A stretch of 64,000 nt of DNA, from positions 496,001 through 560,000 of the forward strand of contig AP026123.1 of NCBI GenBank assembly GCA_030295235.1, read 5' to 3'. The notes under the pieces are model-generated. The model saw nothing but the letters and a program-made list of their open reading frames with translations. It ran no database searches and was not told the origin of the DNA. The translations under genes were made by a program, and so were the position numbers. This DNA is from Fistulifera solaris. Its lineage: Eukaryota; Bacillariophyta; Bacillariophyceae; Naviculales; Stauroneidaceae. This document shows, piece after piece, positions 1 to 64,000 of this stretch (its first letter is position 1; each line of letters starts with the position of its first letter).

Positions 1-660
1 GATTGCAAAACGAAGTCTTGAGACGAGTTTCGACATCATTTAGAGCGAAAAACACAATGAAAAACGGTGAACAGTCAAATTAAGTGTATAATCAACTCCA
101 TTTATTTAGTGTTTGAGCAAGGTGAAACCAAATTAAACTACGGAGTATTATTTAAGCATCATTGTGATGATTAGTTGTCGTTGCTTCGTTCCTTTGGCAA
201 CTTAATCAAGACGCAAGCTTTATGCTTTGTTTAATACATTGTGCTCGCTCAAAGCATTCCACGCGTCGAAGCTATGAAGTATTTACCTTTAGCAACATTT
301 GCATTGCACATTTCCATTCTCACGGCCAAAAATACGGTGACGACCCATAATATTTCTGCTATAGTCAATATTTACTATACAGCCAAACAGTTGGTTTAAG
401 CAAACCACGACTGACTTTTAGTCACGATTTACTTTTTAGTTTGACTTCGTTCTCGTCGACTTGAATCCGTTGTGCTCAACTAACTAGCTCTTTTCACCTA
501 TTAAAATCACGAATCTACCTTTAACCAGCAAATTCATTTCACACTTCTTTTCTCCATGGCCAAAATGAGGAATCGATCATACCCTTCCTAAGTCACTATA
601 CAGTCAAAGTGTTGGTTTACGCTAACCGTGACTGTTTTTCAGTCATGCGTCATGCAAAAA
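1..660. repeat. Degenerate ~230-bp satellite (family 1), left array
   Basis: Two to three diverged monomers. The signature is an ACTATA block, then GTTGGTTTA, then a GACTG...CAGTC hairpin, seen at about 372-425 and 594-645. The phrase GTGTATAATCAA near 83-94 also occurs in the array at the right end of the window. No gene is visible up to the RAD1 start at 849. Confidence 0.6.
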
Positions 661-848
661 AAGGAAACAAAAGGCGCAAAAAGCAATGCTGACGATCGAT
701 CCTTTTATAACCTACATTTGCAACTAACCTACTTGCCCACTACTCATAAAACACTTCATAGTCGAGAGGTACATTCGTTTAGTTGCAGTTGAGCAATTGG
801 TAATCGCGTGTGAACAGGATTCAGCACAATAGAACCGCATCACCTCAA

Positions 849-2337
849 ATGCCTCGATCCACGGAATTGGTGTCGCCGTCCGCATCGCAACCCGCCGCCG
901 AAACGGTGACACCGAATCCTCACAAAGAAGATGAATGGTTGCTCATGTGTCGCTGTGAGTCAGCTCGAGCGGTCGTGACTTTATTGCAGTCGCTCGAATC
1001 GATTACCAAGACGCGCAAGGCCGTGCAGCCCGTCACCGTTTTTTGCAGTCCGAGTAATCTCACCTTTCACGTACAAGGAGCGACCAAACAGCTCCAGGCT
1101 TCCATCGACATGCAATCTACCATGTTTTCCGAGTATCGGGTTCAAGCGGATCATCGCGACGACGAAACGGAGGACTGGCAAGCGGGTGGGGAATTTTCGG
1201 TCAATTTGACTTCCATACTGGAATGCTTGCAGCTTTTAGGAAACAACCCCGGAATTCAATTGACTTTTTCGTATAACTTGACGCATGAGGTGCTGAAAAT
1301 TGAGTTGCTGCAGGATACGGTTTTGTGCACGGCGGCTATCCCGGGAATGGATTTACCGGCCGATCACACAAATCCGTCTTTGGTCAAAGCGTTTGGCGAT
1401 TCTCCTATCGCGGCACGAATCATCATGATGTCGAATACATTGCAGCATATTACAACCGAGTTGCAACTTGTTTCGGGTGCCACTGTGGCCACGGTTTCCT
1501 TGACAGAGAAAGAAGGGTGGGTAGTGGCCGTAGTCGGACATTTAGGCGAATGTCTCTTATCCATCCCCGCGCACGGGAGTCATGTGATTAATCTCGAGAT
1601 CAATGACCCACAACATTCGTGCTACTCGTACCCGCTATCGTCGCTTCTGGCTAGTCTGAAAGGATTGGATATTGCACAAGAAACTTGTATCACAATCAAT
1701 TCTATTGGGATGATGGCTATACAGCATCAAATTCTCGACCCTTCGGTGGGCGGCGAGAGTCCGAGTTTCATTGACTTTATTCTTTGCAGCTTGAGGGATG
1801 ACGACGAAAATGATGACGAAGAATCTCGTCGGTCCTTATTCTCCCGTCCTTTGAGCCAAGGATCGCCCACGCAACACAGTCAGCGTTTAGTTGATCTTCA
1901 CGATGACGAGTACACCGAGCGATCTCGAGCTTCCCAGAGTAGACGGAGCACGACCGATAGGCGTCTTTCCATACAATTGACAAGTCAAGCCGCTGCTGTT
2001 GGCAGTCAATCGCCGTCATCTCAGGGGGAGTGCGAATGCTCCTTCCCCACAAAAGGAATGGTGGGATGAATCCGAGGACGATGATGGCGAAAACGGGAAA
2101 AGCAAGCATCAGAAACGAAGCCTATTCGGACGTCCCAAGCAACGTCCTCGACAGCTTAGTCCTCCATCGCGACGCAACCGATCATCTCCGAATCAGCTCG
2201 GGAGCGAAGCCCGGCACAGCGATAGTGATGACGAAGACGATATCGAGATGTTAGATATCACTGCCGCAGCATCGCCACAACCAGCCATTCGTGATGAGGA
2301 GTGTTCCTCGCCTGAACTACTATACGGAAAAAACTAG
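849..2337 (+). CDS. RAD1: RAD1-like subunit of the 9-1-1 checkpoint clamp
   Basis: RAD1 forms the ring-shaped 9-1-1 clamp with RAD9 and HUS1, which is loaded at damaged DNA to activate ATR-type signalling in the nucleus. The PCNA-like fold is recognisable: an N-terminal segment with SNLTFHV, TKQLQASI and SEYRV, a central SVNLTSILECL strand-helix block, and a closing FIDFILCSL strand matching the usual RAD1 end. The open frame extends upstream to a GTG at 810, but the first ATG is at 849. The coding frame breaks at the G5 run 2024-2028; removing one G joins it to a downstream frame rich in Ser, Asp and Arg and gives 495 aa. That is longer than the roughly 280 aa of animal RAD1 because of a disordered tail. 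The tail has two similar basic motifs, RSLFSRP and RSLFGRP. An intron at the break was considered, but no good donor is visible. Confidence 0.8.
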
Positions 2338-2918
2338 TAACTGAGAATCGTAGTGTAACTATGGGGCGTGGTTTCTCCTACTCAACTTGTATTTACTATC
2401 TATACGCTGTAGACAACCGCGCCCAAGCACTATAAGGCTTCTCCCATTGCAAAAACAGGTCGATAAAATCTTTGCCGACAATTCACTTCGTTCACGGCAG
2501 GGCTTGAAGAGTTACAATTGCCACCATGCACTGTTTCCTGAGTATGTGATTCTAATTGCAAATCCTTTGTGGCGATGTCAAGCTTTTAAGTTTCCTAATT
2601 CTTTAATGATTAAAAAAGCCATCGAATCCCCATCGGATGAAAATGCAAATGGATGGGTGATAAATTGTGCGAATCTGCGCTGTGCCTGCTGCTAAGCGTC
2701 ATGGTCGAGATGCTCAATAAGCTTTTCTTTCGGAGTCTCATACGACTGAGAAACGTCTTTGATTTGGTTTAGTCCGCCTCGTGCGTTCCGAAACATTGAG
2801 CCCTTCGTAAAACGGCGGCGATAGAAAATTGTGTCGTGACACATGAACAAGACGACGAAATTAGGATACGGCAAAAGCCTTGTTGTTGTATGCTGTTCGT
2901 TTCTTCTTATCGGGCTGG
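2338..2918. other. Convergent intergenic region, RAD1/DnaJ
   Basis: This lies between the 3' ends of RAD1 and the DnaJ gene. I see no conserved open frame; the minus-strand frame running through 2692-3033 has no recognisable domain. It probably holds the two 3' UTRs. Confidence 0.4.
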
Positions 2919-3850
2919 CTAAGCGAGTTCGATTATCAAGTTCCCTCTCGATGGCCCACCTTTGATCGGCATACCTAAATCTGGTACAATTATCTTGTTC
3001 TGTCCCTTCCGTCTCTGAATTTTTCTTGACCAAATTGAGCCGTCGAGCAGTGTGATTGTCAGGTGCGAGTCACTTTTTGGTACTTTGTGTCGATAGATCA
3101 AATCATCTCCTTTTCGAACAAATGTTGGATGTTTCTTTTCTTTCACAACAAAGCTAATTTCAGGAAAATGACCTTTGGCAGGAAACGTTATCTTTGTCCC
3201 TGCCTTCCACCCTGGCTTCAGTTGGATCTCATACACCCTAGCGCCGACTTCTGGAAATTCAACCTTCAGCTTCTTTTTTGCCCCGAAAAGAGTTCTTCTA
3301 GTGAACAATCTATCGACCGCTCGTAAGCCTGTCGCTTGAATCGCGTCCCTTTTGAACCTCGACCAGCGAACGTGGACTCGCGAAACATGGACCCTCCCAT
3401 CATTTGACGTAAAAGTTCATCGAGGAGAGGGTCGCCACTCATACTGTTCGCGGAGCCTCCGCCAAAAGTAAATGGCATGGAGTCGCCACCAAACGAAAAG
3501 AACTGTGAATTTCCACCCTGTCGGAAAGCGCTTCCAAAGTTCGGTCCAGTCTGTTGTGAAGGGTCGACAGCGGCCTCACCGAACTGATCGTACAATTTTC
3601 GTTTCTCCGGATCGGAAAGGGTCTCATAAGCCTTTGATATTTCTTTGAATTTCTCTTCATCGCCTCCTTTATCTGGATGATGTTTCAGCGCGGCCTTTCG
3701 ATAAGCTTTCTTTATTTCATCCGCTGTTGCACTCTCCGAAACACCAAGGACCTTGTAAGGGGTCGACGATGGCGTATAATGTCGTGCCGCATGGACTGAC
3801 GTCCACATTAATAACACACGCCAAAGTGAAAGGCGCTTGATTGCTCGCAT
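2919..3850 (-). CDS. Secretory-pathway DnaJ/Hsp40, type II (DNAJB-like)
   Basis: A co-chaperone that stimulates Hsp70 ATPase. The ATG at 3850 opens a hydrophobic signal-like N-terminus (about residues 1-22), so an ER-lumenal location is likely, although no KDEL-type signal ends the protein. The J domain spans about residues 30-92, with HPD at 58-60. A Gly/Phe/Ser-rich linker follows, then the C-terminal substrate-binding domain with [10 protein letters not shown] and [15 protein letters not shown], typical of DNAJB4/DNAJB1. There is no cysteine-rich zinc domain. The frame breaks at an A6 run (coding strand; 3274-3279). One more A, or a -1 slip at CAAAAAAG, restores SGQKKKLKV and a 310-aa protein ending LIIELA. 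Other DNAJB proteins continue about 20-30 residues further, so the end is slightly short. Confidence 0.85.
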
Positions 3851-4104
3851 GGTGAAACTCCGTTTGTTGGTTTCTTATTGTTGAAACTTGTTCAGGATAA
3901 ATGGATGGAATGGAAAAGAGTTGCATGGGATTGACGAATGCGGCTAATCATCACGCTCGAATGATGCGCGCAAGCGCCTAAACGGGGCAAGGACGAAATT
4001 TTCCGCAAAATGGCCCTCACGTTTCGTACAAGATATTTTGAACTAGTGCAACAGTTTTGATATTTAGCTCTACCATACGCAGCGGTACCCAGCAGTTTTT
4101 ACTT

Positions 4105-6774
4105 TTATAGACGCGGCTCTTTTGGGGGGTGAAAGTGAAACTCTTCATTAGAAGCGCTGCTAGAGCTCTTTCGCTCTTCATAGCCTGTAACGACTCCTTT
4201 TCCGCTTGCGATACACTGAGCTCGGTAGTCTAGAACACCTGATTTCCAATTTCCTTCGTGAAGGTACCTCAAATAATTGTCCACGAGCTCCGAACCTGCC
4301 TTGATGTCATATAAGGTCTTGTCGCCTGCTGTTATAATCCTCATGTTGTTGCGGTCAATGAAGGGGTTGTAAACATGAGTTTCGGTGCCATAGTTTTCCA
4401 ACTCAGCTGGCATGCGCTCCAGGTGGGCAGTCATTTCGGTTGTAATCAATGGTTCCCCCTCACCCATCACGCCAGTTCCATTGCAACCGTGGTTGATGAA
4501 AGTCAGTATTCCCGTATCGACCAAATAGCCAGCTTTTCCAAAATATTCAAAGGCAAAGCCATAACCAAATAAGTATGTGTAGAAGAGACTCGAGTAGTGC
4601 AGAAACTCTGACGAGTCCAAATAATCGATCATATCATTCACTATGGACGTTGTGCTGGGATAAAATAGGATATCGTAGACTGATTCGTCCGCGGCGATGA
4701 AAGTTCCTTTTGGCACATCCGTTTGAAAGAAGATACCCCGTCCGGCCCCAGGTATTCGACTGATTCCGACAGCAAACGAAGAAATGGGAGCATTGGGAAC
4801 CTCGGGGTCAAATCCGTGTCCTTCGTCGCACATGAATGGCTTCTGCGGTTGGTTGCAGAAATCATCGTCCACCGAACGTGACGGAAGTTGATAGGCCATC
4901 ATAGTCGCTTCATCAAACCAGTACATGATTGGAACTTCATTCAATGTAGTCCTGATGAGATTCCTTTGCATTCTGACATGCAATTCAGCAGCGCTGGTAA
5001 ACCAAAGTGCCCTTGTTTCAATATTATTGAAACAAGCAATGAACGATAGACGATCTAAGTGAATAAATTCCTCATAGCGATGAATGGCTTCGAAACCAAC
5101 ACCGGCTAAGATGTCAAAGATGGTGTGTGCGTTGCTACTTCCCAAATCATCATGAGGGACAACGAGAACCCCGTTTGCCGACAACATATCCGATATACTG
5201 TCAAATATGCTTTCGGTATCTTCTGGCAAGCTCCAGAGAGAGTTACTAGAAAGAAACGGATTGGCAGATAAGTTACATGATAGAAGTGCAGTGAAAAAGC
5301 TTACAACATGACACAAAAATCATTTCTGCAATCCTCACCTTTTCTCGAAAATAATGACGTCAAAGAGATCGTCCGGAGTTGTGTCGCTATCGTCATCATC
5401 GTCGCCTAATAGCCATTCCAAAGCTGTCTCATCTGAAATCAATTCGACTCGTGCATCATCGTAGCAATACGGGGCGACACCTTCCAAAGTACTGCAGTCG
5501 CTATGCTGAGTATAGAGCTTCTTGTTCACCTGAAGGGTCTCGTCATCAGTTCCGACAATGACGACCTTTTCCACCGTCTTATGCTTCAGGACTTCGCGTA
5601 ATGTGGCTCCAGTCCCCTTTCCGATGATCGCGACACTTTTAGGAGCATCGTGGGAGAACATTATGGGGTGAACGAGCGCTTCGAAGTAAATTTGATCGTA
5701 GTTCTGTTGTCGAACATCGTCCTTGACCACTGATCGAGAAGCTGACGCCGGTTTAAAGTGGACACCGTCAGTGTCGGATGAAACCTCAACGCTGCCAATA
5801 CTGTTGGTGTCACCTGACATCGATGAACTCGATGGCGAGTACGCCATCCAGGTGAGTTTGCTTGTGTTTCTTTGTTTGAGTGACCAGAGCAACGAAGGCT
5901 TATTCGAGGTCATTGAAGCACCAAACACCTCGCTTGCTAGCGGCACAATCGAGCTCCATGGATCACTACGGTTGCACAAAACGTTCATTGACAAAACTCC
6001 CAATTTTGGCCATGTATACAAGGATATGGTTTCCGATCCAGCATATCCCATGCATCTCACGCCTTCATTATATATAGCTCGGTGACATTCGTACATGAAT
6101 GCGTCGAAGATTCCCAACTTTTGACGAACGTTAAGAACCCAGACTCAACAGCTTTCTCGGAATCAAGAAAGACAGTATCAAGATCTTGCAAATCAACCAG
6201 AACTTGTTGCGACCCTGAAGCAAGTTGTTTTGCATTCTTCGTAGAAATTTTCTTCTTTATGTCTTCACTCGAATTTTTTCGACCGCATCACCATCGTCGA
6301 GTTCGCTTAAATAGGTATTCCACTTGATGATCCGAAGATCAGAGTTAGAGGAATCGGAGAACTTTGAGGGAATGAAGTAAGTCTTGAAAGCTTCACGGAC
6401 TGCAATCGGCAAATGCTCGTGATAAGTGGACACCAAAGACGTCGAAAAGTACCCCACCGTGAAAGTAAGCAGGCACGGGCCTAATGCCGAAGCAATGAGA
6501 AGGTATAAAGAAAGGTTCATTTCACCACATTAACTCCTCACAACCGTTGTATCAGCGTTGAAAACTTACTTGCCTTTTTACGCAGGTTCTCATTTCGCGA
6601 AAGGCTTGCGTCGTAATTTCTCACCTTCAAACCTCCACAATCCACAATCATCCGTTGCGTATCCGAAACACCGAACGGAAGCATAGAGAACAAAAGAACA
6701 AAAGGGAGCGGAGTACACTTTAGAAGAGTCTTAAAACTACTTAGGGTCAGAAATGTGTCGCAACACTCCACCAT
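4105..6774 (-). CDS. SpeD-like / aminopropyltransferase-like / SET-domain fusion (copy A, SET intact)
   Basis: A predicted 829-aa membrane-anchored multidomain protein. ATG is at 6774; hydrophobic segments lie near the N-terminus. A SpeD (AdoMet decarboxylase)-like domain covers about 155-260 and is recognised by its LVDLQDLD start and SLYTWPKLG core; in an ungapped alignment the pyruvoyl Ser is Glu and the catalytic His is Tyr. The spermidine-synthase-like Rossmann domain (about 280-510) has GKGTGATLREVLKHK but lacks the LDGVxQ loop, the acidic EID (it has GTD) and the catalytic DxxDP (it has EKSN). The SET domain (about 600-790) keeps GAGRG, NHGC and GSELVDNY. GT-AG introns are inferred at 6481-6569 (89 bp) and 5246-5338 (93 bp). 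Two frame breaks lie in homopolymers (6274-6279, 6119-6122). Such fusions have been linked to long-chain polyamines of diatom silica. By its residues this copy is a candidate methyltransferase with a dead aminopropyltransferase. Confidence 0.8.
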
Positions 6775-6955
6775 AGAGAATTATGTGTCACATTCTGTTA
6801 AATACGAAACGAGCAATAGTATAAAACGGCTTTCAACGGACATTTTTGAAATAATAATTGTCACGTTTGAGAGTCTCTCTAGAATATTCATTCGAAAGGA
6901 TGATGCAGGATGCATTAATAAAAATGATGATGATTCATTGTAATTGGAACTGGAA

Positions 6956-9292
6956 TTAGTCATCTTTATCTGAAGGCTCAAGATCATCGTATAAGCGAAC
7001 GGAGAGAAGTAGCGTTGCTCCGCTGGTAACGGCAAAGCAAACGAACGTTCGATTGAGCAGGTGTTCCACCCCTCCTTCCCAAAGAGAGATAACAAGACGT
7101 CGCCCACGGCCCTTCCCGCGGTTCCCGCTTCTGTAGCCAGTAAACCCACGTTAAAGATACCTTGGCTCCATCGTTTTGGAATTGTCTTTGACAGTAAACT
7201 CATGTTCGGACCTTCCAGTGCATTCGAACTTACGAACATGACAAACGTCCCGACAACATACTGCAAAACCGTGTACTGGGCTGAATACTTGATCACGCCA
7301 ACACAACCCAAGAACATGCAAAGCTGCATGAGTATAATTAGCTCTCGATCATCATATCGTCGCGCCAAAAGGGAAACTACCAAATTTGCTGGTAGCATTG
7401 ACAAGCCCAAAGAAGCAAGATAGACGCCGCTGATGCTGCTGTTCCAGTCAAAGTAATACTCCGTCAATGTCGCCGACGAACTCAAAACGGCTTCAAGAAC
7501 AAGTTTGAGAACAAAGTAAATCAAGAAGGTAGTCATGACGGGAATATTGTTCCATATTGGAGCTTCATCTTCGAAATTGGAAGCAACTCCTTTGGATTGG
7601 TCCCTCGACTGAATCAAAGGAGCCTCCTCGTTGTTCGTGCCGACATCCTTTTTGTGGTAGAAATGCTCCTCTTGGAAGGGTCTCGGAACCACACGATCAA
7701 GGCAATTAGATATACTCCCCACACAATCATCATGACCCAGCCTGGAGCATTTTCGACTTGCCAAAATCGACTATCAGAGTCGTCAGGGCTCACTGCATTC
7801 AAAATGGAGGCGATCAAAGGACCAGCAGCCATTCCTAGTGCTCCAGCTGTAACAAAGGCGGCCGATGCTGCGGTGCGTTCTTTTCGAGAGAAGCGGTCAG
7901 CAATATAGCGTCGGTTAATCGATCGGGCGCTTCCAAAACCATTCATCAGACGCCCAATCATCACGATGTGAATGGAGTCACAGGGCAATCCGGCAGCGTA
8001 AAAGATGTTACCGACGAAGCTGCACGAGCTAGCAAAGATCAAAGCATGTTTGTAGGAGTGATTAGTCCACCATGAGAACAAGATAGTCGAAACAAGGGCG
8101 GCGACTGGCGTCATGCCAATAATCAGTGAAGCCATGGAAGGATCTCCGCCCAACTTTCGCGCGTAGCTACCGGACGTGGGCGCCACAATGTAGTAATTGG
8201 TCATATACAAAAACGTAGATAGAAGATTGAGAAAGTCCGACACGGGCGTAGCTGTCAAGTCTTCGTCCTCTTCTTCTTGCTCTAATACTTGTGGGTATCC
8301 GTCCATCAGCAACGTATTTGCCAGCATACCAACAAAACTGCTTGATTCCTCTAGTCTATTTCGAGCTGCTTGAATACGAAGCAAGATAAGCTCGTTTGAT
8401 GTTCGCTTACGTACATGACTGGGATCCCACAGGAATGTGCGCTGCATTACACCTATCGAACTAGAACTCAGCGCAGTTCCGTGGGAGTCCGGTAATTTCG
8501 ACGAACACGCTGGCGTCCAGGAAAGGCGCGGAGCTTTTTTTGTTGGTGGGCGCGGAATACTATGCGAGTCCGAAACGATGTTAGCCAGTAACGTAGGATC
8601 GGAACTCAAGCGCTGGTGTTGAGGCACTTTACGAACTGTTTGCGGGACGCTCATCAATAGCATATCTGCTGTCTGTTGTCGATTCCATGCTAATTCGAGA
8701 AAGCCTCCCTCAAGGATTGTTGTCAAAGCACCCAAGGTATGATCTTGTACTAGCAGTGGCTCTACTAGACGACTTCCGCGTAATCGAACCCCGCCACTAC
8801 GATTCAGAAAAAATGCCTTCGACAGTTTGACGGACATGCATTTGTCGTGTTTCTTTAGGATCTTTCGAATTCCCGTCACATTCAAATCAAGAAATTGCAC
8901 CAGCCGCAATATTTTCTCTCCTGCCTGTTGATAGCCAGCATAAATTTCATTGAATTCGTCTTCCGTGGTCGCAGTATGTGCTCTGTGCCGGCATGTCAAC
9001 AACTCTGTCGCAATGCGGCCTTGTTCTTGTACAACAAAAGAAGCATTTTCTCTAGTTGAACGTGAAAGACGCTTAAGAATTCCGCTGTTACAGGATGATG
9101 CTTCATTGAGGATGTGAAAGGCAGGCTACTAGTCAGGGAATAGTCTGCATGTGAATCGCTTTCCGCGTGATGCGAGTAAAGAGAGTCGTCGCGGCTCGAT
9201 TTTTCGAGGACATCTTTCAATTGCTCGTAGTTCAAGTAATAAGAAACCCACGGGCCGTACTGCTGATCCAGCAGCTTCTTACCGAACTTCAT
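6956..9292 (-). CDS. SPX-MFS phosphate transporter (vacuolar type)
   Basis: Predicted to move phosphate across the vacuolar membrane, gated by inositol pyrophosphates through its SPX domain. ATG at 9292 opens the SPX signature MKFGKKL...WVSYYLNYEQLK. The phosphate-binding lysine cluster KILKKHDK is near residue 150. A Ser-rich linker leads into an MFS domain with about 11-12 membrane spans, including RLMNGFGSARSINRRYIAD, a typical SPX-MFS motif, and NIPVMTTFLIYFVLK. Three missing bases split the gene: near 9003, in the CCC run at 7678-7680, and in the CCCC run at 7069-7072 (+ strand). Restoring them gives 779 aa ending LEPSDKDD. It lies on the same strand as the polyamine fusion gene, whose start is 181 bp beyond its stop. 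The family assignment is firm; the vacuolar location is inferred from plant and yeast relatives. Confidence 0.88.
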
Positions 9293-9658
9293 CGTCAGAT
9301 CACTTACAGGACTAACAAAGCAATGACTAATTTTATAATGAATCTTTATTATTCGAAGAAAAGATGCATTTCAGTACTTGTAAAAATGAAAAAAAGCAGA
9401 AAGCAAGCTTTTGGATAACCTTACGAATAAGGTTACAAAAAGTACCAGGTATACATAACCTTATTGCATTTCATTCAATATTACCGCAGCAACGCAACGG
9501 ACAACGGACAAACCTCCGCCGATGCAAACGTCACAAAGCGACGAAAAATAAATAATGACAACAATGGACAATGGACAATGGACAATGGTCACAGAATCGT
9601 TACAGCGCTCGTCGTCGTTTTGTCGGCACATAATATTACAATTTCCCTCAAGACTATC
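9293..9658. other. Divergent intergenic region, SPX-MFS/CreA
   Basis: The shared upstream region of two divergent genes. It contains a short tandem repeat, four copies of the 7-mer ACAATGG at about 9560-9588, and an inverted repeat AACCTTAC/ATAAGGTT near 9417-9434. The open frame of the CreA gene extends upstream through this stretch, but the sequence does not look coding. Confidence 0.4.
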
Positions 9659-10375
9659 ATGATGCTATCGACTTCATCGGTTCTCGTTGTTTCGCTTCTC
9701 ATTGGGGCCGTGCAGTCCTTGACGCTTCCTTTCCCTGATCTTCGACCGACTGCTAACAAAGTCGGAACAACACTGAAGGAAACGAAGGTGCATCCCTTCC
9801 GAGTCAACGCGCGTAATTATGTCGCAGCAGCCGCTCTCTGCACGACTGTTCTAGCAGCACCGCTGGCCCCGGTGCAGGCGGCGGAATCGCAAGTGATTGG
9901 TCAGATCACGGGGTCCGGTCTTGTATTCAAAGACACGCTTCAAGTCGAATCCTTTGAAGATCCCAAAGTTCGTGGTGTCACACTTTATATCAGCAACTTT
10001 CAAAGACCCATCAATGAGCGTCTTTCGTCGGCCAAAAACTTCTTTTCGGATCCGTCGTCGGCGGCCGTAGCTTGTGCGCGGACCGGACAAACGGTGATTG
10101 TCGCGGATAACATCAATACAACTCCCGCCGGTGAAGAAGTATTCAAAGAGTCAAAAAGTCTTCTTTTCAAATCTTTGAAGGTACAAAGAATCTTCGACAT
10201 GGAACACAACACTGTCATTTACGTTTCATTCAATACACGAATCGACAAGAACGACGACGACAATAAATCGAGATTCCAAAACTCATTGTGTGCGGTAAAT
10301 CTGGATAATTACGGAGTGGAACCAACAATTGTGGGTTCAAAGGAAGCATCACTACCAGCTACACTTGTACCATAG
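9659..10375 (+). CDS. CreA-family protein, probably thylakoid lumen
   Basis: A 238-aa protein starting at tandem ATGs (9659/9662). The N-terminus is a signal peptide (MMLSTSSVLVVSLLIGAVQS), then a plastid transit-like stretch, then a second hydrophobic segment with a lumenal cleavage site (APVQA-AES). That layout suits delivery to the thylakoid lumen of a complex plastid. The mature part matches the CreA family of bacteria and plastids: IGQITGSGLVFKDTLQVESFEDPKVRGVTLYIS, then SDPSSAAVACARTG and EEVFKESKSLLFKSLKVQRIFD. The biochemical function of CreA proteins is not established. The gene is intact with no intron seen. It sits between the SPX-MFS transporter and the second polyamine fusion gene, with no evident functional link. 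Confidence 0.85.
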   Translation: MMLSTSSVLVVSLLIGAVQSLTLPFPDLRPTANKVGTTLKETKVHPFRVNARNYVAAAALCTTVLAAPLAPVQAAESQVIGQITGSGLVFKDTLQVESFEDPKVRGVTLYISNFQRPINERLSSAKNFFSDPSSAAVACARTGQTVIVADNINTTPAGEEVFKESKSLLFKSLKVQRIFDMEHNTVIYVSFNTRIDKNDDDNKSRFQNSLCAVNLDNYGVEPTIVGSKEASLPATLVP

Positions 10376-11673
10376 ATTCCAAGTCGCTTCCAAGGTCAAC
10401 AAAAGCTTTTACGAGTATACTGCAAATGAATTGGTATTATTCGCTCATTACTTTACATGCAGTACATTTTAGATTGAGTTGAATGTTATTCCGGAATAGG
10501 AAGTCGTTTAACGAGTTAGCAAAGAGAACTCATGACGATTTCGAAAGCCGAATTTTTGTTTAGTCTTTAGACTTATTGACAACGCCTAGATGCCTTTCAG
10601 TCCCGGAACTCATCAATCAGAAATGTTTTCTGATGTACTGCATTTTCAACCCACTTCCACTTGTCCACAAAGAAGATCGATCGAAGATTCTTTAAGAAAA
10701 AGTCTTCTGAGGTGAAAGGAAAGAAAGAGGAATGTCGCAATGTTTGGTAAGTGCGACAAACACGGGCACCCCGCGTCCGCGTGTGGGAAGGGTAAGTACG
10801 AAAAGAAGCTCCCCGCAAGGTCTAGAGACGCTGGAGGCGGCTATAGCTATTAGACTACAAGTACAAGGTCGATGTTTATTGCTCAACATAAGGACCACCG
10901 TATTTACTATAGTACAAAGTGTGTAGTCTATCCTATCCACGACTGCAATCCAGTCATGAACCAATTTTCTTTCGAGTTTAAAAACAAATACTGGTAAAGA
11001 ATAATCCGTTCCTTCACCAAATTTTCTCGTGTTCCATTTGTCCTTGATGCAATCCTAAGCAGCTTTTGCATTACAAGTCTTGATATTTGTACGTCGAAAA
11101 GCCTTGTGAACTGCGAAAACGTTGTTTGCCGTATTGTACTGTGGACTATGGAATATGGACCGAAGTGTGTTCCGTATTTCGTCACGACTGCACTTCAATC
11201 ATGAATCAATATTCCTTTGACGACAATGCTGCCTACAATTCGTTTAGCAAAGATTTCTTAAGCTTCATCTGCCGTTTCTGCCATGAAATAATGGTCTTTA
11301 GCAGCGTTGGCATTACACGTCATTGCAATATTTTTTCACGTCGAAGAGCCGTGCGAAAACGTCTATAACGTCGACGTTAGGTGTATAGTACAGTAGTAGC
11401 GATAGTTACTTGTCAAGACTTAGAGATGGGGGCAGTTTCGCGCCTGCTTTCAGTCCCTTTGTGATCGGTCACGCGTCACGCCACAACACATAACTTCATT
11501 TTTTCGATGTTTGAGCTTTGACTTTTGCATAATAATGAATGAGGCACGTGCGCCTATCAAAGTTATCACCTTCGTCGTTTTCGATCGTCGACGAGACAGC
11601 TTTACGACGATGGATACGAACTTAGAGCGCCTGCAAATGGCAATCGGCAAGATAACCGAAAGACTTTTGTGTC
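10376..11673. repeat. Intergenic region with three degenerate family-1 satellite monomers
   Basis: From about 10,860 to 11,430 three diverged ~230-bp monomers can be aligned to one another. ACTAT blocks fall near 10,911, 11,143 and 11,380. CGACTGCAATCCAGTCATG is near 10,940 and CGACTGCACTTCAATCATG near 11,185. The phrase ACGTCGAAAAGC/ACGTCGAAGAGC is near 11,090 and 11,340. No supported gene is seen. A plus-strand frame (11,511-11,726) just upstream of the next gene could be a missed N-terminal extension. Confidence 0.6.
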
Positions 11674-13985
11674 ATGTTACAAAGCAAAGCGAAACAGACG
11701 GGCAACATCAGCAGGAACGATGCTGAGGGCCAAAACCATGTGCTGCTCTCGCTGCGGTTCCTAATTTTTTCCTTTTTATCTGTGGTTATTGTCTCATTCA
11801 TTACCGGGAGGCACTGTCAACTGCTTATTCTTAGTGCCTTGAAAGGACGAGTTGATTCGATTGGTTACGACACATCAAATTCTCGTTTAGCTGTGAACCG
11901 CACCGACAAGCCAAAAGACGAATCAGACCATGACGAGAATTTTAACGACAATGAGAACACAGATACGGAAATGAATGAAGATATTATACCAGGTCGCCAA
12001 TTGCTAGTTGATATTGAGAACGTTGACGCTTTGTTTCTCGATTCAAAGCACCTATTACGACGTGCTATCATCAGTTATCTCGACGAACGAAAGATCAATG
12101 ATATTCTTTTCCAGCCAGAGTGTGCTTCGACGAGCAACGGACTTTTTTGTTATGCGATGTTGAGGAACGGGGTCGCATAACCCTTGACACGTGGCCATTG
12201 AGAGGTACTATTTCAATTACCATCATGATCAACGACTCCGACGAAACGCTTATATCTGATCTACAAATTATTGAGCACGTATTTGGTATCCCGAGAAAAA
12301 GAAGCCGCTTTGGACCGCAAGTACAAGAGCCCTTTCTGCGATGGGCAACAAAGACTAGGGGATTCTTCGAGAAATTGCAAAATGTCGAAGAAGTTGATAT
12401 TAAATCATACATTACAAGTCCCTTGGACTGGCCTTATAAGAAGAGAGTAGCGTCGATCGAAACGAAATACCAAACGATTGAGATCTACGATATGCTCCAC
12501 CCCCGCCTAGGGTCGATGGAGACGTACACAAACATGAAGAACAACCCGAACTCGTATGAAGCGATTAACCACCACCTCTTCCGCCCAGATCGACTGGTCT
12601 ATCTTGACGGGGTCCTGCAGTCTCGCTTTTTCGGGGAAGCTGCTTACCATGAAGTCCTCGTCCATCCCGCACTACTAGCGCATCCCAATCCAAGGCGAGT
12701 CGCTATCATAGGAGGCGGTGAAGGTGCCACTATGCGAGAGGTTCTGAAGCACAAAACTATAGAAACCGTCACAATGATTGATATTGACGAAGAAATGGTT
12801 GAATTTTCGCGACAATATCTTCCTGAATGGAGCGATTGCAGCTTTCTCGAAGGAGATGATGGTTCTTGCTATGATGATCCGCGGTCAGAATTTTTCGGTT
12901 TAGATGCAGTTACATGGTTTTTGGATCGTTATGGTGGTGGTATTGGAGTGAGAGATTTAAAGGAAAAACAGTATGATGTCATTATCATGGACGCTCTGTA
13001 AGTGGACGACGATTTATCATGAACCGCAAACAGATGTCTTCTCACTTTGTGCTGTTGTCTCTTTTATTGGAAAAGTGATCCCGACTCCAAAACTCCTTTT
13101 TCGGATGTTCTCTACAACAACAAAGATTTTGTCAAAGCTTTGAACAATGCACTGACCGAAGATGGTATTTTGATTCTACAGACGGGTTGTGCCGCCGACG
13201 GAAAGGAATATCCAGCAGAGTATCACGAAGAGACAAGTCATGAGATTACTTTGAAGCGAAACTTGGAAGCGGAAGGATTTGCACGCATTTATGAATACGA
13301 AGACATTCACGGAGGGTTTTTGGATGTTTGGACGTTTATGATCGCGTTCAAATCTTTCCGGTCAGAGAGACGCTGGTTTGCGAATCAAGCGCAAATCGAT
13401 ATGGAACTCCACAGTCGTGCCATGTCAACTAAATCGGGCGGATTCCCCTTTCAATTCTTTGACGGGGCAACGATGGTATCGCTGCAGTTGCTGTCACGCG
13501 TAAGCGCTGATTTCAAGTGTAAGATGGATGCTCATCACAGTTACTGCGAAGGCAAGCATGGATTCGATCCTGATCGCAACCACGTTGAAAGTTTTTCGGC
13601 GACGGGTTCAGACGCGTCCGTCATCCCTGCAGGATCATACATTGGGTTGGATGAAGCAGTGAACGCGATTGAATTTCGGGAGTCGGCGACGAAGATGATT
13701 CAACAGCTCTCAAGAATCGACTCAAAACTCCAAACCGTGGAGACTTTCATTAGTCACTTTGTCGTACCGATGTGTATTGAAGATTATGCCGGCATGATGG
13801 ACCCTTTTCACCCTGAAATTGCTCTTTTTGTGAAGAGTACGATGTCAGAGGGTTTGTTCTGTGACAACGAGTTTCTTGTTTGGAACGAAAGAGACCTCCG
13901 TACTCGTCGAGCTGTGGTCCTCTACAGCCGAGACAGCGAGTTGTATTTGAAACCCAGCCGTTGCGTTATTTCTTCTGAAATCTAG
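11674..13985 (+). CDS. SpeD-like / aminopropyltransferase fusion with degenerate SET tail (copy B)
   Basis: A predicted 744-aa paralogue of the protein at 4105-6774. ATG at 11674; a membrane segment lies at about residues 23-50, followed by an acidic linker. The SpeD-like domain (about 105-190) begins GRQLLVDIENVD and has the core RITLDTWPLRG; the pyruvoyl Ser aligns with Gly and the catalytic His with Asp. The aminopropyltransferase domain (about 270-510) looks complete: LDGVLQS, AYHEVLVHP, GGGEGATMREVLKHK, MIDID and the catalytic DALDP. The C-terminal part keeps the linker FDGATM...GHGFDP and an IPAG-YIGLDEA segment, but the GxGRG, NHxC and GEEL-type SET motifs are missing. One frame break is in the T6 run at 12143-12148. 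An intron at 12998-13075 (78 bp) is at the same codon and phase as in copy A. Role inferred: aminopropyl transfer for spermidine or long-chain polyamines. Confidence 0.82.
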
Positions 13986-14421
13986 CTGCAATCAATCGTC
14001 GATGATGATTGTTTCCAAATAATGAGCGCTTTTCGATATGGTGGGAGAAATAATGGACGGCCCGACGCAGTGACCAGTGACACGCAATAAGAAAAGTTTC
14101 CGTTGTCCTCTGGAAGAATGATTGACGTGTGACATCTTACTTTATGATGTATAGTCTCTGACTTTTTGTCCGTTGAAATTTTAACTATAAGCATTCATGT
14201 TGAATTATTGCGCGGAGCGCGTGGACAATCAAAGAAAAATTAAGCCTCCACTCGGAAGTTCTTCGTGAGTTTTTCAAAAGATGACTTCTTGCGTGAATGA
14301 GGTCTCTGTTCGTTTGTGTTCCGTGGTGGATGGTTCTCATTTCCAATCTTTCGTGTTTCAAGTTGCCAGTTGCAACACAAACAATGCAAAGTAGATCAAA
14401 GGCAGGATATATTATTCAACA
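13986..14421. other. Intergenic region, polyamine gene/epimerase gene
   Basis: 435 bp between two plus-strand genes. No open frame of interest, repeat or RNA gene was recognised. Confidence 0.35.
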
Positions 14422-16832
14422 ATGATCACTCGACGACTGCGAATCGTTTTGAGCGGGCTTACCGTCATCCCGGTCCTCCGTGCTTGGCCGAGCGACATCG
14501 TTCCGGCGCATTTAGGCAAAAAGACAGTGTTACTCACCGGGGGCGCGGGCTTTGTGGGGAGCCATGTAGCCGAATTGCTCCTAGATCGAGGCGATGATGT
14601 TGTTATTGTCGATGAAATGAATGACTACTATGACACGGCAATCAAAGAGTCGAATTTGCGCACTCTAATTGAGAAATATGGCGACCAGCGACTGAAAATA
14701 TATCGTGACGATCTATGCAATGCAACCATGTTGGCTGAGCTTTTTGAGACGGAAAAGCCAGAGTGGCTAGTTCACCTTGCTGCTAGAGCCGGTGTAAGAT
14801 CCTCCATTGAAGACCCCTTTCTTTATGTTCACTCGAATGTGAGAGCGACGGTAAATTTGCTACAATTCAGTCAAAAGCACGGCGTACGGAATTTCGTCTT
14901 CGCTAGCTCTTCTTCGGTTTATGGGGGATCAAAGTCCACTTTCTTTGACGAATCAGAAAATGTTAATCGGCCGATCAGTCCTTACGCGGCTACGAAGAAA
15001 GCGGGGGAGTTTCTGCTATACACATATCATCACCTGTATGGGCTCAACACGACAGCGTTGCGATTCTTTACCGTTTACGGTCCTCGCGGACGTCCCGATA
15101 TGGCTCCTTTTAAGTTCATTGACAGCGTCAGCAAAGGCGAAGCGATTCAACAGTTCGGGGACGGATCGAGTAGTCGCGATTACACGTATGTTGAAGATAT
15201 CGCAAAGGGGTTCTTTTAGCCCTCGACCGTCCTTATCCTTACGAAATCTTCAACCTTGGCAAAGGTGACGGAACGAAACTTTCGGAATTTATCACGTTGG
15301 TGGAGAAGTACGTGGGGAAGAAAGCAAACATTGAATACCTTCCCGATCAACCCGGTGACGTTCCTTTCACATGTGCGAATGTCACAAAGGCGCAATCGTA
15401 CTTGGGCTATCAACCAAGTGTCACCTTTGAGGAGGGCATTCGGCGTACAGCTGAATGGTACAAGAGTGTCTTTCCGGATACTCTATCGTCCAAGCAGCTT
15501 CGCGGGCCTGCAGCGAGACCGAGGCGTACTCGTCGACTAAGCGTACCTCGCACTGCTTTTTCGACAAGAAAGTTGATCGGCTCTACTGAGACTTTACCGT
15601 GGAACGATACTCCACTGGTTGAACCACATACTGGCAAGAAGACAGTCTTGCTTACCGGCGGCGCTGGTTTCATTGGAAGTCACGTTGCCGAGCAACTTCT
15701 AGCTCGAGGGGATGATGTAATTATCGTCGATGAGGTGAACGATTACTACGATTTGTCAATCAAAGAATCCAATTTACAAATGATTATGGGCAAGTACGGC
15801 ACGAGCAGAGTCCAGATATATCGCGCAGATATTTGCGACAAGGAGATAATGCAGCACATTTTCGAGACGCATCGTCCGGAATGGTTAGTCCACCTTGCGG
15901 CCAGAGCCGGAGTCCGACCCTCTATACAAGACCCGTTACTCTATGTTCATTCGAATGTTGAAGGGACGTTGCGGCTTCTGGATCTCAGCCGCTTGTATGG
16001 CGTTAAGAACTTTGTTTTTGCTAGCTCTTCTTCTGTATATGGTGGTTCGACATCGACGTACTTCAGCGAAGACGAGGTCACTGACAATCCAATCTCTCCG
16101 TATGCAGCAACCAAGATTTCAAGTGAGCTCATGGCGTACACATATCATCATTTATATGGCTTGAACATAACTGGACTTCGCTTCTTTACTGTCTTCGGTC
16201 CAAGAGGAAGACCAGATATGGCCCCGTTCACCTTCATTGACAGAATTAGTCGCGGCAAAACAATACAACAGTTCGGCGATGGAACGAGTAGTCGCGATTA
16301 CACGTATGTCGACGATATTGCCAACGGGGTCCTTCGTGCCTTGGATCGCCCATACCCGTATCAAATATTCAACCTTGGAAAAGGCAGTGGTACAAGTCTG
16401 TCGGAATTTGTTCAGACGGTCGAAAAGTATGTCGGGAAGACAGCCAACATAGAAGTTCTCCCAGATCAACCTGGTGACGTTCCAAGAACGTGTGCTGACG
16501 TCCGAAAAGCGGAACATTTGCTCGGCTATAAATCCCAAGTATCTTTTGATGAAGGTATTCGACAGACGGTTGAATGGTATCAGCAAACATACCCTATCGG
16601 GAACGATACCGGATCATCACAGTCAGGTCTCTCGAGCTCGGCTGCCATCACCCATGTCCGTTCTGGCGCAGGATCATCTGGCAAAATGGAAACTCGGTTT
16701 TCCGTTGACGATTTCTTTCTTTCCGACTGGCCTTGCTCTTTGGCATACGTTCAGTGGGCCCTCTTGGTCGCTTTTCTGATTCGCCGCTTCTGGCATAAAA
16801 ACAAATTGAGCTTCAACAAACACGGCAAATAA
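14422..16832 (+). CDS. Double UDP-glucuronate 4-epimerase-like fusion with C-terminal membrane anchor
   Basis: Two complete NAD-dependent SDR sugar epimerases in one frame. Copy 1 (about residues 35-350) has GGAGFVGSHVAE, SSSSVYG and YAATK; copy 2 (about 405-720) has GGAGFIGSHVAE, SSSSVYG and YAATK. Both therefore keep the dinucleotide loop, the catalytic Ser region and the YxxxK pair. The closest family known to me is UDP-glucuronate 4-epimerase (GAE/CapI type), which makes UDP-galacturonate for cell-wall or matrix polysaccharides. Copy 1 ends early at a stop after a GGGG run (15207-15210); one more G continues the frame through an Arg-rich linker into copy 2, giving 803 aa. The N-terminus is signal-like, and one hydrophobic helix near the C-terminus is followed by basic residues, suggesting a Golgi-membrane enzyme. 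Alternatively two adjacent genes exist, but no stop or start separates the copies once the G is restored. Confidence 0.82.
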
Positions 16833-18167
16833 GCGATTCCGCGCATTGCTTTTCGATGGTAGGAAACTACTTCCCAGTGCATGGTGGCATCGACATGATA
16901 TCGTTACTTCGATTTTAGGCCCTTGACAACGGTAGCTTCTCGACCTTGACAATTCAAGCTGTAATGAATACTGTACGACTTTGTTGAACTCCAGGCTAAT
17001 TTATGTATCCATGTAAAACACATTAATTGATGTATTAACTTTTTTACCGAGGCGATGCGAGTAAAACGATGAATTGTAGCAGGAAGCAATGAAACGCCAC
17101 CCTACCAGTATGTCGAGTGTTAATTATGTAGCGACCCTATCGAGGGTATATTATCAATCACTCAAAACTTTGTTTACGGATGAATTTATTTGTTCCAGAC
17201 ATAAGAACCACAAATTGTAGACTTTCCTAGCATCAATTCTTCATTTCCACACGTATGACACATAAACAATAATACAGTCTGCGAAGAGTTGTTCTAAATG
17301 AGATAAGATTCCTTTAACGCCTTGTTGAGTGTTTGCTGCTGGAATAATTAGCGTTACCTGGTATCGCCTTCATCAAAAATCACACCATGTAGGTCATAAT
17401 ATGACACAACTAAATTTCATTCCCGGATATGTCGACGACACTTCTTATGGATTAAAACACACCCTAGCGGGAAATTGCTTCTTAGTACTCGGTTTTATAG
17501 AGCAACAAGCATTTGATTTTTGTTTTGCGTTCATGTAGATCATGTTGTTAGCTGTTACTACGTTGTTTGCCTTGTACGGGCGAAAGGACACGACTAATCT
17601 TTGATTCGCAGTCCCGGAAATGTCGTCGCATCATTTTCAACTACGAACCGGCACTCATATTCTTATACACGAAAACAGGTAGATTACAGAGTTACGAATT
17701 CTTAGTACCGTTCCTTGCCCGGTTGCGATATCATGAAAAGTCATCTATTTGGCTTATTACACGCTAATGGAGATTCAAATTATCTATGACACAAAAGTAG
17801 TCTCTGTAACGTTTACGTTTACTGCATCCGCTCCGTCACCTCCGCGCTGCGTTAGCAACGAAAAGATCGATGGGCTCGAGTACGAGTTAATTCGCATTTG
17901 CAGCCTGGCTCTTTGACTATCGCGCAAGTGGCTATCTGCTGTTGTCAAGACGTGAAAATCCAGAGAGGAACGTCTGCACCTTCTCGTATCGGCCTAGATC
18001 GCATCGAAAGCGCCACGCAAAGTTTATGCTTATGCATTTCCCTATGGAACGAGCACGAACATCTCCTCCCCTCGCGACGAGGTGATTGTTTTGAACGAAA
18101 GCCTAATCTTCGTCCAGGAAGTTTCTCATTCTCCGAGCCACGAAGAAGACCTCAATCACATCAACCG
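16833..18167. other. Intergenic region, epimerase/Tudor-like gene
   Basis: About 1.3 kb without a supported gene. The last ~270 bp are open in the frame of the following gene (from TTG 17898) and may be its 5' UTR or an unrecognised N-terminal part. Confidence 0.35.
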
Positions 18168-20522
18168 ATGCGACGGCGGCCGCCGTCATCGTCAACTGTT
18201 TACGCTAGCAATCAGTACAACGGCAAAATTGACTATACTCGAAATACAATTTCGAACGATCGGCCGCAGCCGCCATCTGCCATGCATTCCTTCGACAAAA
18301 GAGATAGCAGAAGTGTAAGAGAATACGCTTCTTCCTCATCTACGTCGTCGGCAAGGGTGGCACCTCAAGCGACAGAAAATCGAGATCGATACGTTCATCC
18401 CATGCTGGTCGGTCGTTTTATTCCTGCCTCCGTCGTTCAACAAGAAAAGATGGAAAGCTTCACGCCACAATGTACACCGGATCTATCTGAGATTTACTCT
18501 CACTCCAGTAGCGGTAGTAGTCAGAAGCTTACGGAAGAAGGTTTGTTAGCTTCGAACACATCTATCGGTGATTTTGAAACGGTCAAGCAAACACCGAGGT
18601 CAATAGATTGCTTCACGAAAGAGCAAGATAACCCTCCATCAACGACAAAGCAGAAGCCTCTGTGCGAAGAGGTTACCTGTTCCGCAAAGACTCCTCTGTC
18701 GCCTACTGCGAAAGAAGAAACGTTAAATTCACTTCTCGAAGAAGCGACGACGATGGGTGTCAAGTCTGGACCGGAGGCGGCAGAGAACTCTGAGAACCTG
18801 CTTGTACATTCAGAAAAGACTTCAGTGATTCTAAATAACGAAGCTGTCGACAAGAATTATGATTGCAAAACAAAGATTAAATCTCATGCGAATTGCAACA
18901 TTCAGCCACCATCCAAGAAGCGGAAAATGATTGCTCCCGATGACGAATGCAGAGATCTTTCGGACGTGCGAGTCGGGTGCAGAGTTGCCGTGTTTTGGGA
19001 TGGCGAGAACGCTTATTTTGAAGGCACGGTGACGCGTGAACGCAGAAATCACAAGCGCCGGTACTTCATAGAGTATGATGACGGTGACCGGGAGTGGATT
19101 GATTTTACAAAACACAAATTTTACTTGGTGGAACAACAGCCAAACGGCACACAAGAACTACATCTCTCCAAGCGCAAGCGCAAACTTAGTTGTGACGTTT
19201 CCCCTCCGTTTGATGCTGAAATGAAGGGCCATAACTCAAAGCCGATTCCAGGATCGATTGATTGCCCCAGTATTCGTACTGAGGATCCAAAAGACATACA
19301 AGCTGGTAATGATTGGGTGCACACCTATAACAACCCCAAAGTGAAGGCAGAACTCAATAGCTCCGATGACTCCGAGACCGACGAAGACGAAATTATGGAA
19401 TGGGCGGTGAAAATGTTTGGCATCAGACCACCGATCGCTCGTCCGAAGATTCAGTCTGAAGATGCAGCACGAAGTGTACTGCAACTTCATTACCCTCCTT
19501 CAAATCAGGACGACCGTGTTTATGGTGGTATTTCGGAGGCTGTTAAGCGTAGAAGAAGCTGTGTAGTTTCTACCACGAACGTTCAGGGAGTGAAAACGCC
19601 AGAACCGCAATTTGTGCATCGAGATCGACCAAAGCCTACGCATCGCGTCAAGATTAGAAAATCGGCGTTGCTTGCGAATCCAGTTGTTGAGCCCGATAAG
19701 GACGAAGACGTTGAGGCAAAGCGTAAGAAAGAGTTGGCTAGAGCTTTGACGGCGGAGGAAATCAGAATGATATTGGGTGAAGACGAGTGTGTTGGTCCAT
19801 GCTCCACAAACTGGGTCCGCCGTTCCGTTAGACAGCCCTCAAAGCACGCCTTGAACTCTCCGAGGGTAAAAGACCTGATAGAAAAGTTAAAAAGCAATGA
19901 TCCAGACATGGTGGTTTTGAAGATGAAGAAATACGTTAATGATCCGAACACACCCTGTCTAGTGATCGATGCTGTCCTTGCTGCGCTGGAAGAAAATACG
20001 AATTGCGAAGCGCTCTATATTCAGGTAAGTCGATGAAGTCGAAACTGATTTAGTTTGATGCTCCTCAGTATCCTAACGTTGACCGTTCCTCTTCAGAATT
20101 TTAACGAAGGCATGCGAGACGAACAGATGATGAGCCTACTTCAAGTACTCCAGCGTTCCTCTTGTAAGATCTGGTGCTTGAATATTGGGGAGACGTACAA
20201 AGTCAAGCAGAAAACGTGGAAGAAATTCGCGATCGGCTTGAAGAAAACAAAGATCACCCACATGTACGCTTCGGAGCATGTGATATCTACCGAGCTAAAA
20301 GATCAGATTCGGTCGACAATTCGAGATAACCGGTCGAAGCACTCTATGCATTGCGACCCCAGCAATCTTGATACCATTATCAAGTGCACTCACTGCTGGT
20401 GGAACCCAGTCAATACAAAAAGTTTGCGACCGTACTTGAAGAAGAGGGGCTACGACCGCATTTTGGGGGACAGTGAATTCCAGGGCTTGCCCGGTTCAAC
20501 TTCGGGGGCGGCTCTATCGTAG
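18168..20522 (+). CDS. Tudor-like domain protein with C-terminal diatom-type LRR-like region
   Basis: First in-frame ATG at 18168, giving 760 aa. An intron at 20025-20096 (72 bp; GTAAGT, CTTCAG) joins ...ALYIQ to NFNEG in phase 0. The N-terminal third is polar and Ser-rich. A Tudor/agenet-like module lies at about 265-310 (VGCRVAVFWDGENAYFEGT...RRYFIEYDDGDREWIDF), with KKRKM-type basic motifs nearby. Such modules read methylated histone tails or bind DNA. The C-terminal ~160 residues (CEALYIQNFNEGMRDEQ...WCLNIGETY...THMYASEHV...WWNP) resemble leucine-rich-repeat-like segments that I associate with stramenopile proteins; I cannot name a function for them. A nuclear chromatin role is inferred. 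The true start is uncertain because the frame is open upstream and another ATG (18026) lies in a different frame. Confidence 0.65.
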
Positions 20523-20702
20523 CATCGGGCGAGTTTCAAGAAATCACCTAGACTGGTGAATACTATTTCATATAATTAATTGTACGATTTAAATGTGAAA
20601 GCAAAGTGCAATTGACAGAAAATTTGAGCTAATGTTATTTGTGGGCTCAAAAGAACTATTTTTGAGAGACTTAGCGATTCGTCTAACATATCAGCTGCTG
20701 AA

Positions 20703-21254
20703 TTATCTATTTTTCGACTCCATGAGCTTCTGTCGTCTATTCCGTAATTGCTGTACAAGCTCTTCGGCAATTTCAATTCCACCGTTCCAGTCGTCAGTAG
20801 AAAGCTCAGAACTCTCCTCAGCACCGTGAGTCTCCTCATCCAGTTTTGATAAATCAAAGTTCAGTAGTGAAGCTTGCATTTGCATTAGCATGGCGGGTGT
20901 TTTCGAATTTCGTCGTTGAAATCGCCGCCTTTTGGTGGGTGGTTCTGTGTCGGGCGCAGCATGGCCGTATCCGTAATCTTGTTGATCGAGTTCAAATGAA
21001 ACTGATTTCAAATTCGTTTCTTTCTCTAAATCTCTCCCTAACGCTAACGCTGCTTTCAAAGACTTTCCATTCGCTATCATCTTGCTCAACGACATTGAAG
21101 AACTGCTGAGTTGTATGCATGGGCTTTTCATGTCACCGTAGCCGTAAAAGTCGACCGCTGCTTTTGAAGACAGCTCATCCGCTGGCTCCAGGGAATTCAG
21201 CGTCCTTATTGATTCGATGGCGGACGAAGAGATATCGTGATTTGTAGCAACCAT
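20703..21254 (-). CDS. Small diatom-type nuclear protein with YGYG and RRNS motifs
   Basis: 183 aa from the ATG at 21254; the frame is open further upstream without another ATG. I do not recognise an enzyme domain. Two aromatic motifs stand out, DFYGYGDMKSP and DYGYGHAAPD. The second is followed by a basic run KRRRFQRR and then RRNSKTP, a kinase-type R-R-x-S site and a plausible nuclear localisation signal. The C-terminus has a short acidic Ser-rich stretch and a helix with heptad-like spacing (IEIAEELVQQLRNRRQKLM). The protein at 28486-29121 has a comparable basic-RRNS segment. It converges on the Tudor-like gene. Confidence 0.6.
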   Translation of the reverse strand: MVATNHDISSSAIESIRTLNSLEPADELSSKAAVDFYGYGDMKSPCIQLSSSSMSLSKMIANGKSLKAALALGRDLEKETNLKSVSFELDQQDYGYGHAAPDTEPPTKRRRFQRRNSKTPAMLMQMQASLLNFDLSKLDEETHGAEESSELSTDDWNGGIEIAEELVQQLRNRRQKLMESKNR

Positions 21255-22665
21255 TGTTTGTATTGAAAATGAAATTGATTCGTAATCGTTTGTGTCAAAA
21301 CACCGTGTTGATAAATTTTGACGTGATCGCTGTCTCTGAAAAAGAGACGGCAGTTTCGACGCTTGGCGGCCCTGCGAAATGGAAAACGGTCCAGGCACGA
21401 TCCGCTGATGCAAAAAAGAATCGCTGCCCTACTTTTTAATTGATACATATCTCTCCTCACTGGAAAGAACCGTCTGTTGTGTGTGTTAGGGCCTTTCTAG
21501 GAACACGAAAGCGCGCTTCGAAGAAAATGATGTAAAAAAATCATGTACTGAATTATATCGCTGAGTATTCATTGGCCCTGATGGTGAACAAGGCGAGCAT
21601 CATCAACTATCTTTATAACGTGCTTGTGGTACAAGCTTGAACGCGAAAACTGGTCTGGGATTGGGGAAGATTCCAATACACTAGACTATCAATAAATGGT
21701 TTTCGACTAAAATTACTCCCAAACAGTTAACCATATAAAAAAGAACCCTTGGAACTTGAATAATCAGGCCCAGCGCACAATCCCTTTCCGAGACTACATT
21801 ATCATCCATATAATAGCTAGAGTATCTAGAGTAAAGTAGCCGTTAGTGGTGAATGAGTTCAGACGACATTGTACATGACGTAGTAGGCGCTATTCACTGA
21901 AACTTTTTCACCTTAAATACAATGGTTTACTGGAAAATTTGAACTTAATTATTACAACACGAAAGCGAATCGCGAATAGCGGATAGCGCCCAACGGAATA
22001 GTACTATAACCTCAACAAAAGAAACAGTGGAGAAAGGATGTCTCTTGGGAGAAATCCAACCATCCGAAAATGTTTCGTTGTTCGGGACTCGGAACCTAAA
22101 CGCCTCTATGACCTGACCAATCATCAACCCACCTGGTATCTATCTGTGAATAACCACTGCTCTGAATTCGACTTGATCTGCCTGCAATGCATTGAAATTG
22201 AATTCAAGGGGAACGCATCAAGCTAGGTGCTTGAGGACAGAAACTTAGATAAGCCTTGGTTACCGTGCGCCTAGCGCCTACCTGGTAGCGCCTAGCTAGA
22301 GGGTGCCTACCTAAATTATCAGCGATCAGAACATTGATGGCTATGCGCTATGCGCATTTAGCCTTGAGCTACAACCATGCAGAGTCCGATTGGCACTGTT
22401 GGCTATGACTACCATGATCCGATCTGTCGGGGATCACTCTGGTAGCTGGGAGTGAGAGAGGGGGCTTTGTACAACTCAAGGCAATGCGAACAGTTCGAAA
22501 ACTACGGCGATTTTTACAAGACAGTAGACTAGAGATTCAACAACTCATTGGTAGCTAGCATGAGTTCTAAAATATTTTGTAGAAGAAACTACGGACATGC
22601 ACAAAACTTCTATTCGCCGCTCCAAATTCCCGCGAACTCGGAGGGGATCCTCCTCGCGCCGTAGA
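21255..22665. other. Intergenic region
   Basis: About 1.4 kb with no supported gene. A cluster of short CGCCTA/TAGCGCC repeats at about 22,268-22,315 can form hairpins. No satellite monomer was recognised here. Confidence 0.35.
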
Positions 22666-23727
22666 CTATCGTGACATTTGTCGCATGTTTTTGGAAAGCT
22701 TGAACTCGGGTCGTCCATTTAGGAGTGTCGTGACCATTTCACTTTTCGGTTCTTCGTTACAGGAACCCAAACGGATCGGTGTTTCCATTCCGTAGCCATC
22801 TTCCAGATAAGCAAAAATCTGCCAATCGTACGGATAGGCTTTGATCGCAACACACTCCTCTCCCCGGCAACTAAAACGAAGGCAAACGTAGGTTTCGTCG
22901 AAACCACGGTCAAAAATCACCTTTTGTGCTTTCTTCTTCGCCCCAGGAGCTAGTAAATTGATCCCCCAAGAGTCGATGTTTCTCCAGAAAGGGTTAATGA
23001 GCAAGAACAGGCGGTCTTTCATCTCTTGATCTATTGTTTCGATATCGTTGATGTACTTGACGTCCGCATTCGGGAAAACCAGCGCTTGAACGTCAAATTT
23101 GGCTCCTTCTTGGGCCTCCGCTGAATGCAAAGCAGAACCGTCAAAGTCCCATATATCTTGATTCTTGACCACTGGAGATAAAATTTGTTCGGACGATACA
23201 CGAATGCTTCGTAATAATTCACGAGCGAGCGGCTTTGCGGCTTCGCGGTACATTTGTTGCGCCCCTCCGGGCCATTGGTTGCTGCTGGTAAACGAGTCTT
23301 CCTCTTGCAGCAGAAAGAATCGTACGGTTTGCCGTGTGACGCCGTCTCGATAGGCTCTTTCCACAGCACGCGCTGCCTGAGCTACCATATCATCTCTCGT
23401 TACGGGAACTTCCACCATTCTTCCCCGATCCAGTGGTGCTTCGTTGGCTCGTCGGCTCTTTCGTTCTTCGGCGGCCTTCATTTCTCGGTCCTTTTTTTCC
23501 TTGGCTTCACTTTCAACCTCGTGTATTGTTTTTCCCTCCATGGCAGCAATCTCCGCTCGCAGTTGCGCCGCCTTGTCGCGCAGCGCTTGCGCCTCCACGG
23601 CGGCGTCATCCATGGTCGATGGTAGGGATGTCACAAAAGTCATTGCCGAACGAGGCGACGATATGAATGCGGAAATTTCTGTCGAATGGATAGCGAGGAA
23701 AGCGGCGAAATATTGTACAGATCTCAT
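22666..23727 (-). CDS. Plastid-targeted DUF1995 protein (LPA3-like)
   Basis: 353 aa. ATG at 23727 opens a signal peptide ending at an ASAF-like site (ISAF-ISS), the bipartite plastid signal of diatoms with Phe at +1. A Glu/Lys-rich coiled coil (about 45-95) follows. The DUF1995 domain starts at about 105 (VEVPVTRDDMVAQAARAVERAYRDGVTRQTVRFFL), with the conserved FPNADVKYINDIE and LLINPFWRNID further on and GYGMETPIRLG near the end. In plants, DUF1995 proteins include LPA3, which helps photosystem II accumulation; that role here is inference. The gene is intact and intronless. Confidence 0.8.
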   Translation of the reverse strand: MRSVQYFAAFLAIHSTEISAFISSPRSAMTFVTSLPSTMDDAAVEAQALRDKAAQLRAEIAAMEGKTIHEVESEAKEKKDREMKAAEERKSRRANEAPLDRGRMVEVPVTRDDMVAQAARAVERAYRDGVTRQTVRFFLLQEEDSFTSSNQWPGGAQQMYREAAKPLARELLRSIRVSSEQILSPVVKNQDIWDFDGSALHSAEAQEGAKFDVQALVFPNADVKYINDIETIDQEMKDRLFLLINPFWRNIDSWGINLLAPGAKKKAQKVIFDRGFDETYVCLRFSCRGEECVAIKAYPYDWQIFAYLEDGYGMETPIRLGSCNEEPKSEMVTTLLNGRPEFKLSKNMRQMSR

Positions 23728-24246
23728 TTTGCAAGTCTTCTTTCAAGTAAAATCCAATCTGTGCAGAAGGGAATTGTTGTGTTCTTTTCTTTGTCAATGT
23801 TTTTGTTGCTTGAGAAGAACAAAATGAAACTGAATCAGAAGAACGCCATGGCTGACCACGGCGAGTGACGACGTGACGACGTTACAAATGAGAAACGGGA
23901 AAGAATCAAGCTCGGGACTTAAACCACTGTAAAAGAAATAGAACATCTTCTTGTTTTATTGTATGAGAGCACACATGTTATCGGACCGTTGAAACTTCAC
24001 GTTTTCGCAAAACACTCTTTTGGTTTTGAAGAGAAACGGATGGGTGGAGGTTTTGATGAAAACGGATCGCCATGATTTATAATTGAAAACCTTCCTTGGT
24101 CGTTACGCTAACATTTTACGACTCAATTCGTCGATGGAGCTGTTTTCCTTTTGTTGTCATACATATCTGCGTGATTTGTTTTGTGCATATTGAGCGGCTT
24201 CATATTGCACGCAGAATTCATCTTCTTCATAAAAAAGTATCCAACC
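23728..24246. promoter_or_regulatory. Divergent promoter region, DUF1995 gene/SAP-like gene
   Basis: 519 bp between two divergently read genes. It must contain both promoters and 5' UTRs, but I see no specific element I can name. Confidence 0.35.
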
Positions 24247-25455
24247 ATGTCAAGCAGTCGAGAAGGCTTAGCCATTGTTGACGAGAAGCTCACCTATACC
24301 AACGTCGTTGAAGAGATCGATATAGAATCGGTTCTATCCGAATACGTCATGGCGGAGGATCTTGAAGCGATTCTGCCCTCCGAGCGCATTCCAACGGTAG
24401 TTACCAAGAGTTACGAAGGGGAAGTTGCCAAGGACGACGAAGAGCAAGTTCCCTTAAGCCCCATCGGATCGGATCTTTCCGTTCGTGCGGAAGAGCTCTC
24501 CGAGTCTATCTTAGAGAATCTACCTGTTTCTCCTTCATTGCGCGACGTTGACCAAGATCCCGAACAAGTCAACTGCGAAGATATTGACAGCGCTGCTTCA
24601 TCGGACCGCATCAATCAGAAAGTGCCAGAAGGAGCTGCGCCCGACCTGGGTGTCGATACCTCAAAATCTGATGTCAAACCGTCAACGAGTGTCATGTCAC
24701 GACTTGTTTCACTCTTTCGTCTTACCGTGTTGGCTCTGCTCGTTTTCTACGGCCTAAAGACAAGCGCACGCTGGTCATTGCCTTATCGCGACGCATCTAC
24801 GAAAGAAGAAGCAAGAACGATGAATGAAGGCGAACTTAATGGACAAGTCGTGATGAGTACTCTTGTGGTGGATAAAACTCCCAAATACGATGACTGGTCG
24901 CAAGATTATATGGAGCAATGGATGGGCATTGACGACAGAAACAACGCGCTTTCCATTCTTCCAACCGTCGATGATTCCAAACGCGGCTGGGGTACTTTCT
25001 TCGCACAGCTGCTAGGACTGACACTCTCTGTGTGCTCCGTGACAATGATGAAGGATGAGAATACGGGTGATGAAAAATTGGTTGATGAACTTGTTCACAA
25101 AAATCTCTCAAATTCGCGCTTGGATAGTATTTGCCATTTATTGGTCGATTGCAAGAAAAGCTTGCGTCGAAATGGGCGACGCAGTCGTAAGGAATCAGAT
25201 CTGAAGGGCTACGACACGGCCAAATACGAACGCTTATCGGTTGAAGATTTACAAAAGATTTTGACCTCATTCAATCAATCGACGAAGGGCAGCAAGCAGT
25301 GTCTTATCAAAGCGATTGTAACTGAATACGCTCGACAGCTCGCTCTCCTGACCAAGGCTGAGATAAAGGAGCTGGAGGAATTTCACGACATTCGCTCGGA
25401 TACGGTGCAGACGAAAGCAAAGATGATCAAAACTCTTGTCGAAGCGGCCTTCTAA
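24247..25455 (+). CDS. Single-pass membrane protein with C-terminal SAP-like motif
   Basis: 402 aa from the ATG at 24247; the frame is open back to a TTG at 24181. The first ~150 residues are acidic and Ser-rich. One clear membrane helix follows at about 152-173 (LVSLFRLTVLALLVFYGL), then a soluble region, and near residues 335-370 a SAP-like helix pair (YERLSVEDLQKIL...GSKQCLIKAIV). SAP motifs bind DNA or RNA, and SAP/HeH-type motifs with a membrane span occur in inner-nuclear-membrane proteins. A nuclear-envelope tether is therefore possible, but that is inference from one weak motif. No enzymatic domain is recognised. Confidence 0.6.
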   Translation: MSSSREGLAIVDEKLTYTNVVEEIDIESVLSEYVMAEDLEAILPSERIPTVVTKSYEGEVAKDDEEQVPLSPIGSDLSVRAEELSESILENLPVSPSLRDVDQDPEQVNCEDIDSAASSDRINQKVPEGAAPDLGVDTSKSDVKPSTSVMSRLVSLFRLTVLALLVFYGLKTSARWSLPYRDASTKEEARTMNEGELNGQVVMSTLVVDKTPKYDDWSQDYMEQWMGIDDRNNALSILPTVDDSKRGWGTFFAQLLGLTLSVCSVTMMKDENTGDEKLVDELVHKNLSNSRLDSICHLLVDCKKSLRRNGRRSRKESDLKGYDTAKYERLSVEDLQKILTSFNQSTKGSKQCLIKAIVTEYARQLALLTKAEIKELEEFHDIRSDTVQTKAKMIKTLVEAAF

Positions 25456-25514
25456 TTATCTATGTTAAATGAAAACATATAATTAGTATAATCAGAAATA
25501 TCTATTAACGTTAC

Positions 25515-28046
25515 TCAGCTAGTTGCACTGATCGTGACTGGTTCGTTCGAGCGTCGGTCTCTTTGTCTATTTCTTCGCATCACGTGATGATACAAGTAGA
25601 CCAGACTTTGCGGAGTCATGCCGCTAATTTGCGACGCCTCATGAAACGTGCTTGGTCTGATTCTCGTAAGCTTCTCAAGTTCCTCGTTGCTTAGTGTGGG
25701 CAGATTATTATGATCATAAACGACATCCGGAGGTATTCGTAAACCCTGAGCTCGCCTCCAGCTATCCATATCTTTGTATTGCCGACGCACGTATGACTTA
25801 TACTTCACTGATGCTTCGACGGTGTCATATACCGATAATGGGCATTTCACAAACGCTATCTCGTCAGATGAAGTCTCGGAGGATTCCTTGCGAACATCCA
25901 TCATGATGTTTTCTACATCGTTGAGTGTTACATGGGGCATAATAAGAATTTCCTCGGCGGTCTTTTTCTGCCCTTGCTTCCGACTTACTTGCGCTCCGCC
26001 CATGAGATCATTGCCACCGCGAGCTGACCATTCTGTGACCTTCAAGTCAAACTTCTGTAATTGTTCGATACGATCCCCAATAAGCATTTCACGGGCGTCA
26101 AGAGCAGAGATGCGCTCTTCGTCTTGGACTAAGCCAAAGTCTATTCCCTTCCGAGTCAGCCGCAAGTCCGCGTTGTCAGCTCTCAAACTGATACGATATT
26201 CTGCTCGCGAAGTAAACATACGGTATGGCTCCAGTGTTCCTCGAGTGACCAAATCGTCGATTAAAACGCCAATATATCCCTCATCGCGACCAATGATGAG
26301 CGGTGAAGGAGCCTTTTCGCCAGAACTTGCTGCCACAGCTGCTCGACCGGCATTTGCTCCGGCAATGATCCCTTGTGCGGCAGCTTCTTCGTATCCTGTC
26401 GTTCCGCAAATCTGCCCCGCGAGAAACAGCCCCCTATACTTTTTGTCTCGAGCGTGTGTGTTAATGCCTGAGGGTTGACAAAATCATACTCCACGTCATA
26501 GCCAGGACGAACAATGTCAACGGCTCCAAGTCCCTTCATACTCCGAATAATTTTTAACTGGATTTCTTCGGGAAAAGGTCTGCACATTCATTCAAACGGT
26601 GAGAGGTTTAGCGCAAAGGGTTTTAATTTGTCAGGAATTGACGTACCCACTCATTCCATTCGGGTAAACAATATTCGTATTGAGACCTTCTGGCTCTAAA
26701 AGCAATTATGACCCGTTCTATCGGGAAACCGTTGTACTTTCTTGTAAAGAGATGGACAATATCGTGGGCCGTTTCCCTTACCGTCCAAGCCGTCGTAGAT
26801 GGGAAGTGTGTGCTCATACTTCATTACAAGCTCATGCGTCTTTTCGTTTGTTGCTGTCTGATAACAGTCAATCAAAGTACCCGCTGTGACCATGGGAGGC
26901 TGCTCTTCGTTGAACTGACGAACGTGTGAAAACGGTTGCGCCGGGACTTCCGATGGTTGGATCGTACAGGCATCCCAGTCGATCGAACTCCCGTCGATGC
27001 GAGGTGGAGTGCCCGTCTTTAAACGGCTAAGTGGAAAATTGAAACGAGCCAATGTCTGTGCCAATCCTACCGAAGGAGGCTCCACCAGTTCGGAATCTCG
27101 TAGATGTCGTCCACCAGCATAACGGTCGTGACCGATCATCAATACACCGCGGAGGAACGTCCCTGTAGTAATGACTACAGCCCTAGCTTGAATTTCGTGT
27201 CGTGTCGCAGGTTGATTTTCGCTCTCTGTTGTCTCGACAACGACTCCACGAATTCGTGCGTTTCGAGAGGCGGATGTGGCAGATTGCATCATTTTGTCCA
27301 TTTCGGGTCGTCGGTCATCACTTTGCGAATTTATCCCCAATAAGCCTGTCCCAGAGACACGAATTGTATTCTCCACCGACATGGGTGCCAGCGATTCAAT
27401 AGGAGAAGTCGATTCATCTAAAAGTAAATCTTGAACGCTGGCTTCAAAAAGATGTAAATTGGGATAGGACTTCAAGGTCGCTTGCATCGACGCCTTGTAT
27501 AGATCACGATCCATCTGAGCTCGTGGTCCGCGCACGGCCGGTCCCTTACTACGATTGAGAACACGAAAATGAATCCCCGCCTCATCTGCCACTGTACCGA
27601 TCAATCCGTCGAGTGCGTCAATTTCTCGAACTAGATGGCCCTTCCCGATGCCCCCCGATGGAAGGGTTGCACGAGAGTTCACCGATCGTGTCGAGACGTT
27701 GCGTCACGAGGGCCGTTTTCGCTCCCGTTCGTGCCGCAGCGGCAGCTGTATCGCATCCTGCGTGACCCCCTCCTACTACAATGACATCGTATTCTTGATT
27801 CAACAGCGCATTTTGATTGTTGAGAGAGGAGGAGATCTCACGGTGTTTCGGAAAGAGAGGGGCGCCGGACGAAACGAGAAACTTTTTACAGAGTTGACTC
27901 TGAACAGCAGAGTTCGGCTCATTAACATGATGAGCGATGAGAGAGCGATATTCATATTCAGGATCTTCGACGGCTGGGTTGCATGGCCCACTGCCAGCAT
28001 CGTCTTTGCTCTCTAATGTTGTTGCTTCTTTCGTTATATTTTTCAT
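25515..28046 (-). CDS. MTO1: tRNA uridine-34 carboxymethylaminomethyl modification enzyme (MnmG/MTO1)
   Basis: An FAD/NADH-dependent enzyme that, with MnmE/GTPBP3, modifies U34 of organellar tRNAs. ATG at 28046. The dinucleotide motif [22 protein letters not shown] lies at about residues 80-105, followed by SCNPSIGG and [13 protein letters not shown]. Later signatures are [49 protein letters not shown] and the C-terminal [22 protein letters not shown]. An intron is inferred at 26580-26646 (67 bp, GTACGT/GTGCAG). Three frame breaks occur in homopolymers: C6 at 27651-27656 (one extra base), AAAA at 26698-26701 and T5 at 26440-26444 (each one base short). Corrected length is 821 aa. A nuclear-encoded organelle enzyme is expected; the N-terminus does not clearly show whether it goes to mitochondrion or plastid. 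Confidence 0.92.
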
Positions 28047-28082
28047 GGTCGCCACAGAAAGATTGTTGATGTGGAAGGATAA

Positions 28083-28346
28083 CGCACCGACGGCTAGACG
28101 TGTACCGGTACGTTGGTTTATATTTAAAGAGTAAAAAAAGTAATCTACTTTTATCAATACTGTAGAATCCCACTAGGACGCCACTGATTAACAAGTAAGG
28201 TTAAACCTTACAAGCAAACTGCCGCACCGACGGCTAGACCTGTACCGGTACGTTGGTTTGTATATTTAAAGAGTAAAAAAAGTGATCTACTACTATCAAT
28301 ATTGTAGAATCCCACTAGGTCGCTACTGAGTAACAAGTAAGGTTAC
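28083..28346. repeat. 140-bp tandem duplication
   Basis: Two copies, starting at 28083 and 28223, each opening CGCACCGACGGCTAGAC and containing the perfect palindrome GTACCGGTAC, an AGAGTAAAAAAAGT stretch and GTAGAATCCCACTAGG. They end in ACAAGTAAGGTTA. The first copy starts 36 bp upstream of the MnmG ATG, so the pair forms its proximal upstream region. Confidence 0.85.
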
Positions 28347-28485
28347 AGCGCAGCAGACTGCCATTGCTCCATTTTGCCCATTTTGCTACAAAGTATGCAC
28401 AAAGCACAACGAGCAACAAAGACAGGGAAACATATGTGTTGAATATTACCAAAAATTGATAGTTCGTTACAATGAATCATAAAAT

Positions 28486-29121
28486 TCAATCAAACTGGTG
28501 AGGAATAGTGAAATTCGCAGCAGAATCCTGTAGCGATAGATCGCTCGTCAAAGACTCAATCGAACCTGGGCGACCGTCATACCAATGAAAGGCCATGCTG
28601 CGTGATTTCGGTATGACAAAGGAATTGCGTCGTTGATATCTCACTCCAAGAGGAGGAAGACACGGGTCATCATTCTTGAGGGGACCCACGGTTCGAGCGC
28701 GCTTGGTGGCCGGAAAAGTGAGATCACTTTGCACCAAATCATGGTTCTTGTGAAAGGACGAAGCCGATAATAAACGGGCGAACCGAGCGGCCTCGTCTAA
28801 TATGAGACTTGTCGAGGCGCAGTGATCTTCCGAGTCGAGCGCTTTGTGACTACGCTTTGCTGGACGGCGACGAAACTCGGCGAGCTTGGGAGTGTTATTT
28901 GCGAGGCCGAGAAAATTGGCCAAGGCAATGTCACCGTGCGTCTTCGGATGATTCATCTTCGTTACGGGAGATTCCTTTGCATCCGCTGTTTCCTCGAGCA
29001 TGTCCTTGACCTGCGAGAGCTTGAGGGGATACGGATGAAACAATTTGACGTCGGGAGAGCAACCAACTTGGCATGCGTTCAACTCGTTTGGAGTGATGAG
29101 TGATTGGGCTTGACTGGTCAT
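28486..29121 (-). CDS. Unrecognised polar protein with basic RRNS motif
   Basis: 211 aa from the ATG at 29121, intact. No known domain. It contains a basic AEFRRRPAKRSHK stretch near residue 85, a helical LDEAARFARLLSASSF segment, a KRAR nuclear-localisation-like motif, and GVRYQRRNSFVIPKSR near residue 165, an AGC-kinase-type phosphorylation context. The combination of a basic run, RYQRRNS and a short acidic Ser-rich tail recalls the 183-aa protein at 20703-21254, suggesting one loosely conserved family. A nuclear regulatory role is a guess. Confidence 0.6.
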   Translation of the reverse strand: MTSQAQSLITPNELNACQVGCSPDVKLFHPYPLKLSQVKDMLEETADAKESPVTKMNHPKTHGDIALANFLGLANNTPKLAEFRRRPAKRSHKALDSEDHCASTSLILDEAARFARLLSASSFHKNHDLVQSDLTFPATKRARTVGPLKNDDPCLPPLGVRYQRRNSFVIPKSRSMAFHWYDGRPGSIESLTSDLSLQDSAANFTIPHQFD

Positions 29122-30072
29122 TGTTTCCTATGATAAAGATTGCGTGGTAGTCGAGAAAACTGGCTTTCAAAAATATTTGAAATTTTGTGAGAACAAACAA
29201 TGTGTTGCTGGTCTTTGAGAAGAGGACGAGTGGGTCACTCACTTGCGTAAAGAGACTGGAAGATAGTCCGCCAGAGCAGGTTACAGAGAATGGAGCAAAG
29301 AACAGATTCAGTTAAGTGGAAACGGCAAGGACTTTTTCCTCTTTCTTCCTTCGCAGGACTGCTACGACTGTGTGTCAAAGATGTGATGACGGGAAACACG
29401 TAAAAACGCCTCGCCACTTGGCATTCCGCGCTCCGAGAGAATGCTGAGTCTTTCTAGAACTCGTTTACATTCGACATGGAGAGTCGGATGACGACATTAA
29501 ACTTGGGGTCTTGCTCCCGTTTGTCAGTGATCACTGGTAAAGGTTAAAGTGGTAGTTCTTCGCTATTTTGTTAATGCTCGCTTGTTCGTCAAGCACCAGC
29601 ATTGACTCGGTCACTTGCGTGTCTCCACAGGTGACATCTTAGTTCTGCGTCTTGATTTGTTAGTCGAGAGACGAGCGACCTACTCTTTTCTTCTTCTGGT
29701 ACAGTATTAACATCGGAGTTAATAAAAGCTTTTTGCAACTTCATTGTCTCTATACTGTCTCTATAGCGGTCTCTTGAGACTTTAGAGATAGCTGTTTGTG
29801 GTGATTCTGCGGAGTATTTGTTTGCGCTTTCACCTAAACAGTTTGAAAGTCTCACCGGTATACGCTGGATGGTTTTCCTGCGCTCAGTCACCAAGCAGTC
29901 ACGATCGCAGTGGATCATGAATGAAAATGTGAGTCAGTCACATCAAAAATCAAAACGCATAAAAAAAAACTATCGATCAAACATCGTCTGCTATTTCTAT
30001 GATGACCACGTCATGGCCCACAATGGGTGCTTTGCGCTGACTTGTGATAACAACTGCGATTCCCGATTAATA
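29122..30072. other. Divergent intergenic region upstream of the SDR gene
   Basis: About 950 bp. A perfect 12-bp palindrome CAGTGATCACTG sits near 29,525. No supported gene was found; frames on both strands are short and featureless. Confidence 0.35.
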
Positions 30073-30989
30073 ATGCCGGACCTGCGTCTTTCCCTGCTGC
30101 ATGTGTTCACAATGATTACGCTATTCAATCCGCTTGTTGTCTTTTCGATGAAGACATCGGCAGGCTTCCGACGAACTGCACTTCGCGCATCCTTTTCGGC
30201 AGAAACTACAGTCAGTAACAAAAAGAAGCTTCTTGTTTTGGGGGTACAGGGTTTCTAGGCCAGAATGTATGTGAACAAGCATTGCAGGCAGGTTACGATG
30301 TTGTGAGTCTTTCCCGACGTGGTCTTCCTCCGTCGGGGGGAGTATCAAACGTCGACTATCGACAAGGCGATGCACGCTTGAAAGCTTCGGTTGCGAATAT
30401 TTTCGGTGAAAGCTCTAATTTTGCAGGAGTTGTTCACTGTATCGGTTTGTTGTTTGATGATCAGTCGGGTTTGGGCTCTTTGAATGTCTACGTTTCGGGC
30501 TCTGGATCACTTCCAGACGCGGCGTCCACGTATGAAACTATTACACGGCAGACCGCATTTAACGCGATCGAAGTAGCGACGGAATACGCCAACAAGAATG
30601 CGCTACAACAATTTCCTTTTTGTTTCACATCGGCCGCCGAAGCGGGGTGGCCCGATGTGGCTGGAGGAGATCTTATCGAAAACTATCTTGCGCCAGACTT
30701 TTTGAAAAGATATCTAGTGGCAAAGCGTGCGGTAGAAGCAAAGTTGCTTTCGAGTGAACCTACTTTGCGTCCGATTATCGTGCGACCGTCTCTGATTTAT
30801 AGCATGGATCGACCTTTGAGTTTCCCTCCCGTCGGTGCTTTCTTTGTGGGCAACAAAGTCGGTCTTCCCTTCGTCGATCGACCAGTCACGGTGCAAAATT
30901 TATCAAATGCTATGGTGAAGGCTATAGCAAGAGACGATGTAAAAGGCTTGCTGCGCTACCAACAAATCGATGATATCAGTAGTTCTTAA
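30073..30989 (+). CDS. NAD(P)-binding atypical SDR (NDUFA9/Ycf39/Coq11-like), probably plastid
   Basis: 305 aa after correction. ATG at 30073 begins a signal-like hydrophobic stretch followed by an Arg/Ser-rich segment (SAGF-RRTALRA), compatible with a bipartite plastid signal. The Rossmann motif GVQGFLGQN is split by a one-base loss at 30249-30255 (GGGTTTC); restoring it links the N-terminus to the catalytic part. Other SDR features are GDAR after the second strand, VVHCIGLLFD, a Ser-containing FTSAAEAGW strand, YLVAKRAVEAKLL (YxxxK-like) and RPSLIYSMDRP. Relatives act as complex I accessory subunits, ubiquinone-synthesis factors or PSII-assembly factors; the sequence alone does not choose among them. 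It converges on the exportin gene, and the two coding ends overlap by 14 bp. Confidence 0.75.
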
Positions 30990-33900
30990 CCCATCGGCAA
31001 ATGACAGTAACTAGCTTCATTATTATTTCGTTTCTTGCAAATTTTATTCTATAGCTATAATACACCGGGGTTATATAATCCGTCGTGTTGAGACGCGGCC
31101 CTTTGGTTGGCTTTTGCGCATCTGAATACGTCACAAGCTTTTCAGGGAGATTCGGTATGGTCGGTGTTCTGGTCTTCAGATGAAGAAGCGACTCGTCCTT
31201 TCCTGCGCGGTCGAACATCCCCGCTGCTGCACCCCAGTTCACCGAGTTTGCATTAGCGTCACTAAGAGAATCGGCTATCATTCGAAGTAATTCTCGAACG
31301 AATTCTTTTGGTCCTTCGCAGACCTCTTTGTCGACATGTTTTGTTCGAACTCTGTGATAACACCAGGCGAGACTCCTGGTAAACATGACAGTATCTGTCT
31401 AGGAAGAGCACACGGGGTTACTTGAATGCCACCGCCATGTAGGGGGTCGTCTACTGTTTTCGCTTGTTCAAAAGTCGAGGGACCGGACATGTTCTGTTGT
31501 AGAGCGGGTCCCTGACCTCCAAACTGCAACGTCTGTCCCAATACCATCCTGCAGTAAATATCACGGATGACATTCATCATGTCCCATTCGATCCCAACCA
31601 TCCATTTGGGCTCCGTTACAACGTTCTTCACCGCTTGCGAAAACATTTGTTGGCCAAGAAGTTGCACATAGTGAGGAGACCAAGCTGTGGCTTCTAAAAT
31701 CCGATGACATATTTTAGTGACCCTTCGACAGGTATAAGCATCAGGATATCCAAGACACTGGATTATTGACAACGTCAAATTATTAGCGATAGGCTCACTT
31801 TCAAGAAACAAAAAGTGACAAAGGCCTTTGATGCGCCGAAGCTTTCTGGCGTCTTCATAAACTTCGTGCTCGGTCCTCGTCGTCCCATTCGCGTTTACCG
31901 TATCCACATTCTGTGGGCTGGTATCAGATTTTTTACTTGACTGTTCTTCCCTGGCCAAATTAGCAAGCACAAGAGCCCAGTCGCCCTTTAAGGCCAACGC
32001 CACCTGCATAACATCACTAAATGTCCTACTTAGCTCCACGACGCTTTTTTTCTACCGCTGCCTCGGATGTCACACCATCGAGCTCGCCCACAAACAACCC
32101 CGCGTGCCCATAATACCAAGTGTACCAAATCTCGCTATCTTGAGAAGCAAGTACAGCTGCGCGATCGCAATCCGGTGTAGAAAGGGCTTTCCTTGGAGAC
32201 AGTGAGTCTCCGACAGCGTTACTCGCATTCGCATTCAAAATTGGATCCCATGTTTTTTCAAGCCGAAATCGAATATGGTCGAAAATAGGACTCATAATGG
32301 GTTCGATATGGGTCTTGTATAGTGTAGAAGGGGTGCAAGTGAGGATAAAAGTGACGACGTGTTTCATGAATTGGTTGAAATGTCTGTGTTCCATCGATCG
32401 AAGCGAAGATGGCTCGGTCAAGAGTGTGACGAGCCGTGGATATAGATGAGATATTTCCGGTGCAAAAAGTACTTTTTGGGTGCAAAGGAGTCCTAGTAAC
32501 TGGAAGCATGTGTTTCGAAGTTCATTAAGCCAGCCACTCCATTTGGGTACCAAGTTAACATCGCGTCGACTTGCACCTGTAACAACGCTTCCAGCGGTCC
32601 CACCCTCTCCAAATACCCCACCTGATTGAGCGTCGTGGTTCTTCGATAAGAATGCCTCATCCTCTGATATGGCAAAAAGATACCTTTGGTAGGGATTCCT
32701 AAGAAGAACGCTTTGCTGTTCCGGTCTCCAGACTGCAAGAATCACTTGGTAGATTTGAAGAAGCACCGGTAGAATACGTGGCCATAACGGCACAAAAGGG
32801 TCATCAACAGCAAGATCGTTGATACTCATAGGTCCCTCATCCCGAAATGTGAATTCAGAATACGTACTTATGTTCATAATAGATCCGTCGATGGGATTGA
32901 GCTGTGATCGTTTCTTGCGTGTCGCCTCTTGGCAGCGTTTTCCAACGGACAAAAGCTGGTTTAAAGGGGTAAACACTCGGTAATAGTTTTGAGTGATTCT
33001 TTGAACAGTTCCCGGATCTGTCGCTGCTGCTGGGTTGCTGGCTATATCTGCGACTCCCAAACATTCTAGTAAATAGGGCACAGAAGAAACCCATCGCTGG
33101 ATATCAGGAGCTTCAAGTGACTCAATTGCTGTTGAAAGGACTCCTCCTATGAAGTTTGACCGAGCCCGATGATCGTCGACAGCTGTCGCAACGCATGAAA
33201 GAAATTCGAAAAGATGAGTTTGATTCAGTGGAATGAGTCCGTCCATTGTTAAAAGTGAGCTTGTCGCATTACTCAGCTGCGCTAACCAAGGCACAAGGTG
33301 CTGAGGGACAACTTTAGCAATGGAAACAAGTGCTGATCCGCTCCTTTTCTTCAATCCAGTAGTTTCTGGACTTAGCCCTTTGCCGGGTTGAACATCGGTC
33401 CCGGTCCATTCATCTTTCAGTCCCAAGTAGCCAATTAATGATTCAACAGCCTGAAGTAATGTTGACGGATCATATTTCCACACAAACCTGAGTGGCTCCA
33501 ACAGGTACGTCCTTCGGAACCGAAGCCACAAATGAGCTGGGTTCCAGGTGACTACGCTGTGGGCAAGTTCAGCCAATGCTGCCTTTGTGCCCGCCCTAAG
33601 CTCCAATCGTGTTTTATGATCTTTTGATTTAAACTCTGTTTCGCGTTATCATCCATGGACCATGAAGGTAGGCCACTTAAAAAGTTTTCCATAGGCAACG
33701 CAATACCTTCGAATTGTATAACTGCGTCACTAAGTTGAGTCACCTGTCCGTTGGAAGCGTCCAAAAAGTTCAAAGGTTCTCCATTGGCGTGACTCTGAAG
33801 GAGCGACTTCATTCTCGCCGCCAGCGATTGAGCAACTATACAGGGTTCAACAGCCCCCGCGTGTTTGAAGACTGCGCTTGCCCGCGATCGGAAGTCGGAG

Positions 33901-35450
33901 AGCCATGCATCATAGCCATCTGAATCCTCAAAGCTCGCCTCTAGGAGCTGAGTATACGGATGTGCCTCGTTCTCGACATCCTCCCAACGAATTCGCGACA
34001 TGTGGTTCATGAAAGAAAGAATAATATTTTGAAGATAAGGAGCTAAAAGCCGACTTTGTGCGATTTGAGGATCACGAAACAAAGTAGTCCATGTATGCAG
34101 CTGCTCACAGCAAACCTTTCCTGAAGGATGTCGTAACATTTCAACGGTCAACAAGGTGAACGTATGAAATATGTCATACTCGGTACCTGATTGATCCAGA
34201 ATCGATTTGCTGGATGTAATGTAAGTTACGTACGAGGACAGGTGATTGGAAAGAAGACGCGAGAGCGCTTTGTGGAAGCCGAGCTGGTCTGTCAATGAAT
34301 CATACTGTCGAGTTGTGTCGCCCTCGGCCGCCAATTCGCTTCTCCGAAACTCTTCAACCATGCTAAAAGCCCGATTCGCTTCCTGTACCACTGCCGGCAA
34401 CTTTTCAAGAAGATCAATCCATTGATGTGTCTCCAATTTACCCCGAGTTATCAGCTGATCCAAGCAATCAATTGCCTTTACTTGAATTTCTGCTGTTGGT
34501 TCACGAAACAAATGAAACAGTGGCAAAACGAAATCCGGAGAACCTCCGATGATCCAGGAAAATGGCATAGAAAAGCAGAATTTTTGTAATAAAAGCAAGG
34601 TATCAGCGATGAGTAGAGCCAGATCCTCCGCTCGATTCTTTTCGCGTTTGTAGGAGGCGGCCTCATCCTCGGACAAAGTGTGAATGGTCCGATTTTGAGT
34701 TATGAGATATTTGTGCATTTCATATAGAGATGTTTGGGATTGCTGGAGAAAGACATAATGCTCAAGAAGCTGATAAAGAAGAGGGAGAAAACTACCCACA
34801 ACCTCGTTCAAGCCTTTCAAAACATCGTTGCGCCGGGTTGTTGGTACCTTCGCGTTGAAGTCGCTATCAGTGCAATCTTCCGCAAGAAGTTGTAGACATT
34901 CGAGACAAATTTTGATGCCAGCATTTCGCCCTGATTCTGGTGACGCCTCGTCGTACCAAAGACCTCCTTGACTGTACGGAGCGAAAATATCGGATATGAA
35001 AGTAGTCCATCGCTGGGGAAAATCACGGATCGCTATCGACTCAATAATCAACGCAATCTTCCTTCCCAAAATTCTGGTTTGACCGCTATCACCTGGTTGT
35101 TGACTCTGGATACAAAGTAAGCGCGCCGACTTCAATACAGCTTGCCGCAATGCAGTTCGATCCTGCTCTGACAATGACGAATAGCTGTAACTTCCAGCCT
35201 TTTTCTCTTGCAAGAAGGAAGCTAAAAGTTCCAAAGCTAGTAGCTTTGTTGCAACGGTAATGTCACTGCCTTCATAAACATGAAGTTCTGACTGTATCCA
35301 TGCCACGCACACGGCAATTCGTCCTTCATATTTCTTGAACTCTTCCAGGATTGTAAAGGCGCTTTGTCGGTCCGCTGCCGAAAAAGCAGAAGTGTAGAGC
35401 GACGAAACGGCAATGGCGCGAAGAACTGTTTGCTCTTGATTTGGGTCCAT
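30976..35450 (-). CDS. XPO5: Exportin-5/HASTY-like karyopherin
   Basis: A predicted 1,491-aa nuclear export receptor that works with Ran-GTP; relatives carry tRNAs, pre-miRNAs and other structured RNAs. ATG at 35450. An importin-beta-like N-terminus with repeated helical pairs is followed by the XPO1/IMB-like region (ALELLASFLQEK...QRWTTFISDIF). Segments typical of exportin-5 occur late: LYPRLVTLLTEP...THIEPIMSPIFDHIRFRLEKTW, then the C-terminal KRSAKDQKEFVRELL and IPNLPEKL. Frame breaks are in homopolymers on the + strand: TTTT 33612-33615 (one short), T7 32045-32051 (one extra) and TTTT 31306-31309 (one short). No intron is needed. The last ~40 residues match nothing I know and overlap the convergent SDR stop. 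Confidence 0.85.
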
Positions 35451-35940
35451 TTTGTTGCGATGTTTCTGATGCTAATAAGGGAGTAAATATAACATCAATC
35501 CTAAGAAAACGGACGATCACCTTTCAGCTTCTTAAGTGGACGTCAAGTTTTACTTTGGGTGTGCTTCTTTCCGAGATACCTGGTAAGTATCAGAGACTAT
35601 GCAGAGGACTTGTTTATTCTCAAAGTGTTTTTGTCAATCAACAAGGTTCTTGAATCAACAAGGTTCTTGAATGGATGTAAGATGAAAATGACATGGACGA
35701 CGACGAGAGACGATGGATGCATGATGGATGCGAGCAGGTGCGAGAGCTACTTGTAGCGAGGTGCGAGGGCAGAAAGCTGAGATCGGCGGACGGATGACGT
35801 ACAGGAAAAACAGTAATTCACGAAGACTCATGACTGAAATACTATCGTGCCAAATAATACTTTGGGCATAGTAAATTGTCGCCAACGACTGCAACAGTGC
35901 ACAGATGTCAATTTGCTTCGTATCAAAACGCAATAATCGT
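35451..35940. other. Upstream region of the exportin gene
   Basis: About 490 bp upstream of the exportin ATG. It contains the direct repeat CAACAAGGTTCTTGAAT (near 35,639 and 35,656) and GATGGATGCATGATGGATGCGA-like short repeats near 35,712. No gene is seen. Confidence 0.35.
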
Positions 35941-36440
35941 CATTAATTCGAAAACAAAACGTTGATGGAACGAATGATGCAACCCTTCGAAAGTCTACGT
36001 AATTTAACGTAGCTCTCACACCGACTGAGTAGCACAGTTGGTTACTCTCCGGCTGACGAAACCGGAGGGGCGAGGTTCGGCGAGGTTCGATACGGTGGTT
36101 GGTCGATCTTGGCGCCCAGCGCCGTAGATGAGAGTCTTGAGACGATCGGTGGTCCCCGGTCGTGTCTGAATCAGATAGGAGCCCCTCTGTTCGCATAATT
36201 CACATGTTTGCCCTGGCAGCGGTTCGGTGTTCGGTGGATTTCATCCATTGTCCATTGGGTCAGTTGTGTTTCTCTAACTTGTATTAGGGACTCGGTTCTC
36301 TTGAAGGGATAGGACGTAAGCAGAGTACATTCTACTAGCCATAACGTAGCTCTCGTAGGAAATTTATCGACAGAGGGGAACCCGGATATTTTTACTTCGA
36401 TCACAACATCTTTCGCGTCTTTTGGACACCAATGCCAACA
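35941..36440 (-). repeat. Family-2 repeat monomer, inverted, split by an insertion
   Basis: Read on the minus strand this matches the ~220-bp monomers at 48.9-49.7 kb: TATCCGGGTTCCCCTCTGTCGATAAATTTCC, then the hairpin ACGTNAAATNACGTAGAC, then GCATCATTCG...TCAACGTTTTG. The match is interrupted at 36018 and resumes at 36342. Confidence 0.8.
36018..36341 (+). mobile_element. SINE-like insertion with tRNA-type A and B boxes and 13-bp target-site duplication
   Basis: 324 bp inserted in a family-2 repeat. The 13-mer TAACGTAGCTCTC occurs immediately before it (36005-36017) and after it (36342-36354), while uninterrupted relatives carry that site only once. The 5' part has TAGCACAGTTGG at 36030-36041, a full match to the Pol III A-box consensus TRGYNNARNNGG, and GGTTCGATACG at 36084-36094, one mismatch from the B box GGTTCGANNCC. 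CCGACTG upstream can pair, with wobbles, with TGGTTGG downstream like an acceptor stem. The remaining ~230 bp has no coding potential. There is no poly-A tail. Interpretation: a tRNA-derived short retroelement moved by a LINE-type machinery. Confidence 0.65.
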
Positions 36441-36499
36441 AAAGGTTGCCCAACATCGTTTATATTCGAAGTAGACTAGCTTTGACAGTAAAACATGAA

Positions 36500-36900
36500 A
36501 CAGTAACCAAAGTCGCAACAATCAACAATGATGATTCTGAACTACTTCGAAAAAATCCGAGGATCGGCACCTTGAATTTCCACTATGAAACGGAGTGTTG
36601 GTTTACGCTAGCCAAGACTGGATTAGACAGTAGTCATGAGTCATGAACTGAAACAGCAAAGGGTTCCGTTTTGCGTCTCTCGCATCCGTCCATTGTCATT
36701 CAACTGCGAGTATGATTATAATAACGGGTAAACAAAGTCGCAACAATGATGATTCTGAACTATTTGTTATGAGATTCTTTTATTTTCACGTCGAAAAATC
36801 CGAGGATCGACACCTTGAATTTCCACTATGAAACGGAGTGTTGGTTTACGCCAGCCAAGACTGGATTAGACAGTAGTCATGAAATCATCATCACAATTGT
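36500..36900 (+). repeat. Family-1 satellite, two tandem monomers
   Basis: Two copies about 243 bp apart share TCGCAACAAT..GATGATTCTGAACTA, CGAAAAAATCCGAGGATCG, TTGAATTTCCACTATGAAACGG, GTGTTGGTTTACGC and CAAGACTGGATTAGACAGTAGTCATG. The last two blocks correspond to the hairpin-bearing core of the arrays at the window ends. Confidence 0.8.
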
Positions 36901-37364
36901 TTCATTTGTCGCGATGCCTTTCACCAAAACAATACGTTGCCTTTGACCAATGTCGACTTCAATACCATCCTTTGTTTGTCCCATTATACTAAATGAAATT
37001 AATATACAGGTGTTTCTGCTTCGTTTTCTTTTTCACAGCGGCTGAAGCAACAATCCACCGTCAAACATCTTCTTTAAGTGTCACTTGTGGTCTATTCCCT
37101 CTTTATTTTTATAAAAGCAGCACTTTTCAAGAGGACTTACGTAGCGTTCGATAATCACTCACTTTTTGTTGTGCGGATCATCATCACGACGGTAAAACTT
37201 TTCCGCCAATCATTTCACGACTCAACACTGAAGCGCAGTCGTGGCAAAAATTCGTTCCGTCGCGCACTTTTTGTTTTTTTTCTTCTTCCATTGCAGCGAA
37301 AAGAGAACAAACATCGTCGCCAAGCACCTATAAGTCTGCAGATCATCTAAAAAAGAGCGTAAAT
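36901..37364. promoter_or_regulatory. Upstream region of the HGPRT gene
   Basis: 464 bp between the satellite and the HGPRT start. The last part is pyrimidine-rich (TTTTTGTTTTTTTTCTTCTTCC near 37,265-37,290). No gene or defined element is recognised. Confidence 0.35.
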
Positions 37365-38107
37365 ATGAGTGACAGAGACGGTGCAGAGTGGAGGAAACCA
37401 GTGATCGTTGGAGAAGATGTCAAGCCGTTCAGAAAGGAGGAGGTACGTCCATGAAACGTCAGTTGCATCGCCTTAATCATTCTACTTCTGCGCTTACGAG
37501 TCCGAATTCTCATGTGCAGCACATCTATCCACCCGAATACGAAGGGCATTTTGATGGAGTGATGATAACTTGTGCGGAAATTCATGAGCGTATTCAACAG
37601 CTTGCGTCGTTGATACACACCGACTACAAGGGCATTCGTCCGGTCTTGGTGTGTACACTGAAGGGCGCATCGCCTTTCTACATTCATTTATCGGATGCAT
37701 TGAAAGAGATTAGGCAAGGGTTTGATATGGAGTTTGTTCGAGCGTCTAGTTATGAAGGAACGACAACCAGTGGTCAGGTTGAATTTGTTGGCGAGTTGAA
37801 GATGAGTTCGTTGCAAGGAAGACACATTCTATTGATTGAAGATATTGTTGATACTTGGACCACGCTCAGTGCTCTCATTCCCATGCTCCAAGAGCAGGGA
37901 AAGCCAGCGAGTGTTGAAGTGTGTTCGTTGTTGGATAAGCGTCTAGAGGTGAAAAAGTACGAGGCCAAATATGTCGGTTTCTCGATCCCCAATAAATTTG
38001 TGATTGGGTATGGACTGGATTACGAAGAATTGTATCGTGATCTCAAAGATATCTTTGTTATTTCTCAACTAGGTATCAGTTTTGATGCCAGTACGTTACA
38101 CAAGTAA
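37365..38107 (+). CDS. HPRT1: Hypoxanthine-guanine phosphoribosyltransferase
   Basis: A purine-salvage enzyme joining hypoxanthine or guanine to PRPP. ATG at 37365; an intron at 37443-37519 (77 bp, GTACGT/GTGCAG) joins KEE to HIYPPEY in phase 0, giving 221 aa. Family signatures are VLVCTLKGASPFYIHLSDAL, FVRASSYEGTTTSG, the PRPP loop LLIEDIVDT, SLLDKR and the C-terminal FVIGYGLDYEELYRDL. One oddity: the PRPP loop normally reads EDIxDTGxT and here reads EDIVDTWTT, so the usually invariant Gly is Trp (TGG at about 37856-37858). A single-base error or a true substitution could explain it. The rest of the catalytic region looks normal. Confidence 0.9.
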
Positions 38108-38208
38108 TCATGAGATGCATTGTAAATTACGAAGCGAAGCGTAGCGACATAATAGTCAACTCCTATTGTGCATTATTTGATACTTAAATTTGACTAAGTT
38201 TTACAGTT

Positions 38209-39088
38209 TTACGTCTCCATTGCTTCCGATTCCTTCTCTTCTTCGCCCTCCTGGTCATCATTGTCAGCTTTCTGTTCAAGTTGATCGATGTAGGGTTTCA
38301 AAGCATCTCCTTCAATGAGCGTGAAGCTCTGATCCTTTCCGACAATAGCAATGCTGCCATTGTCAACCGTAAGCTCATCGTCACCGCTTACACAACCAGC
38401 CAAGGCTTGTAGAGCATGCACAATCAGCTGATCGGTCGAACATGTCGCGAATGTTTCGTAATGTTTCTCCAAATACGTTCGCGCCGATTGACTACGAGCC
38501 CCAATCGCACTCGCGTAAAACTCGTAGAGATTTCCGCTGGGGCATGTCTGATAGAGATGAGGAACACCACGACTGTCCACACTGGAAATCAAAAGACCTA
38601 CACCAAAGGGTCGACGGACGTAAATCTGTGTTGTTCGCTGGTGTTTGTCGGCGAGATCCGCCATCAATTGATGCGGCGGAATGGGTGTACCGTAGACATA
38701 TTTGTGATTAAGGCATTCTGTCTGCATGTACTTTGCTAGGGATCGAGCATCGGCAGTGAGGCCCGCGATACCACACGCAATGTGATCGTCTATTTCCAAC
38801 AATTTCTTTTGGTGACTCGAGAGCTCCGAGACGGACCTTTTCAAGGCTCCCAATACGCATGTTGTATCACTACGTAGCCCTACGCAAGCGGAGCCTTGTT
38901 TCACAGATTCCATGGCGTATTCGACCTATTATATATCGAGTTAGAACAGTGCAAATAGGCTGCATGATAGCACTAACGAGTAAATAATATGAAATGAAGG
39001 GGCAGAAGCTACAACTCAAACTCACCTGAAGTAGGCGGCCTTCCGGACTCCAGACTGTTACATCGGTATCATATTGATTGCGAAACAT
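38209..39088 (-). CDS. PSMA1: 20S proteasome subunit alpha type-1 (alpha6)
   Basis: A structural alpha-ring subunit of the 20S proteasome, 259 aa. ATG at 39088 gives the diagnostic MFRNQYDTDVTVWSPEGRLLQ start of alpha6. An intron at 38926-39025 (100 bp, GTGAGT/AATAG) joins it to VEYAMESVKQGSA. Further matches are HQKKLLEIDDHIACGIAGLTADAR, VRRPFGVGLLI, PHLYQTCPSGN and IGARSQSARTYLEKH. The acidic Glu/Asp-rich tail is usual for this subunit. Alpha subunits have no catalytic Thr. The gene is read divergently from the kinesin gene. Confidence 0.95.
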
Positions 39089-39611
39089 TCTTTCAATGTG
39101 AATTGGCTATTAAAATTGTTTAGCAAACAGGAAATACAATCTAAACTGTGCATGATGAAGCGGATGATTTGTCGTCTGCTCCGCATGTCGCAAAGATCCT
39201 CGCGGATCGTTGTCCTTCGTCCACGTGTGGACGTACGTACGATAGACTTCAGACTGTACACAATTGTATTGCGAATACCGTATGGAAGTTTTACGGTTAA
39301 TTTCATCTAAACGATTGGCGCCTTGCATGTTAAACAAACTTAAATCATCATAGCTCTAAGCTCGCACGGAATTCGTTTAGGATTATTTCATTAACCATGT
39401 TCGGAAACGTATACTAATATTTCCCTCAACTTCTCAGAGGACGTATCACAATATAGCCGCAGTTATTTTTGTCACGCTCGTCGACCTTTCCCAAGGTTTA
39501 AGCATCATTTATTTTTTATTTTTATGTTGATTTTGTTGTTGGCTTTATCCTTGCTTCAGCTCTTCGATCACAAACCAAGCAAGCAACGACAGAAACAGAT
39601 TTATCTACGAA
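39089..39611. promoter_or_regulatory. Divergent promoter region, PSMA1/kinesin
   Basis: 523 bp shared by two divergent genes. CGTACGTACG sits near 39,231-39,240. No further element is identified. Confidence 0.35.
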
Positions 39612-42600
39612 ATGGCTCCTCAACGTACGGATAGTCGCTTGTCCCTTCCACAACGCACGGATAGTCGTTTGTCCCTTCCACAACGCAACGAACGGCGCGA
39701 TAGCTCTGTCTCGCGTCGTCGCGATAGTTCCCTTCACGACGTCGTGATAGTCTGCCTTCGTCATGCGATTCTTCTACGGTTGTGACGGAGAAAAATGTGC
39801 GACTTCGTCAAGCTGCCAGGCGTCAGTCAATTGCCGAGTTCAAATTGCAAGCCAAAAAGCAACGCGATCTTATTCTTCGCAAAGAAAACGACCCTCCTTC
39901 CAATCCGTATTCACCTCCAATGACCCGTTCCGCGAAAAAGTCATCTCAAGTGATCGGCATTCCGCGATGCAGCAACGGATTAGTCTTGAACTTCTCACCT
40001 CCCAACCAGGAAGAGAATGAAGCTCGTGAACAACTTGAGAAAGAGCGCAAAGAAGCCGCAAGGTACGTCAGCCGTCGATTATGTGACAAACGTTATTCGT
40101 TGTTTGCAGCTCAATCATTCCGTTATGATCCAAATGATCAGAGCGATGAGAATCCGAAAGAGTCGTGATAGCGGTAACCTTCTGATCTATTCACCAAGTG
40201 GACGTCCGCTCTATCACCCCGCTGGCGTGGAAAATGAAATCGAAGATCAGGTCATGACCGACGTATCCCCTACAAAAAGCATTCCAGGTTTCCACAGCCG
40301 GGTCGATGACGAACTGAAAGGTCTTCTGGATGAAATGAAAGAGATAATGAAAAGTTCTACCAACTCCAATGTCGACGCCGTTCTTCAGCAACAATTTCAA
40401 AGAATGGAAGTTCTCACGAACGAGAAGGCCAAATTGGAATTCGAGAACAAGGATCTCAAAGATAAGTTGTCCTCCGTGTCCACTATCGAAGCCCAACTCC
40501 AAAATGAACGAGCCGAAAAGGAAAAGCTTCTTAGCGATAACGCAAGCTGCCAGTCTCAATGGGAGCAGAAATTTCGTGCAGTCGAAGAAGAGAAAAAAAG
40601 AGATCCAAGGTGCCATGCATGACCTCGAAAAACAGATAGCGGCTCTGAAAACAAAGAATGCTGATGCAGAAGAAAGACTCCATCAGCAGAATACAGTGTT
40701 CGAGGAAATGAAAGAGACTTTGGCCAAAGATAACGCTACAATGAGGCATCTCGTTGAGAAGATTGAAAAAGAGAAGGAAGCAGTTGAACAACGCGCGCTA
40801 CAGCTTGAGCAATCGATCCAAACGGTATCGAAGCGCGCTAGCGAAACGACGCAGCAGGTCGAAAGTTGCTTGGAAGAGAAAGAAGAAGCCCTCGTCCAGG
40901 CCAAGGCTGCACAACAAGAGCTGGAGAACGCTCTCGCCGCGTTAAGGCTTGAGTTAGAAACCACTTCTCACAAAGCAGTGGTTGACCGCGAGGCCTTCAT
41001 TAGCATGAATGAAGCAAATCAGCGTATTCAGAGTGACCTGGAGCAGTCTATTGCAGAGAAGGACAAGAAGATTGGGGAGCTGTTCAAGCAGCTGGGTGAG
41101 AAGCACTCGGAAGTGGAAAAGAGCGAGCTCTTTCTTCATCCATGGCAGGTGAAGTCGAGAAGCTTAAGGAAAACCTTCAATTTGAAACATCAAAGGCTCA
41201 TCAAGCTGAGAGTGAGCTCGAAGTACTGCAAAAAACGATGACAAAGTGCAACGAGGAACTTGAGTTACTCTCAGGACGTCAAGAAGAAATGGTCGCTACC
41301 AACGAACGGCTTGAAGAAGAAAAAGTTTGCTTTGGAAGAAGCGGTGAAAAAGCTGAAGGAGGTGGTCGAACAGCTATCTGCGCGTGTAACCGACTTAAGC
41401 GCTGCAAAGGAACTCCTGGAAAACGAAAAATTAGCTTTGCAGGAAGAACTTCAGCAGTCGGATACCTCATTGATTGAGGCAAAGAATGAAAACAAGAAGT
41501 ATGCCGAGTTGCAGAAAGTTACCAAGACTGAGTTGGAGCAGTCTCTTCTCGATGCCATTACTGCGAGAGATGAGATGGAACAGAAACTTGCCGATATCGA
41601 AAAAGGCTGGCGTCACAGCAGCAGAAACTTTCAGGTGCTCTTGGTCGCGTCGAAGACCTTGAATGCGCATTAAAGAACGCGTCCGATGAAAAGACATGAT
41701 GAAAAACCATATGGCCACCTTCAACGAACGAGAGGATGAGCTTCGAAAGAAGCTCTGGCACGCTGAAGGGGTTCGAAGAGCCATGCATGGTAAACTGATT
41801 CAGCTGATGGGTAACATTAGAGTCTTTGTCCGAGTGCGACCAGCAATTCAGGGCGAGCTCGGCGCATCCGCAAACACTGACGAAGAAACAAAGAAAGTAT
41901 CTCCCGGCGATAAACGAAAGAGATCAGAATCACAGTTGGCAGTAGCTGCCACTCCGTTTCACTTTCCTGGCGTGTTCAGTGATGCCTCTTCAGACGACAT
42001 GACCAAAAATAGAATCGAGGTCACCGAGCCTCCAAAAGATAGAGGTGGTCTTAAAGACCGGCGCAAAACCTGAGTTTTGCCTTCGACGGTGTCTTTCCCC
42101 CAGAAAGCAGTCAGAAAGAAGTCTGGGAAGCCACCGAGCCCCTCGTTCAATGCGCCGTTGATGGATACAATGTCACTGTGTTTGCTTATGGCCAGACGGG
42201 TAGTGGCAAAACTTACACGATGCTGGGAGAAGCGAAAAATGAAGGAATTATCGCGCGAGCGGTCGGGAAGCTTTTTGCTGCGAAGGACGAAATTGAGACC
42301 CTCAGTCTAGAAGAAACGGAAGTGAAAGTGTCTGTTGAGCTTCTTGAAATCTATAATGAGAAGGTTCGCGATCTTCTTGCTCCCCAGGGAAGCGACTTTC
42401 TCAAAGTGACTTCACAAGACGTAAGCGGCAATCTAGTTGTCGAGACCAGCTGCAAAGAACACGTCTTGAAGATCCTGCAACATGCACAAAGTCGGCGCTG
42501 CGTGAAAGAAACACTCTCGAACGCAGAGAGCTCAAGAAGTCATCTGATATTCACGATTCACTTCGATGTCAAAGGAAAGGATGGCTCTATTCGCAAGGGG

Positions 42601-43008
42601 AAACTAAACATCTGTGACTTAGCTGGCAGTGAACGGCTAAGTAAAAGCGGCGCACATGAACAAGGCGTAAGTTTTGAATGTTCATTCCTCATATCGGCAC
42701 ATGTAACTGACAGCACGTCTTAATTTCTACAGGGAGCATTACTAAAAGAGACCCAGCACATCAACAAAAGCTTGAGTACACTTTCCAACGTAATCGAACG
42801 ACTCCAGGCCGGGGACAATAACGTTCCATTCCGCGAGTCAAAGCTTACTCTCCTTCTTAAGGACAGCCTGAGTGGAAACTCAAAGACGTTAGCGATTGTT
42901 TGCTGCAACCCTTTATCAACACACATGAGCGAAAGTATTAGCAGTCTTCGCTTTGCATCGAAGGTTAATCGGGTCGATCTGAAAGCAGCGACAAATTTCT
43001 CCTGCTAA
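39612..43008 (+). CDS. Kinesin-14 family C-terminal motor protein
   Basis: A minus-end-directed microtubule motor, expected in spindle organisation. ATG at 39612. The N-terminus has short repeats (RTDSRLSLPQ twice, then RRDSS-type units), probably a basic microtubule-binding tail. A long coiled coil follows (about residues 230-700). The neck GNIRVFVRVRP leads into the motor: P-loop GQTGSGKT, switch I SSRSH, switch II DLAGSE, and HINKSLSTLSNVI. The motor is at the C-terminus, which defines kinesin-14. An intron at 42667-42732 (66 bp) is clear; a 47-bp GT-AG stretch at about 40,063 is doubtful. Eight one-base frame breaks lie near 39735, 40160, 40591, 41130, 41323, 41605, 41690 and 42055. With all corrected the reading frame gives 1,110 aa with every motor motif present, so assembly errors are likelier than a pseudogene. 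Confidence 0.85.
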
Positions 43009-43115
43009 ATTAAAGATCCGATCATATCGCCATAGAAAAGAAAAGTACTAATGATGAGTCGAATCGTAATACTTATGTACGTTAGGACTCTGATGCCAAT
43101 CACAATAATTTTTTC

Positions 43116-44492
43116 TCACACTTGAAAGACTGTTGCTTTCTCATCCTCCCCTTCCTTGGACGACGGCAACATCATTTCGTACTTCAGCTCCAATTCATGC
43201 AGCCGTTTCCAGACTGCCGTGTTTTCTCGCTCTAACGCTTCCGCTCGATTCTCTAGTTGCTTGACAACACCGATCATCATATCGACGAGTGAAGGCGGCT
43301 TGGGCGCCAATTGCGGTGTTCGGCGGTGTGGATTCAATACTTGGAAGGAAAGGGGCGAAGGCCCATTAAAGCGGGGCCCAACTTTGGGTTGCGGCTTGGC
43401 CGTCTTGGTTTTCGCTCGACCGACTGCTGCGATGGGAACAGTTGGGGCATTAACGAGAGCCTCAGAAGTTTCCTTGGTAATAGGCTCGATGGAAGGATTA
43501 GCTTTTGCAATCGGACTCGGTACTTCGAAAACTGAATTAGCGTCAACAGCCCCTTGATTGTGATTCTTTGGCTCGGTGTCCGGTTCATCTAGGAAAGGGA
43601 GTTGTGGAACTGCATCTATACCACAAGGAGAGTGCTGTTCCAAAGGCGTCGTCTTATCGGCCCATGTCACCGTCTGTTTTGTGTTGTTCAACGATGCCGC
43701 CGCAAACGCCCCGTTTGGTGCACTCTCCGGAACGGTTTCGGGAGAAACGTAGACACTAGATGAAATCGCGCGGAGAATCGTCGATGCCGTCGGAGAGCCA
43801 CTTTCGTGTCCTAAACTCGGTGGTATCGCGTACGACTCAAAGTCTTGCCACGGAAAGATATCTTTGACGAAGGCTTGATGATGATTGGCTTCAAGCGGTG
43901 TTGGGTGGGTCGGAGCCGGTGTTCCGAGTATATGAAATCCCGGGGATCGGAAGGTCGACGTGGATACGCTGGGTCCCAGACCGGCCGGTCGTAACGGGTT
44001 CTCATCCATGTAAGCTTGTAAGAGCAAGTCTTCTCCGTCGAGTGTGATTTCCTGTTCTTCACGGGGACTGAGCTGTGCATTATTTTTAGCCTTTCGTTTG
44101 GTTTTCGAGGGAGTGCCGCCCGTCACTACCTTTCGCTTGCGAGAAGAATCATTTTCTTTGTCATTTGTTCTGAATGAATCCAATTCTCTCTTGAGTTTGG
44201 CGATAATCTTCGCCTTGTCTAATTCCGGAATTAATTCTCCTAAAGGAGTCTTCGTGTAAGCTTGGAAGTGATTGCGAACAAACTCGGGGTAGACTTGTTC
44301 TTGCAGCAACGTGCTTTTGTGCTTGGTAATTACATACTTTGGAAACCATCCAAAAAGCCACTCTTGCACCTTTTTACTACAGTTTCCTTTGCATCCGCGA
44401 CGACCAATGATGAGATCGTATTGTTCCAAGTCTTTGTGTATTGTGGGCAAAAGAGCGTCCGCTGGGACGGCGGGTAGGCTTGCGGGGTCCAT
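43116..44492 (-). CDS. Unknown polar protein with C-terminal coiled coil
   Basis: 458 aa, ATG at 44492, intact and intronless. The N-terminal ~110 residues look folded (YDLIIGRRGCKGNCSKKVQEWLFGWFPKYVI...LGELIPELDKAKIIAKLKREL). A basic KRKVV...KTKRKAK stretch, a likely nuclear signal, is near residue 120. A long Pro/Ser/Thr-rich disordered region follows, and the C-terminus has a strong coiled coil (LVDMMIGVVKQLENRAEALERENTAVWKRLHELELKYEMML). I do not recognise a family. A nuclear or chromosome-associated role is possible but unsupported. Confidence 0.7.
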   Translation of the reverse strand: MDPASLPAVPADALLPTIHKDLEQYDLIIGRRGCKGNCSKKVQEWLFGWFPKYVITKHKSTLLQEQVYPEFVRNHFQAYTKTPLGELIPELDKAKIIAKLKRELDSFRTNDKENDSSRKRKVVTGGTPSKTKRKAKNNAQLSPREEQEITLDGEDLLLQAYMDENPLRPAGLGPSVSTSTFRSPGFHILGTPAPTHPTPLEANHHQAFVKDIFPWQDFESYAIPPSLGHESGSPTASTILRAISSSVYVSPETVPESAPNGAFAAASLNNTKQTVTWADKTTPLEQHSPCGIDAVPQLPFLDEPDTEPKNHNQGAVDANSVFEVPSPIAKANPSIEPITKETSEALVNAPTVPIAAVGRAKTKTAKPQPKVGPRFNGPSPLSFQVLNPHRRTPQLAPKPPSLVDMMIGVVKQLENRAEALERENTAVWKRLHELELKYEMMLPSSKEGEDEKATVFQV

Positions 44493-45257
44493 TGTTGCGT
44501 TCTAGCTGAGTCTGGTCGATTTTTACTCAAGGAAAAGACGTAGTGAAACAAAGCGGTCGAGAATTTTTGATAATAATCGCAGCTTGATTTCGGAAGAAAA
44601 TGAAGCAACGATATTTTTCGAACTGACGATCTGTTCTGCGTTCCGCGCAAGGTGAGCCTTTGCTATTGTATCACTGTTTCTCTTTAGTAAATAGAATGAA
44701 TATAATAGAAATCAAACACTGAATGGAAGAAGATGCAATTCGGATGAGATGCATGCCTTTTTGTTGCTTCTGAAGGTGAAAACGACGTGCATCATTGTGC
44801 GTTTTATTCTGTGCACTTTGGAAGAAAGTATGGCTAAAGGGATCTCGAGGACAAATTGTACTATGATTTGGTACAGTGGTACGACGCGGTTGCTTGTTGA
44901 CATCTTCGATCTGGAGTACCGGATGCACAGATTCAGTTGAGTCGTGATGTCGTAGGTCGTGGATTGTAATTCGCTCTATACATTTGTGTAGACGACTTTT
45001 TTTTACGGAAGCTGGGCATCTTCAAAAACAAAAATGACCCTAAAAACGGCGACGAGACGGCAACGCGAAGGAGGACGAGTGTCAATCTCATTCCTTATTG
45101 TTATGCATCATTCAAGCCATCTTGTGAGACTAAGAAGTTGCTTGGTTTAATCTTTTAGTCAGCAATCTCCGCAAGAGCAAGCCGCAAGCCAGAGCGTCGC
45201 GAGTAACGATCTAGTTCATAAGCACGGTCGGGGTGCAGTTTTAGTTCATCGTGAATC
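44493..45257. promoter_or_regulatory. Divergent intergenic region, unknown protein/CTL transporter
   Basis: 765 bp between two divergently transcribed genes. No supported open frame and no recognised repeat. Confidence 0.35.
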
Positions 45258-47378
45258 ATGTCCGACGACGAAGCCAACGAAAAATTGGTCGCTCCTGCGG
45301 ATTTTGACGGTCCCACCAGCACTCGACATTGCACGGATGTCTTTTGTTTGCTCATTCTGATTGCCGCATGGGTGGTAATGACGGGTGTCGGACTCTATGC
45401 CGTAGGAGAAGGAGATTACCGACTCGTGTTGTATCCTTTAGATTACGATGGGAACATTTGCGGAACCGGTGCGTGCATGTTTGTAGCTGAAATGCAGTCA
45501 AAAGGCTCTATTTGACTTACTTGCTAATATTGTACTCTTTGTTTTGTAGACTTCAAAAATGACATGACGGCGTATCCGAATTTGCTCTATGTCAACTCCT
45601 TTTCCGGCGGAGTTTGTGTCGATGCATGTCCCGACTTGACCAACAAGACACAAGACGGTGTCTCGGATGTTCATACTTTAATTACGTACGATGGTGTCTG
45701 GCAACCGTCGTCGGGAGGGGCCCAACTTCCTTTGGATTATGTCAAAGTGGCCGATTATTCGAATGCGTCCGATGTCATGTCCTGCACGGATGCGACCTGT
45801 TGGGATACGGAAGCGTATACGAGTCCTTACAGTCCAGGGGTCCGTCTCGGGTACGGTTATGCTTTCTATGCTGGAACCACGTACGGTGTTCTGGGACGAT
45901 GTTACATGACAACGGCCGCACTCGATCGCATCGAAGAACAGCTGAACTTTGAAGTCGCTTCCGCGACGGAAGCGGCGTCAGATCTGATGGGAATTGGTGC
46001 TGTCGAAGACGCTTACGCGTTCTGGAATCGTGTGTTTGCGGATTTGTGGACGGCACGAGTTTATGTTCTAGGTTTTGGGTTCGGCGTCTCGTTGATCGTT
46101 AGTTCACTGTATATTTTCATGCTGCGTCTGCCGTTTTTACTCAATACCGTCGTTTGGGGGTCCATTTTCCTAACAATTGGCATGTTCTTCTTTGGTGGTT
46201 ACTACGCATGGAATGTGGCTACCGATTGGGATGAAGCGGAACCCCAAACCGTGGAAGATACTACGATCACAGCAACCACGGGTGCTGCTATTGCGTTGTG
46301 GGTAGTGGGCGCACTATTAGTCGTGCTGACGTGCTGCATGCGCAAGGCGATTCAGGTGGCCTTACTTTGTGTCAAACAAGCAGGAAGGGCCGTCAACAAC
46401 ATGATTCTCATTTTGACGGTTCCATTTCTTCAAGCGGCCGCATTGGTCGCTTTCTTTGTCGTCTGGTCTATCTATTCGGTGCACTTGGCGAGTCTCGGAG
46501 AAATCGTGACGAAAGAAGTGGCGCTAGACCCTAGCACACTGACAGGACAGGATCTTCCCGAAATGGATCAGGGCCTTATCCAACCAGTGCACTATCGCGT
46601 TTTTCTCTTCGACGAATTTGTAACGCGATGCTCGTACTACCTGTTATTCTGTCTCTTCTGGACAGCAAATTTCATTGTTGCCGTCGGTGACATGATTGTT
46701 GCCGTCGCAGTCGCTAAATGGTTCTTCGCGCGGAATAAAATGACAGTGGGAAGCTGGACTGTCATTAGTAGCGTGCGAGAGACGGTCACGTATCATCTTG
46801 GGACATGCGCCTATGGTTCTCTCTTGGTTGCCATCGTGCAATTCATCCGCTACATCATCGCAAAGCTTCAAAAGAAAGCAAAGGAAACACAAAACAAGAT
46901 TGCCGAATACATACTTTGTTGCTGCCAGTGCTGCTTCTGGTGCCTCGAACGATGCTTGAAGTTCATCAACAAAAATGCTTATATTCAGACGGCGATTTTC
47001 TCTACCAGCTTTTGCAAGAGTTGCCGAGCTTCCTTTTTTCTCATCTTCCGGAATGCTGCTCGAGTAGGTGCTGTTACCTATGTGTCGTCTGCAGTCCTCA
47101 TCATTGGGAAACTGTTTATCAGCGCGGTGACGACAGGTTTTGCGTACATTGCCATTACCGAAAGACTCAACGATGAGCTGTTTTCAGTGGGTGGACCCGT
47201 TACGATTACTTTCTTGATTGCGTACTGGATGTCCGATTTTTTCATGGGTGTCTTTGACATGGCGATCTCAACGGTTTTACATTGCTTTATCGCCGACGAA
47301 GAAATGTTCGGGGGCAACGGAAGCTACGCCGATCAACATTTAAAAGACTATGTGGACAAACATGGCGCACAAAGATAA
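45258..47378 (+). CDS. Choline-transporter-like protein (CTL/SLC44 family)
   Basis: 679 aa with about ten membrane spans. ATG at 45258; an intron at 45469-45549 (81 bp, GTGCGT/TTGTAG) joins NICGT to DFKNDM in phase 1. The layout fits SLC44: a cytoplasmic N-terminus, a first span (VFCLLILIAAWVVMTGVGLYAVGEGD), a large Cys-containing extracellular loop (GGVCVDACP, CTDATCWD), then paired spans. The conserved CTL region FWTANFIVAVGDMIVAVAVAKWFFAR and the Cys-rich CCCQCCFWCLERCLKFINKNAYIQTAI are both present. Family members move choline or related amines, or act in membrane lipid supply; the substrate here is not determined. No frame break is seen. Confidence 0.9.
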
Positions 47379-47477
47379 CCGATTGTGGCAAAGTGCTTAC
47401 CTTAAATGTTAGTGTTGATACTTTATGTTTACATTTATTAGCAGTGTATAGGATCTGTTCATTCATATAATAAATTT

Positions 47478-48788
47478 TCAGGCCACTGTCATCTCTGATT
47501 CGGTTTCTACTTTTGGTCGCTTTGCTATCGGGCTTTCTTGCTTAACCTTGTCAATCGTATCACCACCGGGCTTTTCGTTTTCATGATCGAGAAAGTACGA
47601 GTCCAAGTATTTGTGAGGATCCGATTGTTCTTTGGAAGATCGACATAAGTCCGTAGCCGACTCATCGAAGCCCCACAGCTTGCAAATGGCATCCATACTA
47701 TGACAGTTACATACTTTGGCCACCGTTTGTCCCCCAGAATATACTTGAGATAGATATGGTGTGCGTGGTACGGGAGCTCGTCGATTGCTCATAAACTCAC
47801 ATACAACGTATTTTGTGTTTTTGTAATGGACGCCGTAACGCACGACTTCGCGCAAGTAGTCCAGCACCACCTTGGTCTTGTCCAGCAACAATATCGATTG
47901 GTAACCAAACTCTTGCGTTGCTTGTGAGTCCGTTTTCTCTGGTTTCCGGAAGATGCTTGTATTGTAAAGAGCGGGTCGAGCTAGCAACACTCCGTCGGCT
48001 CCAGTGGTCCGTCGAAATTCGTCGAATTCGTCACGCGTATAAAAATCACCATTGACGAGAATGGGTATGTATGGATATTTCTGCTTGAATGCAATAACAA
48101 CCTTACGAAGACTGTCCCAATCGGCAGGATTTTCGGGGATATCATGTCGCTGTCGACCATGGACTGCCACGGCATTCGCCCCGGCTTCGATCAGGCCTGA
48201 CAAAAAGTCGATTGTGCTGTCTACGTCACTCAACAATCTGATTTTGGCGGAAACAGGAAGCCCTTTCGGGTGCATTACGTCACAGACAGCTCGCACCACC
48301 GCACAGGCTCGTTTCTTATCGGAAAGAAGTGCCGATCCCATCCCTCCCGAAACCGAGAACTTTTTGGGACAACCCATATTAATATCGATGGCGTCGACAT
48401 CTTGATACACCTTCAATGCCGCCTCCGATGCCAGCTCTGGCTCGCCACTGCCGATTTGACAGACTAATTTTCCTCTTTCGACTTTGGGGTCAATGCGGAG
48501 CAGTAACGGAGGCACATCCCCATTTAAAATTTGTTTGCGTTTCTTTTCCGAAAACTTGGCGAGATCTTTGTTATAATCCACCGTCCCCATTTCCTCATTG
48601 ACAAATCTCGTACTTTCAATCAGACTTCGATCCACGAGTTCTTCTGTGTAAACAAAATCCGCTCCGTAGTGGAGGGCCAGTATGCGTAACGGCGTCGTCG
48701 ATGCACGCACCATGGGTGCCAGAGCTTCTCCTCGGTACAGCCGATTTGCCTTTTCTTGAATCGATAGCTCGAATGAGGGATCAGCCAT
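47478..48788 (-). CDS. DUS2: tRNA-dihydrouridine synthase, DUS2-like
   Basis: An FMN-dependent reductase that makes dihydrouridine in the D-loop of cytoplasmic tRNAs (U20 in characterised DUS2). 436 aa from the ATG at 48788. Motifs: LAPMVRAST at the FMN site, YGADFVYTEELVD, the active-site Cys in INMGCPKKFS, GGMGSALLSD, VSAKIRLL, AVHGRQR and VNGDFYTRDEFDEF. The C-terminal helical region is followed by a basic tail with KRPK. It lacks the dsRNA-binding domain of human DUS2, as in fungal Smm1. Intact and intronless. Confidence 0.92.
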   Translation of the reverse strand: MADPSFELSIQEKANRLYRGEALAPMVRASTTPLRILALHYGADFVYTEELVDRSLIESTRFVNEEMGTVDYNKDLAKFSEKKRKQILNGDVPPLLLRIDPKVERGKLVCQIGSGEPELASEAALKVYQDVDAIDINMGCPKKFSVSGGMGSALLSDKKRACAVVRAVCDVMHPKGLPVSAKIRLLSDVDSTIDFLSGLIEAGANAVAVHGRQRHDIPENPADWDSLRKVVIAFKQKYPYIPILVNGDFYTRDEFDEFRRTTGADGVLLARPALYNTSIFRKPEKTDSQATQEFGYQSILLLDKTKVVLDYLREVVRYGVHYKNTKYVVCEFMSNRRAPVPRTPYLSQVYSGGQTVAKVCNCHSMDAICKLWGFDESATDLCRSSKEQSDPHKYLDSYFLDHENEKPGGDTIDKVKQESPIAKRPKVETESEMTVA

Positions 48789-50021
48789 GATTGTATAGTC
48801 GAGGAATGCGTGATGAAAATATCAGGAAAGTACAAGGTACATGTAATCAATCGCAAATCATTCTCTGGAATGAAAAATGGTTGGTGCGAAAAAGCACAAT
48901 ATCCGGGTATCCCTACAGAGATAAATTTCCTACGACGGCTACGTAGTATGCGCGTAGACACTGGAAGCGTTTTATGTTTCTACTGTTTCATGTTTCACAA
49001 TCCAATCAAGGTCGATGATTGATTGTTTCATGGCTCGTATGAATCATGTTGGGTCAAGTATAGTTGATTTGACATTGGTGGCCAAAAGACGCGTAATAAA
49101 ATGGTGTGATCAAAATTAAACAATATCCGGGTTTCCCCTCTGTCGATAAATTTCCCTACGAGAGCTACGTGAAATCACGTAGACGTTCGAAGCGTTGCAT
49201 CATTCGCTCTATCAACGTTTTGTTTTCAAGTCGGTGGCAGTTGTTGTCTTCCAATACGAAGCAAATACGGTGCGCAACAAAACGTTGACATCTGTGCACT
49301 GGAAACCCAAGAATTGGACGATGGTGAAAAAGGCAATTTCCGGGTTCCCCTACAGAGATAAATAATTTCCTACGACGGCTACGTAACATAGGCGTAGACA
49401 CTGGAAGCGTTTTATCTTTCTACTGTTTCAAGTTTTACTATCTATCCAATCAAGGTCGATGATTGATTGTTTCATGGCTCGTATGAATCATGTTGGGTTA
49501 AGTATAGTGTATTTGACGATGGTGATCAAAAGACGCGTAAAATGGTGTGATCGAAATTAAACAATATCCGGGTTGCCCATCTGTCGATAAATTTCCATAC
49601 GAGAGCAACGTGAAATCACGTAGACGTTCGAATCGTTGCACCTTGAGTCTTTTATGCACTTGAGTTCCAAATCATTCCTCTTTTGACTAGATGATACAAG
49701 AGATATAGAATGGTAAAAGTTAAACTACATTGTTTGTGGCAAAATCACCTTAGGCGAAATAATAACTTTTTTCCTACACCGGACTAAGGTTTTAGACTTT
49801 AGTACTGTAGCGGTTTGAGTAGGAATGATGTTCGCCCATGAGTAAGGTTTACTGTATGTTATTTGTAAATGGTTCGCCTGTCGCCTCGAAGAATTCCATC
49901 GGCTTCGATCGGACGGAATTCCGTGTCGGTTGGAAGGTGGTTGCTCGGAAACCGATTGTAAAACAGGCTCAAAAAGACACAATGATGGCATCGGACAAAA
50001 GAACAGAAAACGATTGCCACC
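48789..50021. repeat. Family-2 tandem repeats (about four ~220-bp monomers)
   Basis: Monomers start near 48,899, 49,124, 49,338 and 49,565 with the phrase TATCCGGGT (or TTCCGGGT), then CCTACAGAGATAAATTTCC or CTCTGTCGATAAATTTCC, then a CTACGT...ACGTAG hairpin. They alternate in type: the first and third share ACACTGGAAGCGTTTTAT, and the second and fourth share ACGTGAAATCACGTAGACG, so the higher-order period is about 440 bp. From about 49,700 to 50,021 I see unique sequence upstream of the next gene. Confidence 0.85.
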
Positions 50022-50851
50022 ATGACAAGCCAACGACCATCTCATCATTCACACGAAATGAAGCCTTTCTCGGCAACAACGGTAGTAAACATGAGGCCTT
50101 TAACATGGTTGAATTACGTCTTTGGCTACGGCTCATTGATTTGTTCCAAAAGTCGTAGTCTCACGGCCCCGGAAACATTGGACCGTGAAGTCACGCCCGT
50201 GCTCGTGCATGGATTGGAACGAACGTGGGCGAAACGGAGTGCAACAGGAATGACAGCCATGGGAGTTCGTTTCCAGGAGGGTGCCGAGTGCGTCGGAGTT
50301 TTCCTGCCGCTGACGGATGCGGAGCTGCTGCAATTCGATGAACGCGAAAAGGGTATGACCGCATGCCGTTGCGACCTGCCGATGTCGAACCCGTTCCTTT
50401 TCTAAATCCGAAACACTATCAAGGAAAACAGCAACAACAGTTTCTTCGGTTGATCAAAGAGCGTCCGGATGATGTTTGTCTGTGGGTATACGTGCAACAA
50501 GAAAATCAATATCCGACACCCGAGCATCCGATCGTCCAGACCTATGTCGACACGATATTGCGAGGTTGCTTGAGTATATCGGACGAGTTTGCGACTGAAT
50601 TTATCAAAAACACCAAAGGGTGGCATCCGGAGGAGATACCGGCGTTGGATGACGAGTCTGTTATTAGCTCATCGGACTCGGAGGATGACGGAATTGTTAT
50701 GTTCGAGCCGAGTTGGATAGACGACCGCGACGACCCGGTTTATATTCGAGGAGATCCCACATACTCACGCCAAAACTCCGACGATCTTGATCAGCTTTTG
50801 AAGAAACACCGACCTGGTCATTTTCGACATCGAAGATCCAAAAGTGCATAG
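50022..50851 (+). CDS. Gamma-glutamylcyclotransferase-like (GGCT/ChaC fold) protein
   Basis: 276 aa after correction. ATG at 50022. The GGCT-fold substrate loop VFGYGSLI is near residue 35, and a Glu in the conserved FDEREKGYDR segment suits the catalytic acid. Proteins of this fold release 5-oxoproline from gamma-glutamyl peptides such as glutathione. The frame breaks at GGG 50351-50353; one more G joins GMTACR to YDRMPLRPADVEPV. The C-terminal part is acidic and Ser-rich and ends with basic HFRHRRSKS. This resembles ChaC more than the short GGCT family, but substrate cannot be read from the sequence. Confidence 0.72.
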
Positions 50852-52830
50852 ACGTTCGTTCTGGTGTTAGATGCTTATCTTGCACGCGCTTAAATCATTA
50901 CTCAGCTATAAAGATAAACAATAGAAATTTACTACCATTGCGCATTTGCTTTAAGATGCCGTAGGACCTGATCTTGCACTAGGCGACATAGATAGAGAAT
51001 ACTGTCGTGAATAGGGTCAGGAGATAATCAACTTCGTAGCGTTGCTATGAATGACCCGAGAGGAGGCGCGTCGTTGGGTCCACACGGATCACTACGCTTC
51101 ACCGTCAAATGCTGCCTCGCGCTTTGCCGTTTGGACATTAGAAGCGATCAATCACTCGCAATAGTCCGTCGATGCAGTCTCGGTGCTGGCGGCGACCCCA
51201 ACGTTACACCCGCAAATCCGTAATCTTTGCCGCAAAAAAGTATTGATGGACACAGTAACCAGTAACAATAGCACATGCAGACAGTTTCCATTACTTGCAC
51301 CGCTTCGCTTTGCGTGGTCCGATATCACTCACCTTTCAAAGAATGAGTCTCTCAGCTAGGTTCGCACCGAAACACGTGGCTGTTGATGCCGAACACACAG
51401 CATTCCATCGATGCTGCATTGACATCACATCTAACGACCACCAATTATAAATATTCTTGGATTTTGCATTGTCGAGGTCCCTTGTTTATCGAAAGGGGTA
51501 ATAAACAAAGATGACCGGAGCTGAAATTGTGGGACTATCACGGCCTTCCGTCTCGCCCGGTCAAACACCAATCGACCACCAAATGTCCCTTGTTTTTGCC
51601 GCATTTAACACTAATGCGAATTGTGCTGATACTAATGTCGACCGCCACGTTATCGGGTGAAATGACGCGATGTTGGCACCTCTTTGATCCGTACCATCAA
51701 ACGTCCCCAGTCTTTTTGCTGCGAAGAACGCAGGATGCTGCACCTAAAGTGAAGAAGTAGCACACCCTTGCGATGACCCCGTTCCGCACTATTTGGTTTA
51801 CTTTGCTGGATTCCATAAAGAACCATTAATGTGTCCCGAAACATTAGTACCCATCATCATTCCTACAATGTACTGCAAGTCTGAACTTCACTTGTACTGA
51901 ACCCGCAACAAGGGGAAATTGTTACTTCCGAGAAAGTTGATTGCCATGTAATGTATTTACGAGATAAAGTTTGGCTGCGTGTGTTTCAGTCTTTCACGTG
52001 GCTTTGCTCTTTTCTGGCACTTGATTGAAGAACGACGCAACATACCAAATGCCGCCGATTTCTGATTGAATGCAATATCGATAGGACAAAAATAGACCGT
52101 TGATTGATGCTTGACAATCGTAGATCACCGCGATGAGCGAGTTATGTCACTTTCACCAATGAATTGACTGTCACGCTTTGTGGGTCGACGAGTGTCGATG
52201 ATATTTTCGAATCAAGCAGTAAAAACAGTAGAATGAGCGCCTATGGCGTCCTTTTCGTCATCAAGCCATCTTATTGAGTAAGAATGATAATATACATCAA
52301 GGAAATGCCAAGAATTGAAAGATTTCCCGTCCCAAAATCGATTGTTGCGATCGAATGAAGAGAATGCAAAAATGGGCCAAAAATCATGGGCAACCCCCTT
52401 TGCATTTTGGAGCAAAAATTCACGGTTTATTACACTACCTGTATAAAGTACATTTGAGAGCGATGTGCGTCTATAAGTAGGCTCGCGCTCGGAGCGGTAC
52501 TTCGCATATGCGACATGTCGGAGCGCGTATCAAAAAAATGCCTCAGGACGCACGGACAGACTGGACCCTCTTTCAGGATTCGTGACTGACACACCTTTCT
52601 TCCGGGACACGTGTTACGTATGCAAGCTGACGTCAGTTGAAGATAATAAACAGTAGGATAGGTTACGTCATCATTTTACTCGTTTGACGTTTGACTTCGC
52701 CGAAAACGAACACAAAACAAAACAAACAAAAACCTTCCTTGACAAAAACATCATTTGTTTCATGCGACTTGTTAAAAGAATCGCCACCTTAAATTGAAAC
52801 CTTACCATTTCACTTCAAATACAGAGAAAC
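50852..52830. other. Intergenic region upstream of bestrophin
   Basis: About 2 kb with no supported gene. Frames such as 51,527-51,760 are short and featureless. A segment at about 52,330-52,450 is an inverted copy of sequence at 55,235-55,350. The region just before the bestrophin start is A-rich with several AACAAA repeats. Confidence 0.4.
52330..52450 (-). repeat. Short dispersed repeat, copy 1 (inverted)
   Basis: On the minus strand it shares AAACCGTG, CCAAAATGC, GGGGGTTGCCCATGA and TTTTGGCCCAT in the same order with 55,235-55,350, plus weaker similarity on both sides (about 110 bp in all). With that copy it forms an inverted pair around the bestrophin gene. Confidence 0.7.
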
Positions 52831-54300
52831 ATGATGCTACGATTGAGTAACGCCGTCTTTGCGTTGATTGCACTCGCTTCGGTGTCGCAAGGCAGCGCCT
52901 TTGCCCCGTCCTCGACATCATCACGCGTCGACACTGCACTTTTCGGAAATACCCAATCGCCTCCTCCGATCCCGATGCCGAAAGCTATTTCGTATGGAGA
53001 AGAGAGTCGAAAATACCGTCGCACTGTGTTTACTCATGATGATTGGGTAAAACATCGCTCTCCAGAGCGCTTTGTTCGTAACTTGAGTTCCATTTGGTCA
53101 TCGGGTGTCTACAAGAATCTTGCCAATGAAGTCATGGCTACCACTGGAGTTGCTACATTTGTTGTCCTCTACAATGCGTTAGTCGGAGGTTACACTGATT
53201 TTAGTGGAGTAGCTCACGCTGCGCCTATTCAAGGACTCATGCAAGTCGGCCTGCCTTTGGCTCCCTTCACTCTTTCCAGTCCTTCTCTCGGTCTTCTTCT
53301 CGGTACGTTTCGTTTATGATTACAACGACGACGATGATTCATTCACATGTCAACTCACACCAATTTCTACCAACATTTCAGTTTTCCGAACGAACACCTC
53401 TTACCAACGATGGGACGAGGCACGAAAAAATTGGGGGTAAGTACTGCATGTTTTTGCGAAAACCTTGTCACCTTCTTTCTGTGCTGTCGGCTTTATTTGA
53501 TTTCTTGAGCTCGTCTAACACACATTGCATTCTTATTCAACTAGAATGAACATCAACCACACTCGTGATCTTGTGCGTATGGGAACAGCCATGTACGATC
53601 GACAAGGCGTATCTCCCGAAAAGGTGGAAAAAGATTTGAAAACTCTCAGCTTGTGCACTTGGGCCTTTGTTCGTGCCATGAAACGTCATTTGTCTCCCGA
53701 AAGCGAAGATGAAGAAGCATTCAAACGTGAGTTGTACGAGAAGCTTCCGTCGGCTCAAGCGGAAGCCATTATTAAAGCAGCGCATCGACCCAACCGAGCC
53801 TTGTTTGATCTATCGCTCGCAATCGAGAATTTGAACATGCACTTTATGCGAAAGAACGAGATTCACAAGGCTGCCACTATCTTTGAGGACAACCTCGGAA
53901 GCAGTGAACGTTTGCTCACTTCTCCGGTGCCACTTTTCTACTCTCGCCATTTGGCACGATTCTTGTCACTGTGGTTGCTTCTCATTCCATTTGCTTTGTA
54001 CGATACACTGGGGGTACCTGGAATCATGTAGGTCTCATTCCCACCACGGCCGTTCTTTCCACGTTCTTGTTCGGTATCGAGGAGCTCGCCGCACAGATGG
54101 AGGAGCCTTTCACTATTCTTCCTATGCAAGCCTTTTGTGACAAAATCGGAAACTGGTGCAATGAAATTGTTTCGTGGTCCCCCGGTGACAATGGAATGGA
54201 AGTCACTATTCCATCTGCAGTTGAACAAGATCATGTCGTAGAAGAGATGATGGTGGCGAACGGTAGCACCGTCCCAGTCTTCGTAAAGTCTTGGGCTTGA
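52831..54300 (+). CDS. Plastid bestrophin-like anion channel
   Basis: 427 aa. ATG at 52831 starts a signal peptide ending at GSAF-AP, the classic diatom ASAF plastid motif. Introns at 53303-53381 (79 bp) and 53437-53544 (108 bp) link LGLLL to VFRTNTSYQRWDEARKNWG and then to MNINHTRDLVRMG. The core RTNTSYQRWDEAR, the LSLWLLLIPFALYD span and VLSTFLFGIEELAAQMEEPF are signatures of plant and algal bestrophins. A break at the G5 run 54010-54014 (one G short) splits LYDTLG from GTWNHVG. Plastid bestrophins carry chloride in thylakoids or bicarbonate toward the pyrenoid; either is possible here. Confidence 0.9.
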
Positions 54301-56159
54301 AAAAGTAGATCTATTATGATGATGTACTTTGCTCATTCGTACGCTAGTCTCATGTTTATTAAAGCTGTACTAACCTGTCCTTTACTAGTTGGCTGACCAA
54401 CTCGGCCTGAAATGTCCCGTGCGATGCAATGCTCCCCCATACTCTTTTCTTTTTAAGGGCGGCCGATGAATATAATTTAATTCAGAACCGGACGTAGTAA
54501 AGGGATTCAGAAGACAGATTTGTCTTTTTCTTGAAAGAGGACGGCGATGATGACGACGTAGCGAGAAAGGTGTTTCGATCTCGAATCATGATGCAGTTTC
54601 AAGAATCCCATAGTATTGAATCGTACACCGATGGAACTTTTCTGCATTGCCGAAAGCGCGTTGTCGAAGGACGTTCTGTATCGCTCAGATCGTCACTGCC
54701 TTCGTCAGTGAGCAGATCCAGCAAACGAACCATTCAAATTTTCGCGGAGTCCTATCACAATAACATCTGCATTTTTTGAGTAGCCGCCTGAAAGAAGGCT
54801 AGTAAGGGCAACATGTGCCTTACTTTCGCTCCATTGTTCCATTTGTGTCCGTGCGACGAAAAGTCCATGTAGAAACAACACTTTCGCGGCTCGCCTTTTG
54901 CACACCTGTAACCCACACAAAGGGAAATGTTTTGGTTACTTTCCCATTTTACGTTATGATAGTTGTTGGCAATAGAATCGGTCGGAACGTCGAGACCATA
55001 ATGAAAGCGGCGTGGCGTCTTTGCGAGAAAACCGTGTCCCGTGAATAGTTGACTACAGTCTATGTGAGTGTCAGTCCTTTCACTCTCTGAGTCACGAGTC
55101 TGAAAATGGGCCCAGTCTGTCCGTGTGTCCTCTGCGACATTTCACGAGCACACTGCGACATGACCTTTCTTTCGAGTACCGTTCCGAATTTTCCTTTACA
55201 GTTAAAGCTTATAAAGGAGCTTTTGTACTTTAAAAATCTACTGTGTTCAAACCGTGTTCTTTGGTCCAAAATGCAAGGGGGTTGCCCATGAATTTTGGCC
55301 CATTATTTTCACCTTCATTTCATGCGGTCGAACGACTTTTTGGAAGCATTTTGCCATCTCCTCGTAAAATAATCGGCAGTCCGGATGTAGATAGTAACGC
55401 AGACACGTCGACGCAAAAGCGCACAGAAAGTCAACAATAATGGGTATATTTAGATGTTCTTAGACACCAAAATCGCAGGGTCGATGTCTTACAAGAGTTA
55501 AATATCCAAGCCAACGCAACCCAATTCACCCATGTCGATCGGCTCGTCCGGATGTTCGACCAGGTTCTAGAGCAACGAAGCCGTTCACGCAATTTACAAC
55601 CAAATTCTGATAGCTCGCGCTTTGCCACTCGGGTAGCTGCTTGATTTGTGAATACTTTGTGGGTAATAAACCTCTAGTTCAAAAGTGGATGCAACGAAGC
55701 AAAGTCTTTCTATCTTACTGGAAGGGTATCGATCGAGACAAGCGAGAATTGTGTGTCGGAGATGCAATCCATTTGTGTGTACTCGAGAAATGCGAAGACG
55801 CTTAGGTCGGTTGTCAAATACGGTATGCGCCGATTTAGAAACACGGGCCTTTTGATGAAAACTGAAACACAGGAATGATCGAGGTTGTGCTGTCACGAAC
55901 CGCTATCATCGGAGACGAATAATGCGTATCAATCTTAAGGAACTTCTCTGCAAGTCAGACACCGACAAGTTACCTGACACACATGATATTGGCACCACGA
56001 TGCAATCACTAGTTGTCGAAACCTATCAGCGCAGGCAACAACGAAGATATATCGCGATTCGGGACAAGTTCGTCGATTTGTGGCCAGGTTGGAAGCGACG
56101 GCCGATGAATGGATCGCGAGTCCAGTCTTGCCCATTACCACAATGCGACGATATTTATA
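54301..56159. other. Intergenic region downstream of bestrophin
   Basis: About 1.9 kb with no supported gene. It contains the second copy of the short dispersed repeat at 55,235-55,350. Open frames here are short and lack recognisable domains. Confidence 0.4.
55235..55350 (+). repeat. Short dispersed repeat, copy 2
   Basis: Direct-strand partner of 52,330-52,450. The best-conserved part is TCCAAAATGCAAGGGGGTTG followed by CCCATGAATTTTGGCCCAT; the TTCATTTC and CGGTCG.AACGACTTTTTGG phrases downstream are also shared. Confidence 0.7.
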
Positions 56160-58345
56160 TACATGATCCTGGATTAAGTTTCTTGAACAACCACAGAGTC
56201 TATGTTTGATCCCAATTATCGATTCCAGAATATCTGGAACGACAACCGAACAGAATTTCTGTTTGATCCAAAGCTTCGATTCCAGGATTTCTGGAATTAA
56301 CACAGAATCTCTGTTTGACCCAAATACTACAATTCCAGAAATTCTGGAACGACCCCAGAATGTCTGTTAAACCCGAAACCGAGTCCCGAATTTCTGGAAC
56401 GACCCCAGGATTTCTGTAAGAACCGCTGTTTGGTTTTTAAATATCCTTTTTCCTGATTCCAGAAATTCTGGAATCGGTATTTCGGTCACACAGAAATTCT
56501 GCGATGGGTCCAGATATTCTGGACCCGAGTGCATTGGCGCGAACACAAGTTCTGCGAGACTTCCAGATATTATGGATAGGGTGACGGGAATGGCACCGAG
56601 ATCCTGTGCACGTTGTGAATAATTCGCGACCGGGGCTTTCCGTCCGACAATGATTTTGTGCATTTTCCAGAAATTCTGGAATCGGTGTTTTGCGTCGTGC
56701 AGACATTCCGTGAGACTTCCAGATATTTTGGATAAGGTGCTTTGCGTCGCACAAAGCGTTTGTGCACGTTCCAGAAGTTCTGGAATCGGTGTTTGGGTTT
56801 TAGATATCCTTTTTCCTAATTCCAGAAATTCTGGAATCGGAATTTCGGTCACACAGAAATTCTGCGATGGGTCCAGATATTCTGGATCCGAGTGCATTGG
56901 CGCGAACACAAGTTCTGCGAGACTTCCAGATATTATGGATTAGGTGACGGGAATGGCACAGAGATCTTGTGCACGTTACGAATAATTCGCGACCGGGGCT
57001 TTCCGTCCGACAATGATTTTGTGCATTTTCCAGAAATTCTGGAATCGGTGTTTTGCGTCGTGCAGACATTCCGTGAGACTTCCAGATATTTTTGGATAAG
57101 GTGCTTTGCGTCGCACAAAGCGTTTGTGCACGTTCCAGAAGTTCTGGAATCGGTGTTTGGGTTTTAGATATCCTTTTTCCTAATTCCAGAAATTCTGGAA
57201 TCGGAATTTCGGTCACACAGAAATTCTGCGATGGGTCCAGATATTCTGGATCCGAGTGCATTGGCGCGAACACAAGTTCTGCGAGACTTCCAGATATTAT
57301 GGATTAGGTGACGGGAATGGCACCGAGATCCTGTGCACGTTGTGAATACTTCGCGACCGGGGCTTTCCGTCCGACAATGATTTTGTGCATTTTCCAGAAA
57401 TTCTGGAATCGGTGTTTTGCGTCGTGCAGACATTCCGTGAGACTTCCAGATATTTTGGATAAGGTGCTTTGCGTCGCACAAAGCGTTTGTGCACGTTCCA
57501 GAAGTTCTGGAATCGGTGTTTGGGTTTTAGATATCCTTTTTCCTAATTCCAGAAATTCTGGAATCGGAATTTCGGTCACACAGAAATTCTGCGATGGGTC
57601 CAGATATTCTGGATCCGAGTGCATTGGCGCGAACACAAGTTCTGCGAGACTTCCAGATATTATGGATTAGGTGACGGGAATGGCACAGAGATCTTGTGCA
57701 CGTTGTAAATACTTCGCGACCTGGGCTTTCCGTCGGAATTTCTGGAACGACCAAGAAAATCTGTTGGAATCAAAGATAGATTCCAGAATGTCTGGAACGA
57801 CCACAGACTTTCTGATGACCCAATACAACTAATCCAGAATTTCTGAAACGGACACAGAATCTCTCTATGATCCAAAACATAGATTCTAGAATTTCTTGAA
57901 CGACCCCAGAATCTCTGTTTGACCCAAAACAGCATTTCCAGAATTTCTGGAACGGGCACTGTATCTCTGTATATAACCCAAAACAACGGGTCCAGAATTT
58001 CCGAGCGACCACAGAATCTCTGTTGGTTCCAAAACACACTTTCCAGAGTTTTTGGAACGACCACAGAATCTCTGGTTGATCCAAAGCTTCGATTCCAGAA
58101 TTTCTGGAACGATCACAGAATCTTTGTTTGACCCAAAACAATTCCAGAATTTTTGGAGTGAGCACAGAATCTATGTTTGACGCAAACCATGGGACCAAAA
58201 TCTCTGGAACTACCACAGAATCTCTGTTTGTTCTAAACTATAGATTCCAGAATTCCTGGAACGACCACAGACTTTCGTATGACCCAAATTACCGATTCCA
58301 GAATTTCTGGAACGACCATAGAATCGTTGTTTGACCGCAAGCATT
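56160..58345. repeat. Array of ~40 TTCCAGAA-N-TTCTGGAA palindromes, with a nested 363-bp tandem repeat
   Basis: The whole stretch is built from the near-perfect palindrome TTCCAGAAATTCTGGAA and variants. In the outer parts (56,200-56,430 and 57,735-58,340) it recurs about every 48-50 bp with a spacer ACAGAATCTCTGTTTGACCC. The centre holds a tandem repeat of period 363 bp starting near 56,456, 56,819, 57,182 and 57,545 (the last partial), each carrying about six palindromes. Each half matches TTCnnGAA, the core of heat-shock-factor sites. Open frames on both strands arise from the repeat itself and break between units. Confidence 0.9.
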
Positions 58346-58734
58346 TTCTAATCTACACAGAATCTCTTTTATCCTTATGTCGCCAGACACCGATGATTCC
58401 AATTTTGTTTCATCAATAATACGGAGTAGAAATCTAGACCTAGAGTCTACTCCAGGGTAAAGGGTTACCAGGTTCAAGTACAAGTACTGTAATTGTATTC
58501 CATGCCCTATTAACCTTAACTTTTCCGCCTCTCACGGGCGCCTGCCACAATCGTCGACGTTAAGTAAGGTTCTACGTAATAGATTGTATTCGCTTATCAA
58601 GACTGGATTGTAGATTGTATCACGAGTCACTTTTTCGTTTTTTTTTAGAGATCGCATTTTTTGCATTCATTCGCTTCTATTATCCTCGATCCATCCTTCC
58701 ATATGCTAAGTTATCTTTCTTATAGTATCAAACC
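58346..58734. other. Upstream region of the ubiquitin-like protein gene
   Basis: 389 bp with a degenerate family-1 core at about 58,585-58,632 (CAAGACTGGATTGTAGA...ACGAGTCAC). No other element is recognised. Confidence 0.4.
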
Positions 58735-59433
58735 ATGATGTGTAAATCAAAGAAGACGACAGAGGCTCACGAAATCGCCATACTGCGCAATTCGTTTTAT
58801 CCGCCAACGAAACAATGTGGCCATTGGGCTCCTCTTACGGAGATGGTCGATCAAATGCATCGTCAAGGGTTCTCACTCAAATGTCCTCATTGCGGTGAGT
58901 CTGTTCTGTTTATCAAAGACTCCTCTGCATCGAAAAAGAGCCTAGAAGATGAGACTGTTACCTTCAAGTTCGGAAAGATTGTCTTTCTTCTGAGTGTCCC
59001 AGGAGGAGCGAACACGGCGCCGATGGGATGGCTGGAACGTGGCCTTCAGTTACTTCACATTCGTCCGTATCGATTCACGGCCCAAGCCCGAATCGCCGAC
59101 GCTCTTCAATTGGATGTGTCATCCATGAAAATTTTATCCAAGGGAAAAATAGTCTTTTCATCATCGTCTCCTACAAAAAGTGACATCTTTCATGATTTTG
59201 CCATTTCACAAACAATAACCGATGAAGATGCGCTTGTCAACAGGAGCCCTCGTCTTTTAGTCATGGGGACACCACGAGGCGTTATATCACCGAAAGTATC
59301 ATCGGTCATGGATCGTATCCGCAATATCTCGGTGTACGATCTACTTGAATGGACGGTACGTTCACTTTTCCATTTCGGAGCGGGTTTGATCCGATTTCTA
59401 TTCCTCGGAAAATCGACGAACAAGCAGGACTAG
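58735..59433 (+). CDS. Ubiquitin-like-domain protein with N-terminal zinc-knuckle-like cysteines
   Basis: 232 aa from the ATG at 58735, intact. Residues 27-53 carry CGHW...CPHCG, a possible treble-clef or ribbon-like metal site. From about residue 75 a ubiquitin-like fold is suggested by VTFKFGKIVFLLSV...ARIADALQLDVSSMKILSKGKIVF and the closing RLLVMGTP, which resembles the LMMGS/VMGT end of UBL domains in USP14-type proteins. A long insert sits inside the fold. The C-terminus has a hydrophobic stretch (SLFHFGAGLIRFLFLG) that could anchor it in a membrane. The UBL call is moderate; the biological role is unknown. Confidence 0.6.
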   Translation: MMCKSKKTTEAHEIAILRNSFYPPTKQCGHWAPLTEMVDQMHRQGFSLKCPHCGESVLFIKDSSASKKSLEDETVTFKFGKIVFLLSVPGGANTAPMGWLERGLQLLHIRPYRFTAQARIADALQLDVSSMKILSKGKIVFSSSSPTKSDIFHDFAISQTITDEDALVNRSPRLLVMGTPRGVISPKVSSVMDRIRNISVYDLLEWTVRSLFHFGAGLIRFLFLGKSTNKQD

Positions 59434-59466
59434 TTCGATCAAGTCAAAATGCTGTTATTTGTTACG

Positions 59467-61695
59467 CTACGAAAGATGCGGCTTCAAAACAGTATTCAAA
59501 ATCAGGGGAATGATCGACCCTTGCGGATGGGATGATTGGGACGGATTGCCCGTCAATACTTCATTTGCCGTTTGACTTTTCGACTCCAGCAACGCGTCAA
59601 TCTTTTCATCCAAATCAAATGCGGATATCCAGATGCTCTTTACGGGCCGCGTTTGTCCGATCCGTCGTACACGATCTTCGGCTTGATTCGCTTCACCCGG
59701 AGTCCATGGTCTGTCGACAAGAACAATAGTACACGCCGCGGTGAGTGTTAAACCGACTCCACCGGCACCAAAGGTGCTCACAAAGACCGGAGAGAGGCCT
59801 TTTTGAAAATTATCGACCATATCTTGGCGTTTCTTCGCCGGAGTTTCTCCCGTCAAAAGCTCGGCATTCCAACCCGACTCCATCAGCTTCTTGTGTATAG
59901 TCTTCGCCACTTCGACAAAACTCGTGAATACAACAATCGCGGCTTCTTGATTTAAAACGGCAAGAGACAACTCGATGGCGGCGTCCGTCTTGGCCAGAGA
60001 GCTTACCATCCGTAACCTTTGGGTAGCTCCGAGTACAGCATCGTTCCCAACAGCCGACCTCGAATCCATAGTTGCTTTGTATATTTTGGCGAGCTCATTC
60101 AAGGCTCTATCGTGCTGAGCTTGCATTCGGCTACTGACTGGAACCTTTTTAACTATTCGAGTCTGAGGTGGTAGCTCTTTGAGACATGTCTCTTTGGATA
60201 AATAAAGCAGATGGGACTGTGATAACTCCCTCAACTGCGAAACGTTGGATGAGCCGGTGGCAGTCCAAATAACAGGTCCATTGCCAAGGCGTATCTCCTT
60301 CCCTGCACAAAAGTGAGTCTCGTACATGCGTTGATTTCTTCCTAGCGGATGGCGCACAGCTTTCAATAGCGGGAAAAGGTTCGATGGTTTTCCATTCTTC
60401 ATGGGAGTTCCAGTCAACAGTAAAACTCCAACACAGGACGGCGACTCCATGAGATGTAGAGCATTCTTTGTCCGCGCCGCTTGCATACTTTGCATCGTGT
60501 GCGCTTCATCCGCCACAACGACAAATTTCGATGCGTTCACTTTGTCGGGAACTTTGGCCCACGAAACGATAATAACATCATTGTTGACAAACTCGCGATC
60601 CGACTCGCCATCCGCGACAGATAAACCGGTTGCTTCTTCCCCCGTACGTTTCCATTCTTTTTTGAGTGATACAGGGCAAATAATTACGACTTTCAAACCC
60701 TCCATGGTACGCACAAATGACTTGGCCCATACACAACCGATAAGTGTTTTCCCAAGGCCCATATCGAGGGCTAAAATCATTCGTCGCATTAATATTCCGC
60801 ATAGTATCGCTTTTCTCTGATGAGGAAATAGGGTCCATCCGTTCAGTAGCGGTGCCGACAGAGCAGCGTTCGAAACAAGTGTACTTCGATAGGAATCCTC
60901 AACGGGTGCTGTCGACTTTGGATCAAATCGAAGGTGTGGGGGAAGCGAGGCTTGTCGAGGATCTAGTAGGGGCTGTTCTTCTCTCCTAGAGTTTTGCACT
61001 GTACTTAACGAACAGTTACCATTTTGCGTATTCAATATTTGGTTTTGAGAAGCTGTGGACGCTGCGGGTTTCATCCACGCGTCGGGGCGCAATGTCGTCA
61101 GTGTGTCTCGGTCGCATAACTTTTGATGTTTCGGTTGAGGCTGAGTACTCGATTCACGGCTTTCTTCCTGTCCTCGGGATCTCACTACCTTTGTTGGAGA
61201 GTATGGGTTCGTACACTGACCCGTACGGCTCGTATTTGCCAGTGCATGTTGTGTTTGATTGAGCGAAAGCGAAGAGCAAGGATTGACAGATTCGAAGCGA
61301 GAAGACGCGGTTGAAGGACTTGGAAGCTCTTTTGCACCCTGTATGTTTTGTTGTGCATGATGAGAAGACGAAAGCGGGTTGACGTTGCCAAAGGATCGAT
61401 CGGAGCGCGCATTTGCTTGTTCATTAACAGAAAACTGGGTTCGTTCCGTCAAACTACTTCCGCTTACAGTTCCCTGACTTCCATTGCTACATTCAACAGC
61501 ATCAACAAGTCGCGAAGCAGCATCCCAGTCAATGTCACAATCGAATGGATCACTCTCTGGCTGTTTATTGTTGCTTGTTATTAACGTTTCGGTGCGATTC
61601 ACCTGATTTTGGGGAGGAGCATCCCATGGTCGGTTCGGTCGCTTGTTCTGCGCTGATGCGTGATTCGCGTACGGATTTGAAAGTCCCGGCGCCAT
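59467..61695 (-). CDS. SNF2-family helicase, SMARCAL1/ZRANB3-like
   Basis: 742 aa from the ATG at 61695, intact. The first ~260 residues are disordered, Gln/Ser/Asn-rich. The ATPase starts with LFPHQRKAIL; motif I DMGLGKT is near residue 310, motif II DEAH near 395, motif III LLTGTPMKN follows, and the second lobe has VVFTSFVEVAK, LLTGET and motifs V-VI ending QAEDRVRRIGQ near 678. Compact SNF2 proteins with DEAH and no extra chromatin-reader domains resemble SMARCAL1/ZRANB3, which re-anneal and remodel stalled replication forks. A HARP domain is not evident, so subfamily assignment is tentative. It converges on the ubiquitin-like gene, with the stops 33 bp apart. Confidence 0.88.
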   Translation of the reverse strand: MAPGLSNPYANHASAQNKRPNRPWDAPPQNQVNRTETLITSNNKQPESDPFDCDIDWDAASRLVDAVECSNGSQGTVSGSSLTERTQFSVNEQANARSDRSFGNVNPLSSSHHAQQNIQGAKELPSPSTASSRFESVNPCSSLSLNQTQHALANTSRTGQCTNPYSPTKVVRSRGQEESRESSTQPQPKHQKLCDRDTLTTLRPDAWMKPAASTASQNQILNTQNGNCSLSTVQNSRREEQPLLDPRQASLPPHLRFDPKSTAPVEDSYRSTLVSNAALSAPLLNGWTLFPHQRKAILCGILMRRMILALDMGLGKTLIGCVWAKSFVRTMEGLKVVIICPVSLKKEWKRTGEEATGLSVADGESDREFVNNDVIIVSWAKVPDKVNASKFVVVADEAHTMQSMQAARTKNALHLMESPSCVGVLLLTGTPMKNGKPSNLFPLLKAVRHPLGRNQRMYETHFCAGKEIRLGNGPVIWTATGSSNVSQLRELSQSHLLYLSKETCLKELPPQTRIVKKVPVSSRMQAQHDRALNELAKIYKATMDSRSAVGNDAVLGATQRLRMVSSLAKTDAAIELSLAVLNQEAAIVVFTSFVEVAKTIHKKLMESGWNAELLTGETPAKKRQDMVDNFQKGLSPVFVSTFGAGGVGLTLTAACTIVLVDRPWTPGEANQAEDRVRRIGQTRPVKSIWISAFDLDEKIDALLESKSQTANEVLTGNPSQSSHPQGSIIPLILNTVLKPHLS

Positions 61696-61829
61696 TTTTG
61701 ATAGAAACAGAACAAATCTTTGTATTTAACAAGCTTTCTAGTTGCATGATTATTGAAGGAATGAATAGTGCAAGCAATAATTCATTCGGAAACGATGAGC
61801 ATCGGAAGACGAGCGAAGAGCGTTGCGCG

Positions 61830-63860
61830 CTTCCAACCTGGTACTGGTACTATGATGGTAAAGTGTTGGTTGTACGCGATCGCGACTAAATTTCAGTCAC
61901 TATCAGAAGAAGAAAACGGCATTGAAACGCCACCATAGTGATCCTCACACAAAAGCGTGAAGTGTATAATCAAATGCCATGGAAAAACCAATATATAAGC
62001 TAACTATCATCTCCATTCCAAATTTGAAACGCAGCTATATGCGTCGAAAAGCAATCCGCATCGTCGAATGCCATTTTCACTATAATGGTAAAGTGATGGT
62101 TGTACGCGATCGCGACTAAATAATTTCAGTCACTATCAAAAGAAGAAAACGACATTGAAACGCCACCAAAGTGATCCTCAAACAAAAGCGCGAAGTCTAT
62201 AATAAAATTCCTTTCAAATACCAATATATGAAATATGAACTAACTATCATCTTCATTCGAAACGCAACTATATGTGTCGAAAAGCATCCGTTTCGTCGAC
62301 TGCAATTTTTACTATAATGGTAAAGTGATGGTTGTACGCGATCAAGACTAAATTTCAGTCGCTTGAAACGCCACCGAAGCAATGAGAGCACCAAAGTTGT
62401 TCACAAACAAAAGCGCGAAGTGTATAATCAAATACCAATCAAATACCAATATATGAAATATGAACTAACTATCATCTTCATTCGAAACGCAACTATATGC
62501 GTCGAAAAGCATCCGTATCGTCGAATGCCATTTTCACTATAATGGTAAAGTGATGGTTGTACGCGATCGCGACTAAATAACTTCAGTCACTATCAAAAGA
62601 AGAAAACGACATTGAAACGCCACCAAAGTGATCCTCAAACAAAAGCGCGAAGTGTATAATAAAATTCCTTTCAAATACCAATATATGAAATATGAACTAA
62701 CTATCATCTTCATTCGAAACGCAACTATTTGCGTCGAAAAGCATCCGTTTCGTCGACTGCAGTTTTTACTATAATGGTAAAGTGTTGGTTGTACGCGATC
62801 AAGACTAAATTTCAGTCGCTTGAAACGCCACCGAAGCAATGAGAGCACCAAAGTTGTTCACAAACAAAAGCGCGAAGTGTATAATCAAATACCAATCAAA
62901 TACCAATATATGAAATATGAACTAACTATCATCTTCATTCGAAACGCAACTATATGCGTCGAAAAGCAATCCGCATCGTCGAATGCCATTTTCACTATAA
63001 TGGTAAAGTGATGGTTGTACGCGATCGCGACTAAATAATTTCAGTCACTATCAAAAGAAGAAAACGACATTGAAACGCCACCAAAGTGATCCTCAAACAA
63101 AAGCGCGAAGTGTATAATCAAATACCATTCAAATACCAATATATGAAATATGAACTAACTATCATCTTCATTCGAAACGCAACTATATGTGTCGAAAAGC
63201 ATCCGTATCGTCGAATGCAGTTTTTACTATAATGGCAAAGTGATGGTTGTACGCGATCAAGACTAAATTTCAGTCGCTTGAAACGCCACCGAAGCAATGA
63301 GAGCACCAAAGTTGTTCACAAACAAAAGCGCGAAGTGTATAATCAAATACCATTCAAATACCAATATATGAAATATGAACTAACTATCATCTTCATTCGA
63401 AACGCAACTATATGTGTCGAAAAGCATCCGTATCGTCGAATGCAGTTTTTACTATAATGGCAAAGTGATGGTTGTACGCGATCAAGACTAAATTTCAGTC
63501 GCTTGAAACGCCACCGAAGCAATGAGAGCACCAAAGTTGTTCACAAACAAAAGCGCGAAGTGTATAATCAAATAACATTCAAATTACAATATATGAAATA
63601 TGAACTAATAACATCTTCATTCGAAACGCAATTATTTGCGACGAAAAGCATGCGTATCGTCGACTGCCATTTTCACTATAACGGTAAAGTGTTGGTTCCA
63701 CGCGATCGCGACTAAATTTCAGTCACTGCCACTGAAGCAATGAGAGCACCAAGGTTGTCCGCAAACAAAAGCGCGAAGTCGATAATCAAATACCATGGAA
63801 ATACCAATAACTGAACTAACACTATCATCTTCATTCGAAACGCAACTATCCAGTTCGGGT
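61830..63860. repeat. Family-1 satellite, nine tandem ~228-bp monomers
   Basis: The anchor ACTATAATGGTAAAGTG recurs near 61,849, 62,079, 62,311, 62,536, 62,768, 62,994, 63,227, 63,451 and 63,675, spaced 224-233 bp. Two monomer types occur and mostly alternate. One has GTACGCGATCGCGACTAAA, containing the perfect palindrome CGCGATCGCG, then CAGTCACTATCAAAAGAAG. The other has CGATCAAGACTAAATTTCAG, then TCGCTTGAAACGCCACC. Each has a GACT-AAATTTC-AGTC hairpin. The recurrent minus-strand frames are repeat by-products. Confidence 0.93.
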
Positions 63861-64000
63861 AACCTTACAACAGATAGATTGAAAGTAAGTACCGGTAAGA
63901 TAGCTGACTATCACTCGCGTCTTAAAATAAAACACGAGTCGTGTTTTTGTATCTGCTTTATAGTACTCGACGATCTCTCGCTCGCGCATGCAGCTCGCTG
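63861..64000. other. Right edge of window
   Basis: 140 bp after the satellite. TAACCTTAC and AGTACCGGTA resemble phrases in the 28.1-28.3 kb duplication. No gene is visible. Confidence 0.3.

Follow-up and report, generated by a model that had tools for sequence, protein, structure and literature searches.

Some diatom fusion proteins of polyamine metabolism reportedly carry signal peptides and a dead AdoMetDC domain, as in a 2011 article by Michael in FEBS Letters (585:2627). The diatom fusions are described as combining AdoMetDC and an aminopropyltransferase (APT) in one protein, sometimes with an additional domain of the histone-methyltransferase type (PMC12029483, PMC3820600); the functions of these genes are said to await characterisation (PMC6356823), and they are named as an area needing study (PMC12803844). 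Diatom-specific SET methyltransferases were proposed by Nemoto et al. (2020, as related in PMC11151724) to act on wall proteins and long-chain polyamines (LCPAs). Outside diatoms, two described systems come close: (i) human spermine synthase, for which a dead AdoMetDC domain is described as needed for the dimer (PMC12803844), and (ii) trypanosome polyamine metabolism, where a dead paralogue is described as being kept beside an active one, both for AdoMetDC and its prozyme (PMC5201418) and for deoxyhypusine synthase (PMC3663545). The enzymology of building and methylating LCPAs, the silica template of diatoms, is still lacking.

We analysed two fusion genes, copies A and B, in a window of Fistulifera solaris DNA, by which we mean the whole stretch of 64,000 nucleotides. 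Copy A belongs to the same family as the diatom fusions of Michael 2011 and differs from them by a dead APT and a live SET domain. This dead-APT/live-SET class is a new variant within the known diatom fusion family; the accessible portions of the literature citing Michael 2011 yielded no such class, and the 2011 paper may itself describe it. The SET proteins of Nemoto et al. 2020, with their proposed action on wall proteins and LCPAs, are a further near parallel, and the fusion family may be among them. Copy B, in turn, resembles animal spermine synthase as described there in having a non-catalytic AdoMetDC-derived domain before an active-looking APT, but differs from it by an N-terminal hydrophobic anchor, a linker, a SET remnant and an APT that, among solved chains, is nearest by sequence to SpeE of Thermus. 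Each trypanosome pair has one domain that is inactive in one member and functional in the other, and heteromer formation has been shown there, whereas a heteromer of A and B is hypothetical. With only a methyltransferase site left in A and only an aminopropyltransferase site left in B, the two proteins are simple reagents to assign each step. Gene editing with CRISPR RNP has been reported for F. solaris (PMC13276009).

Results

We read the genes from their reading frames and motifs, treating loss of a motif as loss of activity. The features of copy A are as follows.

6520-4105, minus strand: copy A gene, with exon 1 at 6520-5339, an intron at 5338-5246 and exon 2 at 5245-4105, from reading frames and the intact homoeologue A2 on contig C4 (L009)
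4105..6520, minus strand: domain order of copy A, namely N-terminal hydrophobic anchor, dead AdoMetDC, dead APT, linker, intact SET
5917..6211 (approximate), minus strand: pseudo-AdoMetDC of copy A, without the ESH processing site, from PF02675 on A2 and the motif table
5015..5700 (approximate, intron inside), minus strand: pseudo-APT of copy A, from PF01564 on A2, the motif table and a dN/dS of 0.26
4240..4790 (approximate), minus strand: intact SET of copy A, with GAGRG, NHGC and GSELVDNY
6115..6280, minus strand: stretch with both single-base frame breaks of copy A, located in runs of A; the frame of A2 stays open here

The ATG of copy A lies at 6520, so that the span of 4105-6774 given by an earlier interpretation made from the letters of the window (the sequence-only reading) has to be corrected. 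Its claim that copy A keeps the SET motifs holds: GxG, NHxC and ELxxNY are all there, SET is intact in A2 too, and of A, B, X and Y, the four loci found to have this order of domains, copy A alone has the canonical NHGC together with DNY. The predicted model of exon 2 corresponds, by the model itself and by fold comparison, to half an APT followed by SET. The APT motifs had been called lost, and this is largely borne out, since the four sites read VKDDVRQQN, IGKGTG, GTDD and FEKSNS against YLDGVxQS, IGGGEG, E/DID and DALDP in relatives, amounting to 0/4 motifs (DGxxQ, GGGEG, E/DID, DxxDP) by script rule, with the APT sites of A2 degenerate as well; the exception is one kept residue, a Q aligned to the Q of LDGVxQ.

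The dN/dS ratio between A and A2, a plain Nei-Gojobori estimate from two sequences, is 0.26 overall and falls along the protein from 0.67 (N-terminus) through 0.43 (AdoMetDC), 0.37 (linker) and 0.26 (APT) to 0.08 (SET). The SET domain of A is thus under strong purifying selection. The pseudo-APT is under purifying selection as well, which argues for some role beyond what motif reading captures.

Copy B lies about 5 kb from copy A in divergent orientation and has the following features.

11674..13985, plus strand: copy B gene, with exon 1 at 11674-12997, an intron at 12998-13075 and exon 2 at 13076-13985; the public exon-1 protein P0103 is open
11674..13985, plus strand: domain order of copy B, namely hydrophobic anchor, dead AdoMetDC, intact APT, linker, SET remnant
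12490..13350 (approximate), plus strand: intact APT of copy B, with YLDGVLQS, IGGGEG, MIDID and DALDP; PF01564 at 119.7 bits
13590..13985, plus strand: SET remnant of copy B, with GxG, NHxC and ELxxNY lost; its end has no confident fold in the model
11657..13490, plus strand: interval missing from the homoeologous contig C4, where the start and APT of B are deleted and a frameshifted 3' stub is left (L010 from 997)

As had been proposed, copy B keeps the APT and loses SET. All 4/4 APT motifs (DGxxQ, GGGEG, E/DID, DxxDP) are present, DALDP spanning the intron, and those of exon 1 are also kept in P0105 and P0106, homologues from other sources; the solved chains nearest to this APT by sequence are those of Thermus thermophilus SpeE (1uir, 3anx). 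Identity between copy B and P0106 is 84% in the APT and 66% in the pseudo-AdoMetDC. On the SET side, 3/3 motifs are missing, Pfam gives no SET match at E<=1, and pLDDT is below 50 over the last 51 residues of the predicted model. The remnant is about equidistant from all relatives, with a best identity of 27.8% to P0017 and 25.2% to copy A of the window. Among the 50 structural matches listed for the B model there is no SET entry, all being APTs or other methyltransferases; such a set of matches is still compatible with a SET-like fold.

A single phase-2 intron interrupts each gene at the same position, and the linker FD-ATM...GHGFDP is found in each, as the sequence-only reading had noticed. 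With PF01564, the E-values are 4.5e-15 for A2 and 1.4e-34 for B, which indicates homology rather than chance. The profile matches of A2 come in the order PF02675 (20.7 bits, below the 25-bit cut-off), PF01564 and PF00856 (14 bits, E 0.069, sub-threshold), while copy B matches only PF01564 of these three and its AdoMetDC-like and SET-remnant regions are seen by alignment to relatives. An N-terminal anchor, a feature of the family, is present in both by hydropathy test only: the best 19-residue stretch begins with residue 3-5 in A, scoring 1.8-1.9, and with residue 23 in B, scoring 2.4, and X and Y are similar. Both proteins have the fusion-family order of AdoMetDC-like, APT and SET, and the view that they come from one three-domain family with a different site kept in each is upheld.

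The window contains three single-base frame breaks, all in homopolymer runs; copy A has two of them and copy B one. Open frames exist elsewhere in A2 (C4) for A and in the public protein P0103 for exon 1 of B; for copy A of the window itself, no independent public sequence turned up. In the same assembly, X on C6 is also frame-broken and its published protein P0015 is open, so that the breaks look like assembly error. The stub of B on C4 has changed near-equally at the three codon positions (25/162, 25/161, 36/161), a pattern in line with decay that could also arise if no constraint acts on the SET remnant of B itself. The linkage of A and B is seen on C4 too and therefore predates the split of the two subgenomes. 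The sequence-only reading had overlooked contig C4, the frame breaks, the dead AdoMetDC in both copies and the further fusion loci.

The genome holds three further fusion loci besides A and B, one of which (X) has all three domains. The ESH processing site is present in X and Y and missing in A and B, where the corresponding sites read GSETISLYTWP and GRITLDTWP, respectively, against LLESHVSFHTWP in relatives. We compiled a motif table of 111 proteins, of which those with at least 650 aa were taken as full-length rows; the set of 77 such rows contains A and X twice each (homoeologues) and excludes P0007 and P0015. SET was scored alive when only part of the motifs, or N[HY]xC, was present, and it is only by this lenient rule that the SET of X, which reads NYGC and ..GNF, counts as alive. 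A partial APT set was scored lost (P0009, P0014, P0021), five GAGEG proteins were scored alive, and so was the first APT motif of X (MDHIMQS) and P0010 (LGNVMQS), by its QS. All three sites are found in 31 of the 77 rows, SET only is missing in 24, AdoMetDC and SET in 15, and AdoMetDC and APT in 4 (A, A2, P0009, P0011); three other patterns occur once each and loss of all sites in 0, in a set that was gathered by searches with A2 and B and is thus not a random sample. On a quick tree of these rows, the minimum number of state changes is 14 for SET, 9 for AdoMetDC and 3 for APT. Judged by motifs, single catalytic domains are apparently lost repeatedly in this fusion family. A-like and B-like proteins were found in other sources, and in the motif table the APT has decayed further in P0011-P0013 than in A. 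A rule that APT loss requires SET to be kept was considered and set aside: 5/6 APT-losers have SET, too few for a test, and P0021, which breaks the rule, may reflect a wrongly predicted exon.

That A and B are daughters of one duplication, as had been proposed, is not supported, although the trees disagree on it. By identity, the closest counterpart of A is a protein other than B in every domain: the SET of A is 48% identical to P0008 against 24% to B, and the APT of B is 57% identical to locus X against 32% to A. A sister clade of A and B is weakly rejected by the linker+SET tree (p-AU 0.039) and stays acceptable in the full-length tree (p-AU 0.217); both copies sit on long branches, and the deep nodes are weakly supported. 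In a quick 84-row tree, P0009 and P0029 share an open group with B (support 85), these being long branches that are possibly joined falsely. The best full-length tree places A and P0011-P0013 in one clade with weak support (77/92), whereas the linker+SET tree splits them (p-AU 0.067), so that one APT loss or two both fit. The whole-protein search with A2 scored the 8000 candidates sharing most words, and closer relatives missing there are therefore no evidence. The outcome that had been named as refuting an obligate pair, relatives with both sites in one protein, is largely observed: locus X in the same genome and P0010 of Mayamaea pseudoterrestris each combine an APT site and a SET site, some of the motif letters being altered, although P0010, a close relative of A, is only a putative orthologue.

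Discussion

We consider it probable that A and B are old members of a diatom AdoMetDC-APT-SET family whose domains decay singly, and that they serve one pathway without forming an exclusive obligate pair. Both likely take part in LCPA/silica chemistry. The family would comprise proteins anchored in the membrane that make LCPAs for silica and methylate them, and its catalytic domains would decay one by one, repeatedly, often with retention of the fold. Copy A may be a dedicated N-methyltransferase of polyamines or of polyamine-modified silaffin lysines, its pseudo-APT serving as a binding or dimerisation module. Copy B may be an aminopropyltransferase in which the pseudo-AdoMetDC serves dimerisation, as the equivalent domain does in animal spermine synthase, and which could receive decarboxylated SAM made in the same cell by X and Y, the fusions that carry ESH. 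A wider picture, which we offer as a tentative possibility, is that the silica-polyamine pathway consists of paralogous multidomain proteins that share out catalysis and use dead domains as docking or regulatory modules; copy A would then represent an unrecognised class of SET methyltransferases that hold the growing LCPA or silaffin chain by a dead APT and recur in other organisms, probably diatoms (P0011-P0013, P0007).

Aminopropyltransferases are oligomeric, as is spermine synthase. Through their dead domains, A (and B) might accordingly form mixed multimers with X, Y and B and exert an allosteric control like that of prozyme, A being methyltransferase and activator in one. The purifying selection on the dead APT of A would fit such a role, for which the trypanosome paralogues, as described, offer a precedent (PMC5201418, PMC3663545), but constraint is far weaker on the pseudo-AdoMetDC and the N-terminus of copy A (0.43 and 0.67) and the APT of P0011-P0013 is decayed further, and we regard this explanation as unlikely.

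We likewise hold it improbable that A and B are obligate partners, as the sequence-only reading proposed, with a local duplication of a three-domain enzyme, a split of its jobs and activity only as a heteromer in which B adds aminopropyl groups and A methylates the product. The divergent arrangement within 5 kb, shared with C4, the complementary motifs kept in the two proteins, the A+B clade allowed by the full-length tree and the trypanosome AdoMetDC with its prozyme (PMC5201418, as described) are all compatible with a pair. Against it stand the domain identities, none of which joins A to B, the linker+SET tree and the retention of both sites in X, which keeps all three domains, and in P0010. 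In addition, the C4 subgenome lost B while A2 is still constrained; with one B still in the cell, this weakens the pair and does not refute it.

Finally, that one or both window genes are pseudogenes is very improbable, for although the three frame breaks and the loss of the B homoeologue, with its evenly changed stub, point that way, the open frames of A2 and P0103, the similarly broken X with its open protein and the constraint on the SET of A (0.08) argue against decay. In the C4 subgenome, A occurs naturally with no B linked to it.

Gene models and active-site motifs

The two AdoMetDC–aminopropyltransferase (APT)–SET fusion genes of the window share one domain order (N-terminal hydrophobic anchor, AdoMetDC-like domain, APT, linker and SET region), and their single introns occupy a common position, in phase 2 within the DxxDP motif.

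ATG at 6520 to stop at 4105, minus strand: copy A, one intron (5338–5246)
11674–13985, plus strand: copy B, one intron (12998–13075)

The motif alignment bears out the sequence-only reading, in which A keeps the SET motifs and has lost those of the APT and B shows the reverse, with two amendments: (i) A starts at 6520, not where it had been placed, and (ii) the first APT motif of A is indeed lost but retains one Q. Absent from that reading was the loss of the AdoMetDC, which is dead in A and B alike: ESH is replaced in both, while X and Y, further fusion loci of the same genome, have ESH.

Copy A has two frame breaks and copy B one, all of them single-base events at homopolymer runs. A2, the homoeologue of A on contig C4, is open across the stretch matching the breaks in A; P0103, a public protein matching exon 1 of B, is open; and locus X on contig C6 is also frame-broken in the same assembly, while the published Fistulifera solaris protein that matches it, P0015, has an open frame. 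Assembly error is thus the best reading of these breaks. We found no independent public sequence of this subgenome's A.

Comparison of A with A2 (dS 0.31, overall dN/dS 0.26) gave dN/dS values of 0.67 for the N-terminus, 0.43 for AdoMetDC, 0.37 for the linker, 0.26 for the APT and 0.08 for SET. SET is thus the most strongly kept domain of A; constraint on its dead APT is weaker, yet not neutral. For B, we compared P0105 and P0106, exon-1 homologues from other sources. Both keep the three APT motifs of this exon and the DAL opening the fourth, and their AdoMetDC is likewise dead; B and P0106 are 84% identical in the APT and 66% in the pseudo-AdoMetDC.

Recurrent loss of active sites in the fusion family

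Three protein searches returned 106 proteins, all of which were read; 105 were aligned by motif with six models of our own, P0103 being merged into the model of B. Patterns were counted in 77 rows of at least 650 aa, a non-random sample derived from searches with A2 and B, leaving out P0007 and P0015 and including A and X twice each as homoeologues. All three sites are kept in 31 of the 77 rows; SET alone is lost in 24, AdoMetDC and SET in 15, and AdoMetDC and APT in four (A, A2, P0011 and P0009, whose partly changed APT motifs were counted as loss). Three other patterns occur in one row each, and none of the 77 lacks all three sites. On a quick tree, the minimum numbers of state changes are 9 for AdoMetDC, 3 for APT and 14 for SET.

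Individual relatives span this range. P0010 (Mayamaea pseudoterrestris) keeps all three sites, with LGNVMQS as its first APT motif, and P0019 (Seminavis robusta) retains AdoMetDC and APT together with most of SET. P0096 and P0098 (Nitzschia inconspicua) have a B-like pattern; in P0011–P0013 SET is intact and the APT badly decayed. P0007 keeps NHAC and ..VDY without AdoMetDC or APT motifs, and no Pfam family matches it at E ≤ 0.01. Locus X (C5:179999–182092 and C6:138203–140288) encodes a full AdoMetDC–APT–SET fusion with ESH and APT motifs; in its SET, the two homoeologues and the published protein all read NYGC and ..GNF in place of NHGC and ..DNY.

The family itself is already known: four papers (PMC6356823, PMC12029483, PMC3820600, PMC12803844) cite Michael 2011 for it, and one reports 32 APT fusions in Nitzschia inconspicua (PMC12803844). 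A limited search of open-licence literature, seen in part, returned no description of a member with dead APT and live SET.

Relationship between A and B

The recurring loss of single active sites across the family is a more interesting result than the obligate pair that had been proposed, in which A and B are partners from one duplication. The underlying observation on A and B is real and was carefully made, and their closeness, seen on C4 too, is the best remaining argument for such a pair. The obligate pair is the less likely reading. A and B are not mutual best matches in any domain: the SET of A shares 48% identity with P0008, 47% with P0009, 45% with P0010 and 24% with B; for the APT of B, identity is 57% with X and 32% with A; and the SET remnant of B is roughly equidistant from all relatives. 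An A+B clade is absent from the best trees and is rejected with linker+SET (p-AU 0.039) but not at full length (p-AU 0.217). Because A and B are both long branches, the trees offer weak evidence against an origin by local duplication, short of refutation.

APTs require decarboxylated SAM, and SET domains use SAM to methylate amines. From the retained sites and the constraint on the SET of A, which are direct observations, we infer that A may methylate amines of long-chain polyamines (LCPAs) or silaffin, and that B would add aminopropyl units with decarboxylated SAM supplied by X or Y; the dead domains might serve substrate holding or oligomerisation. LCPAs are described as usually N-methylated propylamine chains (PMC3820600), and the human spermine synthase dimer as dependent on a dead AdoMetDC domain (PMC12803844).

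Homoeologues and the fate of B on C4

Fistulifera solaris is described as an allopolyploid with homoeologous pairs, in which single-homoeologue genes are common (9007 pairs versus 2441 single genes; PMC5935921). The assembly (51.7 Mb, 61 contigs) contains PF01564 in 13 places, pairing up on C1/C2, C3/C4, C5/C6 and C11/C12, which we interpret as six homoeologous pairs and an unpaired B. C4 lacks an interval equivalent to window 11657–13490, and B is present there only as a frameshifted 3′ stub. Differences by codon position are 25/162, 25/161 and 36/161 between stub and B, as expected for decay or an unconstrained SET remnant, and 75/773, 46/771 and 144/773 between A and A2. The distance between P0105 and B (86% identity) is close to that between A and A2 (84–85%), so B may persist in some relative of the C4 parent.

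Neighbouring genes

Between A and B, a minus-strand gene (6781–9002) that matches MFS transporter and, weakly, SPX is spread over two overlapping frames, consistent with an assembly frame break. Downstream on the plus strand lie two adjoining NAD-dependent epimerase genes (14422–16832; GDP-mannose dehydratase/epimerase-like by Pfam), the first interrupted at about 15219–15297 by an intron or frame break, and an ORF (17898–20036) whose Tudor-like match (PF18359) scores 27.9 bits, below the cut-off of 31.
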